A DNA stretch of 64,000 nt from Lutimonas saemankumensis (GTDB lineage: Bacteria > Bacteroidota > Bacteroidia > Flavobacteriales > Flavobacteriaceae), in NCBI RefSeq assembly GCF_020171465.1, contig NZ_JAIUZR010000003.1, positions 744,001-808,000 on the forward strand, written 5' to 3'. Below, piece by piece: positions 1 to 64,000 of this stretch (position 1 is its first letter; each line of letters begins with the position of its first letter). The notes under the pieces are model-generated. The model was given only the letters and a program-made list of their open reading frames with translations. It had not been told where the DNA came from and did no database searches. The position numbers and the translations under genes were made by a program.

Positions 1-6
1 AAGCTG

Positions 7-486
7 ATGACCTTGGAACGGCATCATTACAAATCAGATATGGTGATTCCAGGTAATTCAACCGTTGAAAAATTATTAGCAGTCCTTCCAGTTAATTTCA
101 ATCAAAAGGATATTAAGATCTCTTTGGAAGATTCCAACCAAAAATTTTCATGGAAAATAAATAAAGTTCAAAATAGTTTCGATGATCTATATACATTTTA
201 TGAACTACGAATTCATTGGAAGACTGACTTTGATACGAAATTTAGCGTCATTAGAGGAAATACCAGTTCCGTTTTTATGGACTTCAATAAATTATTTGTT
301 GGAGAAGAGAGTTTAAATAACTCATTTGATATTTTCACCATTTCGCTTGACCGAAACACATTATCCTATGGGCGACGATCGGATATTAAAGGATCTGATT
401 TTCTGGATATGTCAAAATTGAAGAGGAAAATAATCGATCTAGAAATGGAAAAAATAGAAGAACTTAAGAAGAAAGTTAGAGAGTAA
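7..486 (+). CDS. Hypothetical protein, possibly truncated at its 5' end
   Basis: I do not recognise this 159-residue protein. It has no signal peptide or membrane segment. It is rich in Asn, Lys and Phe and ends in a charged, probably helical tail of Lys/Glu heptads (about residues 136-158). The first ATG lies 7 bases from the window edge and the two codons before it are open in the same frame, so the true start may lie to the left. The stop is TAA. It precedes a secreted hypothetical gene by about 50 bp in the same direction. Function unknown. Confidence 0.5.
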   Translation: MTLERHHYKSDMVIPGNSTVEKLLAVLPVNFNQKDIKISLEDSNQKFSWKINKVQNSFDDLYTFYELRIHWKTDFDTKFSVIRGNTSSVFMDFNKLFVGEESLNNSFDIFTISLDRNTLSYGRRSDIKGSDFLDMSKLKRKIIDLEMEKIEELKKKVRE

Positions 487-537
487 ATTATGACAAAATA
501 TATTAATTGAATAACATAAAAAATCAAAATTTGTACA

Positions 538-1035
538 ATGGTAAAATGTAATTATTTTAAATCAGTATTGTTATTGATATGTTTCCTAGCTGTTGCAAGC
601 AATAGTATAACAGCTCAAGAAGCTCCAGTCGGAAAAAAAACATTAAAGGTTGAGGAAAAGTTTCCAGGAGAGTATTTGCAAGAGGTGTCTAAAGATGGAT
701 TATCAAGTAACGTTATAGATGCCATGAAGAGCAGGTTGCCTAAAAAATTGGAGAAATTTGGATTTACTGATATAACTATTACAGAGGTTGGACAGGTACC
801 AGTCCCTAAGAGTATCGCCACTAAAATGGGAAATACAGCGGGTAATACTGGAAGAGCAGAACTAGAAGTTGCTCAAACATATGGGGAAATCGAGAGAGCT
901 GTTGATAAGATGTATCAAGAACCTGTCGATATCGATTGGAAATTTCAGGTAAATTTTATTGATAATAATTCCGGAAATACTTTTAAAGTAAGGTTGAATT
1001 TATCATATAATCCTCAATACATAATAAGTGAATAG
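538..1035 (+). CDS. Secreted hypothetical protein
   Basis: The 165-residue product begins with a typical signal peptide: a Lys near the start, a Leu/Ile/Cys-rich core at residues 9-20, and a probable cleavage after 'ITAQ' at about residue 27. The mature part is mixed alpha/beta in character and has a Gly/Asn-rich patch near residue 95-105. No family was recognised. It lies between two other small genes in the same direction with gaps of about 50 and 127 bp. It is probably a periplasmic or exported accessory protein. Confidence 0.65.
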   Translation: MVKCNYFKSVLLLICFLAVASNSITAQEAPVGKKTLKVEEKFPGEYLQEVSKDGLSSNVIDAMKSRLPKKLEKFGFTDITITEVGQVPVPKSIATKMGNTAGNTGRAELEVAQTYGEIERAVDKMYQEPVDIDWKFQVNFIDNNSGNTFKVRLNLSYNPQYIISE

Positions 1036-1162
1036 GAAAAACCGAAGTAATAAAACGAAAGATAAAATTTAAGGCAAAGGTAAGTGCTATTTAGAAAAAT
1101 TAGTGAGTAGAAATTCAATCCTAATAATGCACAAGAACTTTGAAATCAATTAAAACAAATCC

Positions 1163-1540
1163 ATGGGACTATTTAATAATATACTTGGGAATGCCAGTGA
1201 GGTAGATTCAGAAAAACTAACAGAAAAATACAGTCGATTACTAATTGAAAATGAAGAAGTAGAACTAGGCTTTAAACTATTTCGGGATGTTTTTATGTTT
1301 ACCAACAAAAGATTGATCCTTATTGATGTTCAAGGCGTTACAGGGAGTAAGGCGGAATATAAATCCTTGCCGTATAAGCATATCTCAAGATTCTCTTTGG
1401 AAACAGCCGGCACCTTTGATCTGGACGCTGAATTGAAAATCTGGATTTCAAGTGAAGATACACCAACCGTTTCTAAAAAGTTTAATAAGAGTATTGATGT
1501 TTATGCTGTACAGCAACTGTTGGCTGAGAAAACACTTTAA
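1163..1540 (+). CDS. Bacterial PH-domain protein
   Basis: The 125-residue product reads as a single bacterial pleckstrin-homology domain (PF08000-like). The diagnostic pattern is a Glu-rich lead, 'FTNKRLILID' at about residues 45-54, a basic/Gly turn, then 'YKSLPYKHISRFSLETAG' followed by an alternating beta-strand run ending in 'ELKIWIS'. Known members are small cytosolic or membrane-proximal beta-barrels of unclear function. There is no signal peptide. The SRA gene starts 27 bp downstream, so the two may be cotranscribed. The family is fairly sure; the role here is unknown. Confidence 0.75.
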   Translation: MGLFNNILGNASEVDSEKLTEKYSRLLIENEEVELGFKLFRDVFMFTNKRLILIDVQGVTGSKAEYKSLPYKHISRFSLETAGTFDLDAELKIWISSEDTPTVSKKFNKSIDVYAVQQLLAEKTL

Positions 1541-1567
1541 AGCAAAAGCTTTTCAATTCATTGTATC

Positions 1568-2257
1568 ATGAGCAACATAAGATTCGGAGAAATTCCAGGA
1601 ATACATGAAGGTCAAAAATTTGTTAGCAGAAGAGCATTAGTTGATGCAGGGCTGCATAGATCTATTCAACATGGCATAGATGGAAATGGATCGGAAGGAG
1701 TTGCCGCCATAGTAGTTTCTGGAGGATATGAAGATGATCTAGATCTAGGCGATGAAATTATCTATACAGGTCACGGAGGGAATGATCCGGTAACTAAGAA
1801 ACAGATTGCAGATCAATCTTGGTCTTCACATGGTAATAAAGGACTTGTAGTGAGTCAAATGAGGCAATTGCCGGTTAGGGTTATCAGAGGACCACATAAA
1901 AACTCTCAATTCGCTCCTCTAAGTGGATATAAATATAGTGGCTTGTATAGAGTTATTGATAGTTGGGATAAAATTGGTAAAAGCGGTTTTTCTGTTTGTG
2001 TTTTCAAATTAAGAAAAGAGGATGCTTTAGAAAAAGATGAAGCCACTAAAATAAAAGTAGGGACCTTAGTCTTACTCGAACCCAAAGGCTTAAAACCAAA
2101 ATGGTTTAGTATTGGAGTTGATGGACCAAAAAATGCTCAAAGACTAAGTAGAGAAGGAGCTTTTGCTAAAAAACTAGTGGACAGGAATGTTGGAGATGAA
2201 ATTGATTTTGGAAATGGGTTTAAGGTGTTAGAGATAAAAAGGTATTTGGCTAAATAA
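1568..2257 (+). CDS. SRA/YDG-domain protein with GreA/GreB-like C-terminus
   Basis: The 229-residue protein carries an SRA (SAD/YDG) domain across about residues 6-150. It opens with 'GEIPGI..GQ.F', continues with 'SGGYEDD' at 51-57 and 'YTGHGG' at 66-71, has an Asn-Lys-Gly-Leu site at 90-93, and closes with the YDG-type strand 'YKYSGLYRV' (121-129) and a Gly-Phe-x-Val segment. SRA domains flip out and read 5-methyl- or hydroxymethylcytosine. Residues about 164-225 look like the C-terminal domain of GreA/GreB: a 'GTLVLL' strand, then 'AFAKKLVDRNVGDEIDF' and 'KVLEI'. No HNH or PD-(D/E)XK nuclease motif is present in the chain, unlike McrA- or MspJI-type enzymes. It stands next to a type I RM operon, so a modified-base sensing role in defence is inferred. 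Confidence 0.8.
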   Translation: MSNIRFGEIPGIHEGQKFVSRRALVDAGLHRSIQHGIDGNGSEGVAAIVVSGGYEDDLDLGDEIIYTGHGGNDPVTKKQIADQSWSSHGNKGLVVSQMRQLPVRVIRGPHKNSQFAPLSGYKYSGLYRVIDSWDKIGKSGFSVCVFKLRKEDALEKDEATKIKVGTLVLLEPKGLKPKWFSIGVDGPKNAQRLSREGAFAKKLVDRNVGDEIDFGNGFKVLEIKRYLAK

Positions 2258-2265
2258 AATCAAGT

Positions 2266-2676
2266 ATGACTCAATTCAAGAAAATATATCTCGAAAGAAC
2301 CAGCGGTTATTTTGGAAATGGAGGGATATATAAACTATTTATAACCTCAAAGGGCAATGTTCATTTAACCCAAGAATTTCATTTTGGATACGAAAAGAAA
2401 ATGAGAAAATGGAAGATTCACAAAGAGGCTTTAAATAAGTTAGACGAGATCATTCATAAATATGGATATTTTAATTTAAAGGAAAAAGAGCCAACTGAGG
2501 GAGCCACTGATATGGCTTTTTGTACTAGTGAAATTGAATTGGAGGATGGTACTAAAAGAAAAGTTGAGCACTACCTAGGAGATAATGCCTGGCCTAAAAG
2601 ATTAACAACCATTGAGAATTGGATAGATCGAATAACAGGAGTTGATCAATATCTTGAGGAAAGTGATTTCTTCTAA
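2266..2676 (+). CDS. DUF6438-like hypothetical protein
   Basis: The 136-residue protein has the layout I associate with DUF6438: an N-terminal strand 'YLERTSGYFG', then 'IYKLFITSKGNVHL', a middle helix 'LNKLDEIIHKYGYFNL', an acidic 'TDMAF' site around residue 83-87, and a late 'IENWIDRITG' helix. The Cys of the more usual 'GxCPxY' motif is replaced (Gly-Asn-Gly-Gly-Ile-Tyr). There is no signal peptide, whereas many relatives are exported. It begins 8 bp after the SRA gene and is probably in the same transcript. Function unknown; the family assignment is tentative. Confidence 0.55.
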   Translation: MTQFKKIYLERTSGYFGNGGIYKLFITSKGNVHLTQEFHFGYEKKMRKWKIHKEALNKLDEIIHKYGYFNLKEKEPTEGATDMAFCTSEIELEDGTKRKVEHYLGDNAWPKRLTTIENWIDRITGVDQYLEESDFF

Positions 2677-2805
2677 ATAAAAGAGTGCTTTTCATTCAAC
2701 ATATCAAATGACATAAATTACGATTAATAAAAGAAAAATAAGTTAGCTTTTAGAACAAAGTCTTTATATTTAGAGACTTTTTAATTTTATTATTAAGGAA
2801 AGTAA

Positions 2806-5199
2806 ATGAATAAGAAAACATTATCGGAAAGAGATATTTGCACGAAGTTCATTACACCTGCAATCGAAAAAGCAGGATGGGATAGGAATACACAACTGTT
2901 GGAAGAAGTTTCTTTTACAGATGGAAAAATATATGTTCGTGGTAAACTGACCGCCAGAGGAACAAGAAAAAGAGCCGACTATATTCTTTATTACAAGCCT
3001 AACATTCCCATTGCAATTGTAGAAGCTAAAGACAAGAAGCATTCAGTAAGAGCAGGCATGCAACAGGCATTGGGCTATGCTCAGATTTTAGACATTCCTT
3101 GTGTTTTCAGCAGTAATGGAGACGGATTTGTTTTTCATGACAGAACCGCAACGGACGGGAATATTGAAACTGAATTTGACAATGACAACTTCCCCACTCC
3201 TGAAGAACTTTGGCAGAAGTACAAGAAATACAAAGGCATTAAAACACCTGAAACTGAAAAGGTAGTTGCCCAGGATTACTACTTTGACGGCAGTGGCCGC
3301 TCACCAAGATACTACCAACAAATTGCTGTTAACCGAACTGTTGAAGCCATTGCGAAAGGACAAGACAGAATCCTGCTGGTGATGGCAACCGGAACGGGAA
3401 AAACATACACTGCTTTTCAGATCATTCACAGACTATGGAAGAGCGGAGCAAAGAAACGAATCCTGTTTTTAGCTGACCGAAATGCCTTGATTGACCAAAC
3501 CCGAAGAGGCGACTTCAAACACTTCAAAGACAAAATGACGGTGGTTAAACACCGTATGATTGACAAAAGCTATGAAGTGTATTTGGCCTTGTATCAGGGT
3601 TTGTCAGGTGCAGATGAAGAAGCAAATGCCTACAAACAGTTTTCACCTGAATTTTTCGACCTCATTGTCATTGACGAGTGCCACAGAGGAAGTGCAAAGG
3701 AAGACAGTGCATGGCGAGAGATACTCCGCTACTTCAACAAAGCAACGCATATCGGCTTGACCGCAACGCCAAAGGAAACCAAAGAAGTATCGAACATTGA
3801 ATATTTCGGAGATCCGATTTACACCTATTCATTAAAGCAGGGAATTGACGATGGTTTCTTGGCTCCTTATCGAGTAGTACGGGTAAACCTGAATGTGGAT
3901 GCCGAAGGATGGCGACCTGAACAAGGGAAAACCGACAAAGAAGGGAATGAAGTTGAAGACCGCATCTACAACCGAAAAGACTTTGATCGAAACCTGGTTA
4001 TTGAAGAGCGAACGCAAACTGTCGCCCGAAAACTAACAGAGTTTTTGAAAGGCTATGACTGCTTTGCCAAAACCATTGTATTCTGCACCGATATTGATCA
4101 TGCTGAACGTATAGGTTCTGCTTTATCAAACATGAATGCCGACTTGGTGGCGAAAAACCACAAGTACATTATGCAGATCACGGGCGATAATGATGAAGGT
4201 AAACGAGAGTTGGACAACTTCATCAATCCAGAAGAATCCTATCCCGTAATAGCCACCACCTCTGAATTGATGACTACAGGCGTTGATGCTCAGACCTGCA
4301 AAGTGATTGTCTTGGATGCTGAAATTAAGTCCATGACCAAGTTCAAGCAGATTGTGGGGAGAGGAACCCGAATCAATGAAGAGTTTGGGAAAATGTATTT
4401 CACCATTCTCGACTTTAGGAATGTAACCGACCTGTTTGCAGACAAAGACTTTGATGGCGATCCGATTCGGGTAAAACCAGTATCAGAAGACACGGATTTG
4501 AGCGGCATTGTTGATGAAGAAGAAAACATAGACACCTCAATTATTGACGAAGAATCTGGTGAGGAAATTGAAATTGAACCTAAAATCAGATACCCTGAAC
4601 CGCAAACTCCCACAGATAAAGTTCATGAACCAAGAGAAAAGGTTTATGTAAACGGTGTAGATGTTTCGGTTTTGATAAGCCGTGAAATGTATTTCGACAA
4701 TCATGGCAAACCCATAACCACCAGCTTAAAAGATCATACCAAAGAACTAATCAAAGGGCAATACGCTTCTTTGGATGATTTCTTAACCCGTTGGAATTGC
4801 ACAGACAAAAAGGAAGTCATCATCAAAGAATTGGAAGATCAGGGAGTTTTGGTGGAAGCGTTGAGAGATGCAGTAAACCGTGAAGTGGATTTGTTCGACC
4901 TGATTTGCCATGTGGCATTTGAGCAGCCACCTCTTACCCGAAAAGAACGGGCAAACAATGTGAAGAAACGAGACTACTTCACCAAATACGGAGACCAAGC
5001 CCGAAAAGTACTAGAAACACTTTTGGACAAGTACGCTGATGAAGGCGTAACCAACATAGAAAGCATGGACATTCTTAAAGTGAAACCATTAACAGATTAC
5101 GGCTCACCATTAGAAATCATCAAGCAGTTTGGAAGCAAAGCCAAGTATTTGGAAGCAGTAAAAGAATTAGAACAAGAACTTTATAAAACAGGAGCTTAA
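2806..5199 (+). CDS. hsdR: Type I restriction endonuclease subunit R (EcoEI/EcoAI-like)
   Basis: This is the 797-residue motor and nuclease subunit. An N-terminal PD-(D/E)XK nuclease site is visible as Asp58 and 'VEAK' (72-75). The superfamily 2 helicase motifs follow: 'MATGTGKT' (motif I, about 193-200), 'IDECH' (motif II, about 289-293), 'GLTATP' (motif III, about 317-322) and 'IVGRGTR' (motif VI, about 515-521). The C-terminal 200 residues match the EcoEI R_C region that docks onto the methylase. The complex translocates DNA with ATP and cuts unmodified DNA. The stop overlaps the start of hsdM (TAATG), so the subunits are translationally coupled. The gene looks intact. GC is higher than in the genes upstream. 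Confidence 0.95.
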   Translation: MNKKTLSERDICTKFITPAIEKAGWDRNTQLLEEVSFTDGKIYVRGKLTARGTRKRADYILYYKPNIPIAIVEAKDKKHSVRAGMQQALGYAQILDIPCVFSSNGDGFVFHDRTATDGNIETEFDNDNFPTPEELWQKYKKYKGIKTPETEKVVAQDYYFDGSGRSPRYYQQIAVNRTVEAIAKGQDRILLVMATGTGKTYTAFQIIHRLWKSGAKKRILFLADRNALIDQTRRGDFKHFKDKMTVVKHRMIDKSYEVYLALYQGLSGADEEANAYKQFSPEFFDLIVIDECHRGSAKEDSAWREILRYFNKATHIGLTATPKETKEVSNIEYFGDPIYTYSLKQGIDDGFLAPYRVVRVNLNVDAEGWRPEQGKTDKEGNEVEDRIYNRKDFDRNLVIEERTQTVARKLTEFLKGYDCFAKTIVFCTDIDHAERIGSALSNMNADLVAKNHKYIMQITGDNDEGKRELDNFINPEESYPVIATTSELMTTGVDAQTCKVIVLDAEIKSMTKFKQIVGRGTRINEEFGKMYFTILDFRNVTDLFADKDFDGDPIRVKPVSEDTDLSGIVDEEENIDTSIIDEESGEEIEIEPKIRYPEPQTPTDKVHEPREKVYVNGVDVSVLISREMYFDNHGKPITTSLKDHTKELIKGQYASLDDFLTRWNCTDKKEVIIKELEDQGVLVEALRDAVNREVDLFDLICHVAFEQPPLTRKERANNVKKRDYFTKYGDQARKVLETLLDKYADEGVTNIESMDILKVKPLTDYGSPLEIIKQFGSKAKYLEAVKELEQELYKTGA

Positions 5200-6635
5200 T
5201 GGCAAACCTAAAAGGCATATTAGACAGCATCCGCAAAATCATGTGGCAAGACACCGGACTAAACGGTGATGCTCAACGCATTGAGCAGTTGGGGTGGATG
5301 CTATTTTTGAAAATCTTTTCCGATAAAGACAAAGAACTGGAAATCATCAAAGACGATTACGAAAGTCCTATTCCAGCCGAATTTCATTGGGACGAATGGG
5401 CAGGTGATGATGAAGGCATCACAGGTGACGAGTTGCAACAGTTCGTTGACCAAAAACTCTTTCCTACCCTTAAAAACCTGAAAGTGGGTATGAGTGATGA
5501 CCTGGCAAACAAACGTGCCTTGCTGGTTCGGGAAGTATTTGAGGGCAACAACAACTACATGAAAAGCGGCATCAACATCCGTAAGGTGTTGAACAAGCTC
5601 AATGAGATTGATTTCAACATTGCCAAAGACCGTCATGCTTTTGGCGAACTCTACGAAACCATTTTGAAGGAACTGCAGAGTGCAGGTAAAAGTGGCGAGT
5701 TCTACACCCCAAGAGCCATTACGGAGTTTATCTGCGAAATCATGAACCCCCAATTGGGTGAAAAGATACTCGACCCCAGCTGCGGAACAGGTGGTTACCT
5801 CACGGCTGTCATTGAGCATTTGAAAAAGCAGGCCAACAACGTTGAAGAACGCGAAACCATTGCCAAAAACATTGCGGGCTGGGAATACAAACCGCTTCCG
5901 TATTTGCTGGCAACCACCAACCTGATTTTGCACGATATGGAAGTGCCCAACATCCAGTTCCGTGACAGTTTAGACCAACCGCTGAGCAACTACACCGAAA
6001 AGAACCGAGTAAACCTGATTTTGGCGAATCCACCTTTTGGGGGCATAGTAGCTAACAACAACGAAAACAACTTTCCGCAGAATTACCGCACCAAAGAAAG
6101 TGCTGACCTCTTTTTGGTACTTATGGTGCATTTACTGAAAAATGGCGGACGTGCTGGTATTGTTTTACCTGACGGTTCATTAACTGGAGATGGTGTAAAA
6201 GAAAGAGTGAGAAAAAAGTTGCTAGAAGATTGTAACCTGCACACCATTATTCGTTTACCAAATTCTGTTTTCAAACCTTATGCAACGGTGGCAACCAATC
6301 TCCTATTCTTTACCAAAGGTGAGCCCACTAAAGAAGTTTGGTATTATGAACACCGTTTACCAGAAGGCCAAAAAAGTTACAGTAAAACCAAACCGCTACA
6401 ATTATCAGAATTTGAACCAATAAAAGATTGGTGGAATAATAGAGTGGAAAACGACTTAGCTTGGAAGGTTGATATTCAAACTATAACCGATAGGAAATAT
6501 GATTTAGATATCAATAACCCTAACAAAAAAGAAGAGGCTATAGAACATTCGAGTTCAGAGTTAATGACCATGCTGGATGATTCCTTTGAAAGAAGCCATG
6601 AATTACTTAATCATATTAGAGAAGCAGTTCAATGA
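5199..6635 (+). CDS. hsdM: Type I RM DNA adenine methyltransferase subunit M
   Basis: The 478-residue protein has an HsdM N-terminal helical domain (about residues 8-135, including 'LGWMLFLKIFSD') and an N6-adenine methyltransferase domain. The SAM-binding motif I is 'DPSCGTGGYL' (about 192-201) and catalytic motif IV is 'NPPFGG' (about 277-282). It methylates the host site and, with HsdS, forms the core that HsdR joins. It overlaps hsdR by one base and hsdS by four bases (ATGA). Base composition drops sharply after about position 6170, inside this gene, while the reading frame stays intact. Family assignment is secure. Confidence 0.95.
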   Translation: MANLKGILDSIRKIMWQDTGLNGDAQRIEQLGWMLFLKIFSDKDKELEIIKDDYESPIPAEFHWDEWAGDDEGITGDELQQFVDQKLFPTLKNLKVGMSDDLANKRALLVREVFEGNNNYMKSGINIRKVLNKLNEIDFNIAKDRHAFGELYETILKELQSAGKSGEFYTPRAITEFICEIMNPQLGEKILDPSCGTGGYLTAVIEHLKKQANNVEERETIAKNIAGWEYKPLPYLLATTNLILHDMEVPNIQFRDSLDQPLSNYTEKNRVNLILANPPFGGIVANNNENNFPQNYRTKESADLFLVLMVHLLKNGGRAGIVLPDGSLTGDGVKERVRKKLLEDCNLHTIIRLPNSVFKPYATVATNLLFFTKGEPTKEVWYYEHRLPEGQKSYSKTKPLQLSEFEPIKDWWNNRVENDLAWKVDIQTITDRKYDLDINNPNKKEEAIEHSSSELMTMLDDSFERSHELLNHIREAVQ

Positions 6636-7975
6636 GTTGGGTGAAAAAAACATTAGGTGAACTCTGCACCATCCAAAAAGGTAAGATAGGTATTAAGAAA
6701 GCTACTCCGGGTGAATTTCCATTAGTAGTTACGGCCGAAGAAAGACTTTCGCACAACGAATATCATTTTGAAGGCAATGCTGTCATAATTCCTTTGGTTT
6801 CCTCTACAGGTCATGGTCACAAAAGTTTAAAACGCATTCATTTTCAATCAGGCAAGTTCGCAGTTGGCAATATTCTCTGTGCTGTTATCCCAATTGATGA
6901 AAACGTTTTAAGAGCCGATTATCTATACCGCTTTTTGGACTTGAACAGAGAAAAAGAATTAGTAAGTAGGATGAAAGGCATGGCGAATGTAACCTTACCA
7001 ATAAAGGAAATTGCGAAAATTAAAATTCCTGTTCCACCAATTGAAGCTCAAATAGTTTTTGTTCAACAATACTCAATACTTGAAGAAAAAAGCAATGATT
7101 TAGGTGAAGAGATTACCCACCAACTCAATTTAGTAAAGCAACTTCGCAAAGCCTTTTTACGGGAGGCCATGCAGGGTAAGTTAGTTCCACAAGACCCAAA
7201 TGATGAACAGGCCTCTTTAATTCTAGAAAAAATCAAGTTAGAGAAAAAACGCTTGATGAAGGAAAAGAAAATCAAGAAGCAAAAAACACTTCCGCAAATC
7301 CCCGAAGAGGAAATTCCTTTTGAAATACCGGCTAATTGGGTGTGGTGCAGATTTGAAGATATATTAGAATTAACGAACACAAGCCTTAGAAGAGGTCCAT
7401 TTGGTAGCTCTATAAAGAAAAATATGTTTGTCAAACAATCAGCTTATACAACAAAAGTATATGAACAAAAGAATGCTATTTATAAGAATTTTGAATTAGG
7501 CGATTATCATATTGAACTTGAAGAATTTCCAAATTTAAAATCATTTATTGCAAAACCAGGTGACATAATAATAAGTTGTGCTGGAACCATAGGAGAAACA
7601 TACGTCCTGCCAAGTGATGCTCCGAAAGGAATTATAAATCAGGCTTTACTTAAAGTAGTAGTCAATGAAAAAATAATTACAAGCGTTTACTTTACTAAAG
7701 TATTCCAATCATTACTTAAAGACAGAGTCAATAATGATGCAAAAGGGAGTGCCATGAAGAATTTAGGGTCAATAAATTATTTAAAACAAAACCTTAATAT
7801 TCCTCTTCCACCTTTGAAAGAACAAAAACGCATCTTAACCAAACTAGATGGGTTGATGCAGTATTGTGATGAATTGGAGAAAAGCATCGAAGACAGTCAG
7901 CAACAAAATGAGTTGCTTTTGCAGCAGGTGTTGCGAGAGGCGTTGGAGCCGAAAGAAAAGGAGGTTGTAGAATGA
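6632..7975 (+). CDS. hsdS: Type I RM specificity subunit S
   Basis: The 447-residue protein has two target-recognition domains, each ending in the usual 'IPxPPxxxQ' motif and coiled-coil: 'IKIPVPPIEAQ' at about residue 130-140 and 'LNIPLPPLKEQ' at about 388-398. The central conserved region includes 'QLRKAFLREAMQGKLV', seen in many HsdS proteins. TRD1 covers about 5-125 and TRD2 about 225-385. HsdS sets the bipartite recognition sequence; the target cannot be read from here. TRD2 is much more AT-rich than hsdM, which fits exchange of recognition domains. It overlaps hsdM and the next gene by four bases each. Confidence 0.93.
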   Translation: MSWVKKTLGELCTIQKGKIGIKKATPGEFPLVVTAEERLSHNEYHFEGNAVIIPLVSSTGHGHKSLKRIHFQSGKFAVGNILCAVIPIDENVLRADYLYRFLDLNREKELVSRMKGMANVTLPIKEIAKIKIPVPPIEAQIVFVQQYSILEEKSNDLGEEITHQLNLVKQLRKAFLREAMQGKLVPQDPNDEQASLILEKIKLEKKRLMKEKKIKKQKTLPQIPEEEIPFEIPANWVWCRFEDILELTNTSLRRGPFGSSIKKNMFVKQSAYTTKVYEQKNAIYKNFELGDYHIELEEFPNLKSFIAKPGDIIISCAGTIGETYVLPSDAPKGIINQALLKVVVNEKIITSVYFTKVFQSLLKDRVNNDAKGSAMKNLGSINYLKQNLNIPLPPLKEQKRILTKLDGLMQYCDELEKSIEDSQQQNELLLQQVLREALEPKEKEVVE

Positions 7976-9684
7976 GTCTTGAAGCAAAATCACAAGAGTT
8001 AAAAGACTTGGTATCTACATACGATACTCAATGGTTTCTTGGTGATCTCTCTGGCCTTATGAAGAATATCGCTTCAGGAAGAGCACAAGACCAACTTGGC
8101 AAGCTTTCTTCTCCTATGCGACAAATGTATTTTCTCGCTGGTTTGCTGGTATCATCTGATGATACTAATGGAATAGATATGCGATACACTCCTGACAAAT
8201 GGAATCAAATTGTAGAACTACTAAATGAAATTGAACGGGAATACGACAAACTCTTCTTCCCCAAACCAGATGAAGAAATTGATGAGGAATGGAAAAAAAT
8301 AAGACAAGTTGCCATTCCATCCTTCCTTTCCTATTTCAACCAAGGTCCTTTGAACTATGAAGAACAGACCATCAATTGGGTAAATGATCTTTACTCTCAA
8401 CTTGACGTAACGATTGAAGCAGAAACAGGTGTAAAAACGAGTGATTTCATTCAGTTCTACAACAACTTAGATGATCTAGTACAGCGGAAGTTTCAAGGTT
8501 TCAGTACAAGAAAAGACCTATTTCAAGATGAATGGTTGACCTACACCAAAATCCAAATGGGTGTTATTGATGAAGCTCCAGAGGTAATTAAAAAACTCGG
8601 TGAAGAAAGAAGACCTCTTTATACTTTCATGGCTGACCATGGAATCATTAATCGGTTCAAACCAGAAGATTTGGTAACCGCTGAATTGCCACTTGAAAAG
8701 GTCAATGCTATACTTCCTATTCTCACCTGTTCCAGAAACCAAAGCGATTTTCTTTATTATACTTCTACGAGACCCAGCAATCCGCTATATGAATTCCCAA
8801 TTATTGATATTGGAAATGACCTATTTCAGGTTTTTGAAGTTAAGCAGGTCATTCATGCTATTGACGATTTGCTAGAAAGAGTATGCTCTAAAAACGCAAA
8901 AGCAAAGGATAAACTGATTGATAGAAAAGGAAAGCTGCTTGAAAAGCGAATTGTAGAGATTTTTAAGAAGTTTTTCAAAAAAAATTTTAAAGTATTCGAA
9001 GGATACTATGTTGATGGTTGTGAGCAGGATATTCTATTTCTTTGGAAAGATTATGCTTTTATCATTGAAGCGAAAGGATACAATCTTCGCGAACCATTAC
9101 GTGATCCAAACAAAGCCTTCGTTAGGATAAAGGACGACTTTAAAGCCAGCATCGGTTATGGTTATGTACAAACCAAGCGAGTTGAACAAAAATTCGTTGA
9201 CCAAGTACCACTTCGCATTGAAGACAAAGATGGCAACCTGATTGAGGAAATTGACACGACCAAATACGAAGAGAATGACTTTTCGATAATTGTGAACATC
9301 AATTCCTTTGGTCAAATCCAGAATGATCTATCAACTTTATTAGAAGTTGGTGAGGATGATGTCTATCCATGGGTCGTAAAACTTGACGATTTGGAAACCT
9401 TTTTACTGACAATGATTTCGAAGAAAAAGAGACCTCAGGATTTCATCGACTATCTTTTACTAAGAGAAGAATTGCACGGCAAACTCATCTGTTCAGATGA
9501 ACTTGAGGTATCTGGAGGATTCTTGACGGGTGCTATTTCGGAAAGCAAAATCGAAAAAGCTGACACGATAGTTACCACACCGGATTTGCCAGCAATTTTT
9601 GATGAACAATACAACAAGGGAATGGGCTTTGAAAACGAGAAATTATTGGCTGAAAAGAAAAGTGGGAAGTACATATTTTGGTAA
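7972..9684 (+). CDS. Type I RM operon-associated PD-(D/E)XK nuclease-like protein
   Basis: The 570-residue protein has no recognised full-length family. Its middle shows a restriction-type nuclease core: a helix with Glu ('LLEKRIVEIF', about residues 322-331), Asp353 within 'CEQDILFL', and 'IIEAKG' (Glu366, Lys368). This gives the D-x12-ExK spacing of PD-(D/E)XK enzymes. The N-terminal 300 residues are largely helical and unrecognised. It overlaps hsdS by ATGA, so it is a fourth cistron of the hsd operon, which implies a linked job such as an extra effector nuclease. The catalytic reading is inferred from motif spacing only. Confidence 0.7.
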   Translation: MSLEAKSQELKDLVSTYDTQWFLGDLSGLMKNIASGRAQDQLGKLSSPMRQMYFLAGLLVSSDDTNGIDMRYTPDKWNQIVELLNEIEREYDKLFFPKPDEEIDEEWKKIRQVAIPSFLSYFNQGPLNYEEQTINWVNDLYSQLDVTIEAETGVKTSDFIQFYNNLDDLVQRKFQGFSTRKDLFQDEWLTYTKIQMGVIDEAPEVIKKLGEERRPLYTFMADHGIINRFKPEDLVTAELPLEKVNAILPILTCSRNQSDFLYYTSTRPSNPLYEFPIIDIGNDLFQVFEVKQVIHAIDDLLERVCSKNAKAKDKLIDRKGKLLEKRIVEIFKKFFKKNFKVFEGYYVDGCEQDILFLWKDYAFIIEAKGYNLREPLRDPNKAFVRIKDDFKASIGYGYVQTKRVEQKFVDQVPLRIEDKDGNLIEEIDTTKYEENDFSIIVNINSFGQIQNDLSTLLEVGEDDVYPWVVKLDDLETFLLTMISKKKRPQDFIDYLLLREELHGKLICSDELEVSGGFLTGAISESKIEKADTIVTTPDLPAIFDEQYNKGMGFENEKLLAEKKSGKYIFW

Positions 9685-9962
9685 AGCCATCGCACACTTG
9701 TAAGCACATTTACAGGTCACACCAGGCCAACGCTTGACCAAAACCTGCAAAAGAGCTTCCAAGTCCCTGCCCTAGAAAAGAGAAATTTTAAAAAATACCC
9801 CACCGCACAGGACGACATTGAAAATGAAGACTAAAACGAAAAGAAAAATAAAGTACCAAACCACAACAGGTCAAACTTTCTTTAGTTCCATTTTGAAAAA
9901 GAAAGAAGTAAGTATAGAACCTGTTTTATTGACTTAAAAAAAATAGATACGTTTATATATAA
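9685..9962. other. Intergenic gap between hsd operon and GIY-YIG gene
   Basis: These 278 bp hold no convincing gene. The first half is richer in C than its neighbours and has frequent stops. The second half has a 37-codon open frame (9824-9937, ATG to TAA) coding a very basic peptide, with no recognisable similarity, which I do not call as a gene. No clear terminator hairpin was seen. It marks the break between the RM operon and the next transcription unit. Confidence 0.5.
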
Positions 9963-10820
9963 ATGATCAATTCAAATATGAATAAACGACCACAAACCAT
10001 ACAAATATTTCTCCCGGATGGGTCACCCACGAGTATTCGGGAGGCTGAGATAACCAACAGACTTGTGAAGGCAATACTCTTTCCCAGAAATAAGATGCAA
10101 GAAGCCTCAAAACGAGAAATTGTGCACCATACTGGAGTGTATTTTTTATTTGGGACCAATGAAGACAGTTCAAAATCTGTAGTTTACATCGGTGAGGGAG
10201 AAAATTGTTTTAATCGAATTCGATCCCATAATAGAAAAAAAGATTTTTGGACGCATTGTGTAATCGTAACCACCAAAACAGATGAATACACTAAAACAGA
10301 TGGAAAATATCTTGAATATTTTTGTTTAGAAAGGGCCAAGGAGATAGATCGTTACAAAATTGATAACGATACTGGTTCGAAAAAGCCCTCATTATCAGAA
10401 AGTCGAGAATATGATTTACTTGACAATTTTGAAACTGCCAAGATGCTTTTAGCAACATTAGGATATCCCATTTTTGAGGATAAAAGAAAATCTAAAAGAA
10501 ATCGTGAAGTGTTTACCTGTAAGGGGAAAAAAGCGATTGCTAGTGGCGAATTAATTGACGATGGTATTGTGGTTCTTAAAGGAGGGAAGTGCAATTTAGT
10601 GGAAACTCCTACCGCTGGAAACTGGATAAGAAACATGCGTCAGCGATTAATAGATGATGATGTATTAATTGAAGACAATGGAGTACTGGTGTTTCAAAAG
10701 GATCATATTTTTAATTCACCAAGTGCAGCTGCAGGAACCATTCTTGCCAGAAGGGCTAATGGTTGGAAAGAATGGAAGAATAAAGAAGGTATGACTTTGG
10801 ATGAGTTGAAGAGAAAGTAA
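9963..10820 (+). CDS. GIY-YIG nuclease-family protein with C-terminal DUF4357
   Basis: The 285-residue protein has a GIY-YIG fold starting at 'TGVYFLFG' (57-64; GVY replaces GIY) and 'VYIGEGEN' (74-81), with the conserved Arg85 and a later Glu in 'YLEYFCLERA'. The C-terminal part ('NSPSAAAGTILARRANGWKEWK', about 250-271, quoted in part) matches the DUF4357 module found after GIY-YIG in bacterial defence loci. There is no membrane segment. It lies 14 bp upstream of an unknown 539-residue gene, so the three downstream genes probably form an operon. A cutting role on invading DNA or RNA is inferred; an ATG three codons later could also be the start. Confidence 0.82.
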   Translation: MINSNMNKRPQTIQIFLPDGSPTSIREAEITNRLVKAILFPRNKMQEASKREIVHHTGVYFLFGTNEDSSKSVVYIGEGENCFNRIRSHNRKKDFWTHCVIVTTKTDEYTKTDGKYLEYFCLERAKEIDRYKIDNDTGSKKPSLSESREYDLLDNFETAKMLLATLGYPIFEDKRKSKRNREVFTCKGKKAIASGELIDDGIVVLKGGKCNLVETPTAGNWIRNMRQRLIDDDVLIEDNGVLVFQKDHIFNSPSAAAGTILARRANGWKEWKNKEGMTLDELKRK

Positions 10821-10834
10821 TCTTAATTGAAAAA

Positions 10835-12454
10835 ATGGCCACTTACGTTATTGATAAAAATGAAGCCAGAGTTCCTTTTTTAGGAGATCGAATGTCTTTT
10901 ATTACGGGTTTAGATCCCTTAGGACTTCAGAATACATCAAATAAGGTTTATACTTATTTGATGGCTGGATTGAACAATGTAACCTCTCATATTAGAAACT
11001 ATAGTTTTTATTGTTGGTTACTAGATGAATATGCCAAAATAATTACGTCAACAAATCCTTATGAGCAACAAAGGTTTATTAGAAGAGCGGAATATATGAT
11101 TGCATTATTATCGTATCATTCGGAAATATTAGGAATTAATGGTAGACAATATGCTCAAAAAAGGTTTGAAGAGAATCTTCAAGAATTTGATTTAGAAAAG
11201 GGAACTTTCAATACTGATGGATCTACTCCGAATACTTATTGGCAATATTATTTAGGGATCTTTGGCCAGTATTATGTCGGATCACTTAGGCAAATTGGAT
11301 TGATTGATGAACCAATAAATGCTGAGGGCAAACCATTGGGGATATACAGAACAACCTCATCACAAGAAGATATTAATATTTGCGGTAAAGATTTAGCAAA
11401 GGCATTTGATGAGAATATTTCTGATGATGGAAAGATCAAGTTTTTGGATTGTATCGCTAAAGGAAAAGTGAGTATAGAGGAACTTGAAGAATTGGCATTA
11501 GATTTCAACTTAAAGGCGATTAAGAAGAAAAGTAAGGAGTGTGATTTACTGATCGAATTACTCTTAGACGTAAATGAACCTACCTTACTTAAAGAAGAAC
11601 CTAGCTTCTCACGAAAAGAAACCTTAATTCATATTCTAAAATTTTTATCCAACTATAGTTTTGAGAAGTTTGAGCAGCATGATTTCACCATGTTTGCCTA
11701 TGATGTAAAAGGTAAAGTAAATGGAATTATTGACGAGACCTTGACGGGTTGGTATTTATATCAATTTAGTGAGTATTGGCAGGTTGCTTTAACAGGTCTA
11801 TTTAATGGTTGTTTAAATTGGCTTGAAAGAGAAAAAGGACCTGGTTGGATGCCCATCAATGAATTTGTTCAGGGGTGTACAAATGATATTATCAAATATA
11901 TTAATAATGAGAACCTTCTTGATACTGACAAGGGTATTAGCGATTTAGTTTCGGATGTGGAAATATATACTGAAAAAGAGTTGTACGTAAAACTCGTGAG
12001 AAGCAAATCGGAAGAAAGAATGTCATATGGTCTCCTGCTCGTTTTAAGATTATTCAAGGTGAACGAATCATATTTACCTTTTCTAAGATCTTATTCTAAC
12101 AATAACGAAATCAGTAATAACCAGGATAATCAGGAGGTACTTAATTATTACCTCGGATTCAAAAGTTCACTGAATCTTAATCTAGTTACATTTATATCTG
12201 ATTTCCTTTTAAATAAAATTATCCATAGACATCAATATGTTGCCTATCGTAAAATGGGTGGTGGATCGCAGTCTACTCAGAAGTTTATTATTGAAGACGG
12301 CTATTTAAGAATAATTGGCAACTTCGATCCAGGCTTTACAAGTCCGAGGATTGTTAGTTTATTAGAATTTCTACAAGATTTAAATCTTCTTGATAAAGAT
12401 TTTAGACTAACTGATAAGGGTAATGAACTTTTAAATGTCTATAAGGATGATTGA
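10835..12454 (+). CDS. Unknown 539-residue defence-island protein
   Basis: I do not recognise a named family with confidence. Residues 39-67 hold the most distinctive stretch: Tyr-rich, 'YLMAGLNNVTSHIRNYSFY' followed by 'CWLLDEY'. This resembles the 'pGxsxxTxRxRYyxFxxWl' motif I recall from DUF6361-type proteins of defence islands. The rest is helical with many Leu, Glu and aromatic residues and a C-terminal winged-helix-like end ('LLEFLQDLNLLDKDFRLTDKG'). No nuclease, ATPase or membrane motif was seen. It overlaps the downstream PLD-like gene by 8-20 bp and follows the GIY-YIG gene by 14 bp, which argues that the three products work together. Confidence 0.6.
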   Translation: MATYVIDKNEARVPFLGDRMSFITGLDPLGLQNTSNKVYTYLMAGLNNVTSHIRNYSFYCWLLDEYAKIITSTNPYEQQRFIRRAEYMIALLSYHSEILGINGRQYAQKRFEENLQEFDLEKGTFNTDGSTPNTYWQYYLGIFGQYYVGSLRQIGLIDEPINAEGKPLGIYRTTSSQEDINICGKDLAKAFDENISDDGKIKFLDCIAKGKVSIEELEELALDFNLKAIKKKSKECDLLIELLLDVNEPTLLKEEPSFSRKETLIHILKFLSNYSFEKFEQHDFTMFAYDVKGKVNGIIDETLTGWYLYQFSEYWQVALTGLFNGCLNWLEREKGPGWMPINEFVQGCTNDIIKYINNENLLDTDKGISDLVSDVEIYTEKELYVKLVRSKSEERMSYGLLLVLRLFKVNESYLPFLRSYSNNNEISNNQDNQEVLNYYLGFKSSLNLNLVTFISDFLLNKIIHRHQYVAYRKMGGGSQSTQKFIIEDGYLRIIGNFDPGFTSPRIVSLLEFLQDLNLLDKDFRLTDKGNELLNVYKDD

Positions 12455-15311
12455 AAGACAGAATATCCTTGACTTAATAGGTAGAAATAAAAGTAAATAT
12501 TCATCCTGTATTATAACAAGTTTTTCTTTTGATTTTAATTATTTCGAAGGAAGGGTTATGTCCGTTCTAAGACACGCCAATATAAAAAATGTCAACGTAT
12601 TTGTCGATGGAAAATTTCTGGAAAAACACCTAGAAGAAACTACAGGAAATGAGTTTAAACATCATAAATCTTATAGTCTCATCCCAGTTTATGAAATTGG
12701 TGTCTTTCATCCTAAAATCATGCTGCTTACAGGACCTAAACATGGTTTGTTAGTTATCGGTTCAGGAAATCTTACATCTTCCGGCTTAAGTACCAATGAT
12801 GAAGTATGGGGAGCGTTTCATTTAAACTCAATTGACAGCCCAAATACACCTCTTTTTGCTGAAGTATGGAAATATTTACAGCAATATATTAATAGAGTTA
12901 AAGGATTTAATACACAGAAGTTAAGTTGGATAAATCAATATTCGCCCTGGCTTAAAGAAATTGAGGAGTTTGATTCTGATAATTTTATAGAGATCAACAA
13001 AGATTTGTCATTAAGGTTTTTGGGCAACTATCCTAAAAGTTCAATATATCAGCAGTTGGAAGGTATTCTTCCAAAGGAAAGGATAGAAAAATTAACAATT
13101 ATATCACCCTACTTTGATATAAATGGAAAGGTGTTGGAGAACTTCCAGAACGATTTTGATATTGATAAAATGATTTGCATTACTGATTCAGATTTTGGCT
13201 TATTACCTACAAAATTAAATGATCATTTGTGTCAAGTAATTCCGTTTTATGATTGGAAGAATTGTATCAAAGAATTTGATGCTAAGTTTAATCGTCTCCA
13301 TGCGAAAATATTTCAGTTTGAATATGAAAATGGTTGGGAGTATTTTGTTTTAGGAAGCGCAAATTCTACTATCCATGGATTAGGTTCAAATATTGAGAAG
13401 GCCAAAAATGGTGAAGCAAGTATTGTTTTAAAAAGGAAAGGCACCAATGGATTCCTTGCAGATCTTGGGATAAGTATTAAAGCTGCAGCAGCTATTGATT
13501 TACGCTCATTTATTAAACCGTCTTCTCGACCATCTGATGAGATTGTTGCAATTCATGTAATTACGAGAATTGAACATGCTGAAATAAATGGAAATAAGCT
13601 CAATGTATATTTCAAAACTAAACCGGAAGTAGAAAGTGAACTTTTTATCTTTAGTTCTGACAATTCGATTATTGAAACGAAGAAATTATTAGAGTCAGAG
13701 AAAGAGCAAACATTTGATCTGGAAATTTTTGAGGGTTGTTTCAAATTAGCCTTATTTAAGCAAAGTGAACGTATATCAAATTTTTTCTTTATCGATGATG
13801 TTTCCTATTTGTCTAAAACAAATCCGGATCCTAAATATGCGAGTCTAAGCCAAGTTCTGGAAACCTTGATTTCTGATCCTGAGAATGCAGACTATTTGGG
13901 TTTATTTGAGCATTTAGACTATGCTTGGGTAGAAGATGAATTGGATACTAAAAATGCAAATTCCAGGGGTGTATATCCAACGCGAAAGACTGGGAATAGG
14001 TCTGGAAAGAGTTATAAAGAACTGTCACCAGAAGAGTTCGATAGTCTGAGTTCAGTTCAATCCAAGGAAATGGAAGTTTTAAATGATCCAAGTGTTCAAA
14101 TTGCAGATTTATTAAGTCTAACTTCAAAAGGTCTACTAGTTGCTAAGAATGATTTTGAGGAGAGTGTTGAGGAGAAATTAACTAATTTATCTGAAGATGA
14201 AGACGGAACAAAGGATGATTTGATTACTGAAATTTCTGTAGTTAAAGACTCTGGGGAATTGGTTAGAAAGGCAATAATAGGATATCTTAATAAGGCTAGA
14301 AAATTCTATTTATATAATTTACAAGAATTCATAAATTCTAAATCCTTATTCAATGTGCCAAATAGACCAATGGTATACAAAGATCTGTCTTACATGTCAA
14401 TAGCATTAAATTTGATTCATATTTTTTACGAAAAAGGATTTTCAAAATATAGAAAAATATTTGCTGTAAATTATGATCATAAATATGAATTAAAAATCAG
14501 ACAGATTGAAAAACTTTACAGTCTTGAACGAATTGATAACAACGACCCTAACAGAATAAACCTAGTATATTATGGTGTTGAGTTAAAAATGTTCGAGAAA
14601 GTTCAAAATCAATTTGACAAATTAGATTTGAAACTTTGGGTTCATCAAGATGAATACCAAGTAAAATCGCTTCCCGTAAGGTATATTTTACATGGTAATT
14701 ATAAAGGTGAAGGAGGTTCTAATGTCAAATCATATTTAATTGAAATGTTAGGTAGTTATCTAATAAACGCTAATTCTACAAGTGGTTTTAAAAAATATGA
14801 ATACGAATCATTAAATGATAAAACAAAATCACTTCGAAATTCTATTTTTGAAAGAGCAACATTTTTATGTTTAAATCTTCATTGGAAAGATTCTGAATTG
14901 GATTTACGAAATATACTTTTGTTAGATTTATTACATTTTGTCTTACCTGTTTACATTACAAGAGAAAGTATTAAAAGCATAGAAGACAATTTGATATCTA
15001 CCTATGAAACATATAAGAAGAAAGATACTTTTTTTGATTCTAACCTAAGTCACTTTATCAAGTCACTTTTACCAAATTATATGATTTGGAAAAGAAATTT
15101 CGATCATGACAGACAAGCCATTTTAGGATTGGTTTCAGACTTGTCTATCGGAGATTATGTATTCAGCAGTAAAATAGGTTTTGCAAAAATTCATCACAAA
15201 GAAAAGGGACTTCTTCGGTTAGAAAAGGCGGGATTGCCTTGGGATGAATTGATCAAAAAAAACACCTTAAAGATAACCTATCCTGGAGCTAAGATTTTGA
15301 GATTTGCCTAA
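12435..15311 (+). CDS. Large protein with two PLD-like motif sets
   Basis: The 958-residue protein has two phospholipase-D-superfamily motif sets, the arrangement of a two-lobed PLD active site. The first is His92-x-Lys94 with 'GSGNLTSSG' (109-117). The second is 'HAKIF' near residue 290 with 'GSANSTIHG' near 306-314. Both lack the canonical Asp six residues after the Lys, as many PLD-like nucleases do. Residues beyond about 340 are unrecognised and mostly helical, with an acidic stretch at about 575-600. PLD-like proteins in defence loci often cut nucleic acid (DISARM DrmC and DpdK are examples from established knowledge). It overlaps the upstream gene; a start at 12447 would shorten the overlap to 8 bp. 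Substrate unknown. Confidence 0.75.
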   Translation: MSIRMIERQNILDLIGRNKSKYSSCIITSFSFDFNYFEGRVMSVLRHANIKNVNVFVDGKFLEKHLEETTGNEFKHHKSYSLIPVYEIGVFHPKIMLLTGPKHGLLVIGSGNLTSSGLSTNDEVWGAFHLNSIDSPNTPLFAEVWKYLQQYINRVKGFNTQKLSWINQYSPWLKEIEEFDSDNFIEINKDLSLRFLGNYPKSSIYQQLEGILPKERIEKLTIISPYFDINGKVLENFQNDFDIDKMICITDSDFGLLPTKLNDHLCQVIPFYDWKNCIKEFDAKFNRLHAKIFQFEYENGWEYFVLGSANSTIHGLGSNIEKAKNGEASIVLKRKGTNGFLADLGISIKAAAAIDLRSFIKPSSRPSDEIVAIHVITRIEHAEINGNKLNVYFKTKPEVESELFIFSSDNSIIETKKLLESEKEQTFDLEIFEGCFKLALFKQSERISNFFFIDDVSYLSKTNPDPKYASLSQVLETLISDPENADYLGLFEHLDYAWVEDELDTKNANSRGVYPTRKTGNRSGKSYKELSPEEFDSLSSVQSKEMEVLNDPSVQIADLLSLTSKGLLVAKNDFEESVEEKLTNLSEDEDGTKDDLITEISVVKDSGELVRKAIIGYLNKARKFYLYNLQEFINSKSLFNVPNRPMVYKDLSYMSIALNLIHIFYEKGFSKYRKIFAVNYDHKYELKIRQIEKLYSLERIDNNDPNRINLVYYGVELKMFEKVQNQFDKLDLKLWVHQDEYQVKSLPVRYILHGNYKGEGGSNVKSYLIEMLGSYLINANSTSGFKKYEYESLNDKTKSLRNSIFERATFLCLNLHWKDSELDLRNILLLDLLHFVLPVYITRESIKSIEDNLISTYETYKKKDTFFDSNLSHFIKSLLPNYMIWKRNFDHDRQAILGLVSDLSIGDYVFSSKIGFAKIHHKEKGLLRLEKAGLPWDELIKKNTLKITYPGAKILRFA

Positions 15312-15430
15312 AAGGAGTAGACCAATTTGAAGAAGAACATATCCATTTTGGTAAAGATGGGAATTTTAAGAACTGGGAAGAAGTAGTTCAGTATTTAGTG
15401 GAAAAAGAAAACATTCAACTCAAGCATTGA
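15293..15430 (+). pseudogene. Orphan C-terminal gene fragment
   Basis: After the PLD-like gene, another frame stays open for 45 codons, from just after a TAA at 15290-15292 to TGA at 15428-15430, without any ATG. Its translation looks protein-like: acidic, with 'EEEHIHFGKDGNFKNWEEVV' and then a helical end. It has no start or identified parent. I read it as the 3' end of a gene lost by deletion at the edge of the island. Confidence 0.35.
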
Positions 15431-15448
15431 TTTAATAATCAATAAATA

Positions 15449-15620
15449 CAGATAAAAAGAAGAAACCTTTTTCAGTTCTCGTCTTTGCTTCTGACTTGTT
15501 TGAGTAGGGGCGTAGGAGCAGTCTTCGAGCAAAGCGGCTTAGACTGTGAAGGAGCAAACAAGGAAGCCAAGCAACAGAGAAATGAAAGTAGTTTTGAACT
15601 TTTAACTGGATGCTTTGAAA
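15449..15620 (+). repeat. Dispersed hairpin repeat, copy A
   Basis: This is the first of four similar elements (see also 16756, 18243, 27200). The shared core begins 'CCTTTTTCAGTTCTCGTC' and contains an inner stem (GCAGTCT pairing with AGACTGT, one G-T wobble here, at 15518-15547). It ends 'AAGCAACAGAGAAATGAAAG'. The outer arms are also complementary with mismatches ('GCTTCTGACTTGTTTG' against 'CAAACAAGGAAGCCAAGC'). It lies between the defence island and the 3' end of the hydrolase gene. It is non-coding in my reading. Confidence 0.85.
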
Positions 15621-15644
15621 ACTCTGATAACTATGAAATCAACC

Positions 15645-16601
15645 CTATTCCTCCAATTCCTTTAAAAAATCCCCAATAACCATATTGTTCTGAACAGGAT
15701 TATCATGCATCGTAACATGAGCCGCATCCTCAATAACAGCCATTTTAGAACCCGGAGTCAGACTTTGAAAATATTGGACTGTTTCAGGACGAGCCTCGTC
15801 ATACTCTCCGCAAACATACAGGGTTGGGACCTTGATTTCAGGGAGTTTGTCAGCACGCTCGTAATTCATTAATGTTCCTGTGGCGGTAAATTCACTCGGC
15901 CCCCACATATAATTATAGACATTCAAATTGGCCCCTGCAAACGTACTGTCCATATTGGCATCCCAGGGTAATTTTCGCGCTACATAACGTTGGTAAAAAA
16001 CAGTAATGGCATGTTCATAGGATGGGGTATCGAAGGTGTTATTTTCAACACTGGTTTTTATATCGGTTTGGATCGAGTCAGGAAGCGTTGAAATTAATGC
16101 ATCAGCGTCTTTGGACCATTTGGAAACACTTAAGGCAGGACTCGCAAAGATCATGGCTTTTACATGATCCGGGTAGCTAAGATAATAGTCTATACCAAGC
16201 ATGGTACCCCATGAATGGCCATAAAGATAAAACTCCTTTAAGCCCAGCGTTTTCCTGAGTTGCTCAACTTGCTCCACATAGGCCTCAACAGTCATCAACG
16301 TGGTATCAATGTCCCGATCGGACCTTCCGCAACCTAACTGATCAAAAAATATAACAGGACGGTCCTTACCCAGGTCAGCCATCGGATTGAGATAGTAACT
16401 TGTAAAACCCGGCCCTCCGTGCAAGAGTAAAAGAGGTGTATTGTCTCCCTCTCCAACAACTTTATACCATACTTTTCCGCCAGTAACATCGATAAATCCT
16501 TCTCCCTGAGTTAATTTGTTGTTTGGCTGGGGCTGGCATCCCAGTATAAAAAATAAAATTAGTGTAAGAGCAGTATAGATAAAATATCTCGAATTTTTCA
16601 T
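15645..16601 (-). CDS. Proline iminopeptidase-like alpha/beta-hydrolase lipoprotein (S33)
   Basis: The product of about 318 residues starts with a lipoprotein signal ('FFILGCQ', Cys near residue 22). The alpha/beta-hydrolase fold shows 'LLHGGPGFTSYY' (oxyanion HGGPG), 'FFDQLGCGRSDR', the nucleophile elbow 'GHSWG', an acid in 'CGEYDEARP' and the His in 'EDAAHVTMHDNP'. These are marks of the prolyl aminopeptidase/S33 group, which removes N-terminal proline from peptides. I chose the ATG at 16601 over the GTG one codon upstream. The gene is flanked by repeat copies A (downstream) and B (upstream). The exact substrate is uncertain. Confidence 0.85.
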   Translation of the reverse strand: MKNSRYFIYTALTLILFFILGCQPQPNNKLTQGEGFIDVTGGKVWYKVVGEGDNTPLLLLHGGPGFTSYYLNPMADLGKDRPVIFFDQLGCGRSDRDIDTTLMTVEAYVEQVEQLRKTLGLKEFYLYGHSWGTMLGIDYYLSYPDHVKAMIFASPALSVSKWSKDADALISTLPDSIQTDIKTSVENNTFDTPSYEHAITVFYQRYVARKLPWDANMDSTFAGANLNVYNYMWGPSEFTATGTLMNYERADKLPEIKVPTLYVCGEYDEARPETVQYFQSLTPGSKMAVIEDAAHVTMHDNPVQNNMVIGDFLKELEE

Positions 16602-16604
16602 CAC

Positions 16605-16986
16605 ATTTTGGTTTTACTAGTTGATACTTTGATTAAAAAATTTGGTCTATCTCAAAGATACGAAGAATTGAATTTTCGGCTCAGCAAGACGATTGTATTC
16701 CATTTGCTTCATGATATTTAGAAGCTTTAGAAGTAATTGCTCAATTCAATACATGCAGATAAAAAGAAGAAACCTTTTTCAGTTCTCGTCTTTGCTTCTG
16801 ACTTGTTTGAGTAGGGCGGAGGAGCAGTCTTCGAGCAAAGCGGCTTAGACTGCGAAGGAGCAAACAAGGAAGTCAAGCAACAGAGAAATGAAAGCCGTTT
16901 TGAACTTTTATCTGTATGCTTTGAAAATACCCGGATTGCAAGCAAAAATATCTCAGCAGGCTAAAAGGTTCGATGCTATGATACGC
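16605..16986. other. Gene-free stretch containing repeat copy B
   Basis: This stretch holds no gene. Its centre is repeat copy B. The flanks (16605-16750 and 16930-16986) show no further structure that I could recognise. Open frames on either strand here lie mostly on the repeat and are not taken as genes. Confidence 0.6.
16756..16928 (+). repeat. Dispersed hairpin repeat, copy B
   Basis: Copy B is close to copy A over its full length and in the same orientation. Its inner stem is perfect (GCAGTCT at about 16824-16830 and AGACTGC at about 16847-16853) around the loop 'TCGAGCAAAGCGGCTT'. It sits between the start of the hydrolase gene and the end of the DUF1566-like gene. A and B are thus direct repeats about 1.3 kb apart that bracket the hydrolase. 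Confidence 0.88.
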
Positions 16987-17583
16987 CTAAAACTCTCTTA
17001 TAGCTCTTGTATGAACATTAGCTGCATCGCTGGTGTTGTCCAGGTGTTGTTCTCCAGTTGTGAAATCCTGAACCCAGGCACTTCCTATCTCATACTCTGT
17101 TGAAGACCAGTAAAGCTCCTCTGCGAAACCTTCCATTAAATGTTTGTTTTGATAAAGAATATTTAGCTGGTCCTTTGAGGGTAAAAACCAGTCTTTATAG
17201 CCTGCACTCTCATAATCACTACATAATTTTGCAGCGTAGAGGCCTGTATTTCCCTGAGCCTGGATAATGAGATTAGTGTTGCCTTTACCATCACTTAGAC
17301 TCACAGCTCCAGTAGTTAGAAATTCATTATTCCACCAAGGATCCGTTATACTTTGATCCTCTTTAGCAGCGATCAGACCGTGTTGACCTGTCTCGTCGAT
17401 GAAGAAAATGATTCCTCCCTGATAGTTGCTACCTATCTCGATTATCTCATTCTTAATTATTTCATTTCCAATTGGTATTTCAGTGATTGGCCCATCGTCC
17501 GAACACGAAAGTAAAAACAAGATTGAAATAAGGAAAAAAAATACTTCACTTTTAAATGATACGTATGATTTAGATGTTTTCAT
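16987..17583 (-). CDS. DUF1566-like lipoprotein
   Basis: The 198-residue protein begins with a lipoprotein signal ('FLLSCSDDG', Cys near residue 27). The mature part follows the DUF1566/'Fibrobacter succinogenes major paralogous' pattern: 'YQGGIIFFID', 'HGLIAAKEDQS', 'CSDYESAGYKDWFLPSKDQL', then 'YWSSTEY' and a late 'HTRAIREF'. Such domains are surface-exposed and of unknown function. It is flanked by repeat B at its 3' end. Family assignment is good; function is not known. Confidence 0.8.
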   Translation of the reverse strand: MKTSKSYVSFKSEVFFFLISILFLLSCSDDGPITEIPIGNEIIKNEIIEIGSNYQGGIIFFIDETGQHGLIAAKEDQSITDPWWNNEFLTTGAVSLSDGKGNTNLIIQAQGNTGLYAAKLCSDYESAGYKDWFLPSKDQLNILYQNKHLMEGFAEELYWSSTEYEIGSAWVQDFTTGEQHLDNTSDAANVHTRAIREF

Positions 17584-17786
17584 TTTTAAATATTTTTAAA
17601 ATAACCTGAAACAAATGTATTTAAGAACCAAAATTTAAATGTCTCAATTCATAAGATTTGAATTAATTAGGACAAAAAAGTTGAGAACATTATTTAGGTT
17701 TGACTATCAATTTGATATTCGATCTTGATAAGTAAAACAACAACTGTTCATCAGTTATACATGATACGAATTTAAAACCCATCCAA

Positions 17787-18227
17787 ATGAAAAGACAAAT
17801 CAATTTAGTTGTATTAATAATGCTGATATTGCTGTCATCTACTAGTTTGAAAGCACAGACGACCACAGATGAAATTATTGATGAATATTTTAAATTATAT
17901 GAAAAATCACCTGAGGAAGCTTTTGACTTTTTATCGAAAGATATAAAGGTGATAAGAGGTCAAGAGACTACTGAAAATTTAAAAAAACAGATTTTATTTG
18001 CCGCGAACCAATCTGGTGTTTATTATGGGTATGAAAAAATAATAGAAAAAAGCCTTGGCAATAGTTTGAAACTTCTAAGCTTTTTAATTAAATAGGAAAA
18101 GGAAGTTGTTCGATTGACTACCATATTGTATAAACCTGCAGACAAATGGAAGGTTATTGAGTATCACTTTGATGTTAGTCTTTTAAAGGAATTAAAAGAA
18201 TCAGCTAATCTTAATTCTTTGCAATAA
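17787..18227 (+). pseudogene. Secreted protein gene broken by an in-frame TAG
   Basis: The frame from ATG at 17787 runs 102 codons to a TAG at 18093-18095, then continues open in the same frame for 43 more codons to TAA at 18225-18227. The first part has a signal peptide (cleavage near 'LKAQT', residue 24) and a helical domain. The part after the TAG ('RLTTILYKPADKWKVIEYHF') looks like the natural end of the same small secreted family, where a Tyr is expected near the stop position (from memory of relatives). A single nonsense change is the simplest reading. Repeat copy C follows at once. Confidence 0.75.
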
Positions 18228-18242
18228 ATAAGACTGCTACAT

Positions 18243-18331
18243 ACTGACTTGTTTGACTAGGGTGAAGGAGCAAACAAGGAAGCCAAGCAACAGAGAAATG
18301 AAAGCCGTTTTGAACTTTTATCTGTATGGTA
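18243..18331 (+). repeat. Dispersed hairpin repeat, truncated copy C
   Basis: This copy lacks the leading arm and the inner stem-loop. It joins 'CTGACTTGTTTGACTAGGG' directly to 'TGAAGGAGCAAACAAGGAAG', then matches copy B almost perfectly through 'GTTTTGAACTTTTATCTGTA'. The missing middle corresponds to about 40 bp of copy B. It lies between the nonsense-broken gene and the 3' end of a DUF6090 gene. Confidence 0.82.
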
Positions 18332-18383
18332 TGAACTTCATACACAACTCTAATGCTATTATCGAAAAATCAAATTTTGAATC

Positions 18384-19130
18384 TTATTTCCCCTTCAATT
18401 CCGCATCGATAAAATCGATCAAATCCTGGATGTTCCCCGCCGTTCTATAAGCACGATCTTTCACACCTTCATTCTCATTCAATGCCAAATTGAGGACGTT
18501 GATAAACGTAATGTCATTTTTCATGGCAAAAAATCCTTTCTCAGAAATTTCAGAGGTACCGCTATAAAAAGTTTCACTACCATTCCAAATGAAAGAAAAG
18601 TACTCAGTATATTTTGGCAGAATGATATTATTTATTTTAAAAATACGCTCAGTTTCATACTTGGCATAATACGGATAACTCAATTCATAAAGTTTAGAAA
18701 TAGCACCCCTTAAACTGTCATTGGAAATGATATCCAGACCTTTGGACTGCAGGAGTGAATAACTACCCTGAACCGCATCAAAATGAGGATTAAGCCTTGA
18801 AACATGAATATTGTATTTAAAAGTTTCAGAAGGCTTGTCATTGTTATTTAAATAGTTAAGGACGGCCGTTCCTGAATGAGTAATGGAATCCATCACAGCA
18901 ATATCCTGATTGATTTCAATCAAATCCAGAGGCAGATTGGCACGAATTTCTTTTAAAGTCTTGATTTCAATAACACGGGTTTTTTGTTCCTCGTTCCAGT
19001 TATTGATCTGAAGCGCAATTAAGATCCCGATCACGACAAGGATGATTTCACCAATCGCATAACGGGCATACTTCAGAGGACGGTTGTCATCAGCCATTTT
19101 TTTACGGATTTTACGGAAGAAGGGTATCAT
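18384..19130 (-). CDS. DUF6090 family membrane protein (second of a tandem pair)
   Basis: The 248-residue protein has the DUF6090 layout: a basic amphipathic start 'MIPFFRKIRKKMADDNRPLK', one membrane helix at about residues 28-44 ('GEIILVVIGILIALQIN'), then a helical, presumably periplasmic domain of about 200 residues. The C-terminal domain carries 'LLQSKGLDIISNDSLRGAIS', which parallels the 'NSGxLxIxxNxxLRxxIxxW' pattern of the other copies. Its start overlaps the stop of the upstream copy by ATGA. The first ~146 nt are nearly identical to that copy while the rest is diverged. Function unknown. Confidence 0.85.
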   Translation of the reverse strand: MIPFFRKIRKKMADDNRPLKYARYAIGEIILVVIGILIALQINNWNEEQKTRVIEIKTLKEIRANLPLDLIEINQDIAVMDSITHSGTAVLNYLNNNDKPSETFKYNIHVSRLNPHFDAVQGSYSLLQSKGLDIISNDSLRGAISKLYELSYPYYAKYETERIFKINNIILPKYTEYFSFIWNGSETFYSGTSEISEKGFFAMKNDITFINVLNLALNENEGVKDRAYRTAGNIQDLIDFIDAELKGK

Positions 19131-19861
19131 TTTGATAAGTTCTGATCGATTAAAATTCTTAATGAATCCAAAATAGATTTCTCTGCTGTGTATATTTGGT
19201 TCATATGCTGATGTGTCCCGTAAATACGACCTAAATGGTTTCTTAGTAATGGGTCCTTTAACAATTCTTTCCTTTTCTCGGGAATCACGGCACTTAATCT
19301 AAGTTCATATCTTGAAATGTCAATAAAATTAATAATATACTCATTATATCGTCGCGAAAGATATTCTGATTCGCCTTCAAATTTTCTTATTTGATGTATC
19401 CTTTCTGTCCAAGAAGATAATATTTTTCTAATTCTTTCATCTTGAAAGATATCTAATGATCCTGTATTATATATTTCTTGAATGCTTGCGTCATTCATAG
19501 ATATTATGCTATAGTCTCCAGCGTTGAACAATAATGAATCTAAAACCATTCCTTCTAAAAGGTCGAATTCATCATAAGCCAAAAGCATAATAAGTGTATC
19601 AGCTGATTTAGAGATTTCTTTTGAATCATCAATAACCCGCATAAGCTCCTTTTGAGATAAATTGATGCCAGATTTGATACTCATAAGGTATTGCTTTTCT
19701 ATTTCTTTTAATTTTCTTTCCTCGTTCCAGTTATTGATCTGAAGCGCAATTAAGATCCCGATCACGACAAGGATGATTTCACCAATGGCATAGCGAGCAT
19801 ATTTTAAAGGACGGTTGTCATCAGCCATTTTTTTACGGATTTTACGGAAGAAGGGTATCAT
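19127..19861 (-). CDS. DUF6090 family membrane protein (first of a tandem pair)
   Basis: The 244-residue protein has the same constant N-terminus and membrane helix as the other four copies, followed by its own C-terminal domain with 'EIYNTGSLDIFQDERIRKIL' at about residues 125-144. A promoter-like box (CCTATATTTAG) lies 19 nt upstream of the ATG. The downstream copy starts within its stop codon, so the two are translated as a coupled pair, perhaps as partners in a hetero-oligomer (inference). No enzymatic motif was seen. Confidence 0.85.
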   Translation of the reverse strand: MIPFFRKIRKKMADDNRPLKYARYAIGEIILVVIGILIALQINNWNEERKLKEIEKQYLMSIKSGINLSQKELMRVIDDSKEISKSADTLIMLLAYDEFDLLEGMVLDSLLFNAGDYSIISMNDASIQEIYNTGSLDIFQDERIRKILSSWTERIHQIRKFEGESEYLSRRYNEYIINFIDISRYELRLSAVIPEKRKELLKDPLLRNHLGRIYGTHQHMNQIYTAEKSILDSLRILIDQNLSK

Positions 19862-19879
19862 TTGGTTCTAAGTTGAAAT

Positions 19880-19890
19880 CTAAATATAGG
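19880..19890 (-). promoter_or_regulatory. Conserved DUF6090 promoter-like box
   Basis: On the minus strand this reads CCTATATTTAG, a near match to the Bacteroidota -7 box TAnnTTTG. The same sequence occurs 18-19 nt upstream of the ATG at three other DUF6090 loci (27125, 39589, 43757). The preceding 'ATCATTTTCC' is also shared with the copy at 27125. A short 5' leader of about 10-14 nt would result. Confidence 0.6.
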
Positions 19891-20035
19891 AAAATGATTT
19901 TATAACAGAGAAATGATTGCACCCCAGCCCCTTACAAAAACACCCCAAAAATAAACAAGAAATAAGGCTAAAAACATGTAACACAAGAGTCATTGAGCAG
20001 TCTAATCACATTGTAAAAAGTCTAATCTATATCAA

Positions 20036-20959
20036 ATGAAAAAAATTATTTTCCCCCTGTTCATATTAACAGTATCCTTAATTTCCTGTACGTCAAATGA
20101 TGAACCCGATAAAGACCTGAATTGCCAGGAAGACAGGAATCAGGTAAGCATGACCCGATTTGTAAAATCCGACAGCAGATCAAATGAGGTGATCAACAGT
20201 TATACCTATAATGAAAAGAACCTGCTGGCTTCTAGAACACGTACTTCGCCAACACGGAATTTTGAATATACCTATGTATATGATTGCAGCAATAATTTGG
20301 TGGAAAGACTGGTAGATGAAACCAAAGACCCGCAATATGACGCTTCCGATTATTTCTATACCTATGACGAGCAAAACAGGCTGGTAGGATTTAGCAATAC
20401 CTATCAGGGAGAATCCAATTATGAGCTCAGTTATAATGGAAATGTCGTGACAGCTTCAGGGATCATCGGGATGGATGAAAATGCTTCAATAAGCATGCAA
20501 CTCAATAGCCTGGGGCAGGTGATCCGCCTGGATAGAAACGCGGATCTCGGTTTTGTGGACCAGGTGATCACGACCACCTTTGCATATGACACCAACGGCA
20601 ACCTGGTCAAAGTGGAAGATTTTGACCATGAAGGCAACCTGAAATACAGCATCAGTATATTCTATGACGACAATACCAATCCGTATTATGATCAGTTTAA
20701 GTCTATTTATCTGCAAAGATTTATCAGTCTGTTTTACGATGCCGGTTACTGGGCCTCAGATACGATCTCAACAGACGCTTTCAAATTCCCTTATCTAAAG
20801 AACAACATGACCAGCGTAGTAGACAACTTATGCAACCCCTGTTATGAAGAAGTTGTCAAAAGGGTTTACCATTACGATGACCAGGTCTATCCGCAAAAGT
20901 TCAGCCTTTCCTACTGGGGCGCACCCGGTACAGAAACTGAAATTGAATACTACGAGTAA
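20036..20959 (+). CDS. Secreted lipoprotein with YD/RHS-like repeats
   Basis: The 307-residue protein has a lipoprotein signal ('SLISCTSND', Cys near 18). Its body is made of YD-like beta-hairpins: 'YTYNEKNLLASRTR', 'YVYDCSNNLVERLVDE', 'YTYDEQNRLVGF' and 'FAYDTNGNLVKVEDFDHEGN'. Such repeats form beta-wound surface structures. It is much shorter than RHS toxins and has no toxin tip, so a cell-surface binding or structural role is more likely. A Cys-x-x-Cys near residue 267 ('NLCNPCYEE') may bind metal or form a disulphide. Confidence 0.72.
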   Translation: MKKIIFPLFILTVSLISCTSNDEPDKDLNCQEDRNQVSMTRFVKSDSRSNEVINSYTYNEKNLLASRTRTSPTRNFEYTYVYDCSNNLVERLVDETKDPQYDASDYFYTYDEQNRLVGFSNTYQGESNYELSYNGNVVTASGIIGMDENASISMQLNSLGQVIRLDRNADLGFVDQVITTTFAYDTNGNLVKVEDFDHEGNLKYSISIFYDDNTNPYYDQFKSIYLQRFISLFYDAGYWASDTISTDAFKFPYLKNNMTSVVDNLCNPCYEEVVKRVYHYDDQVYPQKFSLSYWGAPGTETEIEYYE

Positions 20960-21067
20960 AACTTGTTCAATAAATCATCAGATCTTACGTTTTATAAGGA
21001 ACAGATTGTATTCTAAATTGCTATGGATACCCTTTATATTTTCTTACATTTTAAACCTTAAAAGATC

Positions 21068-21595
21068 ATGAAATTCAAAAAGATCATTTTTGCTTCTTCC
21101 CTTTTAATCGTAGTTCTGCTCTCTAATTCGGTATATGCTCAAAGCAAAAGCAAAGAAGCTTTGGGAAAGGCCATGGTATCGAGTATTCTAAATGATGATC
21201 TTGACAGTTTTAAATCGCTGTTATTACCAAAGGAAGTAGTCCTAAAATATCAGTATAATCATGATCTGGAAAACACAGATCAGGAAACTCGGGATTCTTT
21301 AATGGCCGAACATGAGGCGGCCTATGATCTTAAGGTCATACCGCGCTATGAAGAAAAGTTTAAGCAAATGGTAAAGCTCAATCAAGCCAGCAATGTGAAC
21401 TGGAGTCATTTGAAATTTCTAATTTTATACAAGGCTGAGTCAAAAGGAGAGGAGTATATTCCGTTTTTTATTGATACAAAATTGAACAATTCAGACTACC
21501 GTCACTTTTATTTTGATGCGGTCAGATACAAGGGTGAATGGTATTTTTCAGGTAATATGGAACTCACAAAAGGTGAGAAATACGCCCTGAAGTAA
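21068..21595 (+). CDS. Secreted hypothetical protein
   Basis: The 175-residue protein has a signal peptide (core 'IIFASSLLIVVLLSNSVYAQ', cleavage near residue 25). The mature part is helical in its first half and ends in beta strands ('RHFYFDAVRYKGEWYFSGNMEL'), a shape common to NTF2-like or DUF3887-like exported proteins. I cannot name the family. The leader 'AAAAGATCATGAAA' resembles that of the lipoprotein genes at 22605 and 23147. Confidence 0.65.
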   Translation: MKFKKIIFASSLLIVVLLSNSVYAQSKSKEALGKAMVSSILNDDLDSFKSLLLPKEVVLKYQYNHDLENTDQETRDSLMAEHEAAYDLKVIPRYEEKFKQMVKLNQASNVNWSHLKFLILYKAESKGEEYIPFFIDTKLNNSDYRHFYFDAVRYKGEWYFSGNMELTKGEKYALK

Positions 21596-21683
21596 AGATA
21601 AAGCACAACCCATTCATTTAAATAAACCGTATCTTGTAGGACAGGACACACAAAACAGTGTTCCGGCAACCGAAACAAGAAAA

Positions 21684-22148
21684 ATGACAAAGCAAAGGTT
21701 ATTTAAAGTAAGTATGATATTCATACTCATGGGTTGTGCATCATTTGTGCCTATAAAAGGGCAAAATTTGGAAAAACATACCTGGAAAAACCGAATTCTG
21801 GTAATTAAAACCACAAACAAGACATCAGAAATTTATCAGCAGCAAGTCAAAGAATTTGAAAATTCCGAGGCCGAGCTCAAGGACCGTAAATTTGTACTGT
21901 ACAAGGTAACAGGAGATGATTTTGAAAGCATCGATTATACCCAAGAGGCATCGACCAATTCTGGTAACATTTCAGGAACATCCCTGGAGAAGATCTTCCA
22001 TGCCCAAGAACATTTTGAAGTTGTTCTTATTGGACTTGATGGAGGGGTAAAACTGAGACAAACGGAAGTCCTAAGCAAAGAAGATCTTTATGGTATTGTA
22101 GATGCCATGCCCATGAGACGATCTGAATTAAACAGGAAAAATAAATAA
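21684..22148 (+). CDS. DUF4174 domain protein
   Basis: The 154-residue protein has an N-terminal signal (hydrophobic core 'VSMIFILMGCASFVPIKG'; a lipobox-like Cys at about residue 17). The rest matches DUF4174: 'HTWKNRILVIKT', a central 'DRKFVLYKVTGDDF', 'FEVVLIGLDGGVKLRQTEVLSKEDLYGIVDAMPMRRSE'. The family resembles thioredoxin-fold proteins without the CxxC, and its role is unknown. It stands alone, with 88 bp upstream of it, and ends close to a convergent gene. Confidence 0.85.
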   Translation: MTKQRLFKVSMIFILMGCASFVPIKGQNLEKHTWKNRILVIKTTNKTSEIYQQQVKEFENSEAELKDRKFVLYKVTGDDFESIDYTQEASTNSGNISGTSLEKIFHAQEHFEVVLIGLDGGVKLRQTEVLSKEDLYGIVDAMPMRRSELNRKNK

Positions 22149-22191
22149 CTGTAAATTTCCAGTTTCCTGTATCTACTGGGCTTTGATCCTG

Positions 22192-22605
22192 TCAAAAACT
22201 GATTTTTAGGCCCACAGAAGCATAGCTTGTGTCTTGAAACGGGAGTCCCACAGCGCCAATCTTTCCGGCATTTAAAATTACCTGGGCCTCTCTTTTGTTC
22301 GAATTAGCCACAATAAACACAGGAATACTGGCCAGGGAGGATGCAGCTCCAACAGTCATAATCAGTGCACCTGAACCTGCTCCGCTCCAGGTATCCGAAT
22401 TTACACCAATGAGCCATCCCGTAAGCATGGCGCCTGCGCCTGCACCCAGCAGTATGTATCCTGTTTTCCTTAGTTTTTTATGTTTTTGCATATAAAAGTC
22501 ATACATATCTTGGTGCCCGTATTCCGTTGAGTTTTCTATGACCTGGCTTTGAGCCGTTTGAACGTTGAAAAAGAAGATGAACAATAATAAAAGATAGGAT
22601 TTCAT
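22192..22605 (-). CDS. Secreted or membrane hypothetical protein with Gly/Ala-rich hydrophobic segments
   Basis: Starting at the ATG at 22605, the 137-residue product has a signal peptide ending near 'TAQSQ', then two Gly/Ala-rich hydrophobic segments ('TGYILLGAGAGAMLTGWLIGV' and 'SGALIMTVGAASSLASIPVFIVA'). It ends with a beta-strand and terminal Phe ('YASVGLKISF'), typical of outer-membrane-associated proteins in this phylum. I prefer this start over an upstream one at 22647 because of the signal peptide and because the leader before 22605 is shared with the neighbouring gene at 23147. Confidence 0.62.
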   Translation of the reverse strand: MKSYLLLLFIFFFNVQTAQSQVIENSTEYGHQDMYDFYMQKHKKLRKTGYILLGAGAGAMLTGWLIGVNSDTWSGAGSGALIMTVGAASSLASIPVFIVANSNKREAQVILNAGKIGAVGLPFQDTSYASVGLKISF

Positions 22606-22676
22606 GATCTTGGATTTTAGGAACAATTGATAAATAGATTCATACATTTTATATACTCGAGGAATTTTTATTGGGC

Positions 22677-23147
22677 CTATTTCACCTTATGCATTATTAT
22701 TGATTCCTCATCTTCGGGATAATCCTTATTGAATAAATAATGGTAAATCAGTGTAGTATCATTAACTTTTTCAAAGCGATGACTGGTATGAATGCCGGCA
22801 AATACCAGGATCGCCTCGTATTCATTATTCCTTATGTTATCAAGTCCCTTAAGTCCCCATTCAGAGGTGTTTATGGTTTGGTTAAAATTCATGCTGGAAA
22901 CATTTGGCTCTAAGGAAGATTTGCCGATAACATTGTCACTGGTAAACTCAAAAACTCGATATAAATAATACAAATTCCATTCCTCATCGGGTATATCGCT
23001 TTCCCATGTCCCAATGATCCAGGAAGGAGGAGAGAAATAAGTACTGTCCATATCATCCGAATCATCACAACTGGTCATCAAGGCAATAAATGTTAAACAG
23101 ATTGCTGTTTGCTTTAAAAATGAAAGTTTTGTTTTTTTTAGTTTCAT
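22677..23147 (-). CDS. Lipocalin-like lipoprotein
   Basis: The 156-residue protein has a lipoprotein signal ('IALMTSCDDSDD', Cys near 27) and an Asp/Ser linker. The mature part opens with 'WIIGTWESD' and alternates short beta strands ('YLYRVFEFTSDNVIG', 'EYEAILVFAG', 'TLIYHYLF'), as in the small lipocalin-like lipoproteins common in flavobacteria. The leader TAAAATCCAAGATCATGAAA is identical to that of the next gene at 22605. A TAGATTTG box, a full match to TAnnTTTG, lies at 23171-23178 on the minus strand. Confidence 0.65.
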   Translation of the reverse strand: MKLKKTKLSFLKQTAICLTFIALMTSCDDSDDMDSTYFSPPSWIIGTWESDIPDEEWNLYYLYRVFEFTSDNVIGKSSLEPNVSSMNFNQTINTSEWGLKGLDNIRNNEYEAILVFAGIHTSHRFEKVNDTTLIYHYLFNKDYPEDEESIIMHKVK

Positions 23148-23170
23148 GATCTTGGATTTTAAAATTTGAT

Positions 23171-23178
23171 CAAATCTA
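23171..23178 (-). promoter_or_regulatory. -7 box TAGATTTG upstream of the 22677-23147 gene
   Basis: On the minus strand this is TAGATTTG, matching TAnnTTTG at every fixed base, 23 nt before the ATG at 23147. No convincing -33 TTG was found at the usual distance, so the call is moderate. Confidence 0.4.
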
Positions 23179-23474
23179 AATACAGGAGTTCAGTTGAATG
23201 TCCCATAATCCCCGAATCGGATAAATTGAGACCTATTTGAAGATTATCTTAGCTTATAAAGTATGTTCAATAAAATCATGTCTTCAACATAATTTTTACC
23301 GATAAAATTCGTTATCAATTGTAGAAAAAGAATATACTAAACTCGAAAAGGGTTATAAATTGACTATTAAAAGAAACCTCATTTTTAAGGATATGATTGA
23401 GTATGAGTCAGCTACGTAGCTGATTGATACCCTGTCTTGCTATAAAAATGGTTTTGCATTGTAATTAAATCGCT
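23179..23474. other. Divergent intergenic region upstream of the repeat protein
   Basis: About 300 bp separate two divergent lipoprotein genes. No gene was seen. The region is AT-rich and holds a perfect 16-bp palindrome at 23408-23423, listed separately. I found no clear TAnnTTTG box for the + strand gene. Confidence 0.6.
23408..23423. promoter_or_regulatory. Perfect 16-bp palindrome, candidate operator
   Basis: TCAGCTACGTAGCTGA is self-complementary over all 16 bases and lies 51 bp before the ATG of the Asp/Ser/Gly-repeat lipoprotein gene. A dimeric regulator site is a reasonable guess. There is no T-run, so it is not a terminator. Confidence 0.4.
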
Positions 23475-24695
23475 ATGAAAAAGAAAACTATTAAAATTAA
23501 ATTGAGCTCGTTTAAATTTCTTTTATTCCTGCCCATACTATTACTCTCATATTGTGACAGTAATTTAGAAGAACCCGTTCTTAATTCAGAAAAGGGACTA
23601 TCTAAAGACGCTAAGGTATTTTCATTAATGAAAGCTGCCGTTCAAAGCGATTCGGATAAATACTCGACCAGTAACAAAACTGACTTGGCTAAAGGAACTG
23701 AAACGGAAACGGATGATCAATGTACTTACTTTTTATATCCAATGTACATTGACGTTTATGTAGGCGACAATCCTGTTCCGGAGGAGAAAGAAATTAATTC
23801 AGATGAGGAATTAATTGCATTTATAGATGGATTTACTTTTGAAGAGGAACTCTCTATTGCAACCACGCCTAATTATGAAATGTACATTCGATTCCCAATT
23901 ATATTACTGGACTCTGATGGCGTTGAAACGGAATTGAATAATTTAATTGAACTGGAAGGAACTTTGGAAATGGCTGTTGAAGTCTGTGCCAGTCTGGAAA
24001 ACGATGGTTCCGGTAGTGGTTCTGATGACGGTTCTGGCAGTGGTTCTGATGACGGTTCCGGTAGTGGTACTGAAGATGGTTCTGGCGGTGGTACTGATGA
24101 TGGATCAGGAAGCGGTACTGATGATGGTTCCGGTAGTGGTACTGATGATGGTTCCGGTAGTGGTACTGACGACGGTTCCGGAAGTGGTTCTGACGACGGT
24201 TCCGATAGTGGTACTGACGGTGGTTCCGGTAGTGGTTCTGACGATGGTTCAGGCAGTGGTACTGACGACGGTTCCGGTAGTGGTTCTGATGACGGTACCG
24301 GTAGTGGTTCTGATGATGGTTCCGGTAGTGGTTCTGACGATGGTTCAGGTAGTGGATCTGATGATGGTTCAGGCAGTGGTTCTGATAATGGTTCCGGAGA
24401 AAGTTCTGACGATAGTTCCGGAGAAAGTTCTGATGATGATTCCGGTAGCGGTTCTGACGATGGTTCCGGTAGTGGTTCTGATGACGGTTCAGGAGAAAGT
24501 TCTGATAATGGTTCAGAAGAGGAATCACTGAGTACGGATGAAAACGATTCAGATTCCGAATATGAGTATTGTGATAAAAACAAGAAAAAAGTAATTATAT
24601 GTCATAAGGGTAAAACCATATGTGTAAGTATCAATGCTCTTTGGGGGCATTTGTATCACCATTCAGAGGATACCCTCGGAAGCTGTGAAGATTAA
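23475..24695 (+). CDS. Lipoprotein with 8-residue Asp-Gly-Ser repeats and a Cys/His C-terminal domain
   Basis: The 406-residue protein has a lipoprotein signal ('LLLSYCDSN', Cys near 27). A globular part follows (about 30-175, with 'FLYPMYIDVYVGDNPVP' and 'MYIRFPIILLDSDGVE'). Then come about 21 copies of an 8-residue unit, consensus DGSGSG(S/T)D, from about residue 177 to 345. A C-terminal domain contains 'CDKNKKKVIICHKGKTICV' and 'ALWGHLYHHSEDTLGSC'. I have seen similar 'CHKGKT.xVSxNAxxxHLxHGDxxGxC' tails in other Bacteroidota surface proteins. The repeat is strongly acidic and may bind Ca2+ or act as a flexible stalk; the tail could bind metal. A strong terminator follows. Confidence 0.8.
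   Translation: MKKKTIKIKLSSFKFLLFLPILLLSYCDSNLEEPVLNSEKGLSKDAKVFSLMKAAVQSDSDKYSTSNKTDLAKGTETETDDQCTYFLYPMYIDVYVGDNPVPEEKEINSDEELIAFIDGFTFEEELSIATTPNYEMYIRFPIILLDSDGVETELNNLIELEGTLEMAVEVCASLENDGSGSGSDDGSGSGSDDGSGSGTEDGSGGGTDDGSGSGTDDGSGSGTDDGSGSGTDDGSGSGSDDGSDSGTDGGSGSGSDDGSGSGTDDGSGSGSDDGTGSGSDDGSGSGSDDGSGSGSDDGSGSGSDNGSGESSDDSSGESSDDDSGSGSDDGSGSGSDDGSGESSDNGSEEESLSTDENDSDSEYEYCDKNKKKVIICHKGKTICVSINALWGHLYHHSEDTLGSCED
24003..24506 (+). repeat. In-frame 24-bp tandem repeat tract
   Basis: About 21 imperfect copies of a 24-bp unit (like GGTTCCGGTAGTGGTTCTGA plus TGAC) encode the DGSGSG(S/T)D repeats. Differences are mostly at third codon positions or switch Ser to Thr. The first and last few units (with 'GESSD') are the most divergent, as expected for a tract that expands from its middle. 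Confidence 0.88.
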
Positions 24696-24723
24696 TATTA
24701 CGGCCCTGGCTTAAAAATGAATG

Positions 24724-24753
24724 AAAAACCTCAGTTAGACTGGGGTTTTTTGT
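24724..24753 (+). terminator. Rho-independent terminator
   Basis: The stem AAACCTCAGT/ACTGGGGTTT (one G-T pair) has a TAG loop and is followed by a T-run (TTTTTTG). It lies about 30 bp after the stop of the repeat lipoprotein gene. Confidence 0.85.
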
Positions 24754-24911
24754 TTGACTTAAGCTTTACTCAAAAAGACGAGTGTGCTTATAAATTCATA
24801 TTAAATCATTGGGAAATGTGAGGATGTTTCCGGATTTGTATTGGATAATCTCAAAGAATTATTTGATCTTTGCGCCTGAAATCAAAAAGGGTAGATAATT
24901 CCGATAGATTC

Positions 24912-25214
24912 ATGAAATTAAGCACGACATTGGGCCAATTACGAATCCTGGCGATTCTGGAAGGAATCTCCTATCTCCTGTTATTTCCAACAGTGATACT
25001 GAAGTATGGTTATGAGATGGGAATGCCCAATAAGATTGTTGGAAGTATCCATGGCCTTTTATTTATCTTATACAGCGTCTGGGTAGGGTATTATGCCTTG
25101 ATAAAGAAATGGGACCTCACGAAAACCCTGATCTGTTTAGCCGCTTCCTTATTTCCTTTTGCTACGTTTATCGTGGACCAGAAAATTCTTAAAAAAGAGC
25201 AGGTAGAGAATTAA
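24912..25214 (+). CDS. DUF3817 family membrane protein
   Basis: From the ATG at 24912 the product has 100 residues with three membrane helices: 'LRILAILEGISYLLLFPTVI' (DUF3817 signature LExISYL), 'VGSIHGLLFILYSVWVGYYA' and 'TLICLAASLFPFATFIVDQ'. The family is YdzA-like inner-membrane proteins of unknown function. An in-frame TTG at 24870 would add 14 charged residues and is less likely. Confidence 0.82.
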   Translation: MKLSTTLGQLRILAILEGISYLLLFPTVILKYGYEMGMPNKIVGSIHGLLFILYSVWVGYYALIKKWDLTKTLICLAASLFPFATFIVDQKILKKEQVEN

Positions 25215-25362
25215 CTGAGCCCAAAACATCACTTGATACCCAAATTAAATTTTGATCGGTCAGGCCATGAACCAATTTGAAAAATTTGTGCCAGTTTATT
25301 TTTTTGAAAGGAATTGAATTTTTAGAGACTAATTGCCTGTTGAATTGATAACACAGGTTAGT

Positions 25363-26283
25363 ATGGTTTCAAAATTTCCCCCTTTTTTGATCTTATTCAT
25401 AGGATTTACTTTTTTATTTTCAACAGCTATTCAGGCCCAGGGTTGCAGCGATGCAGGTGTATGTACCGTGCATAGTTTTAAACCCAATGGCCTGGACAGT
25501 ATTTCAGAACTTACCAATCAGTTTAAGGTTGGTATTTCTTACGGAGCCGCAGATAACAATATCTCGGTTTTTGGAAGCTATCTGGAATATGGCAGGCAAT
25601 TCAGCGATAAGTTTGGGATCGATGCCAGATTGACTTCCCTGGCACAATCAGGGAATGACATCTCAACCTTTGGCTTATCGGATATTTTTCTGAATTCCAA
25701 TTACAGGATCAGTAAAAAAGCGACCCTTACCTTAGGGTTTAAAATTCCTTTATCCGATGCCAATAAAATGGAAGACCGCAGGGCCCTTCCCATGGATTAT
25801 CAATCGAGTTTAGGAACCTTTGACCTGCTGCTGGGCTTTGGGTATTTTATCAACAAGTTGCATCTGGTGGCTGCTTATCAACAGCCCCTTACTCAAAACA
25901 ACAACAGCTTTTTTGCAGAAGATTATCCTTTGGGTTCTCCGTTACGGAATTTTCAGTCTACCAATCAATACAAAAGAAGCGGAGATATCCTGCTTCGTGC
26001 CTCATACCCCATAGATTTGGGTCAAAAATTCAGGCTGACGCCAAGTTTATTGCCCATTTATCACCTGGCCAACGACAAGTATACCGATAAAGACGGAACG
26101 GAACTTGAAATTGACGGATCTCAGGGGCTTACTTTAAACGGGAATCTGTACCTGGATTATTACCTGGATGAAAAACAGGCACTCCAGTTCAACGTGGGAT
26201 CTCCTTTTATTGTAAGAGAAGTAAGGCCTGATGGTCTGACGCGAAGTTTTGTGGCCAGCCTGGAATACAGGATAAGGTTTTAA
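25363..26283 (+). CDS. Predicted outer-membrane beta-barrel protein
   Basis: From the ATG at 25363 the product has 306 residues. It has a signal peptide ('ILFIGFTFLFSTAIQAQG') and a Cys pair soon after cleavage ('GCSDAGVCT'). The rest is a run of alternating strands with aromatic girdles ('VFGSYLEYGRQFSDKFGI', 'LLLGFGYFINKLHLVAAY', 'LYLDYYLDEKQALQFNVG') and a terminal Phe ('SLEYRIRF'), the outer-membrane barrel signal. Homologues often sit near metal or redox genes, but no such neighbour is seen here. Cargo unknown. A TTG at 25333 was rejected as the start. Confidence 0.7.
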   Translation: MVSKFPPFLILFIGFTFLFSTAIQAQGCSDAGVCTVHSFKPNGLDSISELTNQFKVGISYGAADNNISVFGSYLEYGRQFSDKFGIDARLTSLAQSGNDISTFGLSDIFLNSNYRISKKATLTLGFKIPLSDANKMEDRRALPMDYQSSLGTFDLLLGFGYFINKLHLVAAYQQPLTQNNNSFFAEDYPLGSPLRNFQSTNQYKRSGDILLRASYPIDLGQKFRLTPSLLPIYHLANDKYTDKDGTELEIDGSQGLTLNGNLYLDYYLDEKQALQFNVGSPFIVREVRPDGLTRSFVASLEYRIRF

Positions 26284-26310
26284 GCCTTCAAATTGCTGAG
26301 CCATGTACCT

Positions 26311-26373
26311 GTTTTAAAAGGTCGGATATCATCAGCCATTTTATTTTCTGAGTTTTCTAAAGAAAGGAATCAT
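26311..26373 (-). pseudogene. Remnant 5' end of a DUF6090 gene
   Basis: On the minus strand this reads ATGATTCCTTTCTTTAGAAA and continues close to the first 60 nt of the intact copy that ends at 26370, then loses all similarity. It translates as MIPFFRKLRK followed by a stop after a small indel. Its ATG overlaps the TGA of the intact copy as ATGA, exactly as in the intact tandem pair at 18384/19127. It is the decayed second member of a former pair. Confidence 0.8.
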
Positions 26374-27107
26374 GTGTTACATTTTTGAAGCTCCTTGTTA
26401 ATTTCAGACTCCAAAGAATCAATCAGAATCATCTCTTTGATATAGAGATCATTTAGAATTCTTTGCATCCTCATTTTTGGAAAATTTAAATTCAATACCC
26501 TATGATCATTGAAGAATTCTTCACGTTTGGCCTCGATAATTACAGGCTTATTCCGCTCAATATTTGATTGATCAATGTAGTTCAGCATCAAATCTGTATA
26601 ATCTAAAAAAGCGAGTCTTCCATCAGATTCAAATTTTGCAATATTGTTGAGTCTTGAATCCCATGAGGCAACCGTCTTTCGAATAAAATTATTTTTAAAT
26701 AATTCAAGTTCACCTGAATTCATAATCTCATTGATTACTCCGCTGTGAGGACTATAAATGGTATAACCATAAGTTCCTTGAATAATTGTATCCAGAGTAA
26801 AATCAGGAACTTCATATTTGTGAAACAAGATTCTGTCCAAAGTGTCAGAGGCCATATAGCTCAATCGACTTTTATCTATAACTCGTTTCAATTCAACCTT
26901 TGTGTTTAGTAAACTCTCTTTTAAATCAATCAGGTAAAAGCATGCTTTTTTTTGAGCTTTTCGCTCCTCGTTCCAGGTATTGATCTGTAAGGCGATCAAT
27001 ATCCCTATCACTACTAAAATGATCTCACCAATCGCATATCGGGCATATTTTAAAGGTCGGTTGTCGTCAGCCATTTTTTTTCTGAGTTTTCTAAAGTAAG
27101 GAATCAT
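26370..27107 (-). CDS. DUF6090 family membrane protein
   Basis: From the ATG at 27107 the product has 245 residues: 'MIPYFRKLRKKMADDNRPLK', a membrane helix 'GEIILVVIGILIALQIN' (about 28-44), then a helical ectodomain with 'GVINEIMNSGELELFKNNFI'. The open frame extends to 27305, but the extra 66 residues are translated repeat DNA and promoter, and the conserved box at 27125-27135 argues for 27107. Function unknown. The downstream partner gene is reduced to a stub. Confidence 0.85.
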   Translation of the reverse strand: MIPYFRKLRKKMADDNRPLKYARYAIGEIILVVIGILIALQINTWNEERKAQKKACFYLIDLKESLLNTKVELKRVIDKSRLSYMASDTLDRILFHKYEVPDFTLDTIIQGTYGYTIYSPHSGVINEIMNSGELELFKNNFIRKTVASWDSRLNNIAKFESDGRLAFLDYTDLMLNYIDQSNIERNKPVIIEAKREEFFNDHRVLNLNFPKMRMQRILNDLYIKEMILIDSLESEINKELQKCNT

Positions 27108-27124
27108 TCGTTGTAAGTTGAATT

Positions 27125-27135
27125 CTAAATATAGG
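27125..27135 (-). promoter_or_regulatory. Conserved DUF6090 promoter-like box
   Basis: The minus strand reads CCTATATTTAG, 18 nt before the ATG at 27107. A TTG occurs 18 nt farther upstream (…TTCTTG-TTTCCGAAATCATTTTCC), close to the usual -33/-7 spacing of 19. This is the best complete promoter among the four loci. Confidence 0.62.
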
Positions 27136-27199
27136 AAAATGATTTCGGAAACAAGAATTTGGAAAAAGGCTAAAAAAGCTAAAAATAAAAATACATTTA

Positions 27200-27360
27200 A
27201 AAAGGAGGAACCTTTTTTAGTTCTCGTCTTTGCTTCTGACTTGATTGGAAAAGTACAAGAAGCAGTCTTCGAGCAAAGCGGCTTAGACTGCGTAGGAGCA
27301 AGCAAGTAAGAAAAGCAACAGAGAACTGAAAGTAGTTTCGATTTTTAAATTGTATGGTTT
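27200..27360 (+). repeat. Dispersed hairpin repeat, copy D (divergent)
   Basis: Copy D keeps the core parts (TTCTCGTCTTTGCTTCTGAC, then GCAGTCTTCGAGCAAAGCGG followed by CTTAGACTGCG, and AAGCAACAGAGAA). It differs between them, for example GATTGGAAAAGTACAAGAA in place of TTTGAGTAGGGCGGAGGA. The changes keep some pairing of the outer arms. It lies upstream of a DUF6090 gene, not downstream of a gene like the others. Confidence 0.82.
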
Positions 27361-27494
27361 TAAACTATCAGAACTTATAGCTATCTCTTTAAAATTTAAT
27401 CATGATCCAGGAATATTTTTCGCTTAAAATCAACATCCTTTTTGTAAATTAGACAGACCATTAACCAGAGTTTATCTTACCTAATTCCATCAAA

Positions 27495-29981
27495 ATGAAA
27501 AGAACATTCTTTCCCCTGTTAGCATTAAGTTTTATTTTCCTTTTTTCAAACCAAACGATCCATTCTCAGAACAAAGCCGCGGAAGGTGACTCAAGCTATT
27601 GGAAATCACCTGATGAAGATGTCATGAAGATCTTGTATGCACCCCAGTTGCCAAGGACATCCACTTCTCCGGCAAAGACCCACATGATCCTGACCGATCC
27701 GATCATCTATCCCGAGTTGTCAGAACTGGCTGGGCCTATGCTTAAGCTGGCAGGAACAAGGGTAAATCCAAAGAACAATTATTACCATGGCAGGCACGGC
27801 GGTACTTCGCCAAGGATTCTTACCATCAAGAACGGAAATACCGTACCCTTGAATATTCCGGATGGGGCAGAAGTTCTTTCCACCTCCTGGACCTCAGACG
27901 GAGAACGATTTGCCATGTCCGTTGGATTTGAAGATCGCGTAGAACTATGGATGGGCGATCTAAGCGGACATACAGAAAAAGTAAGCAATATGATCCTGAA
28001 CCCACTGATGGATGACGCGGTAAAATGGTTTCCGGATCAGGAAAAATTACTGGTCAGAAGAATTAGTGACCGGGGAGATGTTCCTCAAGAACCATCCATA
28101 CCTTATGGCCCAAAGATTCTTGAGGACTCAGGAGCTTCGGCAAGGTCAACCTATGAGGCAAGAAACCTGCTTCAAACAGCCTATGATGATGAATTGTTTA
28201 GTTACTATACGCAATCCGAACTGGTTATCTACGATACCAAAACAAAGCAGGAACAAGTTGTAGGCCCGGCGGCGTCATACAGCTCGGCAGAAATTTCGCC
28301 TGACGGGGAATACCTGTTGGTGGAAAGGCTGAAAGGCCCCTGGTCGCATGAGGTAGCCTGGTGGCGATTTGCACATGACATAGAGGTATGGAATTTAAAA
28401 GGAGAACTGGTTAAAACCGTTGCCGAGCAGCCTTTGGCGAACGAAGTGCCGGTTCGTGGTGTGATCACGGGTCCAAGGAGCGTTTCATGGCAGCCCACAG
28501 CGCAGCATACCCTATTCTGGAGAGAAGCATTAGACGGTGGTGATCCGATGGCTAAAGCGGATCATAGGGACCGGTTGATGAGCTGGGAAGCACCTTTTGG
28601 CAAGGGCCCTGAAGAAGTTTTTAAAGCCGAGCATCGTATTCAGGCAACCCTATGGGGGCAGGAAGAAGGTATGCTTTTGGTGTATCAGCGGGAACGCATG
28701 AAAAGATGGCGTTATATTTGGCTCCTTGACGTGGATAAAGGAACTTCAAGGTTATGGTTCGATCACAGTGAAAATGATCGTTACAGTGACCCCGGCTTCC
28801 CAATATTCGGCCAGATGGAAAATGGAAAATACGCCTTTATCGTGAAGGAAGGCAACGTCTATTTCAGGGGACAAGGTGGCACCAAAGATGGGGATCGGCC
28901 CTTTGTTGATCGTCGCAACCTCGAATCAGGTGACGCAGAAAGAATATTCAGATGTGCCCCGGATAAATATGAATATTTTGTTGATTTTGGTAAAAAGAAG
29001 AACACCTTTATCATGAGCTCGGAATCACCTGAGGAGGTGCCTAATTTTTATCTGGCAGAACTGGGTAAATCCATTTCTGCTGAGAAAGGCGAAAGTGCCC
29101 GGGTATATACGAAACGTCCGATTACAGCCTTCAAGGACCCTAGTCCGGAATTGCGTCAAATTGAGAATAAACTGGTACGATACCAGAGGGAAGACGGTGT
29201 GGAACTGAGCTTTCAGTTATTGTTGCCACCCGGATACAAGGAAGGGACAAAAGTTCCTACGGTAGTCTATGCCTATCCATTGGAATACTCCGGAGCCCAA
29301 ACGGCGGGGCAGGTAAGGGGTTCTTCCAATCGATTTATGCGTATCTATGGACCTTCACACAAATATTTCCTGATGCGGGGATACGCTGTTTTGGATAATA
29401 CCGCCATGCCGATGATCGGTGATCCGGAAACGGTTTATGACACCTTTGTTCCTCAACTGGTGGCCGATGCAGAAGCTGCGGTAGCTAAAGCAGTTGACAT
29501 GGGTATTGCTGATCCGGACAGAATTGGAATCATTGGCCATAGTCACGGAGGTTTAATGGTGGCCAATTTATTGGCACATACTGATTTATTCTGCGCCGGT
29601 ATAGCCCGCAGCGGATCTTACAACAAGACAAACCAGCCCTATGGTTTTCAGGGTGAACGACGTTCCTTATTTGAGGCAACCCAGTCCTATATTGACTGCT
29701 CACCTACATTTTTTGCAGACAAGGTCAATGAACCTGTACTGATCATACACGGTGATGATGATTCTAACCCGGGAACGCTTACCTTTCAGTCAGAGGTGTT
29801 TTATGAAGCGGTAAGAGGGTCCGGAGGAACCGCAAGGTTGATTCTGTTGCCTTTTGAAGACCACGGATACCGGGCCAAAGAGTCCATTGAACACGTTTTA
29901 TGGGAACAAATGAACTGGTTTGACAAATATGTAAAGAACCGTAAGGATCCTGACGAAGAAAGTAAAAAGAAGCAACTCTAA
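27495..29981 (+). CDS. Exported S9-family serine peptidase (glutamyl endopeptidase-like, S9D)
   Basis: The 828-residue protein has a signal peptide ('FIFLFSNQTIHSQ'), an N-terminal beta-propeller (about 30-530) and a C-terminal alpha/beta-hydrolase peptidase domain. The nucleophile is in 'GHSHGG' (Ser near 683), the acid in 'HGDDDSNPG' (about 752-760) and the His in 'FEDHGYR' (about 791). The opening 'LPRTSTSPAKTHMILTD' and 'ELAGPMLKLAGTRVNP' matches what I recall of glutamyl endopeptidases (S9D). It likely cleaves peptides in the periplasm. The stop codon lies within a hairpin with the next bases (29968-29992). Confidence 0.88.
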   Translation: MKRTFFPLLALSFIFLFSNQTIHSQNKAAEGDSSYWKSPDEDVMKILYAPQLPRTSTSPAKTHMILTDPIIYPELSELAGPMLKLAGTRVNPKNNYYHGRHGGTSPRILTIKNGNTVPLNIPDGAEVLSTSWTSDGERFAMSVGFEDRVELWMGDLSGHTEKVSNMILNPLMDDAVKWFPDQEKLLVRRISDRGDVPQEPSIPYGPKILEDSGASARSTYEARNLLQTAYDDELFSYYTQSELVIYDTKTKQEQVVGPAASYSSAEISPDGEYLLVERLKGPWSHEVAWWRFAHDIEVWNLKGELVKTVAEQPLANEVPVRGVITGPRSVSWQPTAQHTLFWREALDGGDPMAKADHRDRLMSWEAPFGKGPEEVFKAEHRIQATLWGQEEGMLLVYQRERMKRWRYIWLLDVDKGTSRLWFDHSENDRYSDPGFPIFGQMENGKYAFIVKEGNVYFRGQGGTKDGDRPFVDRRNLESGDAERIFRCAPDKYEYFVDFGKKKNTFIMSSESPEEVPNFYLAELGKSISAEKGESARVYTKRPITAFKDPSPELRQIENKLVRYQREDGVELSFQLLLPPGYKEGTKVPTVVYAYPLEYSGAQTAGQVRGSSNRFMRIYGPSHKYFLMRGYAVLDNTAMPMIGDPETVYDTFVPQLVADAEAAVAKAVDMGIADPDRIGIIGHSHGGLMVANLLAHTDLFCAGIARSGSYNKTNQPYGFQGERRSLFEATQSYIDCSPTFFADKVNEPVLIIHGDDDSNPGTLTFQSEVFYEAVRGSGGTARLILLPFEDHGYRAKESIEHVLWEQMNWFDKYVKNRKDPDEESKKKQL

Positions 29982-29992
29982 GGGTTGCTTCT
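29968..29992 (+). terminator. Hairpin at the end of the S9 peptidase gene
   Basis: AGAAGCAAC and GTTGCTTCT form a perfect 9-bp stem around a 7-nt loop that contains the TAA stop. No T-run follows, so it may slow or stabilise the 3' end more than terminate on its own. Confidence 0.4.
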
Positions 29993-30021
29993 GTGAGCTG
30001 AAATTTTAGAACTGCAAGACT

Positions 30022-30423
30022 TTAATTCTCGAGAAAGATCACATACGGAATCGTGATCTGCGTAGTCATGTCATAGTAGTTGGCAGAAACCGTATTTCTT
30101 ACATTTTCACCCGTGACTATGGTTCCATGTACTCTCAGGTTTTCATCAGTCTTACTGAGCAAACGCAAGGTTCTGATTTCGCGGTCATCGAATTTCTTGG
30201 TCTGGTCTTCGATGATCTTGAATTCCCTTACGGCAGATTTATAGATATGGGCATTAATTTTGAGTTCTAAAACAGAGTCTTTGATCTTGATATAAGATCC
30301 TTCTTTAAAGGTTACAGGAACTCTTCCCACCATACCGTCATCCAGCTTATACATCTGGGCCGAAAGGGTAAGGGGTAAAAAAAAGGCAAGTAAGATGGTT
30401 AGGGGAAAGTAGTTTTTTTTCAT
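30022..30423 (-). CDS. Secreted hypothetical protein
   Basis: From the ATG at 30423 the 133-residue product has a signal peptide ('PLTILLAFFLPLTLSAQ'). The mature part alternates strands and charged turns ('GSYIKIKDSVLELKINAHIY', 'EFKIIEDQTKKFDDREIRTL'), ending 'ITIPYVIFLEN'. No family was recognised. The upstream 12-codon extension is not needed. It converges with the S9 peptidase gene. Confidence 0.62.
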   Translation of the reverse strand: MKKNYFPLTILLAFFLPLTLSAQMYKLDDGMVGRVPVTFKEGSYIKIKDSVLELKINAHIYKSAVREFKIIEDQTKKFDDREIRTLRLLSKTDENLRVHGTIVTGENVRNTVSANYYDMTTQITIPYVIFLEN

Positions 30424-30689
30424 AGAGGGGATTTTATACGAATATAAAAATAAAACCAATAAAAATTACAAAAATTGACTTGCGTCAAAGATAGGGTTGA
30501 TCCTCGTCATAAAAATCAATCATAATGACCAAAATGTGTACTATATTAACCCTGAAATGAGTTATAATGTCAATTTTGAATTTTTTGACATCTTTGATAT
30601 TGAACCAGAATTAGATGCTTCTCCCTAAAAGATCATCACGCATGGATCATAGTTTCTATTTTTTTTGGGTAAAATAACTATATTTAAAC

Positions 30690-32684
30690 ATGAATTTTAA
30701 AAAGTTCTTTGCCGAACTCAAGCGACGTAAGGTCTACAATGTAGCAGTTACCTATGCAGTTGTTTCCTGGATCATTTCTCAAATTGTTACCCAGCTTACG
30801 TCAACTTTTGAAGCCCCGTTGTGGGTAGCAAAAATGATGACCGTGATTTTGATTGCAGGTTTTCCTATTGCCATCATCCTGGCCTGGGCCTTTGAAATGT
30901 CTCCGGAGGGAATGGTAAGGACCACCTCAGAGGCAGCAAAGACCAATCCATATCCACCCGGTAAGAAAAAACCTTTGACGGGAAAATTGTTTATCGGGGT
31001 CCTGGTCCTGATCATCATTGGCCAGTTTGCTTTTTATAAATTCAATCAGAATGAAAGTTATGCTGATAAAAATGAAGAAGTTTCAATTGCGGTTTTACCT
31101 CTAGAATTTCAAAGTCAGGATTCGGAAAAAGAATATCTTGCCAATGGTGTTGGGGATGCAATACGTGCCCATTTATCAAAAATAAAAGGGCTGAGGGTAA
31201 CTCCTAGAATTTCCGTAGAACAATATCGAGGTACGACAAAAACAGCAACGGAAATTGGTGATGAACTAAACGTTACCTACCTTCTTGAAGGAAGTTTTTT
31301 TATGGTTGATAACAAAGTTGTCTTAAGTGTTAATTTGGTATCAACAGAAGAAGAAGACCAGATTGTTTCAAAGGAATACAATAGAGATTACAGCGAAATA
31401 ATTCAGGTACAGAGTGAGGTTGCCAAAACAGTTGCAAAAGAAATCAGTGTAAAAATTGGCCCGGAGGCAATGGAAAAAATTGAAACAATTCCTACAGAAA
31501 ACACGTTGGCTTACGATCACTTTTTAAAAGGAAATGAATTTTATTTCAAGGCTAATAGTTTGGAACAAAAAAATAGGGAGTGGATGGAATTGCTTGAGGA
31601 AGCCACCTTATCGTACAACCAGGCAATTATGAGTGATTCATCTTTTGCTCAGACCTATGTAGGGTTGGCCAGGGTGGATTACAAGAGAAATTTGGATGCG
31701 GCTATTCTTGAAGATTCTTATCTTGAAAATGTATTCCTAATGGCGAATAAGGCTTTAGAACTTGATCCCAGCCTTGCTGACGCTTACAGCGTAAGAGGGT
31801 TGTATCATACAAGAGTTTTTAAACCGCAAATGGCCGTTTCAGACAGTAAAAAAGCCTTGGAAATAGATCCCAATAATATTGAGTCACTGTACAATTTGTC
31901 CCTTGTATACCGCTTTTTTGACCTGAATTTTAGTAAATCCCTGGAGATGCTCGAAAAAATAGAGAGTCTGGTTCATTCCCAGGAGGAACTTTGGAGACTT
32001 TATGGAGAGTATGCAGAATTTTACGTTCAATTAGACGATCTTGAAAAGGAGGAGTATTATTTGAAAAAGCAGCAGGATATAAAACCTGGTGAAATTGTCA
32101 ATTTTTGGTTTACCTATGCTCGTACAAAAAGAATGCAAAAATGTTTAGACTATGTTGATACACATCAAAAAGAGATCAACCAATACAGGGTGTCTTCTTT
32201 GGCGGGATGTTATTATTTTGGCGGAGATTATCAGAATGCCATCCGGTATTATGATGCAATGGAGCAGTTGGTGCAGGAAGAAAATTATAATTATGCAGTT
32301 GTGATCAGAGATTCTCACAGATACGGGCACACTTTAATTGAAACTGGTAATAAAGTGAAGGGAATGGAAATGATGCAAAGACAGATACAAATCAATAAGA
32401 GGCTTATAGAACTGAATCGTCCTGATTATGGACTTATATATGATTTGGCAGGTATTTATTCCTTTTTGGGACAAAAAGAAGAGGCATTCAGATGGATAGA
32501 TCTATTTAATGAAGGAGAAGGCTGGTTAAAATATGGTTCCGTCTATTCTTTGGTGCAAATTGATCCCTTATTTGATAGTATTCGAGAGGATCCTGCCTTT
32601 ATCAACTGGGTGGAAACCGGAGGTAAAAAGTTGGAGAAAGCAAGGCGAGAAATAAATACTTATCTGGAAAAAGAAAATAACTAA
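30690..32684 (+). CDS. Membrane protein with TolB-like and TPR domains
   Basis: The 664-residue protein opens with 'FKKFFAELKRRKVYNVAVTY', the start used by many cyclase or transcription-factor-like signalling proteins. Two membrane helices follow near 17-35 and 48-70 and another at about 99-119. A TolB/FlgO-like alpha/beta domain covers about 130-270 ('SIAVLPLEF', 'RVTPRISVEQYRG', 'LNVTYLLEGS'), then TPR repeats from about 275 to 640 ('ALELDPSLADAYSVRGLYHT', 'ALEIDPNNIESLYNLSLVYR'). No nucleotide-cyclase or DNA-binding domain is present. A sensor/scaffold role is inferred. The next gene starts at the base after its stop. Confidence 0.82.
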   Translation: MNFKKFFAELKRRKVYNVAVTYAVVSWIISQIVTQLTSTFEAPLWVAKMMTVILIAGFPIAIILAWAFEMSPEGMVRTTSEAAKTNPYPPGKKKPLTGKLFIGVLVLIIIGQFAFYKFNQNESYADKNEEVSIAVLPLEFQSQDSEKEYLANGVGDAIRAHLSKIKGLRVTPRISVEQYRGTTKTATEIGDELNVTYLLEGSFFMVDNKVVLSVNLVSTEEEDQIVSKEYNRDYSEIIQVQSEVAKTVAKEISVKIGPEAMEKIETIPTENTLAYDHFLKGNEFYFKANSLEQKNREWMELLEEATLSYNQAIMSDSSFAQTYVGLARVDYKRNLDAAILEDSYLENVFLMANKALELDPSLADAYSVRGLYHTRVFKPQMAVSDSKKALEIDPNNIESLYNLSLVYRFFDLNFSKSLEMLEKIESLVHSQEELWRLYGEYAEFYVQLDDLEKEEYYLKKQQDIKPGEIVNFWFTYARTKRMQKCLDYVDTHQKEINQYRVSSLAGCYYFGGDYQNAIRYYDAMEQLVQEENYNYAVVIRDSHRYGHTLIETGNKVKGMEMMQRQIQINKRLIELNRPDYGLIYDLAGIYSFLGQKEEAFRWIDLFNEGEGWLKYGSVYSLVQIDPLFDSIREDPAFINWVETGGKKLEKARREINTYLEKENN

Positions 32685-32888
32685 ATGGCTACAAAGAAAG
32701 AATCAAAACCAAGATTTATCAAAGGACATCAACTCGAGTGTCAGGTTTGCAAAAACGACACCTTCTGGGAACGGGAAACCCTTATGAACACACCTGGCAT
32801 GACCCTGTTCGGTATAGAGTGGGCCAATAAAAGAGCCCAGAATTACATTTGTGATAACTGTGGTTATGTACATTGGTTTTTGGAATGA
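32685..32888 (+). CDS. Small zinc-ribbon protein
   Basis: The 67-residue protein has two Cys-x-x-Cys knuckles, 'CQVCKND' (about 20-26) and 'CDNCGYVHWF' (about 57-66), about 34 residues apart, typical of a zinc ribbon. The ATG follows the stop of the TolB/TPR gene without a gap, so it is coupled to it. Such small ribbons usually bind nucleic acid or a protein partner; the role is unknown. Confidence 0.75.
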   Translation: MATKKESKPRFIKGHQLECQVCKNDTFWERETLMNTPGMTLFGIEWANKRAQNYICDNCGYVHWFLE

Positions 32889-32960
32889 AAGCAGCTTCTG
32901 CAGAACATATATTTAGATGATATAAGTCATGAATATTGATCAGGATCTGTTCTATTTTTA

Positions 32961-32975
32961 ATGGGTAGTACCCAT
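32961..32975. promoter_or_regulatory. Palindrome next to the LRR lipoprotein start
   Basis: ATGGGT-AGT-ACCCAT is a perfect 6-bp inverted repeat ending one base before the ATG at 32977. As RNA it would fold just upstream of the start; as DNA it could be an operator. Confidence 0.35.
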
Positions 32976-32976
32976 C

Positions 32977-34317
32977 ATGAAACTATCTTTTCCCCAATTG
33001 AAGAATATTACCGTGCTGATCTGTTTCAGCTTGTTGTATCAATGTGACTCTGACAACAATAAAAGTTCCCCGGATCCTGTTGAAGGCAAAACGATCATTC
33101 CCGATTTTTTTTTCGAAAGAGAGCTTATTCGACTTGGCTATGATGATGCATATGACCAATACGTTCTTACGTCAAACATTGTTGGTGTAAAGAACCTGAA
33201 TTTGAATCGATTAGGGATCAGGGATCTCACAGGAATACAGGATTTTAAAAGTCTGGAATCCCTTGAATGCGCTGATAATATGCTCACAACTCTAGACCTG
33301 AGTCAAAATACCTCCCTTGAGTATTTACGTTGTAATAATAATGAATTAAAAACCATAGAATTTGGGGATCAAGTAAACCTGTATGTGTTGCACTGTGGAG
33401 AAAATAAATTGAATTCACTGGATATAGAGAATATGAACAATCTTATAGCGATTGATTGCCCAGACAATTCTATAAGCATTCTTAACTTGTATAATTTCAA
33501 AAATTTGATATCTCTGGACTGTAGCTCAAACAGAATTAAATCGTTGAGTTTAAATACAAATAAATTCCTAGAAGGATTTTCCTGCAATGGAAATCAGCTG
33601 TCTTCTATTGACCTAAATGGCTTGGATAGTCTTGAAATACTTGATGTAGGTTCTAATGAGATTGAAATTCTGGAAATTAATAATTTAAGCAAGCTACGCA
33701 ACTTAAACTGTTCGTCAAATGATTTAAAATCTCTGGATATTGGATCTAATCCTGAGTTAAGATTTTTAAATTGTGAGTTCAACAATATAGGTAACATAGA
33801 TGTCTCAAATAACAGTAAATTGGAAAGTTTGGATTGTGAATTTAATGCGTTGCAGGAATTAAATGTTTCTAACTTGAATCAGGTTATCTCTTTATGGGTT
33901 GGAGGTAATCAACTCAGAAACCTTGATATTAGTAACAATTTAAATCTTGAAGATCTAAGATGTTTTAAGAATGAACTCCGTGATTTAGATTTAAGTTCAA
34001 ATACAGAATTAAGAAGTATATTTTGTTCAAACAATCCTCTGGGAGAAATTGATCTGAGTAATAATGTGAACCTCATTTATGCATTCTGCCAATTCAATGA
34101 TCTGAATCAAATTGATATTACAAATAATCCTGACTTGACTTACATCAGTTTTAGCGACAATAACCTGTCGAAGCTGGATATAAGTAAACATACCAGATTG
34201 TATAATGTAGATGTTACGAATAACAAATTGACCTGTATTAAAGTCAATGAGGACCAATTGAATGCCACCTGGATCAAGAAAGATAGCACCGCTGTTTTGG
34301 CATTAGAATGTGACTGA
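32977..34317 (+). CDS. Leucine-rich-repeat lipoprotein
   Basis: The 446-residue protein has a lipoprotein signal ('CFSLLYQCDSD', Cys near 23) and a Ser/Asn/Pro linker. Residues about 42-75 form the cap 'IPDFFFERELIRLGYDDAYD'. Then come about 16 repeats of 21 residues with the frame 'LxxLxCxxNxLxxLDLSxN', and a closing cap 'LTCIKVNEDQLNATWIKK'. It is probably displayed on the outer membrane for protein or glycan binding. Its caps closely parallel those of the T9SS-secreted LRR protein at 46850, so the two are paralogues with different anchors. Confidence 0.88.
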   Translation: MKLSFPQLKNITVLICFSLLYQCDSDNNKSSPDPVEGKTIIPDFFFERELIRLGYDDAYDQYVLTSNIVGVKNLNLNRLGIRDLTGIQDFKSLESLECADNMLTTLDLSQNTSLEYLRCNNNELKTIEFGDQVNLYVLHCGENKLNSLDIENMNNLIAIDCPDNSISILNLYNFKNLISLDCSSNRIKSLSLNTNKFLEGFSCNGNQLSSIDLNGLDSLEILDVGSNEIEILEINNLSKLRNLNCSSNDLKSLDIGSNPELRFLNCEFNNIGNIDVSNNSKLESLDCEFNALQELNVSNLNQVISLWVGGNQLRNLDISNNLNLEDLRCFKNELRDLDLSSNTELRSIFCSNNPLGEIDLSNNVNLIYAFCQFNDLNQIDITNNPDLTYISFSDNNLSKLDISKHTRLYNVDVTNNKLTCIKVNEDQLNATWIKKDSTAVLALECD

Positions 34318-34330
34318 TTTTAAGACATCC

Positions 34331-37300
34331 TTAAAAGATTCCCTGGGCTCCACTTTTCAGGGTTTTTAAAAAGGTGTGGGCTTCCTGAAGGTCTAAAGAT
34401 GATTCAAATCCTTCGGTAAATCCATCATAACATTCCTGTAAAAGTTGTTGGGCTTGTTCGGTCTTTCCTTGTTCTTGCCAGAGACCGGCCAGATCCATGA
34501 CTGCGCGAATCTCAAAGGTGCCGGCGCCTTGATTTTCGGCTAGTTCCAAAGATTTTTCAAACTCTCGCTCAACCAATTCCAGGGGTTTTTCCAATATCTT
34601 TAAAGCACGTCCTCGGATTCTGAACAATTCGGCCGTCTGGATATGGGTGCCCGTCTGGTTTACATGGTTCAGGATCTTTGTGATCCAATCCAGGCAACGA
34701 GATGGGTCTCCATGGATCAGGTGGCATTCAGCCACTAATGCCGACATGGTTACCGCAAAGGCTTTGAATCCAATGTCAAAGCATACCTGTATCAATTGTA
34801 CAACTTGCTGATATGAGGATTGATTCCCCTGACATGCAAGGGCCAGATGATAATAGACTTCTGCAGTCAGATTAAATACAGGATCGCCAAATTCTCTTGC
34901 TATTGGGAGATATCGTTCAATGATACTTTGACATTCACTCCATTTTTTGGCCAGCAGGCAATACAAGGCAGGAAAGGTGTATACATGATACAGGCTCGTG
35001 GAATCCTGATATTCTTTGTCCACATAAGTAAACAGCTCTTTCGCCAGGTCTTCAGCCTGATCGAACAGCCCTGCAATCTGAAGGTTCAGGGCATACCAGC
35101 CCTTCGTGGCATAGGGCATATAGCCGGCAGGTGCTAATTCCCAGGGAAAGGGGAGTGACGGATCAAAAATCTCAAGGGCTCGTTTAAAATAGGGATGAGA
35201 GTTTTTGATTTCGCCTCGAACAACTTTACCTCCTTTAAAATGAGTGACGAACAATTTAAACCAGTAACCGTTTTCTGGATCCTCAGCCAGTTTAGTCATA
35301 TGCGCTGATAACTTATCAAAGGAATCGTAATCCTCAGTATTAAAGAAATAATTGAGCAGGTTTAATTGAATAAGGGCCAGTTTAGGGCTCAATTCCAGTC
35401 TTTTTGCTATTTCTTCGGCCTTGTTAAAGGTTTCTTTTACCAAGGGATGCGGGAAGCCATGAGATACCATATAACTTCCTCCAAGTGTCAGCCTGAAGTC
35501 GAGTTCCAGACTGTTACGTTCTGCTTGGTTTTTTACATTTGGCAGTAATTCAAGCCCTTTAGTCAAGTGCGCTACGGCCTCTTTTGCGGCGTTGGTCTTA
35601 CTGGCATGCTGTCCTGCAATGAGCCATTGTGGTATGGCGTCTAAAGGCTTGCCGGCCTCGGTAAGGTGATGGGCCAGCAGTTCAGGTTGATTTTCACAGA
35701 TAAGTTTAAAATTTTCCTGCAGTACTTTTGCAAAGGTCTGATGGATTTGCTGTCGACGGATCCTCAGCATGGATCCATAGGCGGTTTCCTGGATCAAAGC
35801 GTGTTTGAACTTGAATTCAGATGCCTGATCTTTTTCCGTTTTCTGAAATATATCTGCATGGAGCAGTTTACTGATGGCAGCTTCAATTTTGTCTGCTTCT
35901 TCAGGAAGCATTGCCCTGAGCATTTCCAAAGAAAACTCACGACCGATCACCGAACTGACCTGAACGATTTCCTTAACGTCTTTTAATTGGTCCAGACGTG
36001 CCAGGAGAGAGTCTTTTAAGGTCGATGGGATATCCATGGATGACAAGGATCCCATAAGTTCATAGTGGTCATGCTTTTCGATTAGCCGGTCAGACTCCAT
36101 TACCATTTTGGTCAGTTCTTCAACAAAGAGCGGAACCCCTTCGGTCTTTTCAATGATTTTATCAAGAATTGCTGACGGAAGATTCTTACCCTTGGCCTGG
36201 TAAAGGCAAATTTCCTTCATATCACGGGGGGTCAACCTTGACAAATCTATATTGCTCAGGCCTTCAAAATTAGCCAGGTCATGGCGTAAAGTTGGACGGG
36301 TTGTTCCAAGAAACAACAAACTCTTTTTTTCTGTCTGTGGAATAAATGTTTTGAGCCATTCCAGGGTAGAGGCATCTGCCCAGTGCAGGTCCTCGATGAT
36401 CAGGAGAACCGTTTTTCCGCCGATAAGTTCAAGCAAAACCTGGCTGATCGCTTCCATGATCTTTTGCCTTTTTGCAAAGGGGCTCATCGCAAGAGGAGGA
36501 AACTCATCAGATGAAATACCCATATACTCAGCAAGTAAAGGGATAGTGTGCACCACGGCAGGCAGCTCGTTGTTTATAAATATTTTGAGCTTTTCTGCTC
36601 TTTGATCGTTGGTATCTTCGGCTTTGATTTGTGTCAGGTCATTCTGGATCAATTCCAGGAGAGGATATAAGGCGCTATAAACCTGATAGGTGGAGCATCT
36701 TGCTTCAAGTATCAATCCTTTTTCCTCCTTCAGGACCTCTTTCTCCAGCTGATCAACCAGTCTGGATTTGCCTATACCTGCCTCACCTGTGAGCAAGGTA
36801 CATGTTCCCTGGCCATTTTTTGCCTTCTCCCATTGCCGTTGGAGTTGCTTGAGTTCTTTTTCTCGGCCAACCAGAGGGGACAGCCCTTTTCCCCGGGCTA
36901 TATCCAGCCTGGTTCTGGCACCGGTTTCCTTTATGACTTCAAAGACCTCCATAGGCTCGGTAATACCTTTCAGCATTTTTTTGCCTATACTTTTAACCTC
37001 AAACCAGCCTTTGATCAGGTGATAGGTCTGTGCGCTGACCACCAATCCGTTATGGGGCGCCAGGCCTTCTAAACGGGCCGCAATATTAACCGTTTCACCA
37101 AGTGCCAGGTGTTCATCAACAATGACAATCCCGGTGTGTATTCCAACGCGTAACTTGACATAAATATCGTCTCCGGTTTCCCATCGTTTGCGTACTTTCC
37201 ACATGGCATCAAGGATTGCTAATCCGGTTTGAACCCCGGTTATGGCAGCATTTTCCAGACCTTCCGGATATCCGAAATAAACCAGGAGGCCATCGCCCAG

Positions 37301-37576
37301 ATAATTGCCAACCTTGCCTCCGTAACGCTCGATCACCTCTTCGGCAACTTCGTGATAATCGAGGATCATTTGTCGGTAGTCTTCAGGGTCCATTCGCTCG
37401 GAAAGCGGGGTGGAATCAACCAGGTCACAAAACAAGATGGTCAGTTGCCGACGCTCAGCTGTGTCTTTCTTTTCTTTGGAGACAGTCTTTTGAGAAGAGG
37501 AAAGATTCGAGCCACAATTTTGACAGAAATTAGCTTGATCAGGATTTTTCTCCTGACAATGGGCACAGATTTTCAT
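34331..37576 (-). CDS. Class III nucleotide cyclase fused to Zn ribbon, AAA ATPase and TPR
   Basis: From the ATG at 37576 the product has 1081 residues. Residues 1-25 are a zinc ribbon ('CAHCQEKNPDQANFCQNC'). The cyclase domain (about 40-215) keeps both metal Asp sites ('FCDLVDST' and 'YLGDGLLVYFG') and the transition-state Asn/Arg ('GETVNIAARLE'). An AAA ATPase domain (about 230-560) has the Walker A 'LLTGEAGIGKSRL' and Walker B-like 'VLLIIEDLHWAD'. TPR-like helices fill the remainder. Such proteins are large signalling ATPases that probably make cAMP or cGMP. An upstream in-frame start at 37609 lacks support because the zinc ribbon is complete from 37576. Confidence 0.88.
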   Translation of the reverse strand: MKICAHCQEKNPDQANFCQNCGSNLSSSQKTVSKEKKDTAERRQLTILFCDLVDSTPLSERMDPEDYRQMILDYHEVAEEVIERYGGKVGNYLGDGLLVYFGYPEGLENAAITGVQTGLAILDAMWKVRKRWETGDDIYVKLRVGIHTGIVIVDEHLALGETVNIAARLEGLAPHNGLVVSAQTYHLIKGWFEVKSIGKKMLKGITEPMEVFEVIKETGARTRLDIARGKGLSPLVGREKELKQLQRQWEKAKNGQGTCTLLTGEAGIGKSRLVDQLEKEVLKEEKGLILEARCSTYQVYSALYPLLELIQNDLTQIKAEDTNDQRAEKLKIFINNELPAVVHTIPLLAEYMGISSDEFPPLAMSPFAKRQKIMEAISQVLLELIGGKTVLLIIEDLHWADASTLEWLKTFIPQTEKKSLLFLGTTRPTLRHDLANFEGLSNIDLSRLTPRDMKEICLYQAKGKNLPSAILDKIIEKTEGVPLFVEELTKMVMESDRLIEKHDHYELMGSLSSMDIPSTLKDSLLARLDQLKDVKEIVQVSSVIGREFSLEMLRAMLPEEADKIEAAISKLLHADIFQKTEKDQASEFKFKHALIQETAYGSMLRIRRQQIHQTFAKVLQENFKLICENQPELLAHHLTEAGKPLDAIPQWLIAGQHASKTNAAKEAVAHLTKGLELLPNVKNQAERNSLELDFRLTLGGSYMVSHGFPHPLVKETFNKAEEIAKRLELSPKLALIQLNLLNYFFNTEDYDSFDKLSAHMTKLAEDPENGYWFKLFVTHFKGGKVVRGEIKNSHPYFKRALEIFDPSLPFPWELAPAGYMPYATKGWYALNLQIAGLFDQAEDLAKELFTYVDKEYQDSTSLYHVYTFPALYCLLAKKWSECQSIIERYLPIAREFGDPVFNLTAEVYYHLALACQGNQSSYQQVVQLIQVCFDIGFKAFAVTMSALVAECHLIHGDPSRCLDWITKILNHVNQTGTHIQTAELFRIRGRALKILEKPLELVEREFEKSLELAENQGAGTFEIRAVMDLAGLWQEQGKTEQAQQLLQECYDGFTEGFESSLDLQEAHTFLKTLKSGAQGIF

Positions 37577-37819
37577 ACTACAACATTTTAAGTTTATAGA
37601 TGACGGCAAATCGTCAATAAGTTAGTCATAATTCAGGATAATTCAAAAACGAAACTGCACGGGTCCATGAGCTGCCATTTACACATGAGGGAAACAGGAA
37701 ACATCTTGGACCCATACAACTCGTGAATATGACATACGTTTCACATCACAATTTTTCTCCTTCGGAAAGTATTTGGGGCTGTTCGTACCAGAATAGTTTT
37801 TATTGAGCGGTTTGAATAT

Positions 37820-37827
37820 TACATTTG
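37820..37827 (+). promoter_or_regulatory. -7 box TACATTTG next to the DUF3500 start
   Basis: TACATTTG matches TAnnTTTG fully and ends four bases before the ATG at 37832. If used, the transcript would begin at or near the start codon. The -33 element is not clear. Confidence 0.35.
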
Positions 37828-37831
37828 GTTT

Positions 37832-38842
37832 ATGAAATATAAGAACATTACTCTAAGCCTGATTCTAATACTGTCTGTATTGTTGGTAGCTTTTACCTAT
37901 ACACGAAACTCACCCGTAACGGACTTTATCAAGGCTCTGGATGAAGAGCAACTTGAAAAAGCCCAATTGCCTTTTGATGATTTAAGCAGGGAGACCTGGC
38001 ATTTCCTTCCGGGTAAGATGTGGCCGAGAAAAGGGATTCTTCTTAAGGATTTAAATCCCAAACAGAAAGAACTCGCCTTCTCACTCCTGCATGATCATTT
38101 AAGTGAGGCCGGATACAAAAAGATCATGAGTATCATCGACCTGGAAAATGTACTGATTGAGATGGGACAGGACAAGGATTTCAGGGACCCGAACAGGTAT
38201 TTTGTTGCCATTTATGGAGACCCTTTAAAAGACGATCTATGGGCCTGGTCGTTTGAAGGACATCACTTGTCACTTAATTTCACCATCACCAATAAAAAAG
38301 TGAGTATGACGCCACGTTTTCTGGGAGCCAACCCGGCCACAATACCCATTGGAAAGAAAAAAGGTCAACGGGCTTTGAAAGCGGAAGAGGACATGGCTTT
38401 TGAACTGGTCAATTCACTGGACTCCAGCCAGAGGATCAAAGCCATTTTTAGTACAAGGTCTTATTTTGAAATCGTCACCTCCAATGCTACTGAAGTAGGC
38501 CCTCTGAGACCTGTGGGAATCAAATTTGCCGAATTGAACGAGGAGCAGCAAAAGCATTTACTGGCCCTGATCAATGAATATCTGTCTGTAATGCCCGTGG
38601 ATATTGCAAAACAACGCAGGGCAGAAATTGAAAAGGAAAATCTGTCAGAGATTCGATTCGGATGGGCTGGAGCTACAGAACCAGGTGAGGGGCATTACTA
38701 CCGAATTCAAGGACATTCCTTTTTGATAGAATTTGACAACACGATCAATAATGCCAACCACATCCATACTGTCTGGCGTGATTTTGACGGAGACTTTGGA
38801 AAAGATATCATCAGGGAACACTATCTGGAGTCGAGTCATTAG
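37832..38842 (+). CDS. DUF3500 domain protein
   Basis: The 336-residue protein has an N-terminal signal or anchor ('NITLSLILILSVLLVAFTY'). The body matches DUF3500: 'WHFLPGKMWPRKGILLKDLNPKQ', 'LLHDHLSEAGYKKI', 'WAWSFEGHHLSLNFT', 'TPRFLGANPA', and a late 'FGWAGATEPGEGHYYRIQGHSFLIEFDN'. The conserved His residues suggest a metal or haem-binding exported protein, but no function is established. Its stop overlaps the stop of the convergent DUF6090 gene by four bases. Confidence 0.87.
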   Translation: MKYKNITLSLILILSVLLVAFTYTRNSPVTDFIKALDEEQLEKAQLPFDDLSRETWHFLPGKMWPRKGILLKDLNPKQKELAFSLLHDHLSEAGYKKIMSIIDLENVLIEMGQDKDFRDPNRYFVAIYGDPLKDDLWAWSFEGHHLSLNFTITNKKVSMTPRFLGANPATIPIGKKKGQRALKAEEDMAFELVNSLDSSQRIKAIFSTRSYFEIVTSNATEVGPLRPVGIKFAELNEEQQKHLLALINEYLSVMPVDIAKQRRAEIEKENLSEIRFGWAGATEPGEGHYYRIQGHSFLIEFDNTINNANHIHTVWRDFDGDFGKDIIREHYLESSH

Positions 38843-39570
38843 TGCTCTATTTTACTCAATCTTTGATCTATTTTTTCAATTAACTCAGTAGAGGCTTGAA
38901 TTGTATTGATAAGAATCCTTAGGTTCATTTTTTTGACATCCATAAATATCCCCAAAGATAATTTGTATGTCATGTCTTGCTTGAGAGCTTCAAAATCACG
39001 AGGTTCAGCTTTTGAATCAATGTGTCTGTAATACTTGAAGTCTTCCCGGAGATAGGTGAGCATATAATTGTAGAAATCATCACGAATTTCTCTGATTCCG
39101 TCCTCCATATCCTGTACAGAATAATCGTAATAATTATTAATAGCAAAGCGCAGGCTGTTATCATCGATTAGTTGATTTCCCGAAATTTTAATGGATTCAT
39201 AAATTCCCTTATGAAAATCCATATCATCATAGACCATAGCCATTCCAAAATGAATATTCAAAGAATCATGATAGGGCTGATCGCTTGATAGACTTTGTAT
39301 GACAATCTCACAGGCTCTAATACGACTATTTAAACTAATCTTCATTAGGTCCATCGCTACAAGATCCGTTTCAATATTTTTTTTAAGTTCTGTAAGCGTT
39401 AAATACTCCAGTTTCCTTGCCTTTTTATCAGCATTCCAGGTATTGATTTGTAAAGCAATCAAGATTCCAATCACAACTAATATAATTTCACCAAAGGCAT
39501 ATCTTGCATACTTTAAAGGCCGGTTGTCATCAGCCATTTTTTTACGAATTTTTCTAAAAAAGGGGATCAT
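38839..39570 (-). CDS. DUF6090 family membrane protein
   Basis: The 243-residue protein has the constant N-terminus and membrane helix (one change, AFGEIILVV for AIGEIILVV). Its C-terminal domain is diverged, with 'GIYESIKISGNQLIDDNSLR' at the position of the 'NSGxL' motif. A conserved promoter-like box lies at 39589-39599, 19 nt upstream. It stands alone, without a tandem partner. Function unknown. Confidence 0.85.
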   Translation of the reverse strand: MIPFFRKIRKKMADDNRPLKYARYAFGEIILVVIGILIALQINTWNADKKARKLEYLTLTELKKNIETDLVAMDLMKISLNSRIRACEIVIQSLSSDQPYHDSLNIHFGMAMVYDDMDFHKGIYESIKISGNQLIDDNSLRFAINNYYDYSVQDMEDGIREIRDDFYNYMLTYLREDFKYYRHIDSKAEPRDFEALKQDMTYKLSLGIFMDVKKMNLRILINTIQASTELIEKIDQRLSKIEH

Positions 39571-39588
39571 GAGTTGGTTTCTTGAATC

Positions 39589-39599
39589 CTAAATATAGG
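39589..39599 (-). promoter_or_regulatory. Conserved DUF6090 promoter-like box
   Basis: The minus strand reads CCTATATTTAG, 19 nt before the ATG at 39570, as at the other loci. The preceding bases (ATTCATTTTCC) are nearly the same as at 19880 and 27125. Confidence 0.6.
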
Positions 39600-39650
39600 A
39601 AAATGAATTCAGAACCGAGAAAAATGAAGAAGATCAGAAAGACAAAATGA

Positions 39651-39688
39651 AAAACACAGTTAAAAAGGTTCCTTTTTAACTGTGTTTT
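39651..39688 (-). terminator. Strong symmetric terminator hairpin
   Basis: AAAACACAGTTAAAAAGG and CCTTTTTAACTGTGTTTT are perfect complements. The T-run on the minus strand (…GTGTTTTTCATTTT) makes this the terminator of the copper-type operon ending at 39719. The symmetry could also stop + strand transcripts. Confidence 0.85.
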
Positions 39689-39718
39689 TGATAAAATACT
39701 TTTTAATTGATGCAGGGG

Positions 39719-40084
39719 TCAATTCTTAGACTCTCCCTCATGATCCTTCTTTACTTCGTCATCCCTGTATTGGCAGCATCCGTGAATCGATTGATAAGCC
39801 TCGTCTGAAGCCTTGACGGCCTGGGTGTCGTGCCCAACAGCTGCAATACTTTCCGAAATGCTTTCCACATTTGTTTTACTTGCATCGTAAATAAGGGCCA
39901 GTTCATGGGTTTGAACACTCCAAACGGCAGATTTAACTCCCTTGGTCTTAATGGCGGCCTTTTCAATTCGTGCTTTGCACATACCGCAGACGCCGTCAAC
40001 TTCAATACTTGCTTTTGCATTCTTGTCCTGAGCGAAGCTGATATTGATCATCAATAGTGCTAAAATGGTGATAAACTGTTTCAT
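39719..40084 (-). CDS. Exported heavy-metal-associated (HMA) domain protein
   Basis: The 121-residue protein has a signal peptide ('LALLMINISFAQ') and an HMA domain with the metal-binding 'CGMC' (Cys33 and Cys36), 'KGVKSAVWSVQTHELALIY' and 'ESIAAVGHDT'. A C-terminal Cys pair with His ('HGCCQY') may add a second metal site. It probably carries Cu(I) in the periplasm. It lies downstream of a TonB receptor and an HYC_CC_PP gene, a grouping seen around copper handling in this phylum. Confidence 0.88.
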   Translation of the reverse strand: MKQFITILALLMINISFAQDKNAKASIEVDGVCGMCKARIEKAAIKTKGVKSAVWSVQTHELALIYDASKTNVESISESIAAVGHDTQAVKASDEAYQSIHGCCQYRDDEVKKDHEGESKN

Positions 40085-40096
40085 AATTTTCTATTT

Positions 40097-40140
40097 ATTA
40101 ATGTTACTAATTCATTTTATTAATGTTACTAATTCATTTT
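40097..40140. repeat. 22-bp perfect tandem duplication
   Basis: ATTAATGTTACTAATTCATT plus TT occurs twice, at 40097-40118 and 40119-40140. The second copy covers the last codons and stop of the TonB receptor gene, so the first is a duplicated 3' end placed in the gap before the HMA gene. Confidence 0.92.
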
Positions 40141-42378
40141 AAATCGTAATCCTGCATAATACATGCTGCCGAATATTGGTCCATACACAAAATTGGTGTC
40201 AAAATTAGGACCAAAAGGATCCTCGGCGCTTATGATAGGATCAGGTTGTCTAAGGTTGGTCACGTTTTCCCCGCCTAAATAAATTTCAAATTTGGGTGAA
40301 AATACTTTGGTAACCTGCGCGTTAAGCGTTGCTACCGTTGGTGAAAATTCATCGCGCTGGTATTCCACAGGACTCAGTGACGTATCCGGAAAACGTTGCT
40401 CACTCAGCCAGTTAAAAGTGGCATCAAACTTCCATGGAGCCTGAACATTCTGACCAAAAAGTTCATAGGCCAGATTTACAAAAACACGATGTTCGGGAAC
40501 CAAAGGTTTTATTCTTCTTCCATCCTGGTAATCTGTTTGGATATTGTAATATTTATAGGCCGTCCTTAAATCAAAACGTTCCGCAATATTATAATTGATT
40601 TCCAATTGAAAACTATTGGCAAAACTCTGGCCCTCGAGATTATAAAAGCTGATTTCATAAGGATTTTCCCAGTCTACAACTACTTGATTTTCAAAAGTTG
40701 TGCGATAATAATCTAAAGTAATATCTGCCTTTCTCTCAAAAAGGTTGAAACCTTGTAAAAAGCTTACTCCGTAGTTCCAGGCAATTTCAGGGTCAAGCCC
40801 GTAGATCTGCCCTCCGTCATCGAGAATATTGATCTGTCGCGAACTGGCAAACAGGTTCTGGTTCTCTGCAAAAATATTGGCACTGCGTTTTCCACGGCCA
40901 ATAGAGGCCCTCAGGGCGGATTTTTCCCAGGGGGTGTATCGCAGGTGTAAGCGTGGAGTAAGAAAAAAGCCCAGTCTGTTGTGCTGATCGGCTCGGATTC
41001 CGGCTGTCATAGTAAAGTTGTCCAGATTGTCAAAGGCATATTCAAAAAATCCTCCAATGGCATTATCATTCCTTGCATAATCTGCAGACTCCACAAGTTC
41101 ATTATAATGATCATAAGTAAAGCTGATACCCGTTTTGATCTTGTGCCTCGAATCTGATATAATCGAATTGTAGATCAGGTTGGAGTAGAAGCTTTTATGC
41201 CTGATATCATAGATTCTTTGCCCAAAATAGGAGTTTTGTTCATGATGGCTGTAAGCCAGTTGAAATCCTAAACTTTGATAAGGGATCTCAGGGTTGACGT
41301 AACCCAGTTTAAACGAACCTTCCATTCTTTCGGTATCAATTTCACTTCCCCATGCATTGGTTGTGAACTTATCTGTATCCGGTTTAAAATCTACCTGGCC
41401 TGCTTGTTTACCGTCATTTAAATAACGAAGGTTGATAAAAGTAACGATCCCTTTTTCGGGATTCGTATACTGCCATCTGTTCATCACATTGATCTGGCTA
41501 TACAAGGGCATGTCCAGAAAACCATCATCATTTACATCATGCTTCTTTTGAAGGGTATTACCGTGTACATAGATTCCTGTGCTCCATTTTTCCGATACAG
41601 GAGTGTTGTAATGGGCATTCAATTCAATACGCTGGCTTGAAGCAGCATAGAGGTTCAGGAAAAAATTATGGTCCGTAGTGGGTTTGACCAGCTCTGCGTT
41701 AATCTGACCGGCAATACTTTCAAAGCCGTTAACTACGCTTCCTGCTCCTTTTGTGATCTGAATACTTTCTACCCAGGTACCTGGTATAAAACTGAGCCCC
41801 TGGGCCTGTGAAGCTCCCCTCACAGCTGGAATATTCTCCGTTGCGATGAGGATATAGGGAGAGGTTAGTCCCAGCATCTTGATCTGTCGTGTCCCTGTTA
41901 CGGCATCGGCAAAATTAACATCAATGGATGGGTTGGTTTCAAAACTCTCTGACAGGTTACAACAGGCTGCTTTTAACAGCTCATCGTTGGTCACAGTAAA
42001 GGTATTGGCCGCTTTTAAATAAGACTTTGCCGTACTTTGTTTTTGTGATTTTAATGTAACTTCGTCCAAGTCAGAAGTTGACTGCAATACCTGCCTGATA
42101 AAGGCATTTGAATGCACTTCCAGCGTTATGGTTTTGAAACCGATAAAGGAGATCACTAATTGATGGTACTCCCCGGAATAAGGAACAGAGAATTTTCCGT
42201 CCTCATTTGTCATGGCACCAATGGAAGTATTCTGCCAATAAACATTGGCTCCTGTCAGTGGTACTTCCTTTCCGTCCACCACCTCTAAAACTTCTCCCTT
42301 CAATGTTTCCTGCGCCCGAACAAACAGGGGCAGGGTAAAGACTAAAGCTAAAATCTTTAGTTGATTTCTAAATGACAT
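40129..42378 (-). CDS. TonB-dependent outer-membrane receptor (probably copper-related)
   Basis: The 749-residue protein has a signal peptide ('LVFTLPLFVRAQ'), a carboxypeptidase-like regulatory domain (about 24-110: 'GEVLEVVDGKEVPLTGANV', 'IGAMTNEDGKFSVPY'), a plug domain (about 125-230: 'SIDVNFADAVTGTRQIKMLG', 'VESIQITKGAGSVVNGFESI') and a 22-strand-type barrel ending 'YYAGLRFKMN'. A Cys pair in the plug ('AACCNLSES') is a trait of metal-linked receptors in this group. The neighbours HYC_CC_PP (72 bp upstream) and HMA (downstream) suggest a copper substrate; this is inferred. Confidence 0.88.
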   Translation of the reverse strand: MSFRNQLKILALVFTLPLFVRAQETLKGEVLEVVDGKEVPLTGANVYWQNTSIGAMTNEDGKFSVPYSGEYHQLVISFIGFKTITLEVHSNAFIRQVLQSTSDLDEVTLKSQKQSTAKSYLKAANTFTVTNDELLKAACCNLSESFETNPSIDVNFADAVTGTRQIKMLGLTSPYILIATENIPAVRGASQAQGLSFIPGTWVESIQITKGAGSVVNGFESIAGQINAELVKPTTDHNFFLNLYAASSQRIELNAHYNTPVSEKWSTGIYVHGNTLQKKHDVNDDGFLDMPLYSQINVMNRWQYTNPEKGIVTFINLRYLNDGKQAGQVDFKPDTDKFTTNAWGSEIDTERMEGSFKLGYVNPEIPYQSLGFQLAYSHHEQNSYFGQRIYDIRHKSFYSNLIYNSIISDSRHKIKTGISFTYDHYNELVESADYARNDNAIGGFFEYAFDNLDNFTMTAGIRADQHNRLGFFLTPRLHLRYTPWEKSALRASIGRGKRSANIFAENQNLFASSRQINILDDGGQIYGLDPEIAWNYGVSFLQGFNLFERKADITLDYYRTTFENQVVVDWENPYEISFYNLEGQSFANSFQLEINYNIAERFDLRTAYKYYNIQTDYQDGRRIKPLVPEHRVFVNLAYELFGQNVQAPWKFDATFNWLSEQRFPDTSLSPVEYQRDEFSPTVATLNAQVTKVFSPKFEIYLGGENVTNLRQPDPIISAEDPFGPNFDTNFVYGPIFGSMYYAGLRFKMN

Positions 42379-42450
42379 GTAATATAATTTGATTGATCAT
42401 TATTTTGTTTGCCCGCTCTTTGCAGGGCACACATTGTTAATGACTTCAAA

Positions 42451-42882
42451 TCAAATTAAGAATACCTGATTGAGGACCTGAATGTCTTTGACATAAACGG
42501 GAGGAGCGTAATGTTCAAAGGGAGGGTCCTTTTGAGGCTCCAGAAGGTTTAACGCGTAAAATACAGAGGCAAAAGAAAGTACAAATACTTTTTGATCCGT
42601 ATCAAGGACCTGTATTTTTTCAATACTCAATTCATCTTGACCTTCTACGAGATCGACCACATCTTTACAACAAGGTTCTTGGGTAAGTACGGGTACCTCA
42701 GTTGAGGAATCCAGATCATTCTCAGCCTCTTCCATTCCGCAATTCTCAGCATCTGCCAAAATAGCGAAATCTACAAGGGTATCGCCGCAATAATGTTTGT
42801 CAATACTGAAAGACAGTGTTGAGATCAACACCAGCAGGGCCATAACCACAGAAATCGTTTGTTGAAAATGATTGTACTTCAC
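42451..42882 (-). CDS. HYC_CC_PP family protein
   Basis: The 143-residue protein carries the three motifs that name the family: 'HYCGD' (about 30-34), 'PCCKD' (about 70-74) and 'PPFEHYAPP' (about 119-127). It has a hydrophobic start ('VVMALLVLISTLSFS') and is probably exported. The family is found beside metal-linked TonB receptors. The start is GTG; a TAAATTTG box lies four bases before it (42887-42894, minus strand). Confidence 0.88.
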   Translation of the reverse strand: MKYNHFQQTISVVMALLVLISTLSFSIDKHYCGDTLVDFAILADAENCGMEEAENDLDSSTEVPVLTQEPCCKDVVDLVEGQDELSIEKIQVLDTDQKVFVLSFASVFYALNLLEPQKDPPFEHYAPPVYVKDIQVLNQVFLI

Positions 42883-42886
42883 GTTG

Positions 42887-42894
42887 CAAATTTA
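42887..42894 (-). promoter_or_regulatory. -7 box TAAATTTG next to the HYC_CC_PP start
   Basis: The minus strand reads TAAATTTG, a full match to TAnnTTTG, four bases before the GTG start. It would drive the HYC_CC_PP, TonB receptor and HMA genes. The -33 box is not clear. Confidence 0.4.
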
Positions 42895-42967
42895 GCAATT
42901 ATTTCAAATTCCTGAACTATTTTGAGAAATCTTTAACGTTTGTTTTTACCTGTATTCTGAGGATGAC

Positions 42968-43738
42968 TTATTCGCTGATATCAGCTTCCATCAAGCTTAT
43001 ATTATACTCCAGGTACTCCTTGATCTCCAGGTATTCTCTTGTTAAATAGATAAAATTCAATGCATGGAACTCAATAAGGTTTTCCAATTCCTTGTCCGTC
43101 ATGAATTCATCATAGTCTGAAGGGAAATTTGAAGAATCGGAAAGCTCCATACCCGTTTTATCAATGATACTTTGAGGCTTAGGCAAATTTTTGAGATTGG
43201 CCTTTTTGTTAAGATAGATCAGCAGCACATTAAAGGTATGATCATTGGCTATTTCTATGTCTTTATTGGCATCGGTAAGCATTCCTGACCAGCTGGAAAT
43301 ATTTTCCTTTAAAGTTTTGTTCTGAATTATATTGAGTTTACCGGAATTGATGATCTCGTCAATAACACCGGTAGAGGGGTCATAGGTGGTATAATTGATG
43401 ATATCGCTTAGTAGGGAATCCACTTCAGAATCTGAATACCCTGAGGCATTCGGGCCGAGCATTGACAACAGCTTTTTACTTGAATCAAAAGCAACTCTTG
43501 AATCATCAATAACATAATTCAGGTTATCGAGGTTATCCTGAAAAGTCTTATGCAGGCCTTTGAGTAAGGATTGCTCCTTGCGCTTATCAATCTGTTCATT
43601 GTTCCAGGTATTGATCTGAAGGGCGATCAGTATACCAATGACCACAAGAACGATCTCTCCAATGGCATATCGGGCATATTTTAAAGGTCGGTTATCATCG
43701 GCAAGTTGTTTACGGATTTTTCTAAAAAAGGGGATCAT
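42968..43738 (-). CDS. DUF6090 family membrane protein
   Basis: The 256-residue protein has the shared N-terminus with three changes (MIPFFRKIRKQLADDNRPLK; GEIVLVV), the membrane helix at about 28-44, then an ectodomain with 'GVIDEIINSGKLNIIQNKTL' at about 129-148. The promoter-like box at 43757 has one base different. It lies just upstream of the copper-type genes in the same direction, 85 bp before them; whether it is linked to them is unknown. Confidence 0.85.
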   Translation of the reverse strand: MIPFFRKIRKQLADDNRPLKYARYAIGEIVLVVIGILIALQINTWNNEQIDKRKEQSLLKGLHKTFQDNLDNLNYVIDDSRVAFDSSKKLLSMLGPNASGYSDSEVDSLLSDIINYTTYDPSTGVIDEIINSGKLNIIQNKTLKENISSWSGMLTDANKDIEIANDHTFNVLLIYLNKKANLKNLPKPQSIIDKTGMELSDSSNFPSDYDEFMTDKELENLIEFHALNFIYLTREYLEIKEYLEYNISLMEADISE

Positions 43739-43756
43739 AGGTATGTTTGTTAATGC

Positions 43757-43767
43757 CTAAATATAAG
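43757..43767 (-). promoter_or_regulatory. Conserved DUF6090 promoter-like box (one change)
   Basis: The minus strand reads CTTATATTTAG, differing from the other three loci at one base outside the TATATTTA core, and lies 19 nt before the ATG at 43738. Confidence 0.55.
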
Positions 43768-43874
43768 ATTTTTGAAATTAGGATTGAATTTATTTATTGA
43801 TCGGCGGGCCAAAAGACTTGAATCAAATAGATTTAATTTGAGTAATTTTAGAAAGTTAATCTGATCATCAAACC

Positions 43875-45293
43875 ATGAAATACAAACTCATTTTTGCTTC
43901 GCTGGTTCTTTTTGGATTCATGAATTTTGATTCCAAAGATGACAAACCCTTAAATTTTATTGTCATTTTTACTGATGATATGGGCTATGGGGATCTGAGT
44001 AGTTTTGGACACCCTACCATCAATACACCAAACCTTGATCGGATGGCTTCGGAAGGGCAGAAGTGGACGCAGTTTTATGTAGCTTCTCCGGTATGTACTC
44101 CAAGCAGAGCAGCATTGCTCACGGGTCGATACCCGATACGGAACGGTATGACCTCTTCAAAAAGAGGCGTCTTGTTTCCTAATTCAGCCGGGGGGTTGCC
44201 TCAATCTGAAATTACCATCGCTGAAGTCTTAAAACAGAAGGATTATGCTACAGGAGCCATTGGGAAATGGCATCTGGGTCATCTTCCGGAATTCTTGCCC
44301 GATCAGAATGGTTTTGATTCATACTACGGCATTCCTTATTCGAATGACATGAACTATACAGGAGAGTGGTCGGAACAATTTGAAAACGCGGAAGATCCAT
44401 ATTATAGGTCTGATTATAAAAAGTTTAATGTTCCGTTGATGGAAAACGATCGGGTGATTGAACAGCCAGCTGATCAAAATACCATTACCTTTCGCTATAC
44501 CCAAAAAGCCATAGAGTTTATAAAAGATCATAAGAATAAGCCCTTTTTTCTATATCTGGCCCATAGCTTACCCCACATTCCACTATTTGCCCATCCCGAC
44601 AGGGTAGGAACGAGTAAACAGGGAATCTATGGAGACGTAATCGAAGAAATTGACTGGAGCGTTGGAAGGATCTTAAATACTTTAAAAGACCTGGGGCTGG
44701 ATAAGAATACAGTGGTTGTTTTCACATCTGACAACGGACCCTGGCTAGCCTTTAAAACCCACGGGGGTTCAGCGGGGCCTTTGCGGGCGGGAAAGGGAAC
44801 TACCTTTGAAGGTGGACAACGCGTACCTGCAATCTTCTGGGGGCCAGGAAACGTTAAGCCCGGGATAATCAATGAAATGGGATCTACGCTTGACCTGATC
44901 AATACGATTGCTTCTTTATCAGGAACGGAAGTTCCAAAAGATAGAAAAATGGATGGTTATGATCTCTCCAAGGTACTAAAAGGATCCGCTAAAGTTAGCC
45001 CCAGATCCAGTTTTTATTATTGGTCAACGAATGCAAAATTATTTGCGGTTCGTTCTAAAAAATGGAAACTGCACTTGCAGCAGTCTGCTCCTGTTCTTTA
45101 TTGGCAGCCAACGGAGCCTTTGGAGCGGCCAGAGCTATATAATCTGGATGCCGATGTTTCGGAAAAATACGATGTTGCCGCCAAGAACCCTGCCGTTGTT
45201 GAGAAATTGTTAAAAATAGCTCAGAAACACCAGTTGGATATAACCAACCCCCTGAAAGATAATTTAGCAGCAATTCTAGAGGCCGATCAGTAA
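43875..45293 (+). CDS. Sulfatase (arylsulfatase family)
   Basis: The 472-residue protein shows the type I sulfatase core: 'FTDDMGYGD' (metal Asp34 and Asp35), the formylglycine motif '[14 protein letters not shown]' (Cys74), 'GKWHLGH', 'HSLPHIPLF' and 'FTSDNGPW'. It hydrolyses sulfate esters, in marine flavobacteria usually on algal glycans or their breakdown products. The N-terminus has a hydrophobic stretch that may act as a signal. It depends on Cys-to-formylglycine maturation; no maturase is in the window. It stands alone and is not in an obvious polysaccharide locus. Confidence 0.92.
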
Positions 45294-45333
45294 TATGAAT
45301 CCTAAAGGTATTCAGCTTTAAAGGAGAAGGAGA

Positions 45334-45873
45334 TTAAAAACTCCTTGAGAAATGACGCTTTTTAACCGAGTCTTTCATTTCCTCCGGGCAGATCTCAAAA
45401 CTGTCCACATTTTCGTTGGTTCTGTCCAGATAGACATATTCCACCCGGTCATTCATGGAAGTGAAAGTCATTTTTAAACGGTCACCTTCAACCTTCATTT
45501 CCCAGGTTTCTTCTCCAAAATAGGTGAATTCTAATTTGTTGGCTGAATTTTCAATTATTTCTATGCCTTCTTCATCCACGTTCAGCATGTCATCGCTGTA
45601 ATAGTAACAGATGGGATCATCCATTCCCTTACCCAACTCCATGTTATTCATCCAGATTTCGATAGGTTTATTCATGTCATTATTCAGGCGCATATATACC
45701 AGAATTCCATCTTCAAGGATTTTCCATTTGGTACCGTCATTTTTTTCGAGAAATGTCTGGTCTTTTATATCGTCATCATCGTCCGAATCACAGTTGATTG
45801 TAAACATGATCAATGCGATAAAGGTAAAGAACCATAATAACCTGCTTCCTAAGTATGCTGTTTTTGTTTTCAT
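45334..45873 (-). CDS. Lipocalin-like hypothetical lipoprotein
   Basis: From the ATG at 45873 the 179-residue product has a lipoprotein signal ('LIMFTINCDSDDDDD', Cys near 27) and an acidic linker. The mature part alternates strands ('GTKWKILEDGILVYMRLNND', 'NKLEFTYFGEETWEMKVEGD', 'RLKMTFTSMNDRVEYVYLDR') and ends basic. The open frame to 46053 adds a segment without signal features. A partial lipocalin-like fold is likely; function unknown. Confidence 0.65.
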   Translation of the reverse strand: MKTKTAYLGSRLLWFFTFIALIMFTINCDSDDDDDIKDQTFLEKNDGTKWKILEDGILVYMRLNNDMNKPIEIWMNNMELGKGMDDPICYYYSDDMLNVDEEGIEIIENSANKLEFTYFGEETWEMKVEGDRLKMTFTSMNDRVEYVYLDRTNENVDSFEICPEEMKDSVKKRHFSRSF

Positions 45874-46017
45874 CCTATCGATTTTAGCAATTAATTTCAA
45901 TAGGATTAAAGTTAGGAGAGGACTTAAGAGCAAGCAATGACCGGGGTCATCAATTCTATTGATCGTGGTTTGAATGATGAGAAAATCCCGCAAGCAAACG
46001 GAAGGAATAAAAAGATA

Positions 46018-46046
46018 GTATAAGCCACAATGAATGTGGCTTATAC
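46018..46046 (-). terminator. Terminator after the cupin gene
   Basis: GTATAAGCCACA and TGTGGCTTATAC are perfect 12-bp arms with a 5-nt loop. On the minus strand the stem is followed by TATCTTTTTATT, a T-rich tail. It lies 27 bp after the cupin gene stop. Confidence 0.8.
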
Positions 46047-46072
46047 TAATCAAGGTTGGCTAGTTGTTTGGT

Positions 46073-46543
46073 TTATTGCATTCTTGGTCTGAAGATCTCC
46101 GTGATCAGGAGCCTTAATGTTGTGTCTCCGGTGTTTTTGGCAGAATCTGTCAATGGTCCTCCCAGCCATCCCTGACCGGCTGTAAATGATATTTCTCTTG
46201 GTTCTTTTCCATCCACCCAGACCGTTCCGGAGCCTCCTTCAAGTACATAAATAGTATGATCAAGATGGGCATGAAGTCCAATAGAATCTCCGGGCTCCAG
46301 GATGAGTTCATACATCTGTACGTTTAACGAGTCGGCATATATCTTGGTTTTATCACGGTATACGTTTAGAGGGTTCAAGGCCTCATCAACCGTGTAAACC
46401 TCGCTTATCTGAGGAGCTTCTGGGGCTTCGGGTTTTTCCGGCGCTTCCGGCGCGGCAGGCTCCTTAGGTTTTTGCTCGCAGCTGATACTTATCATTCCAA
46501 AAGTCAGGAGGATGGTAAAACATAAAAGTTTGGCTAATTTCAT
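46073..46543 (-). CDS. Cupin-domain lipoprotein
   Basis: The 156-residue protein has a lipoprotein signal ('FGMISISCEQK', Cys near 22) and a Pro/Ala/Glu-rich linker (about 26-47). The cupin motif 1 is seen as 'GDSIGLHAHLDHTIYVLEGG' with His residues for a metal, followed by 'VDGKEPREISFTAGQGWL' and 'NTGDTTLRLLITEI'. Cupins bind a metal and a small ligand; the ligand is unknown. A terminator follows its stop. Confidence 0.85.
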   Translation of the reverse strand: MKLAKLLCFTILLTFGMISISCEQKPKEPAAPEAPEKPEAPEAPQISEVYTVDEALNPLNVYRDKTKIYADSLNVQMYELILEPGDSIGLHAHLDHTIYVLEGGSGTVWVDGKEPREISFTAGQGWLGGPLTDSAKNTGDTTLRLLITEIFRPRMQ

Positions 46544-46849
46544 TTTAATTGGTTTAGGATAGGTTAATTATTTTGAGTTAAATATAATCTGAAACCGAAT
46601 TTTAAAATAATGAATTGGGACGAACGGCCTCTAATCCTTTACGAAAGGAATAAAATATTTATCGAGCAAAAATTACAAATGTCTGTTAGGAATTTGTCTA
46701 AAAACCAATACTCATGAAATGATGAGGAGATTAAACCTTTTCAGGCAGGAGGAAAATTGATAAGAATCATGGTATTAGTTGATTCATATCATTGACCGAT
46801 CATTACGCTGTGAATAACTTTAATTATTCAACCTGTAAAGATTGCTGAT
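46544..46849. other. Divergent intergenic region
   Basis: These 306 bp lie between the cupin gene and the LRR gene and hold no gene. TATATTTA (46579-46586, minus strand) is a likely -7 box for the cupin gene. A small inverted repeat (TCCTTT-ACG-AAAGGA, 46635-46649) has no T-run. Nothing else was recognised. Confidence 0.55.
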
Positions 46850-48424
46850 ATGAAAAATAGCTATCTAATTCTCTGCGTTTTATTTTTTGTTTTGACATTA
46901 GGACTATCCGGGCAAACAACCTATATCCCGGATGATAATTTTGAAGTTGCTCTGATCAATCTGGGTTATGACGATGTTTTGGATGACTATGTCCTGACCG
47001 AAAATATTTCGGGCCTTACAGAGTTAAATCTCGATTCTCAATCGATCAGTGACCTTACGGGTATTGAAGATTTTGTGGAACTGGAGGTGCTTAATATTGG
47101 CGAAAATCGATTAAGTTCAATAGATCTTAATGGTAATTTAAAGCTCAAAGAATTGAACATAAATGGAAATCAACTGAATTCAGTAGATTTAAGTCAGAAC
47201 ACATTACTTGAAAAATTGCAATGTGATTATAATCCATTGAACCAGGTAATTCTCACAAACAATTCTGAGCTGAAATATCTGCAATGCACGGACACTTTTT
47301 TGACGGAAATAGACTTAAGCTCAAATAAATCTTTAGAAACGTTATGGATGAGTTTTAATAAACTTAAAACTCTCGACCTTAGCGCCAACCCCTCTTTAAA
47401 AACAGTTTTTGTTCATGATAATGAATTAACGGAATTGATCACAGAAGGAGCAGATGCTCTGGAGTTTTTGGACTGCTCTGATAATCAAATAAAAGGTCTT
47501 AATGTATCAAAAAATATAAACTTGGTAGAACTAAGTTTTGGAATGAATCCAGTTGAGCAGATCAATCTTTTAGGTTTAAAGAAACTAGAGAAACTGTACT
47601 GTGAGAATAATAATTTAAAAGGTCTCGATCTAAGTTCGAATATAAATTTAAAAGAGGTATATTGTTACGTCGGAAAACTGTCAACCATGATTACTAAAGG
47701 AGCAGTTTTACTTGAAGTCTTATACTGCAGTGAAAACCAGATTACCAATCTGGATCTTAGCGAAAATAATGCACTTAGAGAATTAATATGCTACGATAAT
47801 CAAATATCGGATCTTAACATGACCTCATACCCTGATTTACGGGCTGTTTTCGCCGACAACAACGAACTGGCTTCAATTTATCTTTCGGAGTCTCCAAAAT
47901 TGGAAGGCTTGGAATTGGGATATAACAAGCTCATAGATTTAGACCTCAGTCAGAATCAACAGTTACTTTGGCTGTTCGCTAACGATAATCTTTTACAATC
48001 ATTGAATTTAAAAAGCGGCTCCAATGAACATATAAATGCGATTGACATTTTAAATAATGCTAATTTAACATGTGTACAAGTAGACGATGCCATTTATTCC
48101 ACAACGAACTGGAAAAATCGTGATGACACCACCTCTTTTGCAGAAGATTGTTTTTACGCACTTAGTATTGCCGATCATGAACTCAATAGCGGACTGCATT
48201 TATATCCTAACCCTACAGGAGGTAGCCTGATAGTTGAGTCCAGTGTAAAACTCAATTCCATTGAACTTTATTCTTATCTTGGACAACGAATACTTGAATT
48301 CAAAAACCCTCAGGAATCCATTGATCTAAGTTCATTAAACCACGGACTATATCTCGTGCGATTCATTGGAGAGAAGGCTGTCTCCGTAAGAAGGGTAGTG
48401 AAAATTAGGGATTTACTGAAGTAA
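46850..48424 (+). CDS. Leucine-rich-repeat protein with T9SS sorting domain
   Basis: The 524-residue protein has a signal peptide ('FFVLTLGLSGQTT'), a cap 'IPDDNFEVALINLGYDDVLD' at about 24-43, about 17 leucine-rich repeats ('LxxLxCxxNxLxxLDLSxN'), and a closing cap ('LTCVQVDDAIYSTTNWKN'). The last ~75 residues form a type A T9SS sorting domain ('LHLYPNPTGGSLIVES', 'IELYSYLGQRIL', 'GLYLVRF'). It should cross the outer membrane through T9SS and be anchored to the surface or released. It is a paralogue of the LRR lipoprotein at 32977. The next gene begins 11 bp downstream. Confidence 0.9.
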   Translation: MKNSYLILCVLFFVLTLGLSGQTTYIPDDNFEVALINLGYDDVLDDYVLTENISGLTELNLDSQSISDLTGIEDFVELEVLNIGENRLSSIDLNGNLKLKELNINGNQLNSVDLSQNTLLEKLQCDYNPLNQVILTNNSELKYLQCTDTFLTEIDLSSNKSLETLWMSFNKLKTLDLSANPSLKTVFVHDNELTELITEGADALEFLDCSDNQIKGLNVSKNINLVELSFGMNPVEQINLLGLKKLEKLYCENNNLKGLDLSSNINLKEVYCYVGKLSTMITKGAVLLEVLYCSENQITNLDLSENNALRELICYDNQISDLNMTSYPDLRAVFADNNELASIYLSESPKLEGLELGYNKLIDLDLSQNQQLLWLFANDNLLQSLNLKSGSNEHINAIDILNNANLTCVQVDDAIYSTTNWKNRDDTTSFAEDCFYALSIADHELNSGLHLYPNPTGGSLIVESSVKLNSIELYSYLGQRILEFKNPQESIDLSSLNHGLYLVRFIGEKAVSVRRVVKIRDLLK

Positions 48425-48435
48425 AGTATATATCA

Positions 48436-49167
48436 ATGAAAGATGTCAACTTTATTTTTTTACTGTTGGCCATGGTAGCCGAAGTTATTGGAACGATAGG
48501 AGGCTTTGGTTCCTCTGTGTTCTTTGTTCCGTTGGGAAACTTTTATTTTGATTTTTATTCGGTATTGGGGCTGACGGCCATATTTCATTTGTCGAGTAAC
48601 CTAAGCAAAATTCTGCTATTTAAGAAGGGATTAAACAAGAAGCTTTTAATGAATATTGGTATCCCCTCGGTAATTTTTGTTATTGTTGGAGGTTTATTGT
48701 CGAAATGGTTAAAAAGTGATTTTCTCGAAATTTCCCTAGGGTTATTTTTGGTTGGATTTAGCCTTTTGTTTTTGATCAAAAGCGAAATACAAATTTCACC
48801 TAACAGGAAAAATGCCTTAATAGGAGGGACGTTTTCAGGTTTTTCAGCGGGTTTATTAGGTACGGGAGGAGCCATAAGAGGGTTGACCATGGCCGCATTC
48901 AATCTGGAGAAAAGTGCCTTTTTGGCTACTTCAGCCACGATAGATTTTATGATCGATTTTTCAAGGACCTTTGTGTATTACAACAACGGATATATCCATA
49001 AACACGATTTGAAATATATTCCTTTCCTCTTTGTTATCGGCCTGGTTGGTTCATTTTTGGGCAAGAAAGTGTTGGCTTATATTCCACAATCCAAATTTAG
49101 GAAATTGTCATTGTTCCTGATTCTTGTCATTGGAATTGTTACCATAATTCAACTTTTTATCAAATAA
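48436..49167 (+). CDS. TauE/SafE (TSUP) family permease
   Basis: The 243-residue protein has about 7-8 membrane helices and the two TSUP half-repeats: 'GTIGGFGSSVFFVPLGNFYF' near the N-terminus and 'GGTFSGFSAGLLGTGGAIRG' in the middle. Members move sulfite, sulfoacetate or other organosulfur anions. The 11-bp gap from the LRR gene suggests cotranscription, but no functional link is evident. The sulfatase lies 3 kb upstream; a sulfur connection would be speculation. Confidence 0.82.
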   Translation: MKDVNFIFLLLAMVAEVIGTIGGFGSSVFFVPLGNFYFDFYSVLGLTAIFHLSSNLSKILLFKKGLNKKLLMNIGIPSVIFVIVGGLLSKWLKSDFLEISLGLFLVGFSLLFLIKSEIQISPNRKNALIGGTFSGFSAGLLGTGGAIRGLTMAAFNLEKSAFLATSATIDFMIDFSRTFVYYNNGYIHKHDLKYIPFLFVIGLVGSFLGKKVLAYIPQSKFRKLSLFLILVIGIVTIIQLFIK

Positions 49168-49169
49168 AA

Positions 49170-49193
49170 AACCCTGCCGTTCCGGGCAGGGTT
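49170..49193. terminator. Convergent terminator
   Basis: AACCCTGCC and GGCAGGGTT form a perfect 9-bp stem between two convergent genes. The minus strand reads on into TTTTTTATTTG, so it is best for the 49231 gene. The + strand tail is short, so it may serve the TSUP gene less well. Confidence 0.8.
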
Positions 49194-49230
49194 GATCTGT
49201 GTTGATGAGATTTAGTTCTCAATGAATTCG

Positions 49231-49596
49231 TTATACTCTTGTAAGAACAGTTACTTCACCTTCATCGTCGGTTATGGTCAACTTGTTTCCTACAATAAAA
49301 TAAGTTGAAACTTCTGTCTCTCCTTCCATGGTCATAGTGAGTTCATCGCCATCCGTACTCCAGGTAAAAGAACTGCTATCCGAGGCAGATTCTCCTGCAA
49401 AGCTAACAGTGGCTACCATGGTTCCGTTATTGTTTTCATGAAACGTGGCTTCTAAACTTATTTCTATGCCTTCAGCTGATTCTGTTAAGGCCCATGTTCC
49501 TATGATTGGGTTTACATCATCTCCGCCATCATCAGTACATGATACGGCCGCGGTTAAAGCTACGAACATGATAAGTATAAATTTAAAATTTTTCAT
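49231..49596 (-). CDS. Lipocalin-like lipoprotein
   Basis: The 121-residue protein has a lipoprotein signal ('LTAAVSCTDDGG', Cys near 20). The mature part starts 'IIGTWALTES' and alternates strands ('ISLEATFHENNNGTMVATVSF', 'FTWSTDGDELTMTM', 'YFIVGNKLTITD'), the pattern of the lipocalin-like DUF4923/5004-type small lipoproteins. Function unknown. Confidence 0.75.
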   Translation of the reverse strand: MKNFKFILIMFVALTAAVSCTDDGGDDVNPIIGTWALTESAEGIEISLEATFHENNNGTMVATVSFAGESASDSSSFTWSTDGDELTMTMEGETEVSTYFIVGNKLTITDDEGEVTVLTRV

Positions 49597-49759
49597 GATA
49601 TTATATTTTTGTTGGTTTCTGTTTAATTACCCTTTGAAAACGTTTCAAATCTCGATTTAGTATCGGATGACCATTGTTAACGGTTTTGAAATGATGATTA
49701 TAAGGCTATCTTTATAGAATGTAATCCAATCATAAACTTAAAATTACGATCCGGCCACT

Positions 49760-50713
49760 ATGAAATCCTTAGGTAAAATTGTCAAGGCCCTGTTATTGAT
49801 CCTGGGTGTTTTAATTCTGGTCATGAGTTTGTTTTTTGGCCAAAAGGACCTGAGCCTTGAAGAACTCAAGTCCACCTATGCCCAGCCACCTTCACAATTT
49901 GAAACCATGGACGGCATGCAGGTGCATTTTAGGGATGAAGGGAATGCCAAGGGAAAAACACCCATTGTGCTGATACATGGTACCGGAGCAAGTCTGCACA
50001 CCTTTGATATTTGGACGGGGCAATTGAAAAAAGAGTATCGGGTGATCCGTATGGACCTGCCGGGATTTGGATTGACAGGCCCTTTCCCGGATCGAAATTA
50101 TTCAATGGAACGTTATACCATGTTTCTAAAAGCGTTTTTGACCCGTCGGGGAGTAAGTAAATGTATTTTGGGCGGAAATTCCCTGGGAGGCGCCATTGCA
50201 TGGCAGTTTGCAGCCAAAAACCCTGACAGGGTGGAAAAACTAATTTTGATTGATGCTGCGGGTTATCCCATGGAATCTGAAAGCAGGCCGATTGCGTTTA
50301 CCCTGGCACGGATTCCTTTATTGAATAAAGCTTTAACGTATATAACACCGCGCAGCATGGTACGCTCGAGTGTTGAAAATGTATATGCGGATAAATCCAA
50401 AGTCTCTGATGCCCTGGTTGAGCGCTATTTCAAATTGACGCTGAGGGCAGGAAACCGTCAGGCCCTGGTAGACAGAATGGCTATGGAAAATGATATGAAA
50501 AAGGCAGATCGTATCAAAGATATCGTTCAACCCACTCTGGTGCTTTGGGGCCAGCAGGACAGGTTGATTCCCGTTGAAAATGCCCATCGTTTTCACAAGG
50601 ACCTTCCAAACAGTCAGTTGGTTATTCTTAGCAATTCAGGTCATGTTCCGATGGAAGAGAGCCCTGATGAAAGTTTAAATTCCCTTTTGAATTTTTTAGG
50701 TGTTACGAATTGA
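49760..50713 (+). CDS. Alpha/beta hydrolase
   Basis: The 317-residue protein has an N-terminal membrane anchor or signal ('LLLILGVLILVMSLFFG') and an alpha/beta-hydrolase fold: 'VLIHGTGASLHTF', 'MDLPGFGLTGPF', nucleophile 'GNSLGG' (Ser near 142), acid in 'WGQQDRLIPVE' and His in 'LSNSGHVPMEE'. Substrate cannot be told; ester or epoxide-type small molecules are common for this group. The DUF998 gene follows 31 bp later. Confidence 0.85.
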   Translation: MKSLGKIVKALLLILGVLILVMSLFFGQKDLSLEELKSTYAQPPSQFETMDGMQVHFRDEGNAKGKTPIVLIHGTGASLHTFDIWTGQLKKEYRVIRMDLPGFGLTGPFPDRNYSMERYTMFLKAFLTRRGVSKCILGGNSLGGAIAWQFAAKNPDRVEKLILIDAAGYPMESESRPIAFTLARIPLLNKALTYITPRSMVRSSVENVYADKSKVSDALVERYFKLTLRAGNRQALVDRMAMENDMKKADRIKDIVQPTLVLWGQQDRLIPVENAHRFHKDLPNSQLVILSNSGHVPMEESPDESLNSLLNFLGVTN

Positions 50714-50744
50714 ATTGTGATTCGTCTTTAGAGAAAGGAATTCA

Positions 50745-51350
50745 ATGAATACAAATAAAATACTGTGGTTGGGCTGGTTCTCTTCCGCTCTGTTTATTTT
50801 CGGATCTTTGATTTTGGGGAGTCTTGTCAGGGACTACGATCCGATAACTCAAACAGTGAGTGAAATAGGGCGGGAGGGATCCCCGATGTATCTTAACTGG
50901 CAATTGTTCAGCCTTACCGTAGGGACCTTGCTGATTATATTTGCTTTTGGCCTTAACCTTTATGCAAAACAACGAAAATGGTCCATATTACCCGGTATTT
51001 TCATGATGCTTTATGGGATCTCTCAATTCGGCATAGGATGGTTTCCCTCTCCTCATTTCATGCATAATATTTTTGGTCTGTCCATGACCATTGGATATTT
51101 TACTCCTTTGGTATTTGCCTTGAGCTGGAAGAACAGTCTGGGCAAATCCTTTAAAATGATCTCGGTCCTTGCTTTTGTTTTGATCATGTCTGGTATCTTT
51201 TTAAACCTGACGCCTGCTTTTGCACCGGATCTTTATCCAATGGAGTATTACGGTTTGGTTCAGCGATTTTTGCTGTTTACCTTTTATATCTATGTTGGAT
51301 TCGTAAGCTTAAGAACGAGATCAAATAAGCCAGACAAGCGAGGATCATAA
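50745..51350 (+). CDS. DUF998 family membrane protein
   Basis: The 201-residue protein has six membrane helices. The DUF998 signatures are 'LGSLVRDYDPITQTVSEIGR' between helices 1 and 2 and 'GWFPSPHFMHNIFGLSMTIGYF' in the middle. The family's function is not established. Its last ~74 bases overlap, on the opposite strand, the 3' end of the aminopropyltransferase-like gene. Confidence 0.82.
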   Translation: MNTNKILWLGWFSSALFIFGSLILGSLVRDYDPITQTVSEIGREGSPMYLNWQLFSLTVGTLLIIFAFGLNLYAKQRKWSILPGIFMMLYGISQFGIGWFPSPHFMHNIFGLSMTIGYFTPLVFALSWKNSLGKSFKMISVLAFVLIMSGIFLNLTPAFAPDLYPMEYYGLVQRFLLFTFYIYVGFVSLRTRSNKPDKRGS

Positions 51351-53688
51351 CGGCATTAAATCCCGCCTCCACGGCTATAATTGTGGCCAATGAGGTGCTT
51401 ATGACGGATACACAGCCGTTAATCCCCCAGGCCCAGGGCACCAGATGTTCTTGTGTTTTGCCCAATAATTTCAACCCCATCGGAAAAGGCATACCCATAA
51501 AGAAAGCCGGTATTCCAATAGCTATCAAGGTTATGACAAGCTTTGCAGCTGGAGGCCAACCCTCGGTCTGACCAAGTATAAAGCCAAACAGGAAAACATA
51601 AATCAGAATAATACTGCCGATCAAGGTTGTAGTGTTGCGCAATACTTTTTTACCGACCTTTAATCGGGATGAGTACAAGCTGCCCAGGCCAGAACACAGC
51701 AACATTACACTGATCACGGTTGCTACGGCATAGATGGGATGGCCTAAAAACCGAACAAGGTGCTTGATCAGTACGATTTCAAGGAACATGTATCCTAATC
51801 CCAGGCCTGAAAAATAAAGCAGGACCCAGGCCTTGTTCCCTCCTTTAAAGCCCAATTTAAAAAGAGGCAGTATGATCAGTACCAATGCAAGTAATAAAAC
51901 CTGTACCTGGGTAACTATAACAATAAGATAACCCAGTTCTAAAAAAGCGGCTCGCTCACCAAGTTGCTTCCACTGGCTGCCAATATTTTTTAATTTGAGA
52001 AACTGAAAGAAGTAAGGACGGTTATCGGTAGGTATTTTAATATTGAAATCGTTAGCCTGAATAAGTTGATCCCTCTCCGGGCCGAACATTCCTCTGATAA
52101 GTTCAAAGACTTCTTCATCTTCAAAACTATTATTGTTCTCTTCAACCGGTTCAGATCCGGAAAGCAGCACCGGGTCAAAACCATTTGAATCGCAAAAATG
52201 GATCACATTTTTAACTTCATCCTGTTTTAGCGGACTCTTTTTTAGTACATAGGTAAGCGTGGCCCAGCTTCTGATTGCCACCACATGCCGCATAGGATCT
52301 GATATTTTCAGGTTTTCCAGTAGTCCGGCGATCAAGGCGGCATTTTTAAGAGTAATTCTTGGAGGAAGGTCGATATAGGAAGAAAAGACGATCATTCCGT
52401 CATCGGTCAATTTATGCCACATTTCCGACAGGGCCTGAGCCGTAAGCAGGTTTTCTTCATGAAGGGCATTTAGCCCAACTGAACCACCAAAGGATCCTGA
52501 CAATGGTAACTGGATCAGGTCAAATGACTGATCCGTTTGTTTTAAAAAGGAACGTGGTGTGGAGTTGTAAAGCTTTATTTCTTTCTTAAAATACAAGGAG
52601 TCCGTTGTCTGGGCATAAGGGCCTTTGATTAAATGGGTAGCACCGGCATTGGGTTCAACAGCATAGATTTTTTTGGCTCCCTTTTCAAGAGCATGTACCA
52701 CTTCCAGCCCGGCCCCCGCGTGAAAGATAAGTACTTGATCAGGCTTCCCTAAAGTATAAGGCAGGGCCATTGTAGTATAATCTAAAATATGGGCTTGAGC
52801 TGTTTCTGTTTTTTGAGGTATTGCCGCAAACCAGTTTCCATTGTTGAAAATCACCTTTGCCGGCTTAATGGTTCCGGAATAGTTGAGACTCAAACCTGGG
52901 GCATGGCGTTGCATGGGTGATGAAACTACTTGTACCAGCCCGTATGGACTGCTGGTTTCATGCTCCAATACGGCATCAGGGAGATTCAAAGCGTAACTTA
53001 TACTTTTGAACTGTGAGGGTTTAAGGTCAAAAGAATGATAGCCCTGATAAATACAACTGGCCATAACCACCAGCCCATAAAAAAATAATGCGTAACGTTT
53101 TGAACTTTTAACGATCAGCAGCCCCCCAAAAACGGGTAACAAGGCAATGACCCAGGGCAAGTCTGCCGGCGTCAAATACCAAAGTAAAAGAACTCCCAGG
53201 GCTCCTCCCAGGCCCGATCCGAACATATCTGCAAAATAGTAAATCCCTATCTGATCTACTTTTTTAATAAAAATGAGACCCAGGGCCAGAGAACCCATAA
53301 AAAAGGGAAGAAAAAATACCAGGTAACTGCCCAGCAGCCTTCCAAATTGTGAAGGATCAACAAATAGGAGGTAGGAATCAAACAATAAAAAATCCAATCG
53401 GGACAAACGAACTCCAAGACTCATGAGTAATCCACTGCTGATCATAAAAAACGGAAGCATCCATTCAGACCGGCCCAAAAAATAGTTTCTGTAAAGTGAT
53501 AGAAGTGTTCCGCCTGCTCCAAACCCCAACAGGGCAATGGATATGACCATATAGGCAAAATGGTGCCATTGCACAATGGTAAAAAAGTGCATCAGCTGTA
53601 TTTCATAAGCCACTATGGCCGCCGACAAAACTCCCACAGAAAGAGCCAGCTTGAACGTATTGCTGTTGTATGTGAACCGATCACTCAT
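51277..53688 (-). CDS. Membrane-fused spermidine synthase-like protein
   Basis: From the ATG at 53688 the product has 803 residues. The N-terminal ~200 residues hold about six membrane helices ('YEIQLMHFFTIVQWHHFAY'). A spermidine-synthase/Rossmann methyltransferase fold follows ('VLIFHAGAGLEVVHALEKGA', 'IYAVEPNAG', 'SFDLIQLPL'). The C-terminal third has another group of helices ('FFMGMPFPMGLKLLG'). The architecture is that of membrane-fused aminopropyltransferase homologues. Polyamine transfer is not proven, since the usual catalytic Asp pattern was not clear. It follows the PCMT gene by 22 bp in one transcription unit. Confidence 0.78.
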   Translation of the reverse strand: MSDRFTYNSNTFKLALSVGVLSAAIVAYEIQLMHFFTIVQWHHFAYMVISIALLGFGAGGTLLSLYRNYFLGRSEWMLPFFMISSGLLMSLGVRLSRLDFLLFDSYLLFVDPSQFGRLLGSYLVFFLPFFMGSLALGLIFIKKVDQIGIYYFADMFGSGLGGALGVLLLWYLTPADLPWVIALLPVFGGLLIVKSSKRYALFFYGLVVMASCIYQGYHSFDLKPSQFKSISYALNLPDAVLEHETSSPYGLVQVVSSPMQRHAPGLSLNYSGTIKPAKVIFNNGNWFAAIPQKTETAQAHILDYTTMALPYTLGKPDQVLIFHAGAGLEVVHALEKGAKKIYAVEPNAGATHLIKGPYAQTTDSLYFKKEIKLYNSTPRSFLKQTDQSFDLIQLPLSGSFGGSVGLNALHEENLLTAQALSEMWHKLTDDGMIVFSSYIDLPPRITLKNAALIAGLLENLKISDPMRHVVAIRSWATLTYVLKKSPLKQDEVKNVIHFCDSNGFDPVLLSGSEPVEENNNSFEDEEVFELIRGMFGPERDQLIQANDFNIKIPTDNRPYFFQFLKLKNIGSQWKQLGERAAFLELGYLIVIVTQVQVLLLALVLIILPLFKLGFKGGNKAWVLLYFSGLGLGYMFLEIVLIKHLVRFLGHPIYAVATVISVMLLCSGLGSLYSSRLKVGKKVLRNTTTLIGSIILIYVFLFGFILGQTEGWPPAAKLVITLIAIGIPAFFMGMPFPMGLKLLGKTQEHLVPWAWGINGCVSVISTSLATIIAVEAGFNAVMILACLAYLISFLSLRIQHRYKR

Positions 53689-53710
53689 AAAAGAACGAAT
53701 GAAGAATTGA

Positions 53711-54409
53711 TTATTCAGATCTTCGGGTAAAAGGAACAAAACGCACGAACATGAGGTTTCTTGATTTTGTTTTTCCTCCTTTTTTTGTTACCATAAGGAG
53801 TTGTTGTGTTGCAAAAGGTGTGCCTACAGGAATGATCATTCGTCCCCCTTCTTTTAACTGATCGATAAGTGGCGGCGGAACGAATTCAGCCGCTGCGGTT
53901 ACCACAATGGCGTCAAACGGGCCTTTTTCTTCCCATCCAAAATAGCCATCAGCACTTTTGGTCATTATGTTGTTATAGCCCAGTTCCTTGAGTTGTTTTT
54001 TGGACCTGCTGTACAACTCATCAATGATCTCAATGGTATATACGCTGTCCACGATCCTGCTGAGTATGGCTGCCTGGTATCCTGAGCCGGTACCTATTTC
54101 AAGCACCTTGAAATCGCTTTCAGGTTTAATGGCTTCGGTCATAAATGCCACGATATAAGGTTGTGAAATGGTTTGTCCGTAACCAATGGGTAAAGGGCCA
54201 TCACGATAGGCTTGTGACCATAGTTCTTGAGGCACAAACAGATGTCGGGGAACTTCATTCAGGGCGTTTAAAGTGGCCTTATCCTTAACCCCTCTTGGTT
54301 TGATGTCATCCGCGATCATTCTTTCTCTTGCTTCCAGATAATCATTTTGAGAAGAAAGGAAAAGAGGCGAGAATAAAAGGAATACTATGAACAACCTGGC
54401 CATCCTCAT
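53711..54409 (-). CDS. pcm: Exported protein-L-isoaspartate O-methyltransferase
   Basis: The 232-residue enzyme has a signal peptide ('LFIVFLLFSPLFLSSQ'), then the PCMT fold. The active-site loop is 'GYGQTISQP' (77-85), the SAM motif 'VLEIGTGSGYQ' (102-112), and the later 'FDAIVVTAAAEFVP' and 'GGRMIIPVG'. It methylates L-isoaspartyl residues to start repair of aged proteins; a signal peptide places it outside the cytoplasm, where the SAM source is unclear. An alternative start at 54403 changes only two residues. Confidence 0.88.
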   Translation of the reverse strand: MRMARLFIVFLLFSPLFLSSQNDYLEARERMIADDIKPRGVKDKATLNALNEVPRHLFVPQELWSQAYRDGPLPIGYGQTISQPYIVAFMTEAIKPESDFKVLEIGTGSGYQAAILSRIVDSVYTIEIIDELYSRSKKQLKELGYNNIMTKSADGYFGWEEKGPFDAIVVTAAAEFVPPPLIDQLKEGGRMIIPVGTPFATQQLLMVTKKGGKTKSRNLMFVRFVPFTRRSE

Positions 54410-54546
54410 TAGTATGTTCTAAGGTTTATGACACCTTTAAAGTTACGACAATAAGCTATGATTTCAAAGTAATTTTTACAGGGATTGCCCCATTGATGGC
54501 TTATCGTGATATCTGAATGAATGCCATTTTACACTAAGATATTCCA

Positions 54547-55995
54547 TCAGGCATGATGCGGGTTATGCGATTGCTTTTTAAAGTAATTGATCAGGGAAAT
54601 CAAAATGATTAGCACAGCGATCATAATCAGACTTATACCGCTAACGGGGTCATGGTTTATGATTACCTTAAGTGTGGTTTGATACATGACAGGGAAAATG
54701 ATGACCCAGAGGGATCCAAAAAGAATTCCGAGAATCAACATCAGATTTGGAAGGAGTTTTTTATTCAGTCCCAGACTGAAATTTAAGTCTTTCCATTTAA
54801 GGAATTGCAGGCCAAGTATAATGATAAGGGCCAATACTAAAAGAGGAATACTTCTTATCAGGTAAAAAAATGTTTTAGAATAGAAGTTTGGCTCTTTCCC
54901 GACTAAAATATTTGAAATGCCGGCTGCAATCTCATAAGCCGTATCAACCCCTGAGTTAATGGCCACAAAGATGGCTTTTTCCTCTTGAGGATCTATGATC
55001 ATGCAGGTATTGAATCCTTCTGTGAGCCCGGTATGAAAAACAATCTTTTTATTTTCCTTGTTCCTGATGAACCACCCCTGACCATAGTGGAAAGAGTTTT
55101 GGCTCCTGGGAGTAAAGAGAGTATTAGAAAGTTTTTGATTGATAATTTGGCCGGAATCCTTTAAATAGCCTTTTAAATGTTCTCTCAAATAAATGGCCAT
55201 ATCTTCTGCATTACTGGCTATGTGCCCTTCCGGGATCTGGTCTTTGTAGTAGGATGAAACATAAGGAACAACAGGATAGTAAAGAAAATAATTATAACTC
55301 CCTGGAAAATTTTTATCCTCAGGTTTCAGCACAAATCCTGTGGTATGGGTTAATCCTAAGGGCTGAAGAATTTCCTTTTGCAGGACTTCACCGTACAGAC
55401 TTCCTGTAACCTGTTCCACGATGTATCCAAGTAATCGGTAATTGATATTGGAATATTGATATATATTTTGTGAGGTGTCAATGGAAAGTTCAGACAACAT
55501 TCTTTTCACCTCCCTTTTAGTTGATCCTAAACTGTCTTCCTTGATTGTAATTCTTCCAAGTATGGAAGGGATGCCTGAGGTATGATGCAGTAAATCCTTG
55601 ATGATCACTTTATCAGATTGGTTTTTATCTGCATATTGAAACCAGTCGAGATATTGAACCACGGGATCATTTATATTCAATAACCCTTTGTCCTGAAGTT
55701 TTAAGGTCAAAAGTGCCGTAAAGGATTTGCTGCAGGAACCGATCAATAATTGTTCATTATCATTGATTTTTCCAAAATGTTCCAGGTAAAGTGTTTTATC
55801 AGTATCTGTAATTGACACGGCAATCCCGGGAAGATTATAGGATTCTTTTATTTCTTCCACATAGTTTGTCACTTTCTCTGAATCGAATCTCGTTTGGGAA
55901 TTCAGGGATAAAATCGAAACAAAGAATACAAGAATAAGGATTTGGAGACGATTGGTCTGAAGAGGATGATAGTTTTGAATTTTGATTGGTGTCAA
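54547..55995 (-). CDS. Beta-lactamase-fold serine hydrolase with C-terminal membrane helices
   Basis: The 482-residue protein has a signal peptide or anchor near residues 18-33, a class C beta-lactamase/PBP-like domain, and three C-terminal membrane helices from about 385. The catalytic 'SCSK' (S87, K90) is the SxxK motif, 'YSNINY' near 180 is YxN, and 'HTGLTEGF' is the HTG equivalent of KTG. Likely a D,D-peptidase, esterase or related enzyme held at the membrane. No neighbour points to a substrate. Confidence 0.87.
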   Translation of the reverse strand: MTPIKIQNYHPLQTNRLQILILVFFVSILSLNSQTRFDSEKVTNYVEEIKESYNLPGIAVSITDTDKTLYLEHFGKINDNEQLLIGSCSKSFTALLTLKLQDKGLLNINDPVVQYLDWFQYADKNQSDKVIIKDLLHHTSGIPSILGRITIKEDSLGSTKREVKRMLSELSIDTSQNIYQYSNINYRLLGYIVEQVTGSLYGEVLQKEILQPLGLTHTTGFVLKPEDKNFPGSYNYFLYYPVVPYVSSYYKDQIPEGHIASNAEDMAIYLREHLKGYLKDSGQIINQKLSNTLFTPRSQNSFHYGQGWFIRNKENKKIVFHTGLTEGFNTCMIIDPQEEKAIFVAINSGVDTAYEIAAGISNILVGKEPNFYSKTFFYLIRSIPLLVLALIIILGLQFLKWKDLNFSLGLNKKLLPNLMLILGILFGSLWVIIFPVMYQTTLKVIINHDPVSGISLIMIAVLIILISLINYFKKQSHNPHHA

Positions 55996-56076
55996 TGCAA
56001 GGGCATTTTGATTTTCACCGCTAAAGATAATACAGTCCGTCCTAAAAAGATGTTTTCAGACATTTATTTAATTGCA

Positions 56077-56235
56077 CTACATCAGATTCAAATCAATTCT
56101 GTTTTTATTTGATACTTCAACTTCAATGATGTTAAACTCTTGGTTGTGCTCAATGTCGTAGAGAACAAAGGGTAACTTTTTCTGTTTTGGGTCTAACTTT
56201 TGTAATTCCTTAATCAGGTCATTTATCGTTTTCAT
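56077..56235 (-). CDS. Small hypothetical protein
   Basis: A 52-residue gene lies between two larger ones. The product starts 'MKTINDLIKELQKLDPKQKK', continues 'LPFVLYDIEHNQEF' and ends 'NRIDLNLM'. This looks like the small proteins that start with a helix and 'LxxxDPxxxVxxxx' strand, common in phages and bacterial chromosomes. Codon use is ordinary. Function unknown. Confidence 0.6.
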   Translation of the reverse strand: MKTINDLIKELQKLDPKQKKLPFVLYDIEHNQEFNIIEVEVSNKNRIDLNLM

Positions 56236-56349
56236 AGGTAAGCAATTATTGGTAAAGTATGATATTAAACGATTAAAGGAGGTGTAATATTGTCTGAAAA
56301 CAAATTGGAATTCAAGTATTTAATGATAAAAAAAATGGAACATCACTAA

Positions 56350-58185
56350 TTATCCATAAACAAGATTCATTTTTGCTTTATCCTGAGTCTGTCTGATTTT
56401 ACCATCTACAAAGTACATTTTCATCTTTATATTGTACTTGCAAGGAATCTCACCACGATAGGAGCAACGGAAATGATCTTTTATGATTTGATATGTATTT
56501 TCTGAGATATTGATCTTGCCCGGTTCTGAATTTGACTCCATACGCGATGCAATATTGACGGTGTCTCCCCAGATGTCATAGGCAAATTTTTTGGTACCAA
56601 CCACACCCGCCACAACAGGACCGGTATTTATTCCTATTCTGATGTCAAATCGGGTCAGATTATTTGGATCTGAAATTTTGGATTCCTCTACAAAGTCTAT
56701 GATCTCAAAAGCGGCCATTATTATTCGGTTTGCATGATCATGAGATGGAAAGGGGAGGCCCCCGGCACACATATAGGCGTCTCCAATGGTTTTGATCTTT
56801 TCCAGGCTATATTTTTCCATGATCTCATCGAATCTTGAAAAATAAAAATCGATGCTTTCAACCAGTTCTTCGGGGGATAACTTCCCTGAATTCAAGGTAA
56901 AGGCCTTAAAATCAGTGAACATCACCGTTACGGCTTCAAAATGTTTGGCTTTGACTCTGCCTGCCTGTTTGAGTTCCATAGCTGTCGTTTCCGGAAGAAT
57001 ATTACAAAGAAGGCTTTCTGACCGATCTCTTTCTTTTTCGATGATGTTGCTCGTTTTTTTAATGAAGTGATTTCGATGTAAAAGCCCGATAAGTAACAAT
57101 AAGATCAATATGAGTGCGATGAAACTGCTAATAGCCACAATTCTCTGATTATCTTGTTTTGCACTTAACAGATCGAGTTCGGTTTGTTTTAATGACAGTT
57201 CGTGATCTAATTTTAGATTGGCGGCCTTGGTTATATTCTCTAAATTAAGTGTGCTTTCCCGATAACTATAATATTTTTTCAAATACTCATTTGACTCCTT
57301 GTAATTCTCTGCAAGCTCAAACAACACCGACAATTTCAGATTGGCCTCTGCAATTTGCTCTTTTAAATCATGTTTTTCAGATAATTCCAGACTGCGTTGG
57401 GCATAGGAATATGCTTTATCCCAATTATCCTTGCGTAAATAAATGTCAGACATGTAGGTCAGATATACAGCAATTGGGTAGTAATCTTCGTATTGATCGA
57501 GAATTTTGATGGCTTCGTTGATATTGGCCTCTGCCGATTCATCGTTCCCGAGGCTTGCCTGTATCATACCTGTATTTCCCATACAATAGGCTTCTCCCAG
57601 AATAAATCCATTTCGCTTGAAAATGTTCCATCCCTCATTGGTCACTTTCGTTGCCTGGGAATACTTTTCCATAGTGATATAGAGGTCTCCTAAATTGACC
57701 AGTGCGGTCCCTAATTTTCCTTCCTCATTTAAATTTCTGAACAGTTCGATACTTTCTAAATAGTATTTTTCTGCTTCATCGTAACTCTCCATGGCCGAAT
57801 ATGTGCCGGCAACTGCAGTCATTGTACTTGCAACCCTTCTTTGATCCTCCATTCGCCAGGCGTATTTCTGAGCAGTCAGATATGACTGTATGGCTTCAAT
57901 ATTGTTTCCAAGTTTTGTGAGTGCATTTCCTTTTTGAAGGTGACCTACATAGAGATACTCGAATAAAGAATCCTCAGCAGCTTTCTGAACTATCAATTCA
58001 GTGTACTGAATAACACGCTTATAATTAGTGTCATAATCTGTGATTTTAGAAAGCATTTCAAGCTCGCTGGAACCATAGGCTCCTGAACGATACATCAGGA
58101 TAAGACTATCCGCCTTTTTTTGATCCTGAGCTAATAAGAAATTCCCCAGTAAGGAAAGGATAACGAGGGTTATATTTATTTTCAT
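56350..58185 (-). CDS. TPR-containing class III adenylate cyclase
   Basis: From the ATG at 58185 the product has 611 residues: signal peptide ('LVILSLLGNFLLAQ'), TPR repeats (about 30-320), coiled-coil, one membrane helix near 350-370 ('ISSFIALILILLLLIGLLH'), then a cyclase domain (about 400-590). The metal Asp sites ('MFTDFKAFT', 'KTIGDAYMCAGG') and the 'DIWGDTVNIASRME' segment are intact, with the Lys and Asp that select ATP. The periplasmic TPR part probably senses a signal for the cytosolic cyclase. An upstream start at 58236 was rejected because the signal peptide begins at 58185. Confidence 0.9.
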   Translation of the reverse strand: MKINITLVILSLLGNFLLAQDQKKADSLILMYRSGAYGSSELEMLSKITDYDTNYKRVIQYTELIVQKAAEDSLFEYLYVGHLQKGNALTKLGNNIEAIQSYLTAQKYAWRMEDQRRVASTMTAVAGTYSAMESYDEAEKYYLESIELFRNLNEEGKLGTALVNLGDLYITMEKYSQATKVTNEGWNIFKRNGFILGEAYCMGNTGMIQASLGNDESAEANINEAIKILDQYEDYYPIAVYLTYMSDIYLRKDNWDKAYSYAQRSLELSEKHDLKEQIAEANLKLSVLFELAENYKESNEYLKKYYSYRESTLNLENITKAANLKLDHELSLKQTELDLLSAKQDNQRIVAISSFIALILILLLLIGLLHRNHFIKKTSNIIEKERDRSESLLCNILPETTAMELKQAGRVKAKHFEAVTVMFTDFKAFTLNSGKLSPEELVESIDFYFSRFDEIMEKYSLEKIKTIGDAYMCAGGLPFPSHDHANRIIMAAFEIIDFVEESKISDPNNLTRFDIRIGINTGPVVAGVVGTKKFAYDIWGDTVNIASRMESNSEPGKINISENTYQIIKDHFRCSYRGEIPCKYNIKMKMYFVDGKIRQTQDKAKMNLVYG

Positions 58186-58393
58186 TTTGACAGTAGGGAT
58201 AATAACTAAGAACGTCATTGCCGAGACCCACTTCAAACCTCTTTAAATGATATTTTAGCATATAATAACTAAATCATCTTTATTTAAAGTTTGAAAATAG
58301 ATAGATTTCAATTTTTTATAAAATCATTTAGGATGAATGGTATGTTTTTCTTTCCTAAAAGCATCGTTTTTCTTTCAAATGAATTTTGTAAAG

Positions 58394-58401
58394 TATATTT
58401 G
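58394..58401 (+). promoter_or_regulatory. -7 box TATATTTG upstream of the mutarotase gene
   Basis: TATATTTG matches TAnnTTTG fully and lies 15 nt before the ATG at 58417. No clear -33 TTG is at the usual spacing. It would drive the mutarotase-AraC pair. Confidence 0.45.
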
Positions 58402-58416
58402 TTTAAAATATTTTAA

Positions 58417-59223
58417 ATGGATCAATATGTCATTACGAGTCCCGACAAGGAAAGTACGGTGGTTGTAGATAACGGTGAACTAGTGAGTTACAGTCATTAT
58501 GGGGAAGAATTGATACATCAAAAAGGAGACAGGGGATGGAGGAACTCAGATACCGAAATGTTTCCTGTAATTGGGCCAACTGCCGCCAATGACTATAGGG
58601 TAATCACTTCAAGAGGGTATGCCGTGCAGGATCAGCATGGTCTGCTACGGGAAATGAATTATCAGGTGACCGGGGTAAAAGAGGATGAAATTGATCTTGA
58701 AAAATCCTATAACAAGGGTACGCATTTAAAGAATTCAAAATACCCGGATAAATCAAGTATTGAATCTGTTTTTTGGCCCTACGATTTTATCTTTAGAAAG
58801 AAATTGAAAATTACCAATGAGGAACTTCTTATTCATTTTGATGTAGAAGCTGAAGAGGGTATGCCCTATATGCTGGGATATCATCCGGCATTTAAATTGT
58901 CAGGTCAGAATAATGAATTGATTGAGTATGGAAAGGACCGGATAGGTCTTCAGGCCGTTCTGGACGTGGGTTCCATAGCGTATCAGGTCAAGGATTCAGA
59001 TCAAATAAGGCTCATAAAAACTAAGGGGCCGCATATAGAGATAAAAACAAAAGGGTTCGGGAACTTTATGCTCTGGACCGAAGTACCGGGAATGCTTTGC
59101 ATAGAACCCATAACATCTTATCCGTATACAGGAAAAAAAGAACTGGCAGAAGCGTTGTTTCGCAAAGCAGAAAAAGGGAAGAAAGCTTTTTTTGAGGTCG
59201 TTATTAAACCCATAAAAGTTTAA
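58417..59223 (+). CDS. Aldose 1-epimerase (mutarotase) family protein
   Basis: The 268-residue protein belongs to the galactose mutarotase-like fold: 'GELVSYSHYGEELIHQ' at the start, 'MFPVIGPTA' (about 48-56), 'PYMLGYHPAFKLSG' (conserved His near 156) and 'MLCIEPITSYPYTG' near the end with the catalytic Glu. It interconverts sugar anomers, probably an LacX-type member. It has no signal peptide and ends two bases before an AraC regulator gene. Confidence 0.87.
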   Translation: MDQYVITSPDKESTVVVDNGELVSYSHYGEELIHQKGDRGWRNSDTEMFPVIGPTAANDYRVITSRGYAVQDQHGLLREMNYQVTGVKEDEIDLEKSYNKGTHLKNSKYPDKSSIESVFWPYDFIFRKKLKITNEELLIHFDVEAEEGMPYMLGYHPAFKLSGQNNELIEYGKDRIGLQAVLDVGSIAYQVKDSDQIRLIKTKGPHIEIKTKGFGNFMLWTEVPGMLCIEPITSYPYTGKKELAEALFRKAEKGKKAFFEVVIKPIKV

Positions 59224-59225
59224 CA

Positions 59226-60092
59226 ATGATCAATCTGTATTCTTTTATTAAGCAATCCGATTCCTTCAGAAAACTTGAGGTGAATGATCTGCTTTTTGTT
59301 GAATATACATGTATGCAGGAGGAAACCAAATTCGGGATCTGGTCTGACAGTAACTATTTTGCTTTTATTACCTCGGGTAAAAAAATGTGGAAAAGTATTT
59401 ACCACGATTATATTGCCGGGCAGGGGGATATTCTTTTTATAAAGAAAGGAGCCAATCTTACACATCAATTCTTTGAGGATGAATTTTGTGCCATTTTCTT
59501 TTTTCTGCCCGATGATTTTATTCGATCATTTATACAAAAGAATTCTTTTCTTTCAGAGAGTAAACAAAAGGATCTTTCATCACAGGATGCTGTTTTGAGA
59601 GTAAATCAGGATACAATCCTCCAGGGATATGAAAATTCAATCATTACTTATCTTCAGTCTTCTCAAGATATTAACGAACAATTACTTACACTTAAATTTG
59701 AAGAGTTGTTATTGCATCTTTGTACGGATAACAAGCACAGTAAACTCAAAGATTATTTTATTTCATTGTGCCAAAGCAGGATCTATCATATGACCCGGGT
59801 CATGGAAGAGAATTTTGCATATCATCTAAAGCTTGAAGATTATGCCCGACTATGCCACATGAGCCTTTCAACGTTTAAAAAGAACTTCAAGGATCATTAT
59901 AAAACCACTCCTGCTGTATGGTTAAAAAACAGGAAACTGGACCTGGCAATGCATCGTTTGCTGAATTCAGATCTGCCGATCCACCAATTGTCTTTTGAAT
60001 GTGGTTTTGAAGACCCTTCACATTTTTCGAGAGTTTTTAAACTCAAATATGGCAAGACCCCATTACAGTGCCGTTTAGATAGTTCGGAATAG
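59226..60092 (+). CDS. AraC-family transcriptional regulator
   Basis: The 288-residue protein has an N-terminal sensing domain and a C-terminal AraC DNA-binding domain (about 193-285) with two helix-turn-helix units: 'LEDYARLCHMSLSTFKKNFK' and 'IHQLSFECGFEDPSHFSRVF', then 'KTPLQCR'. It starts two bases after the mutarotase gene, so the regulator and enzyme are cotranscribed. The ligand could be a sugar (inference from the neighbour). Confidence 0.92.
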   Translation: MINLYSFIKQSDSFRKLEVNDLLFVEYTCMQEETKFGIWSDSNYFAFITSGKKMWKSIYHDYIAGQGDILFIKKGANLTHQFFEDEFCAIFFFLPDDFIRSFIQKNSFLSESKQKDLSSQDAVLRVNQDTILQGYENSIITYLQSSQDINEQLLTLKFEELLLHLCTDNKHSKLKDYFISLCQSRIYHMTRVMEENFAYHLKLEDYARLCHMSLSTFKKNFKDHYKTTPAVWLKNRKLDLAMHRLLNSDLPIHQLSFECGFEDPSHFSRVFKLKYGKTPLQCRLDSSE

Positions 60093-60219
60093 ATATTAAA
60101 TGACATTTTTTGGTTTTGACTTTTTAGTCGATTTATTCGACTTTTTATCCTATCACAAAAGGTAGTACTGAACCTAATTTTGCTCTAAACAAATTAATAA
60201 TCATTTAAATCTAAGAATT

Positions 60220-60534
60220 ATGAAAAATGCAAAATCTGTCTTGTCCGTAAAATTTAAGTCAAACCATAGCCCTGAAAAGCTGATGCAGATATGCCATGAG
60301 GATCTGGATATTTTCAGAAATGTTCCAGGCCTGATAGAAAAATATTATATCGGTGAGGAGGGCACTGGAGCAATCAGCGGGATCTACTTGTTTGAAACAC
60401 AAAGTGCAAGATCTGATTTCTGGACCTCTGAACTGGCTGCCACGATTCCTGAAAGATACGCGGTGATACCTGAAACATTACGTGTAGAGGAATACGAAAT
60501 GGCTATCGTCTTAAATGATAAAGTTTCAGCTTAA
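60220..60534 (+). CDS. YdhR-like (antibiotic monooxygenase-fold) protein
   Basis: The 104-residue protein resembles the YdhR putative monooxygenase group of the dimeric ABM fold: 'SVLSVKFKSNHSPEKLMQIC' at the start, 'FRNVPGLIEKYYIGEEGTGAI' in the middle and 'GIYLFETQSARSDFW'. It has no membrane segment. It follows the AraC gene in the same direction with a 127-bp gap and could be regulated by it. A terminator follows. Substrate unknown. Confidence 0.8.
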   Translation: MKNAKSVLSVKFKSNHSPEKLMQICHEDLDIFRNVPGLIEKYYIGEEGTGAISGIYLFETQSARSDFWTSELAATIPERYAVIPETLRVEEYEMAIVLNDKVSA

Positions 60535-60598
60535 AACCTGCTAAAGGACTCATATTGAGGCAATAAAACAATACTCATATAGTTTCATCTTTTCTCAT

Positions 60599-60632
60599 AA
60601 AACCAAACTTCAATAGTGGAGTTTGGTTTTTA
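60599..60632 (+). terminator. Rho-independent terminator
   Basis: AACCAAACT and AGTTTGGTT form a 9-bp stem around a 10-nt loop, followed by TTTTT. It lies about 65 bp after the YdhR-like gene. Confidence 0.82.
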
Positions 60633-60715
60633 CGGTTTACCGTACAATTATTTCGTTCTTTTGACTTAGATTTCGGCTGATTTATAAGAATCTAAAACAG
60701 AAGAAAAAAATCGTT

Positions 60716-61915
60716 ATGATCAAGAATTTCCTGACCCTATTAATTCTAATATCGCTATTTGTAACAAGCATTTCATGTAGTGATGACAGTGATAAATTTA
60801 AAATAATTGCGGCCGATGCTGAATTTAGCATTGATGAGAACCCTAAACCGGGAGATGTGATAGGAAAAATCAATATAACCTCAGAAAGCGATGACCTTAT
60901 CTTTAATATTTTAAAATCCTCTTATTGGAATTCCTTTTCTGTCAATTCAAATGGTGACATCATTGTGAAGCAAAATACTGCTTTTGATTATGAACATAAT
61001 CAATTAATTCTTGGAGTCATTCATGTTTCCAATCAAAAGGAGTCCGATGAGTCGCATATCATGATCTTTATCAATGACGTGAACGAGATTTATGCGGAAA
61101 ATTTTGTGATGACTATGGATGAGGGAGTTTCTGAAAATCAATCTTTAGGGTTCTTGCAGGCACGAGCAGATCATGGATCAATCAATTTTGAATTGCTGTC
61201 ACAGACTCCGGAAAATGCCGTTAGCATTGATGCTGAAACAGGTGAAGTTTTGGTCAATGACCCCTCACTTTTTGCCTACGACCTAAACTCCTCAATCTCT
61301 GGAATGGTCAAAATTTCAAATGATGAATCGGAAAAGGAGGTTTTGTTTAGTATTAATCTGAATAAAATTGTTGTTCCGGAAGAACCCCAGGAACCTGTGG
61401 TAACTGCGCCAGGAGTATTGACAGGTGTTGTAAGAATTACAACGCAAACAGAACTTGATGAATTCGTTAAAAACAATTACCATACGATACAAGGAGACCT
61501 TATTATTGATGAAGATCCTGAAGGAGAGGGAATAGTTTCGCTTGAAGGTTTGGAAAGTTTATTGGAGATACAAGGTAGTTTAATTATCAGGAATGCAAAT
61601 TCAATTACAAACCTCGAAGGTTTAGAGGGTCTTTCGATGGTTTATCAGCTCTATATTCAAAATAATAAGGAACTAAGCAATTTAGATGCTCTGTCAGGAA
61701 TAGAGAATGCAGCTATAATCATCATTACTGACAATATTCTTCTGAAAGACTTTTGTCCTCTACAAGAGTTATTGAAAAATAATAGTTTTCAAGATGCTCC
61801 CGGATATTATAACAAAGGCTTTACTATTCCACCACTGCCGCCTAAATCATTTGGAGCTTCTGGAAATATGTTAAACCCAACGGTAGCAGAAGTATTGGAA
61901 CTTGATTGCAATTAA
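60716..61915 (+). CDS. Lipoprotein with cadherin-like and receptor L-type repeats
   Basis: The 399-residue protein has a lipoprotein signal ('FVTSISCSDDSD', Cys near 21). Two cadherin-like repeats follow (about 30-120 'FSIDENPKPGDVIGKI' and 125-215 'MTMDEGVSENQSLGFL', each with 'FDYEHNQL'- or 'FAYDLNSS'-type calcium-site lead). A linker of Pro/Val leads to a receptor L-domain-like beta-helix (about 245-345: 'IQGDLIIDEDPEGEGIV', 'LEGLESLLEIQGSLIIRNAN'). It is probably a surface adhesin or binding protein. Confidence 0.8.
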   Translation: MIKNFLTLLILISLFVTSISCSDDSDKFKIIAADAEFSIDENPKPGDVIGKINITSESDDLIFNILKSSYWNSFSVNSNGDIIVKQNTAFDYEHNQLILGVIHVSNQKESDESHIMIFINDVNEIYAENFVMTMDEGVSENQSLGFLQARADHGSINFELLSQTPENAVSIDAETGEVLVNDPSLFAYDLNSSISGMVKISNDESEKEVLFSINLNKIVVPEEPQEPVVTAPGVLTGVVRITTQTELDEFVKNNYHTIQGDLIIDEDPEGEGIVSLEGLESLLEIQGSLIIRNANSITNLEGLEGLSMVYQLYIQNNKELSNLDALSGIENAAIIIITDNILLKDFCPLQELLKNNSFQDAPGYYNKGFTIPPLPPKSFGASGNMLNPTVAEVLELDCN

Positions 61916-62012
61916 CACAAGATTTTAGTAATAATAAGAACTTCAACTAATTGTTTGATTAAGCTCTCAATTTTCCTAAATTGTGACATTATCTAATCAA
62001 TACTCTTTTTCG

Positions 62013-63545
62013 ATGAAAATAGTCAGAACACTTATTTTACTTTTCATTTTTGCCGGTCAATCCTTGTTTGCTCAAGAGCAATCCGATGTTGACCTGAAGG
62101 CACTTGACGCTTATTTTGCCCAAATGGTTAAAGACTGGGAACTTCCTTCGGCTTCCATTGGTATTGTCAAAGACGGGAATCTCGTATTTACAGGAAATTA
62201 CGGGGTCAAAGAAATAGGTAAGAAGGAGATGCCTGATGAAAACACCCTCTATGCCGTCGCCTCAAATTCAAAAGCATTTACATCTGCCATATTAGGTATG
62301 CTTGTTCAGGAGGGTAAACTTAAATGGGATGATAAGGTAAGGGACTATCTGCCTTATTTTGCAGTCTATGACGATTGGGTAAGTGAGCATGTAACGGTAC
62401 AGGACCTGCTGAGCCATCGTGTAGGACTAGGTACCTTTAGCGGTGACAATATCTGGTATAAATCCAATCGCTCCGCAGAAGAGATCATCAAAAGTATCAA
62501 ATATGTGCCACAGGCATTTGATTTTAGAGCCGGATACGGATATTCCAACCTGATGTATATCACAGCGGGAGAGCTTATCAAAACGATTACCGGCAAATCC
62601 TGGGGAGAGAATGTGACAGAGCGGATACTTGAACCCTTAGGGATGGATCGTAGCATTTATAAACTTGATGATTTGGATAAAATAGGGAATTATGTAACAC
62701 CTTATGTTTATCGAGACGGTGAAAATATCAAAATTGACTGGGTTGACTGGGAGACCGTTGCCGCTACCGGAGGGTTGATTTCAAGTGTTTCTGACATGTC
62801 AAAATGGATGGTTTTTAACATGAATCACGGCATACATGGTAAGGATACCTTACTGACGGCTTCTACCCGTAATATGATGTGGAAACCACACAATAGCTTT
62901 ATGGTAGATCAAACCAAACCGAACAACCTGGGGCGTCGTTTTTCAAGTTACGGGCTCGGATGGGGTATAAGTGACTATAAAGGAAAGCTTCGTGTGAGTC
63001 ATACAGGCGGCTATGACGGAATGATAACTGCAGTTACCATGTTGCCCGAGGAAAATCTTGGAGTAGTTGTTCTGACCAACGGAACGCAAAGCCCAATCAT
63101 GGCAGCAACCTATTACGCGCTGGATCGATTTTTAGATGAAGAAGAAATGGACTGGTCCAAATTCTATTTGGAAAGAACGAAAAAGCGTGCTGCCAATGAC
63201 AAAAGAGTGAGTTCCATAAAAAGTAAGCGGGTAATGAACACCCAGCCGACATTAAGTGAAAGTTCAATCGCTGGATCGTATTATTCTGATATGGTGGGTG
63301 GAATTAAAATTGTGGATAAAGGAGGACAGCTTAGGCTGGAATTCGAACATCATCCATTGCTCAGCGCCAGATTGAGCCACTGGCATTATGATACCTATCA
63401 AATTGAATGGGACGAACCACAGGCCTGGTTCAATTTTGGAACCATCAAATTTAACAGTAATAATAATCTTGAAGTTACAGGTTTTGACTTTGATGTCCCC
63501 AATGATGACATTTTTTTCGAAGAGTTAAAACCGAGACGAAACTAA
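62013..63545 (+). CDS. Exported beta-lactamase-fold serine hydrolase
   Basis: From the ATG at 62013 the 510-residue product has a signal peptide ('LLFIFAGQSLFAQ'), a class C beta-lactamase/PBP4*-like domain with 'SNSK' (S84, K87) as SxxK, 'YGYSNLMY' near 178 as YxN and 'SHTGGYDG' as HTG, then a C-terminal DUF3471-like beta domain ('IAGSYYSDMVGGIKIVDKG'). Likely an esterase or peptidase of the periplasm. A GTG at 61983 would add 10 residues before the signal peptide and was rejected. Confidence 0.88.
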   Translation: MKIVRTLILLFIFAGQSLFAQEQSDVDLKALDAYFAQMVKDWELPSASIGIVKDGNLVFTGNYGVKEIGKKEMPDENTLYAVASNSKAFTSAILGMLVQEGKLKWDDKVRDYLPYFAVYDDWVSEHVTVQDLLSHRVGLGTFSGDNIWYKSNRSAEEIIKSIKYVPQAFDFRAGYGYSNLMYITAGELIKTITGKSWGENVTERILEPLGMDRSIYKLDDLDKIGNYVTPYVYRDGENIKIDWVDWETVAATGGLISSVSDMSKWMVFNMNHGIHGKDTLLTASTRNMMWKPHNSFMVDQTKPNNLGRRFSSYGLGWGISDYKGKLRVSHTGGYDGMITAVTMLPEENLGVVVLTNGTQSPIMAATYYALDRFLDEEEMDWSKFYLERTKKRAANDKRVSSIKSKRVMNTQPTLSESSIAGSYYSDMVGGIKIVDKGGQLRLEFEHHPLLSARLSHWHYDTYQIEWDEPQAWFNFGTIKFNSNNNLEVTGFDFDVPNDDIFFEELKPRRN

Positions 63546-63584
63546 GGAACTGAGATAAACTTAAAGATTCTGAAATAATTGAGA

Positions 63585-64000
63585 TCATGGTGCTGCCAAA
63601 ATTCTAATCGTATACTTTTGATTGTCATAATCCTGGGAAAAACAAAATCCATCTCCAGGTCCGTACAGATCAGCACGTAGCTCTACACGCACCTTAATTT
63701 CTTTGCTCCCTTCAAGATTTGGTGTTCCGTATATAATAAAGGTCCTTCCCTCTGATCTGTAATTAAGGCCTGAAGGAAGAAGGCCCTCCAAACTGAAACT
63801 GTATTCAAATGCATCATCATCAGCATTTTTGATATAAGCATCTATAGTCTCCGTATAAGGAACTCCTACCTGACCCGTACGTAGGGCTTTATCAGGTAGT
63901 TTTGGCCTGATCTTGTAAATACATTCTGAAATTTCTTCATTAAAAAGTTCACATGAACTCAGAGAAAGGATAAATGCAAAAGGTAAAATATATTTTGCAG
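63585..64000 (-). CDS. Partial lipoprotein, running off the right edge
   Basis: The minus-strand frame is open from the window edge to the TGA at 63585. Near the edge it reads a lipoprotein signal ('FAFILSLSSCELF'). The mature part has 'KLPDKALRTGQVGVPYTETI' and 'LPSGLNYRSEGRTFIIYGTP', a putative Ig-like (He_PIG-type) domain that ends 'RIRILAAP'-like. Only the first few residues lie beyond position 64000. Function unknown. Confidence 0.75.
   Translation of the reverse strand, partial: AKYILPFAFILSLSSCELFNEEISECIYKIRPKLPDKALRTGQVGVPYTETIDAYIKNADDDAFEYSFSLEGLLPSGLNYRSEGRTFIIYGTPNLEGSKEIKVRVELRADLYGPGDGFCFSQDYDNQKYTIRILAAP

Follow-up and report, generated by a model that had tools for sequence, protein, structure and literature searches.

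Genes at the locus

Within the window, the whole 64,000-nucleotide stretch of Lutimonas saemankumensis DNA analysed here, we examined three consecutive + strand genes: gene 1 (9963-10820), encoding a 285-aa GIY-YIG/DUF4357 protein; gene 2 (10835-12454), encoding the 539-aa protein MID, a distant relative of ZacA and DUF6361; and gene 3 (12435-15311), encoding the 958-aa, ZacB-related protein PLD. MID and PLD are the core genes of the pair described below, and gene 1 is a neighbour outside this conserved unit. The open reading frames agree with the tight spacing reported in the preliminary description, with a 14-bp gap between gene 1 and MID and a MID/PLD overlap of 20 nt that shrinks to 8 nt if PLD starts at its second ATG. 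Gene 1 is a full-length match to PADLOC PDC-S14 (residues 4-284, E 1.1e-108), and its earlier reading as a GIY-YIG protein with DUF4357 holds, with DUF4357 at E 1.5e-23 in Pfam and GIY-YIG at E 0.0055, below the Pfam cut-off.

Upstream on the same strand lies a restriction island (2806-9684) in which Pfam, PADLOC and NCBIfam profile scans identify the type I restriction-modification (RM) genes hsdR (2806-5199), hsdM (5199-6635) and hsdS (6632-7975). The three genes had been placed directly behind this operon; the operon is indeed upstream, but "directly" is slightly loose because a 570-aa gene (7972-9684) and then 278 bp intervene before gene 1. The site is a hot spot, with another restriction system occupying it in a close relative. 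A scan of positions 1-30000 found no tRNA, and a promoter and terminator scan was uninformative (21 promoter-like sites versus 25.5 in shuffles; 1 terminator-like site versus 2.6).

The PLD and MID proteins

The PLD gene product matches Pfam PLDc_2 (E 6.2e-8), and its predicted structure and fold matches delimit a TDP1/PLD-fold domain at residues 1-369 (12435-13541, +). Along this domain run the first HxK (H92 and K94; 12708-12716), the first GSxN (residues 109-112, with S110 and N112 conserved; 12759-12770), E123 (12801-12803), the second HxK (H289 and K291; 13299-13307), the second GSxN (residues 307-310, with G307, S308 and N310 conserved; 13353-13364) and E327 (13413-13415), all encoded on the + strand. 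Both H-K-S-N-E sets, comprising eleven invariant motif residues, are kept in 33/33 loci, so that every chain carries two HxK-GSxN half sites. The domain is predicted to be of TDP1 type: structure comparison gives a match to TDP1 at Z 17.6 (VIA-align rows cover residues 3-369), and the top 44 Foldseek rows are all TDP1. Near-equal scores are reached by vaccinia F13 (Z 17.3) and a phospholipase D (Z 17.0), and lipid enzymes and polyphosphate kinase likewise use the PLD fold; these ties mean that the fold alone does not prove a nuclease.

The two motif sets had been noted earlier together with about 600 extra residues, and indeed some 590 residues follow the PLD fold. This C-terminal region (residues 370-958; 13542-15308, +) appears in the AlphaFold2 model as a beta-rich segment at about 379-442, low-confidence linkers and an alpha/beta part; it has no Pfam match in the four members scanned, and the C-terminal half is poorly conserved beyond Bacteroidota.

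MID is harder to place. For the window protein, PADLOC gave nothing at E 1, and neither Pfam nor NCBIfam gave a match above cut-off. Its conserved N-terminal motif, from GLDPLGLQN to YSFYCW (residues 25-61; 10907-11017, +), lies within a stretch shared with DUF6361 and with ZacA, the first of the genes ZacA-ZacB-ZacC, which we take to be the anti-phage system Azaca. The earlier hint of DUF6361 in this protein gains some weak backing, with 3/23 MID family members touching the DUF6361 model at E <=1 (best E 0.07) and hhalign picking up the common motif. PADLOC ZacA is touched by 15/23 members at E <=1 (best 1.5e-5), the window member not among them, and hhalign between MID and ZacA aligns the N-terminal motif only (24.9%, E 8e-4, 90 columns). 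With profiles built here, the MID HMM matches 0/7 ZacA proteins and the ZacA HMM 7/33 MID proteins, and an IMG/VR scan with ZacA found no relative. The kinship of MID to ZacA that these sequence comparisons suggest is thus weak.

At the other end of MID (residues 465-536; 12227-12442, +), the end of a long helix, in which H466 and K473 are invariant in 23/23 members, is followed by a part with weak wHTH matches. Fold rows for MukE-MukF (Z 4.8) and Mtr4 (Z 4.5) hint that this predicted end may be winged-helix-like. The best second-look row, FokI (chain residues 8-281; Z 5.8, rmsd 5.2, 205 aligned), falls within the tool's stated noise and is a lead only. A fold search of PDB and BFVD gave no match for MID at E 0.001, which leaves any role assigned to it a guess, and a sequence search of solved structures with the MID and PLD profiles returned 0 matches.

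Conservation of the pair and kinship with Azaca

MID is followed directly by PLD on the same strand in 33/33 loci of our pair set, which spans Bacteroidota, Pseudomonadota plasmids and IMG/VR contigs; in 32 of them no more than 1 bp separates the two genes. Across 395 Bacteroidota genomes, full-length MID and full-length PLD pick out the identical six genomes, a patchy spread that extends to the genus (1/22 genomes; 1/6 near-complete ones). Over 32 loci, the distances among MID proteins track those among PLD proteins (r 0.974; 0/2000 shuffles as high), as expected for any co-inherited pair. These counts leave out two of eight genomes matched by MID (G109 and G011, about 19 bits each, the latter a 196-aa fragment without PLD) and retain the six long PLD matches (E < 1e-80) among 17 places; six of the other 11 were inspected and comprise two M27-like trios, a C-terminal remnant (L091), the Azaca locus of G215 and otherwise unrelated or short matches. 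One IMG/VR row of 44 residues (L032) was dropped, and 9/15 plasmid records were taken, the omitted ones being two Myroides copies, one Sphingobium copy and three short Rhizobium matches. Phage records queried with the L025 protein gave no match.

The preliminary description had treated all three genes as one unit, and it is here that it fails. The GIY-YIG gene occurs in 28/395 Bacteroidota genomes, 27 of which lack the pair, and in 1/6 pair genomes against a chance expectation of 0.43; a GIY homologue lies near the pair in just 2/33 loci (phmmer, E 1e-3), namely the window and L025, where it sits on the opposite strand, divergent from the pair. Since co-occurrence is at chance level, the trio is rejected as a conserved unit: MID and PLD alone make up the unit, and the GIY-YIG gene is their passenger. 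That GIY-YIG, MID and PLD make up one three-gene defence system, for which their closeness on one strand in the window and the second neighbouring homologue in L025 might speak, is therefore scarcely credible, and a local functional link alone could remain.

The PLD protein is clearly akin to ZacB. By hhalign the two align at 98.4% (E 1e-14, 338 columns) with both motif sets in register; PADLOC ZacB matches 19/19 PLD members at E 0.01, and with profiles built here the ZacB HMM matches 28/33 pair loci and the PLD HMM 7/7 Azaca-type loci (E 1e-3). The seven Azaca-type loci come from two of three ZacA genomes (the third being a MID) and from five of 45 plasmid records, these five chosen among the matches listed, with ZacA in pieces in L049 and ZacB in pieces in L046. 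Like Azaca, the pair runs in the order A then B, with a ZacB-type PLD protein of two half sites and an N-terminal MID motif in common with ZacA. Unlike Azaca, it lacks a ZacC-like gene in 32/33 loci, whereas one is present in 7/7 Azaca-type loci examined, where each ZacC keeps a score of more than 640 bits against a profile built without it; the sole exception (L052) has its ZacC-like gene two genes upstream of MID rather than as third gene. The window proteins are also larger (539 and 958 aa, whereas ZacA has 388-419 aa and most ZacB proteins 605-662 aa), and PADLOC ZacA does not match the window MID at E <=1. Filing the pair as Azaca was rejected on the missing ZacC. By sequence, Azaca is nonetheless its nearest named relative, so the earlier statement that the locus matches no named system is right only in part: no library names it, but ZacA-ZacB is a named relative. 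Azaca A-B and MID-PLD may descend from one ancestor as a pair, although the kinship on the ZacA side is weak.

Genomic setting, proposed function and known systems

A strong N6_Mtase gene lies within 8 kb of the pair in 5/9 mapped genomes against 0.09 expected, and the pair thus clusters with restriction genes beyond chance. At 12 kb the count rises to 8/9, with G351 (12,048 bp) a miss; that cut was picked after the distances were known, and the count at 8 kb gives the fairer measure. The test used 9 of 32 searched records, the contig match of G404 being assumed from numbering, and omitted G104 (5-kb contig), G402 (one weak match only, a miss), five viral and nine plasmid records, and G395, G396, G399, G400, G401, G405 and G406 (uncertain contig placement); L017 stood outside the set. 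Further defence neighbours include Zorya, OloA, MkoA-like, DpdF-like and ApeA genes. The nuclease-type folds, the defence-island setting and the lack of a library name for MID-PLD, all claimed earlier, are borne out.

Could the pair simply serve the neighbouring RM system? PrrC in EcoprrI is the model for a second-strike nuclease beside a type I RM system, and the pair might likewise be freed when a phage anti-restriction protein inhibits the RM complex, as its location inside the operon at L017 and L022, with hsdS on one side and hsdR on the other, and the 12-kb methylase count would allow. We find this improbable: at 16/33 loci the examined stretch, short in several cases, contains no type I RM match, and 4/9 plasmid records lack any N6_Mtase. 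Somewhat less improbable, yet still unlikely, is that the pair works as an Azaca-type nuclease complex with a translocase recruited from neighbouring genes, mostly the HsdR of a linked type I RM system. Indeed, an hsdR homologue follows PLD within about 20 bp on the same strand in L010, L017, L020 and L022 (a contig end cuts L010 and L020), and a type I RM match lies within 8 kb in 17/33 loci (L009 among them with only a ResIII-type helicase). However, the neighbouring helicases are of differing kinds, and 14/33 loci have no helicase in the stretch examined (phmmer, ten helicase queries), eight of them with more than 4 kb examined on each side, L025 with its HsdR piece 6.8 kb away included. 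Furthermore, one Azaca trio with its own ZacC (L045) likewise lies within a type I RM operon, so this location is independent of a lack of ZacC. A helicase gene of some kind is nevertheless present within 8 kb at 19/33 loci (20 if the L025 HsdR piece is counted), which counts against claiming independence from a helicase.

Carriage of the tight, overlapping pair, smaller gene first, on at least nine plasmid records raises the question of plasmid maintenance, with PLD as toxin, MID neutralising it and repressing through its (weakly predicted) winged-helix end, and any defence effect secondary. We doubt such a toxin-antitoxin role as strongly as the RM accessory role, given proteins very large for such a pair, a nearest named relative that is an anti-phage system and clustering with restriction genes on chromosomes.

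On balance we lean, with modest confidence, towards MID-PLD as a candidate two-gene nuclease defence module of Azaca kind that does without the ZacC helicase, and that would derive from common stock with ZacA-ZacB. Its two HxK-GSxN-E half sites would form one TDP1-like active site, with which PLD probably cleaves nucleic acid, presumably DNA, by a metal-free phosphohistidine route. The mostly helical MID, with its winged-helix-like end, probably keeps PLD inactive and probably also recognises the target or loads onto it, a division of labour between sensor and effector under which invading DNA would be cut by PLD only upon recognition. Perhaps the missing helicase is replaced by the large C-terminal part of PLD together with the additional residues of MID, though poor conservation of the C-terminal half outside Bacteroidota weakens this case for PLD.

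A bolder reading, which we consider a real possibility though short of probable, is that the pair is a separate, undescribed anti-phage system present in two or more phyla. Its partner of unknown fold would direct the TDP1-fold nuclease and keep it in check, and neither a dedicated helicase nor nucleotide hydrolysis would be needed. If so, the ancestral unit for sensing and cutting would be the A-B half of Azaca, to which the helicase was added, and a natural helicase-free version would part sensing and cutting from DNA unwinding in a two-protein system small enough for purification. The pair is unnamed by Pfam, by PADLOC 2023 (family members) and by NCBIfam 2026 (window proteins). Azaca itself was reportedly described by Millman et al. 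in 2022. The portions seen of two papers count ZacC among SF1/SF2 helicases, bearing out the Azaca name for the Zac genes (PMC12278908), and give Azaca a PLD-like domain (PMC10952713). In the literature searched we found no paper on the Azaca mechanism and no mention of DUF6361. The accessible parts of PMC12839542, PMC12458937, PMC13092281 and PMC9142583 hold no description of the pair, and a search that lay outside subscription papers and recent tool catalogues found no publication on it.

Other known systems resemble the pair in part. TDP1, PLD3 and PLD4 share the PLD fold with two half sites per chain (Z 15.7-17.6 for TDP1, 15.1-16.2 for PLD3/PLD4), but at 11 to 15% identity to the window PLD, without a known operon partner and with other biological roles. 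The PLD restriction enzymes R.NgoAVII and SauUSI have a PLD domain (Foldseek E about 2e-4 for both) of which just 163-166 columns align, and differ from MID-PLD in domain make-up and partner protein. DISARM DrmC and Dpd DpdK are alike in the PLD motif half, with 16/19 members touching a DrmC model and 5/19 DpdK; unlike the pair, the best DrmC model spans a single PLD unit in 153 positions, and a DISARM assignment through these matches was rejected, as neither DrmA nor DrmB is among the best 25 PADLOC matches of each of the seven window proteins at 2806-15311. The PADLOC candidate PDC-M27 contains a related PLD protein, with PDC-M27B matched by 12/19 PLD members; in the M27-like trios L092 and L093, however, the first gene is unmatched by MID and ZacA profiles and, unlike in the pair, a third gene encodes a ZacC-like helicase.

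The conserved unit and its surroundings

Gene 1 (9963-10820), the gene for MID, the 539-aa middle protein (10835-12454), and the gene for PLD, the 958-aa PLD-type protein (12435-15311), lie on the + strand as open reading frames where the preliminary description had placed them, and its account of their spacing also holds, with 14 bp between gene 1 and MID followed by a 20-nt overlap of MID and PLD. The 285-aa product of gene 1 matched DUF4357, with a sub-threshold GIY-YIG match and the PADLOC candidate PDC-S14; PLD matched the PLDc_2 domain, and library scans of the window's MID returned nothing above cut-off. On the 5' side is a type I restriction-modification (RM) operon, hsdR, hsdM and hsdS, joined by a 570-aa gene (7972-9684, +) that overlaps the hsdS stop by 4 bp. 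This unnamed fourth gene has a weak NERD match (E 0.0019) and, in PADLOC, only PDC-M44A (E 0.026). Preceding hsdR are bPH-domain, SAD/SRA-domain and DUF6438 genes (1163-2676, +), the SRA gene being present in 1 of the 22 genomes of the genus.

When relatives of MID were sought independently of PLD in 395 Bacteroidota genomes, GTDB contigs, plasmids and IMG/VR, every one of the 33 loci retained had PLD as the next same-strand gene, and in 32 of them no more than 1 bp separated the two. At the exception, a Pontibacter locus (L011), an in-frame stop at about 9788 falls in the PLD N-terminus near the gene start, reflecting a broken copy or a sequencing error. Across the 395 Bacteroidota genomes, MID and PLD, each at full length, occur in the identical six, while the GIY-YIG gene occurs in 28 and accompanies the pair solely in the window's genome (one observed versus 0.43 expected by chance). 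At E 1e-3, a homologue of gene 1 lies near the pair in 2/33 loci, on the opposite strand in one of them; the annotated GIY-YIG protein of L052 did not match at this threshold. The three genes had been proposed to form one unit; since MID and PLD are adjacent in all 33 loci and gene 1 co-occurs with them as by chance, the conserved unit is instead the MID-PLD pair, with gene 1 a passenger. Separately, a 461-aa ORF in G002 (L091, 10231-11616), 3' of integrase-core transposase and AAA_15 genes, corresponds to the C-terminal half of PLD family members alone and is probably a remnant.

Predicted folds and a proposed mechanism

Eleven PLD motif residues are invariant in 33/33 loci: H92, K94, S110, N112 and E123 in the first half site, and H289, K291, G307, S308, N310 and E327 in the second. 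In the AlphaFold2 model (mean pLDDT 77.6, pTM 0.56), residues of about 3-369 adopt a TDP1/PLD fold; the remainder (370-958) comprises a stretch rich in beta structure, linkers modelled at low confidence and an alpha/beta part. TDP1 fills the top 44 rows of a Foldseek search and leads a second fold comparison (Z 17.6, rmsd 4.3, 322 aligned); there, vaccinia F13 (Z 17.3) and a phospholipase D (17.0) tie with it, above PLD3 (16.2) and PLD4 (15.8), so the modelled fold alone is insufficient to call PLD a nuclease. Its H, N and E spacing is, we presume, similar to that of TDP1 and BfiI. MID is predicted to be mainly helical (pLDDT 84.8), with no significant match among solved or viral folds; weak matches suggest a winged helix at its end.

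We propose that PLD would cleave nucleic acid at a single active site assembled from its two half sites, that MID would hold back and direct it, and that recognition of foreign DNA would release cutting. The analysis itself establishes the pairing, the motifs, the predicted fold, the kinship of PLD with ZacB and the genomic setting, whereas the defence role, the substrate and this division of labour are what we infer. A less likely rival reading is that of a toxin-antitoxin pair.

Genomic setting

In 5 of nine mapped genomes, MID has a strong N6_Mtase gene no more than 8 kb away (0.09 expected), G402, which has one weak hit only, being left out; within 12 kb, a cut chosen after the distances were known, the count is 8/9 versus 0.13. 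At four loci (L010, L017, L020 and L022), an hsdR homologue begins within about 20 bp after PLD. A rival reading makes the pair a second-strike accessory to type I RM. Further neighbours of the pair include Zorya genes, OloA, MkoA-like and DpdF-like proteins and an ApeA-type HEPN protein.

Of the 22 genomes from the window's genus, one carries MID (1 of 6 near-complete ones). The close relative G432 is collinear with the window's genome on both flanks of the island (about -975 to 15600). Between these flanks, the window's genome has about 16.6 kb that includes SRA, type I RM, GIY-YIG and the pair; in G432 their place is taken by 6.3 kb encoding an EcoRI-type methylase, a GmrSD/HNH protein and a subtilase. 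Different defence genes between collinear flanks mark this site as a defence hot spot. Elsewhere in the window, a 24-base repeat recurs about 21 times (24003-24514) within the ORF at 23475-24695, in a stretch whose alignment with G432 is ambiguous.

Relation to Azaca

The pair is named neither in Pfam, PADLOC and NCBIfam scans nor in the part of the literature searched, which did not extend to the first description of Azaca or to today's tool catalogues. PADLOC's ZacB profile matches 19/19 PLD members (E 0.01), and its ZacA profile 15/23 MID members (E 1), the window's MID not among them. In profile-profile comparison, PLD and ZacB align over 338 columns, both half sites among them, with a probability of 98.4%, and MID and ZacA over 90 N-terminal columns at 24.9% (E 8e-4), versus 0.1-0.2% for the crossed comparisons. 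Seven Azaca-type loci (L036, L037, L045-L049) were assembled for comparison. In single-profile searches our ZacB model matched 28/33 pair loci and our PLD model 7/7 Azaca-type loci; because our ZacA model reached only 7/33 and our MID model 0/7, kinship on the A side remains weak.

Two further loci, L092 (6022-12393) and L093 (6609-12783), are M27-like: each encodes three proteins, an unknown one of 380-430 aa, a PLD protein of ~690 aa and a ZacC-like helicase. In L045 (3013-14245), on a Haliscomenobacter plasmid, an Azaca trio is flanked by the hsdS and hsdR genes of a type I RM operon.

The profile of the helicase ZacC matches 7/7 Azaca-type loci, from which it was itself built (leave-one-out scores of at least 646 bits each), versus 1/33 pair loci, namely L052, with an SNF2 helicase two genes 5' of the pair. 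When helicases of every family are counted, 19/33 pair loci have one no farther than 8 kb away (20 with the HsdR piece of L025), so help in trans is possible, and on a rival account the pair borrows a helicase; at the remaining loci none was found in the stretch examined. The pair thus shares its gene order with Azaca, and PLD is related to ZacB, whereas the defining gene ZacC is absent from 32/33 pair loci. On these sequence comparisons, the pair is related to Azaca and most likely an Azaca-like variant.
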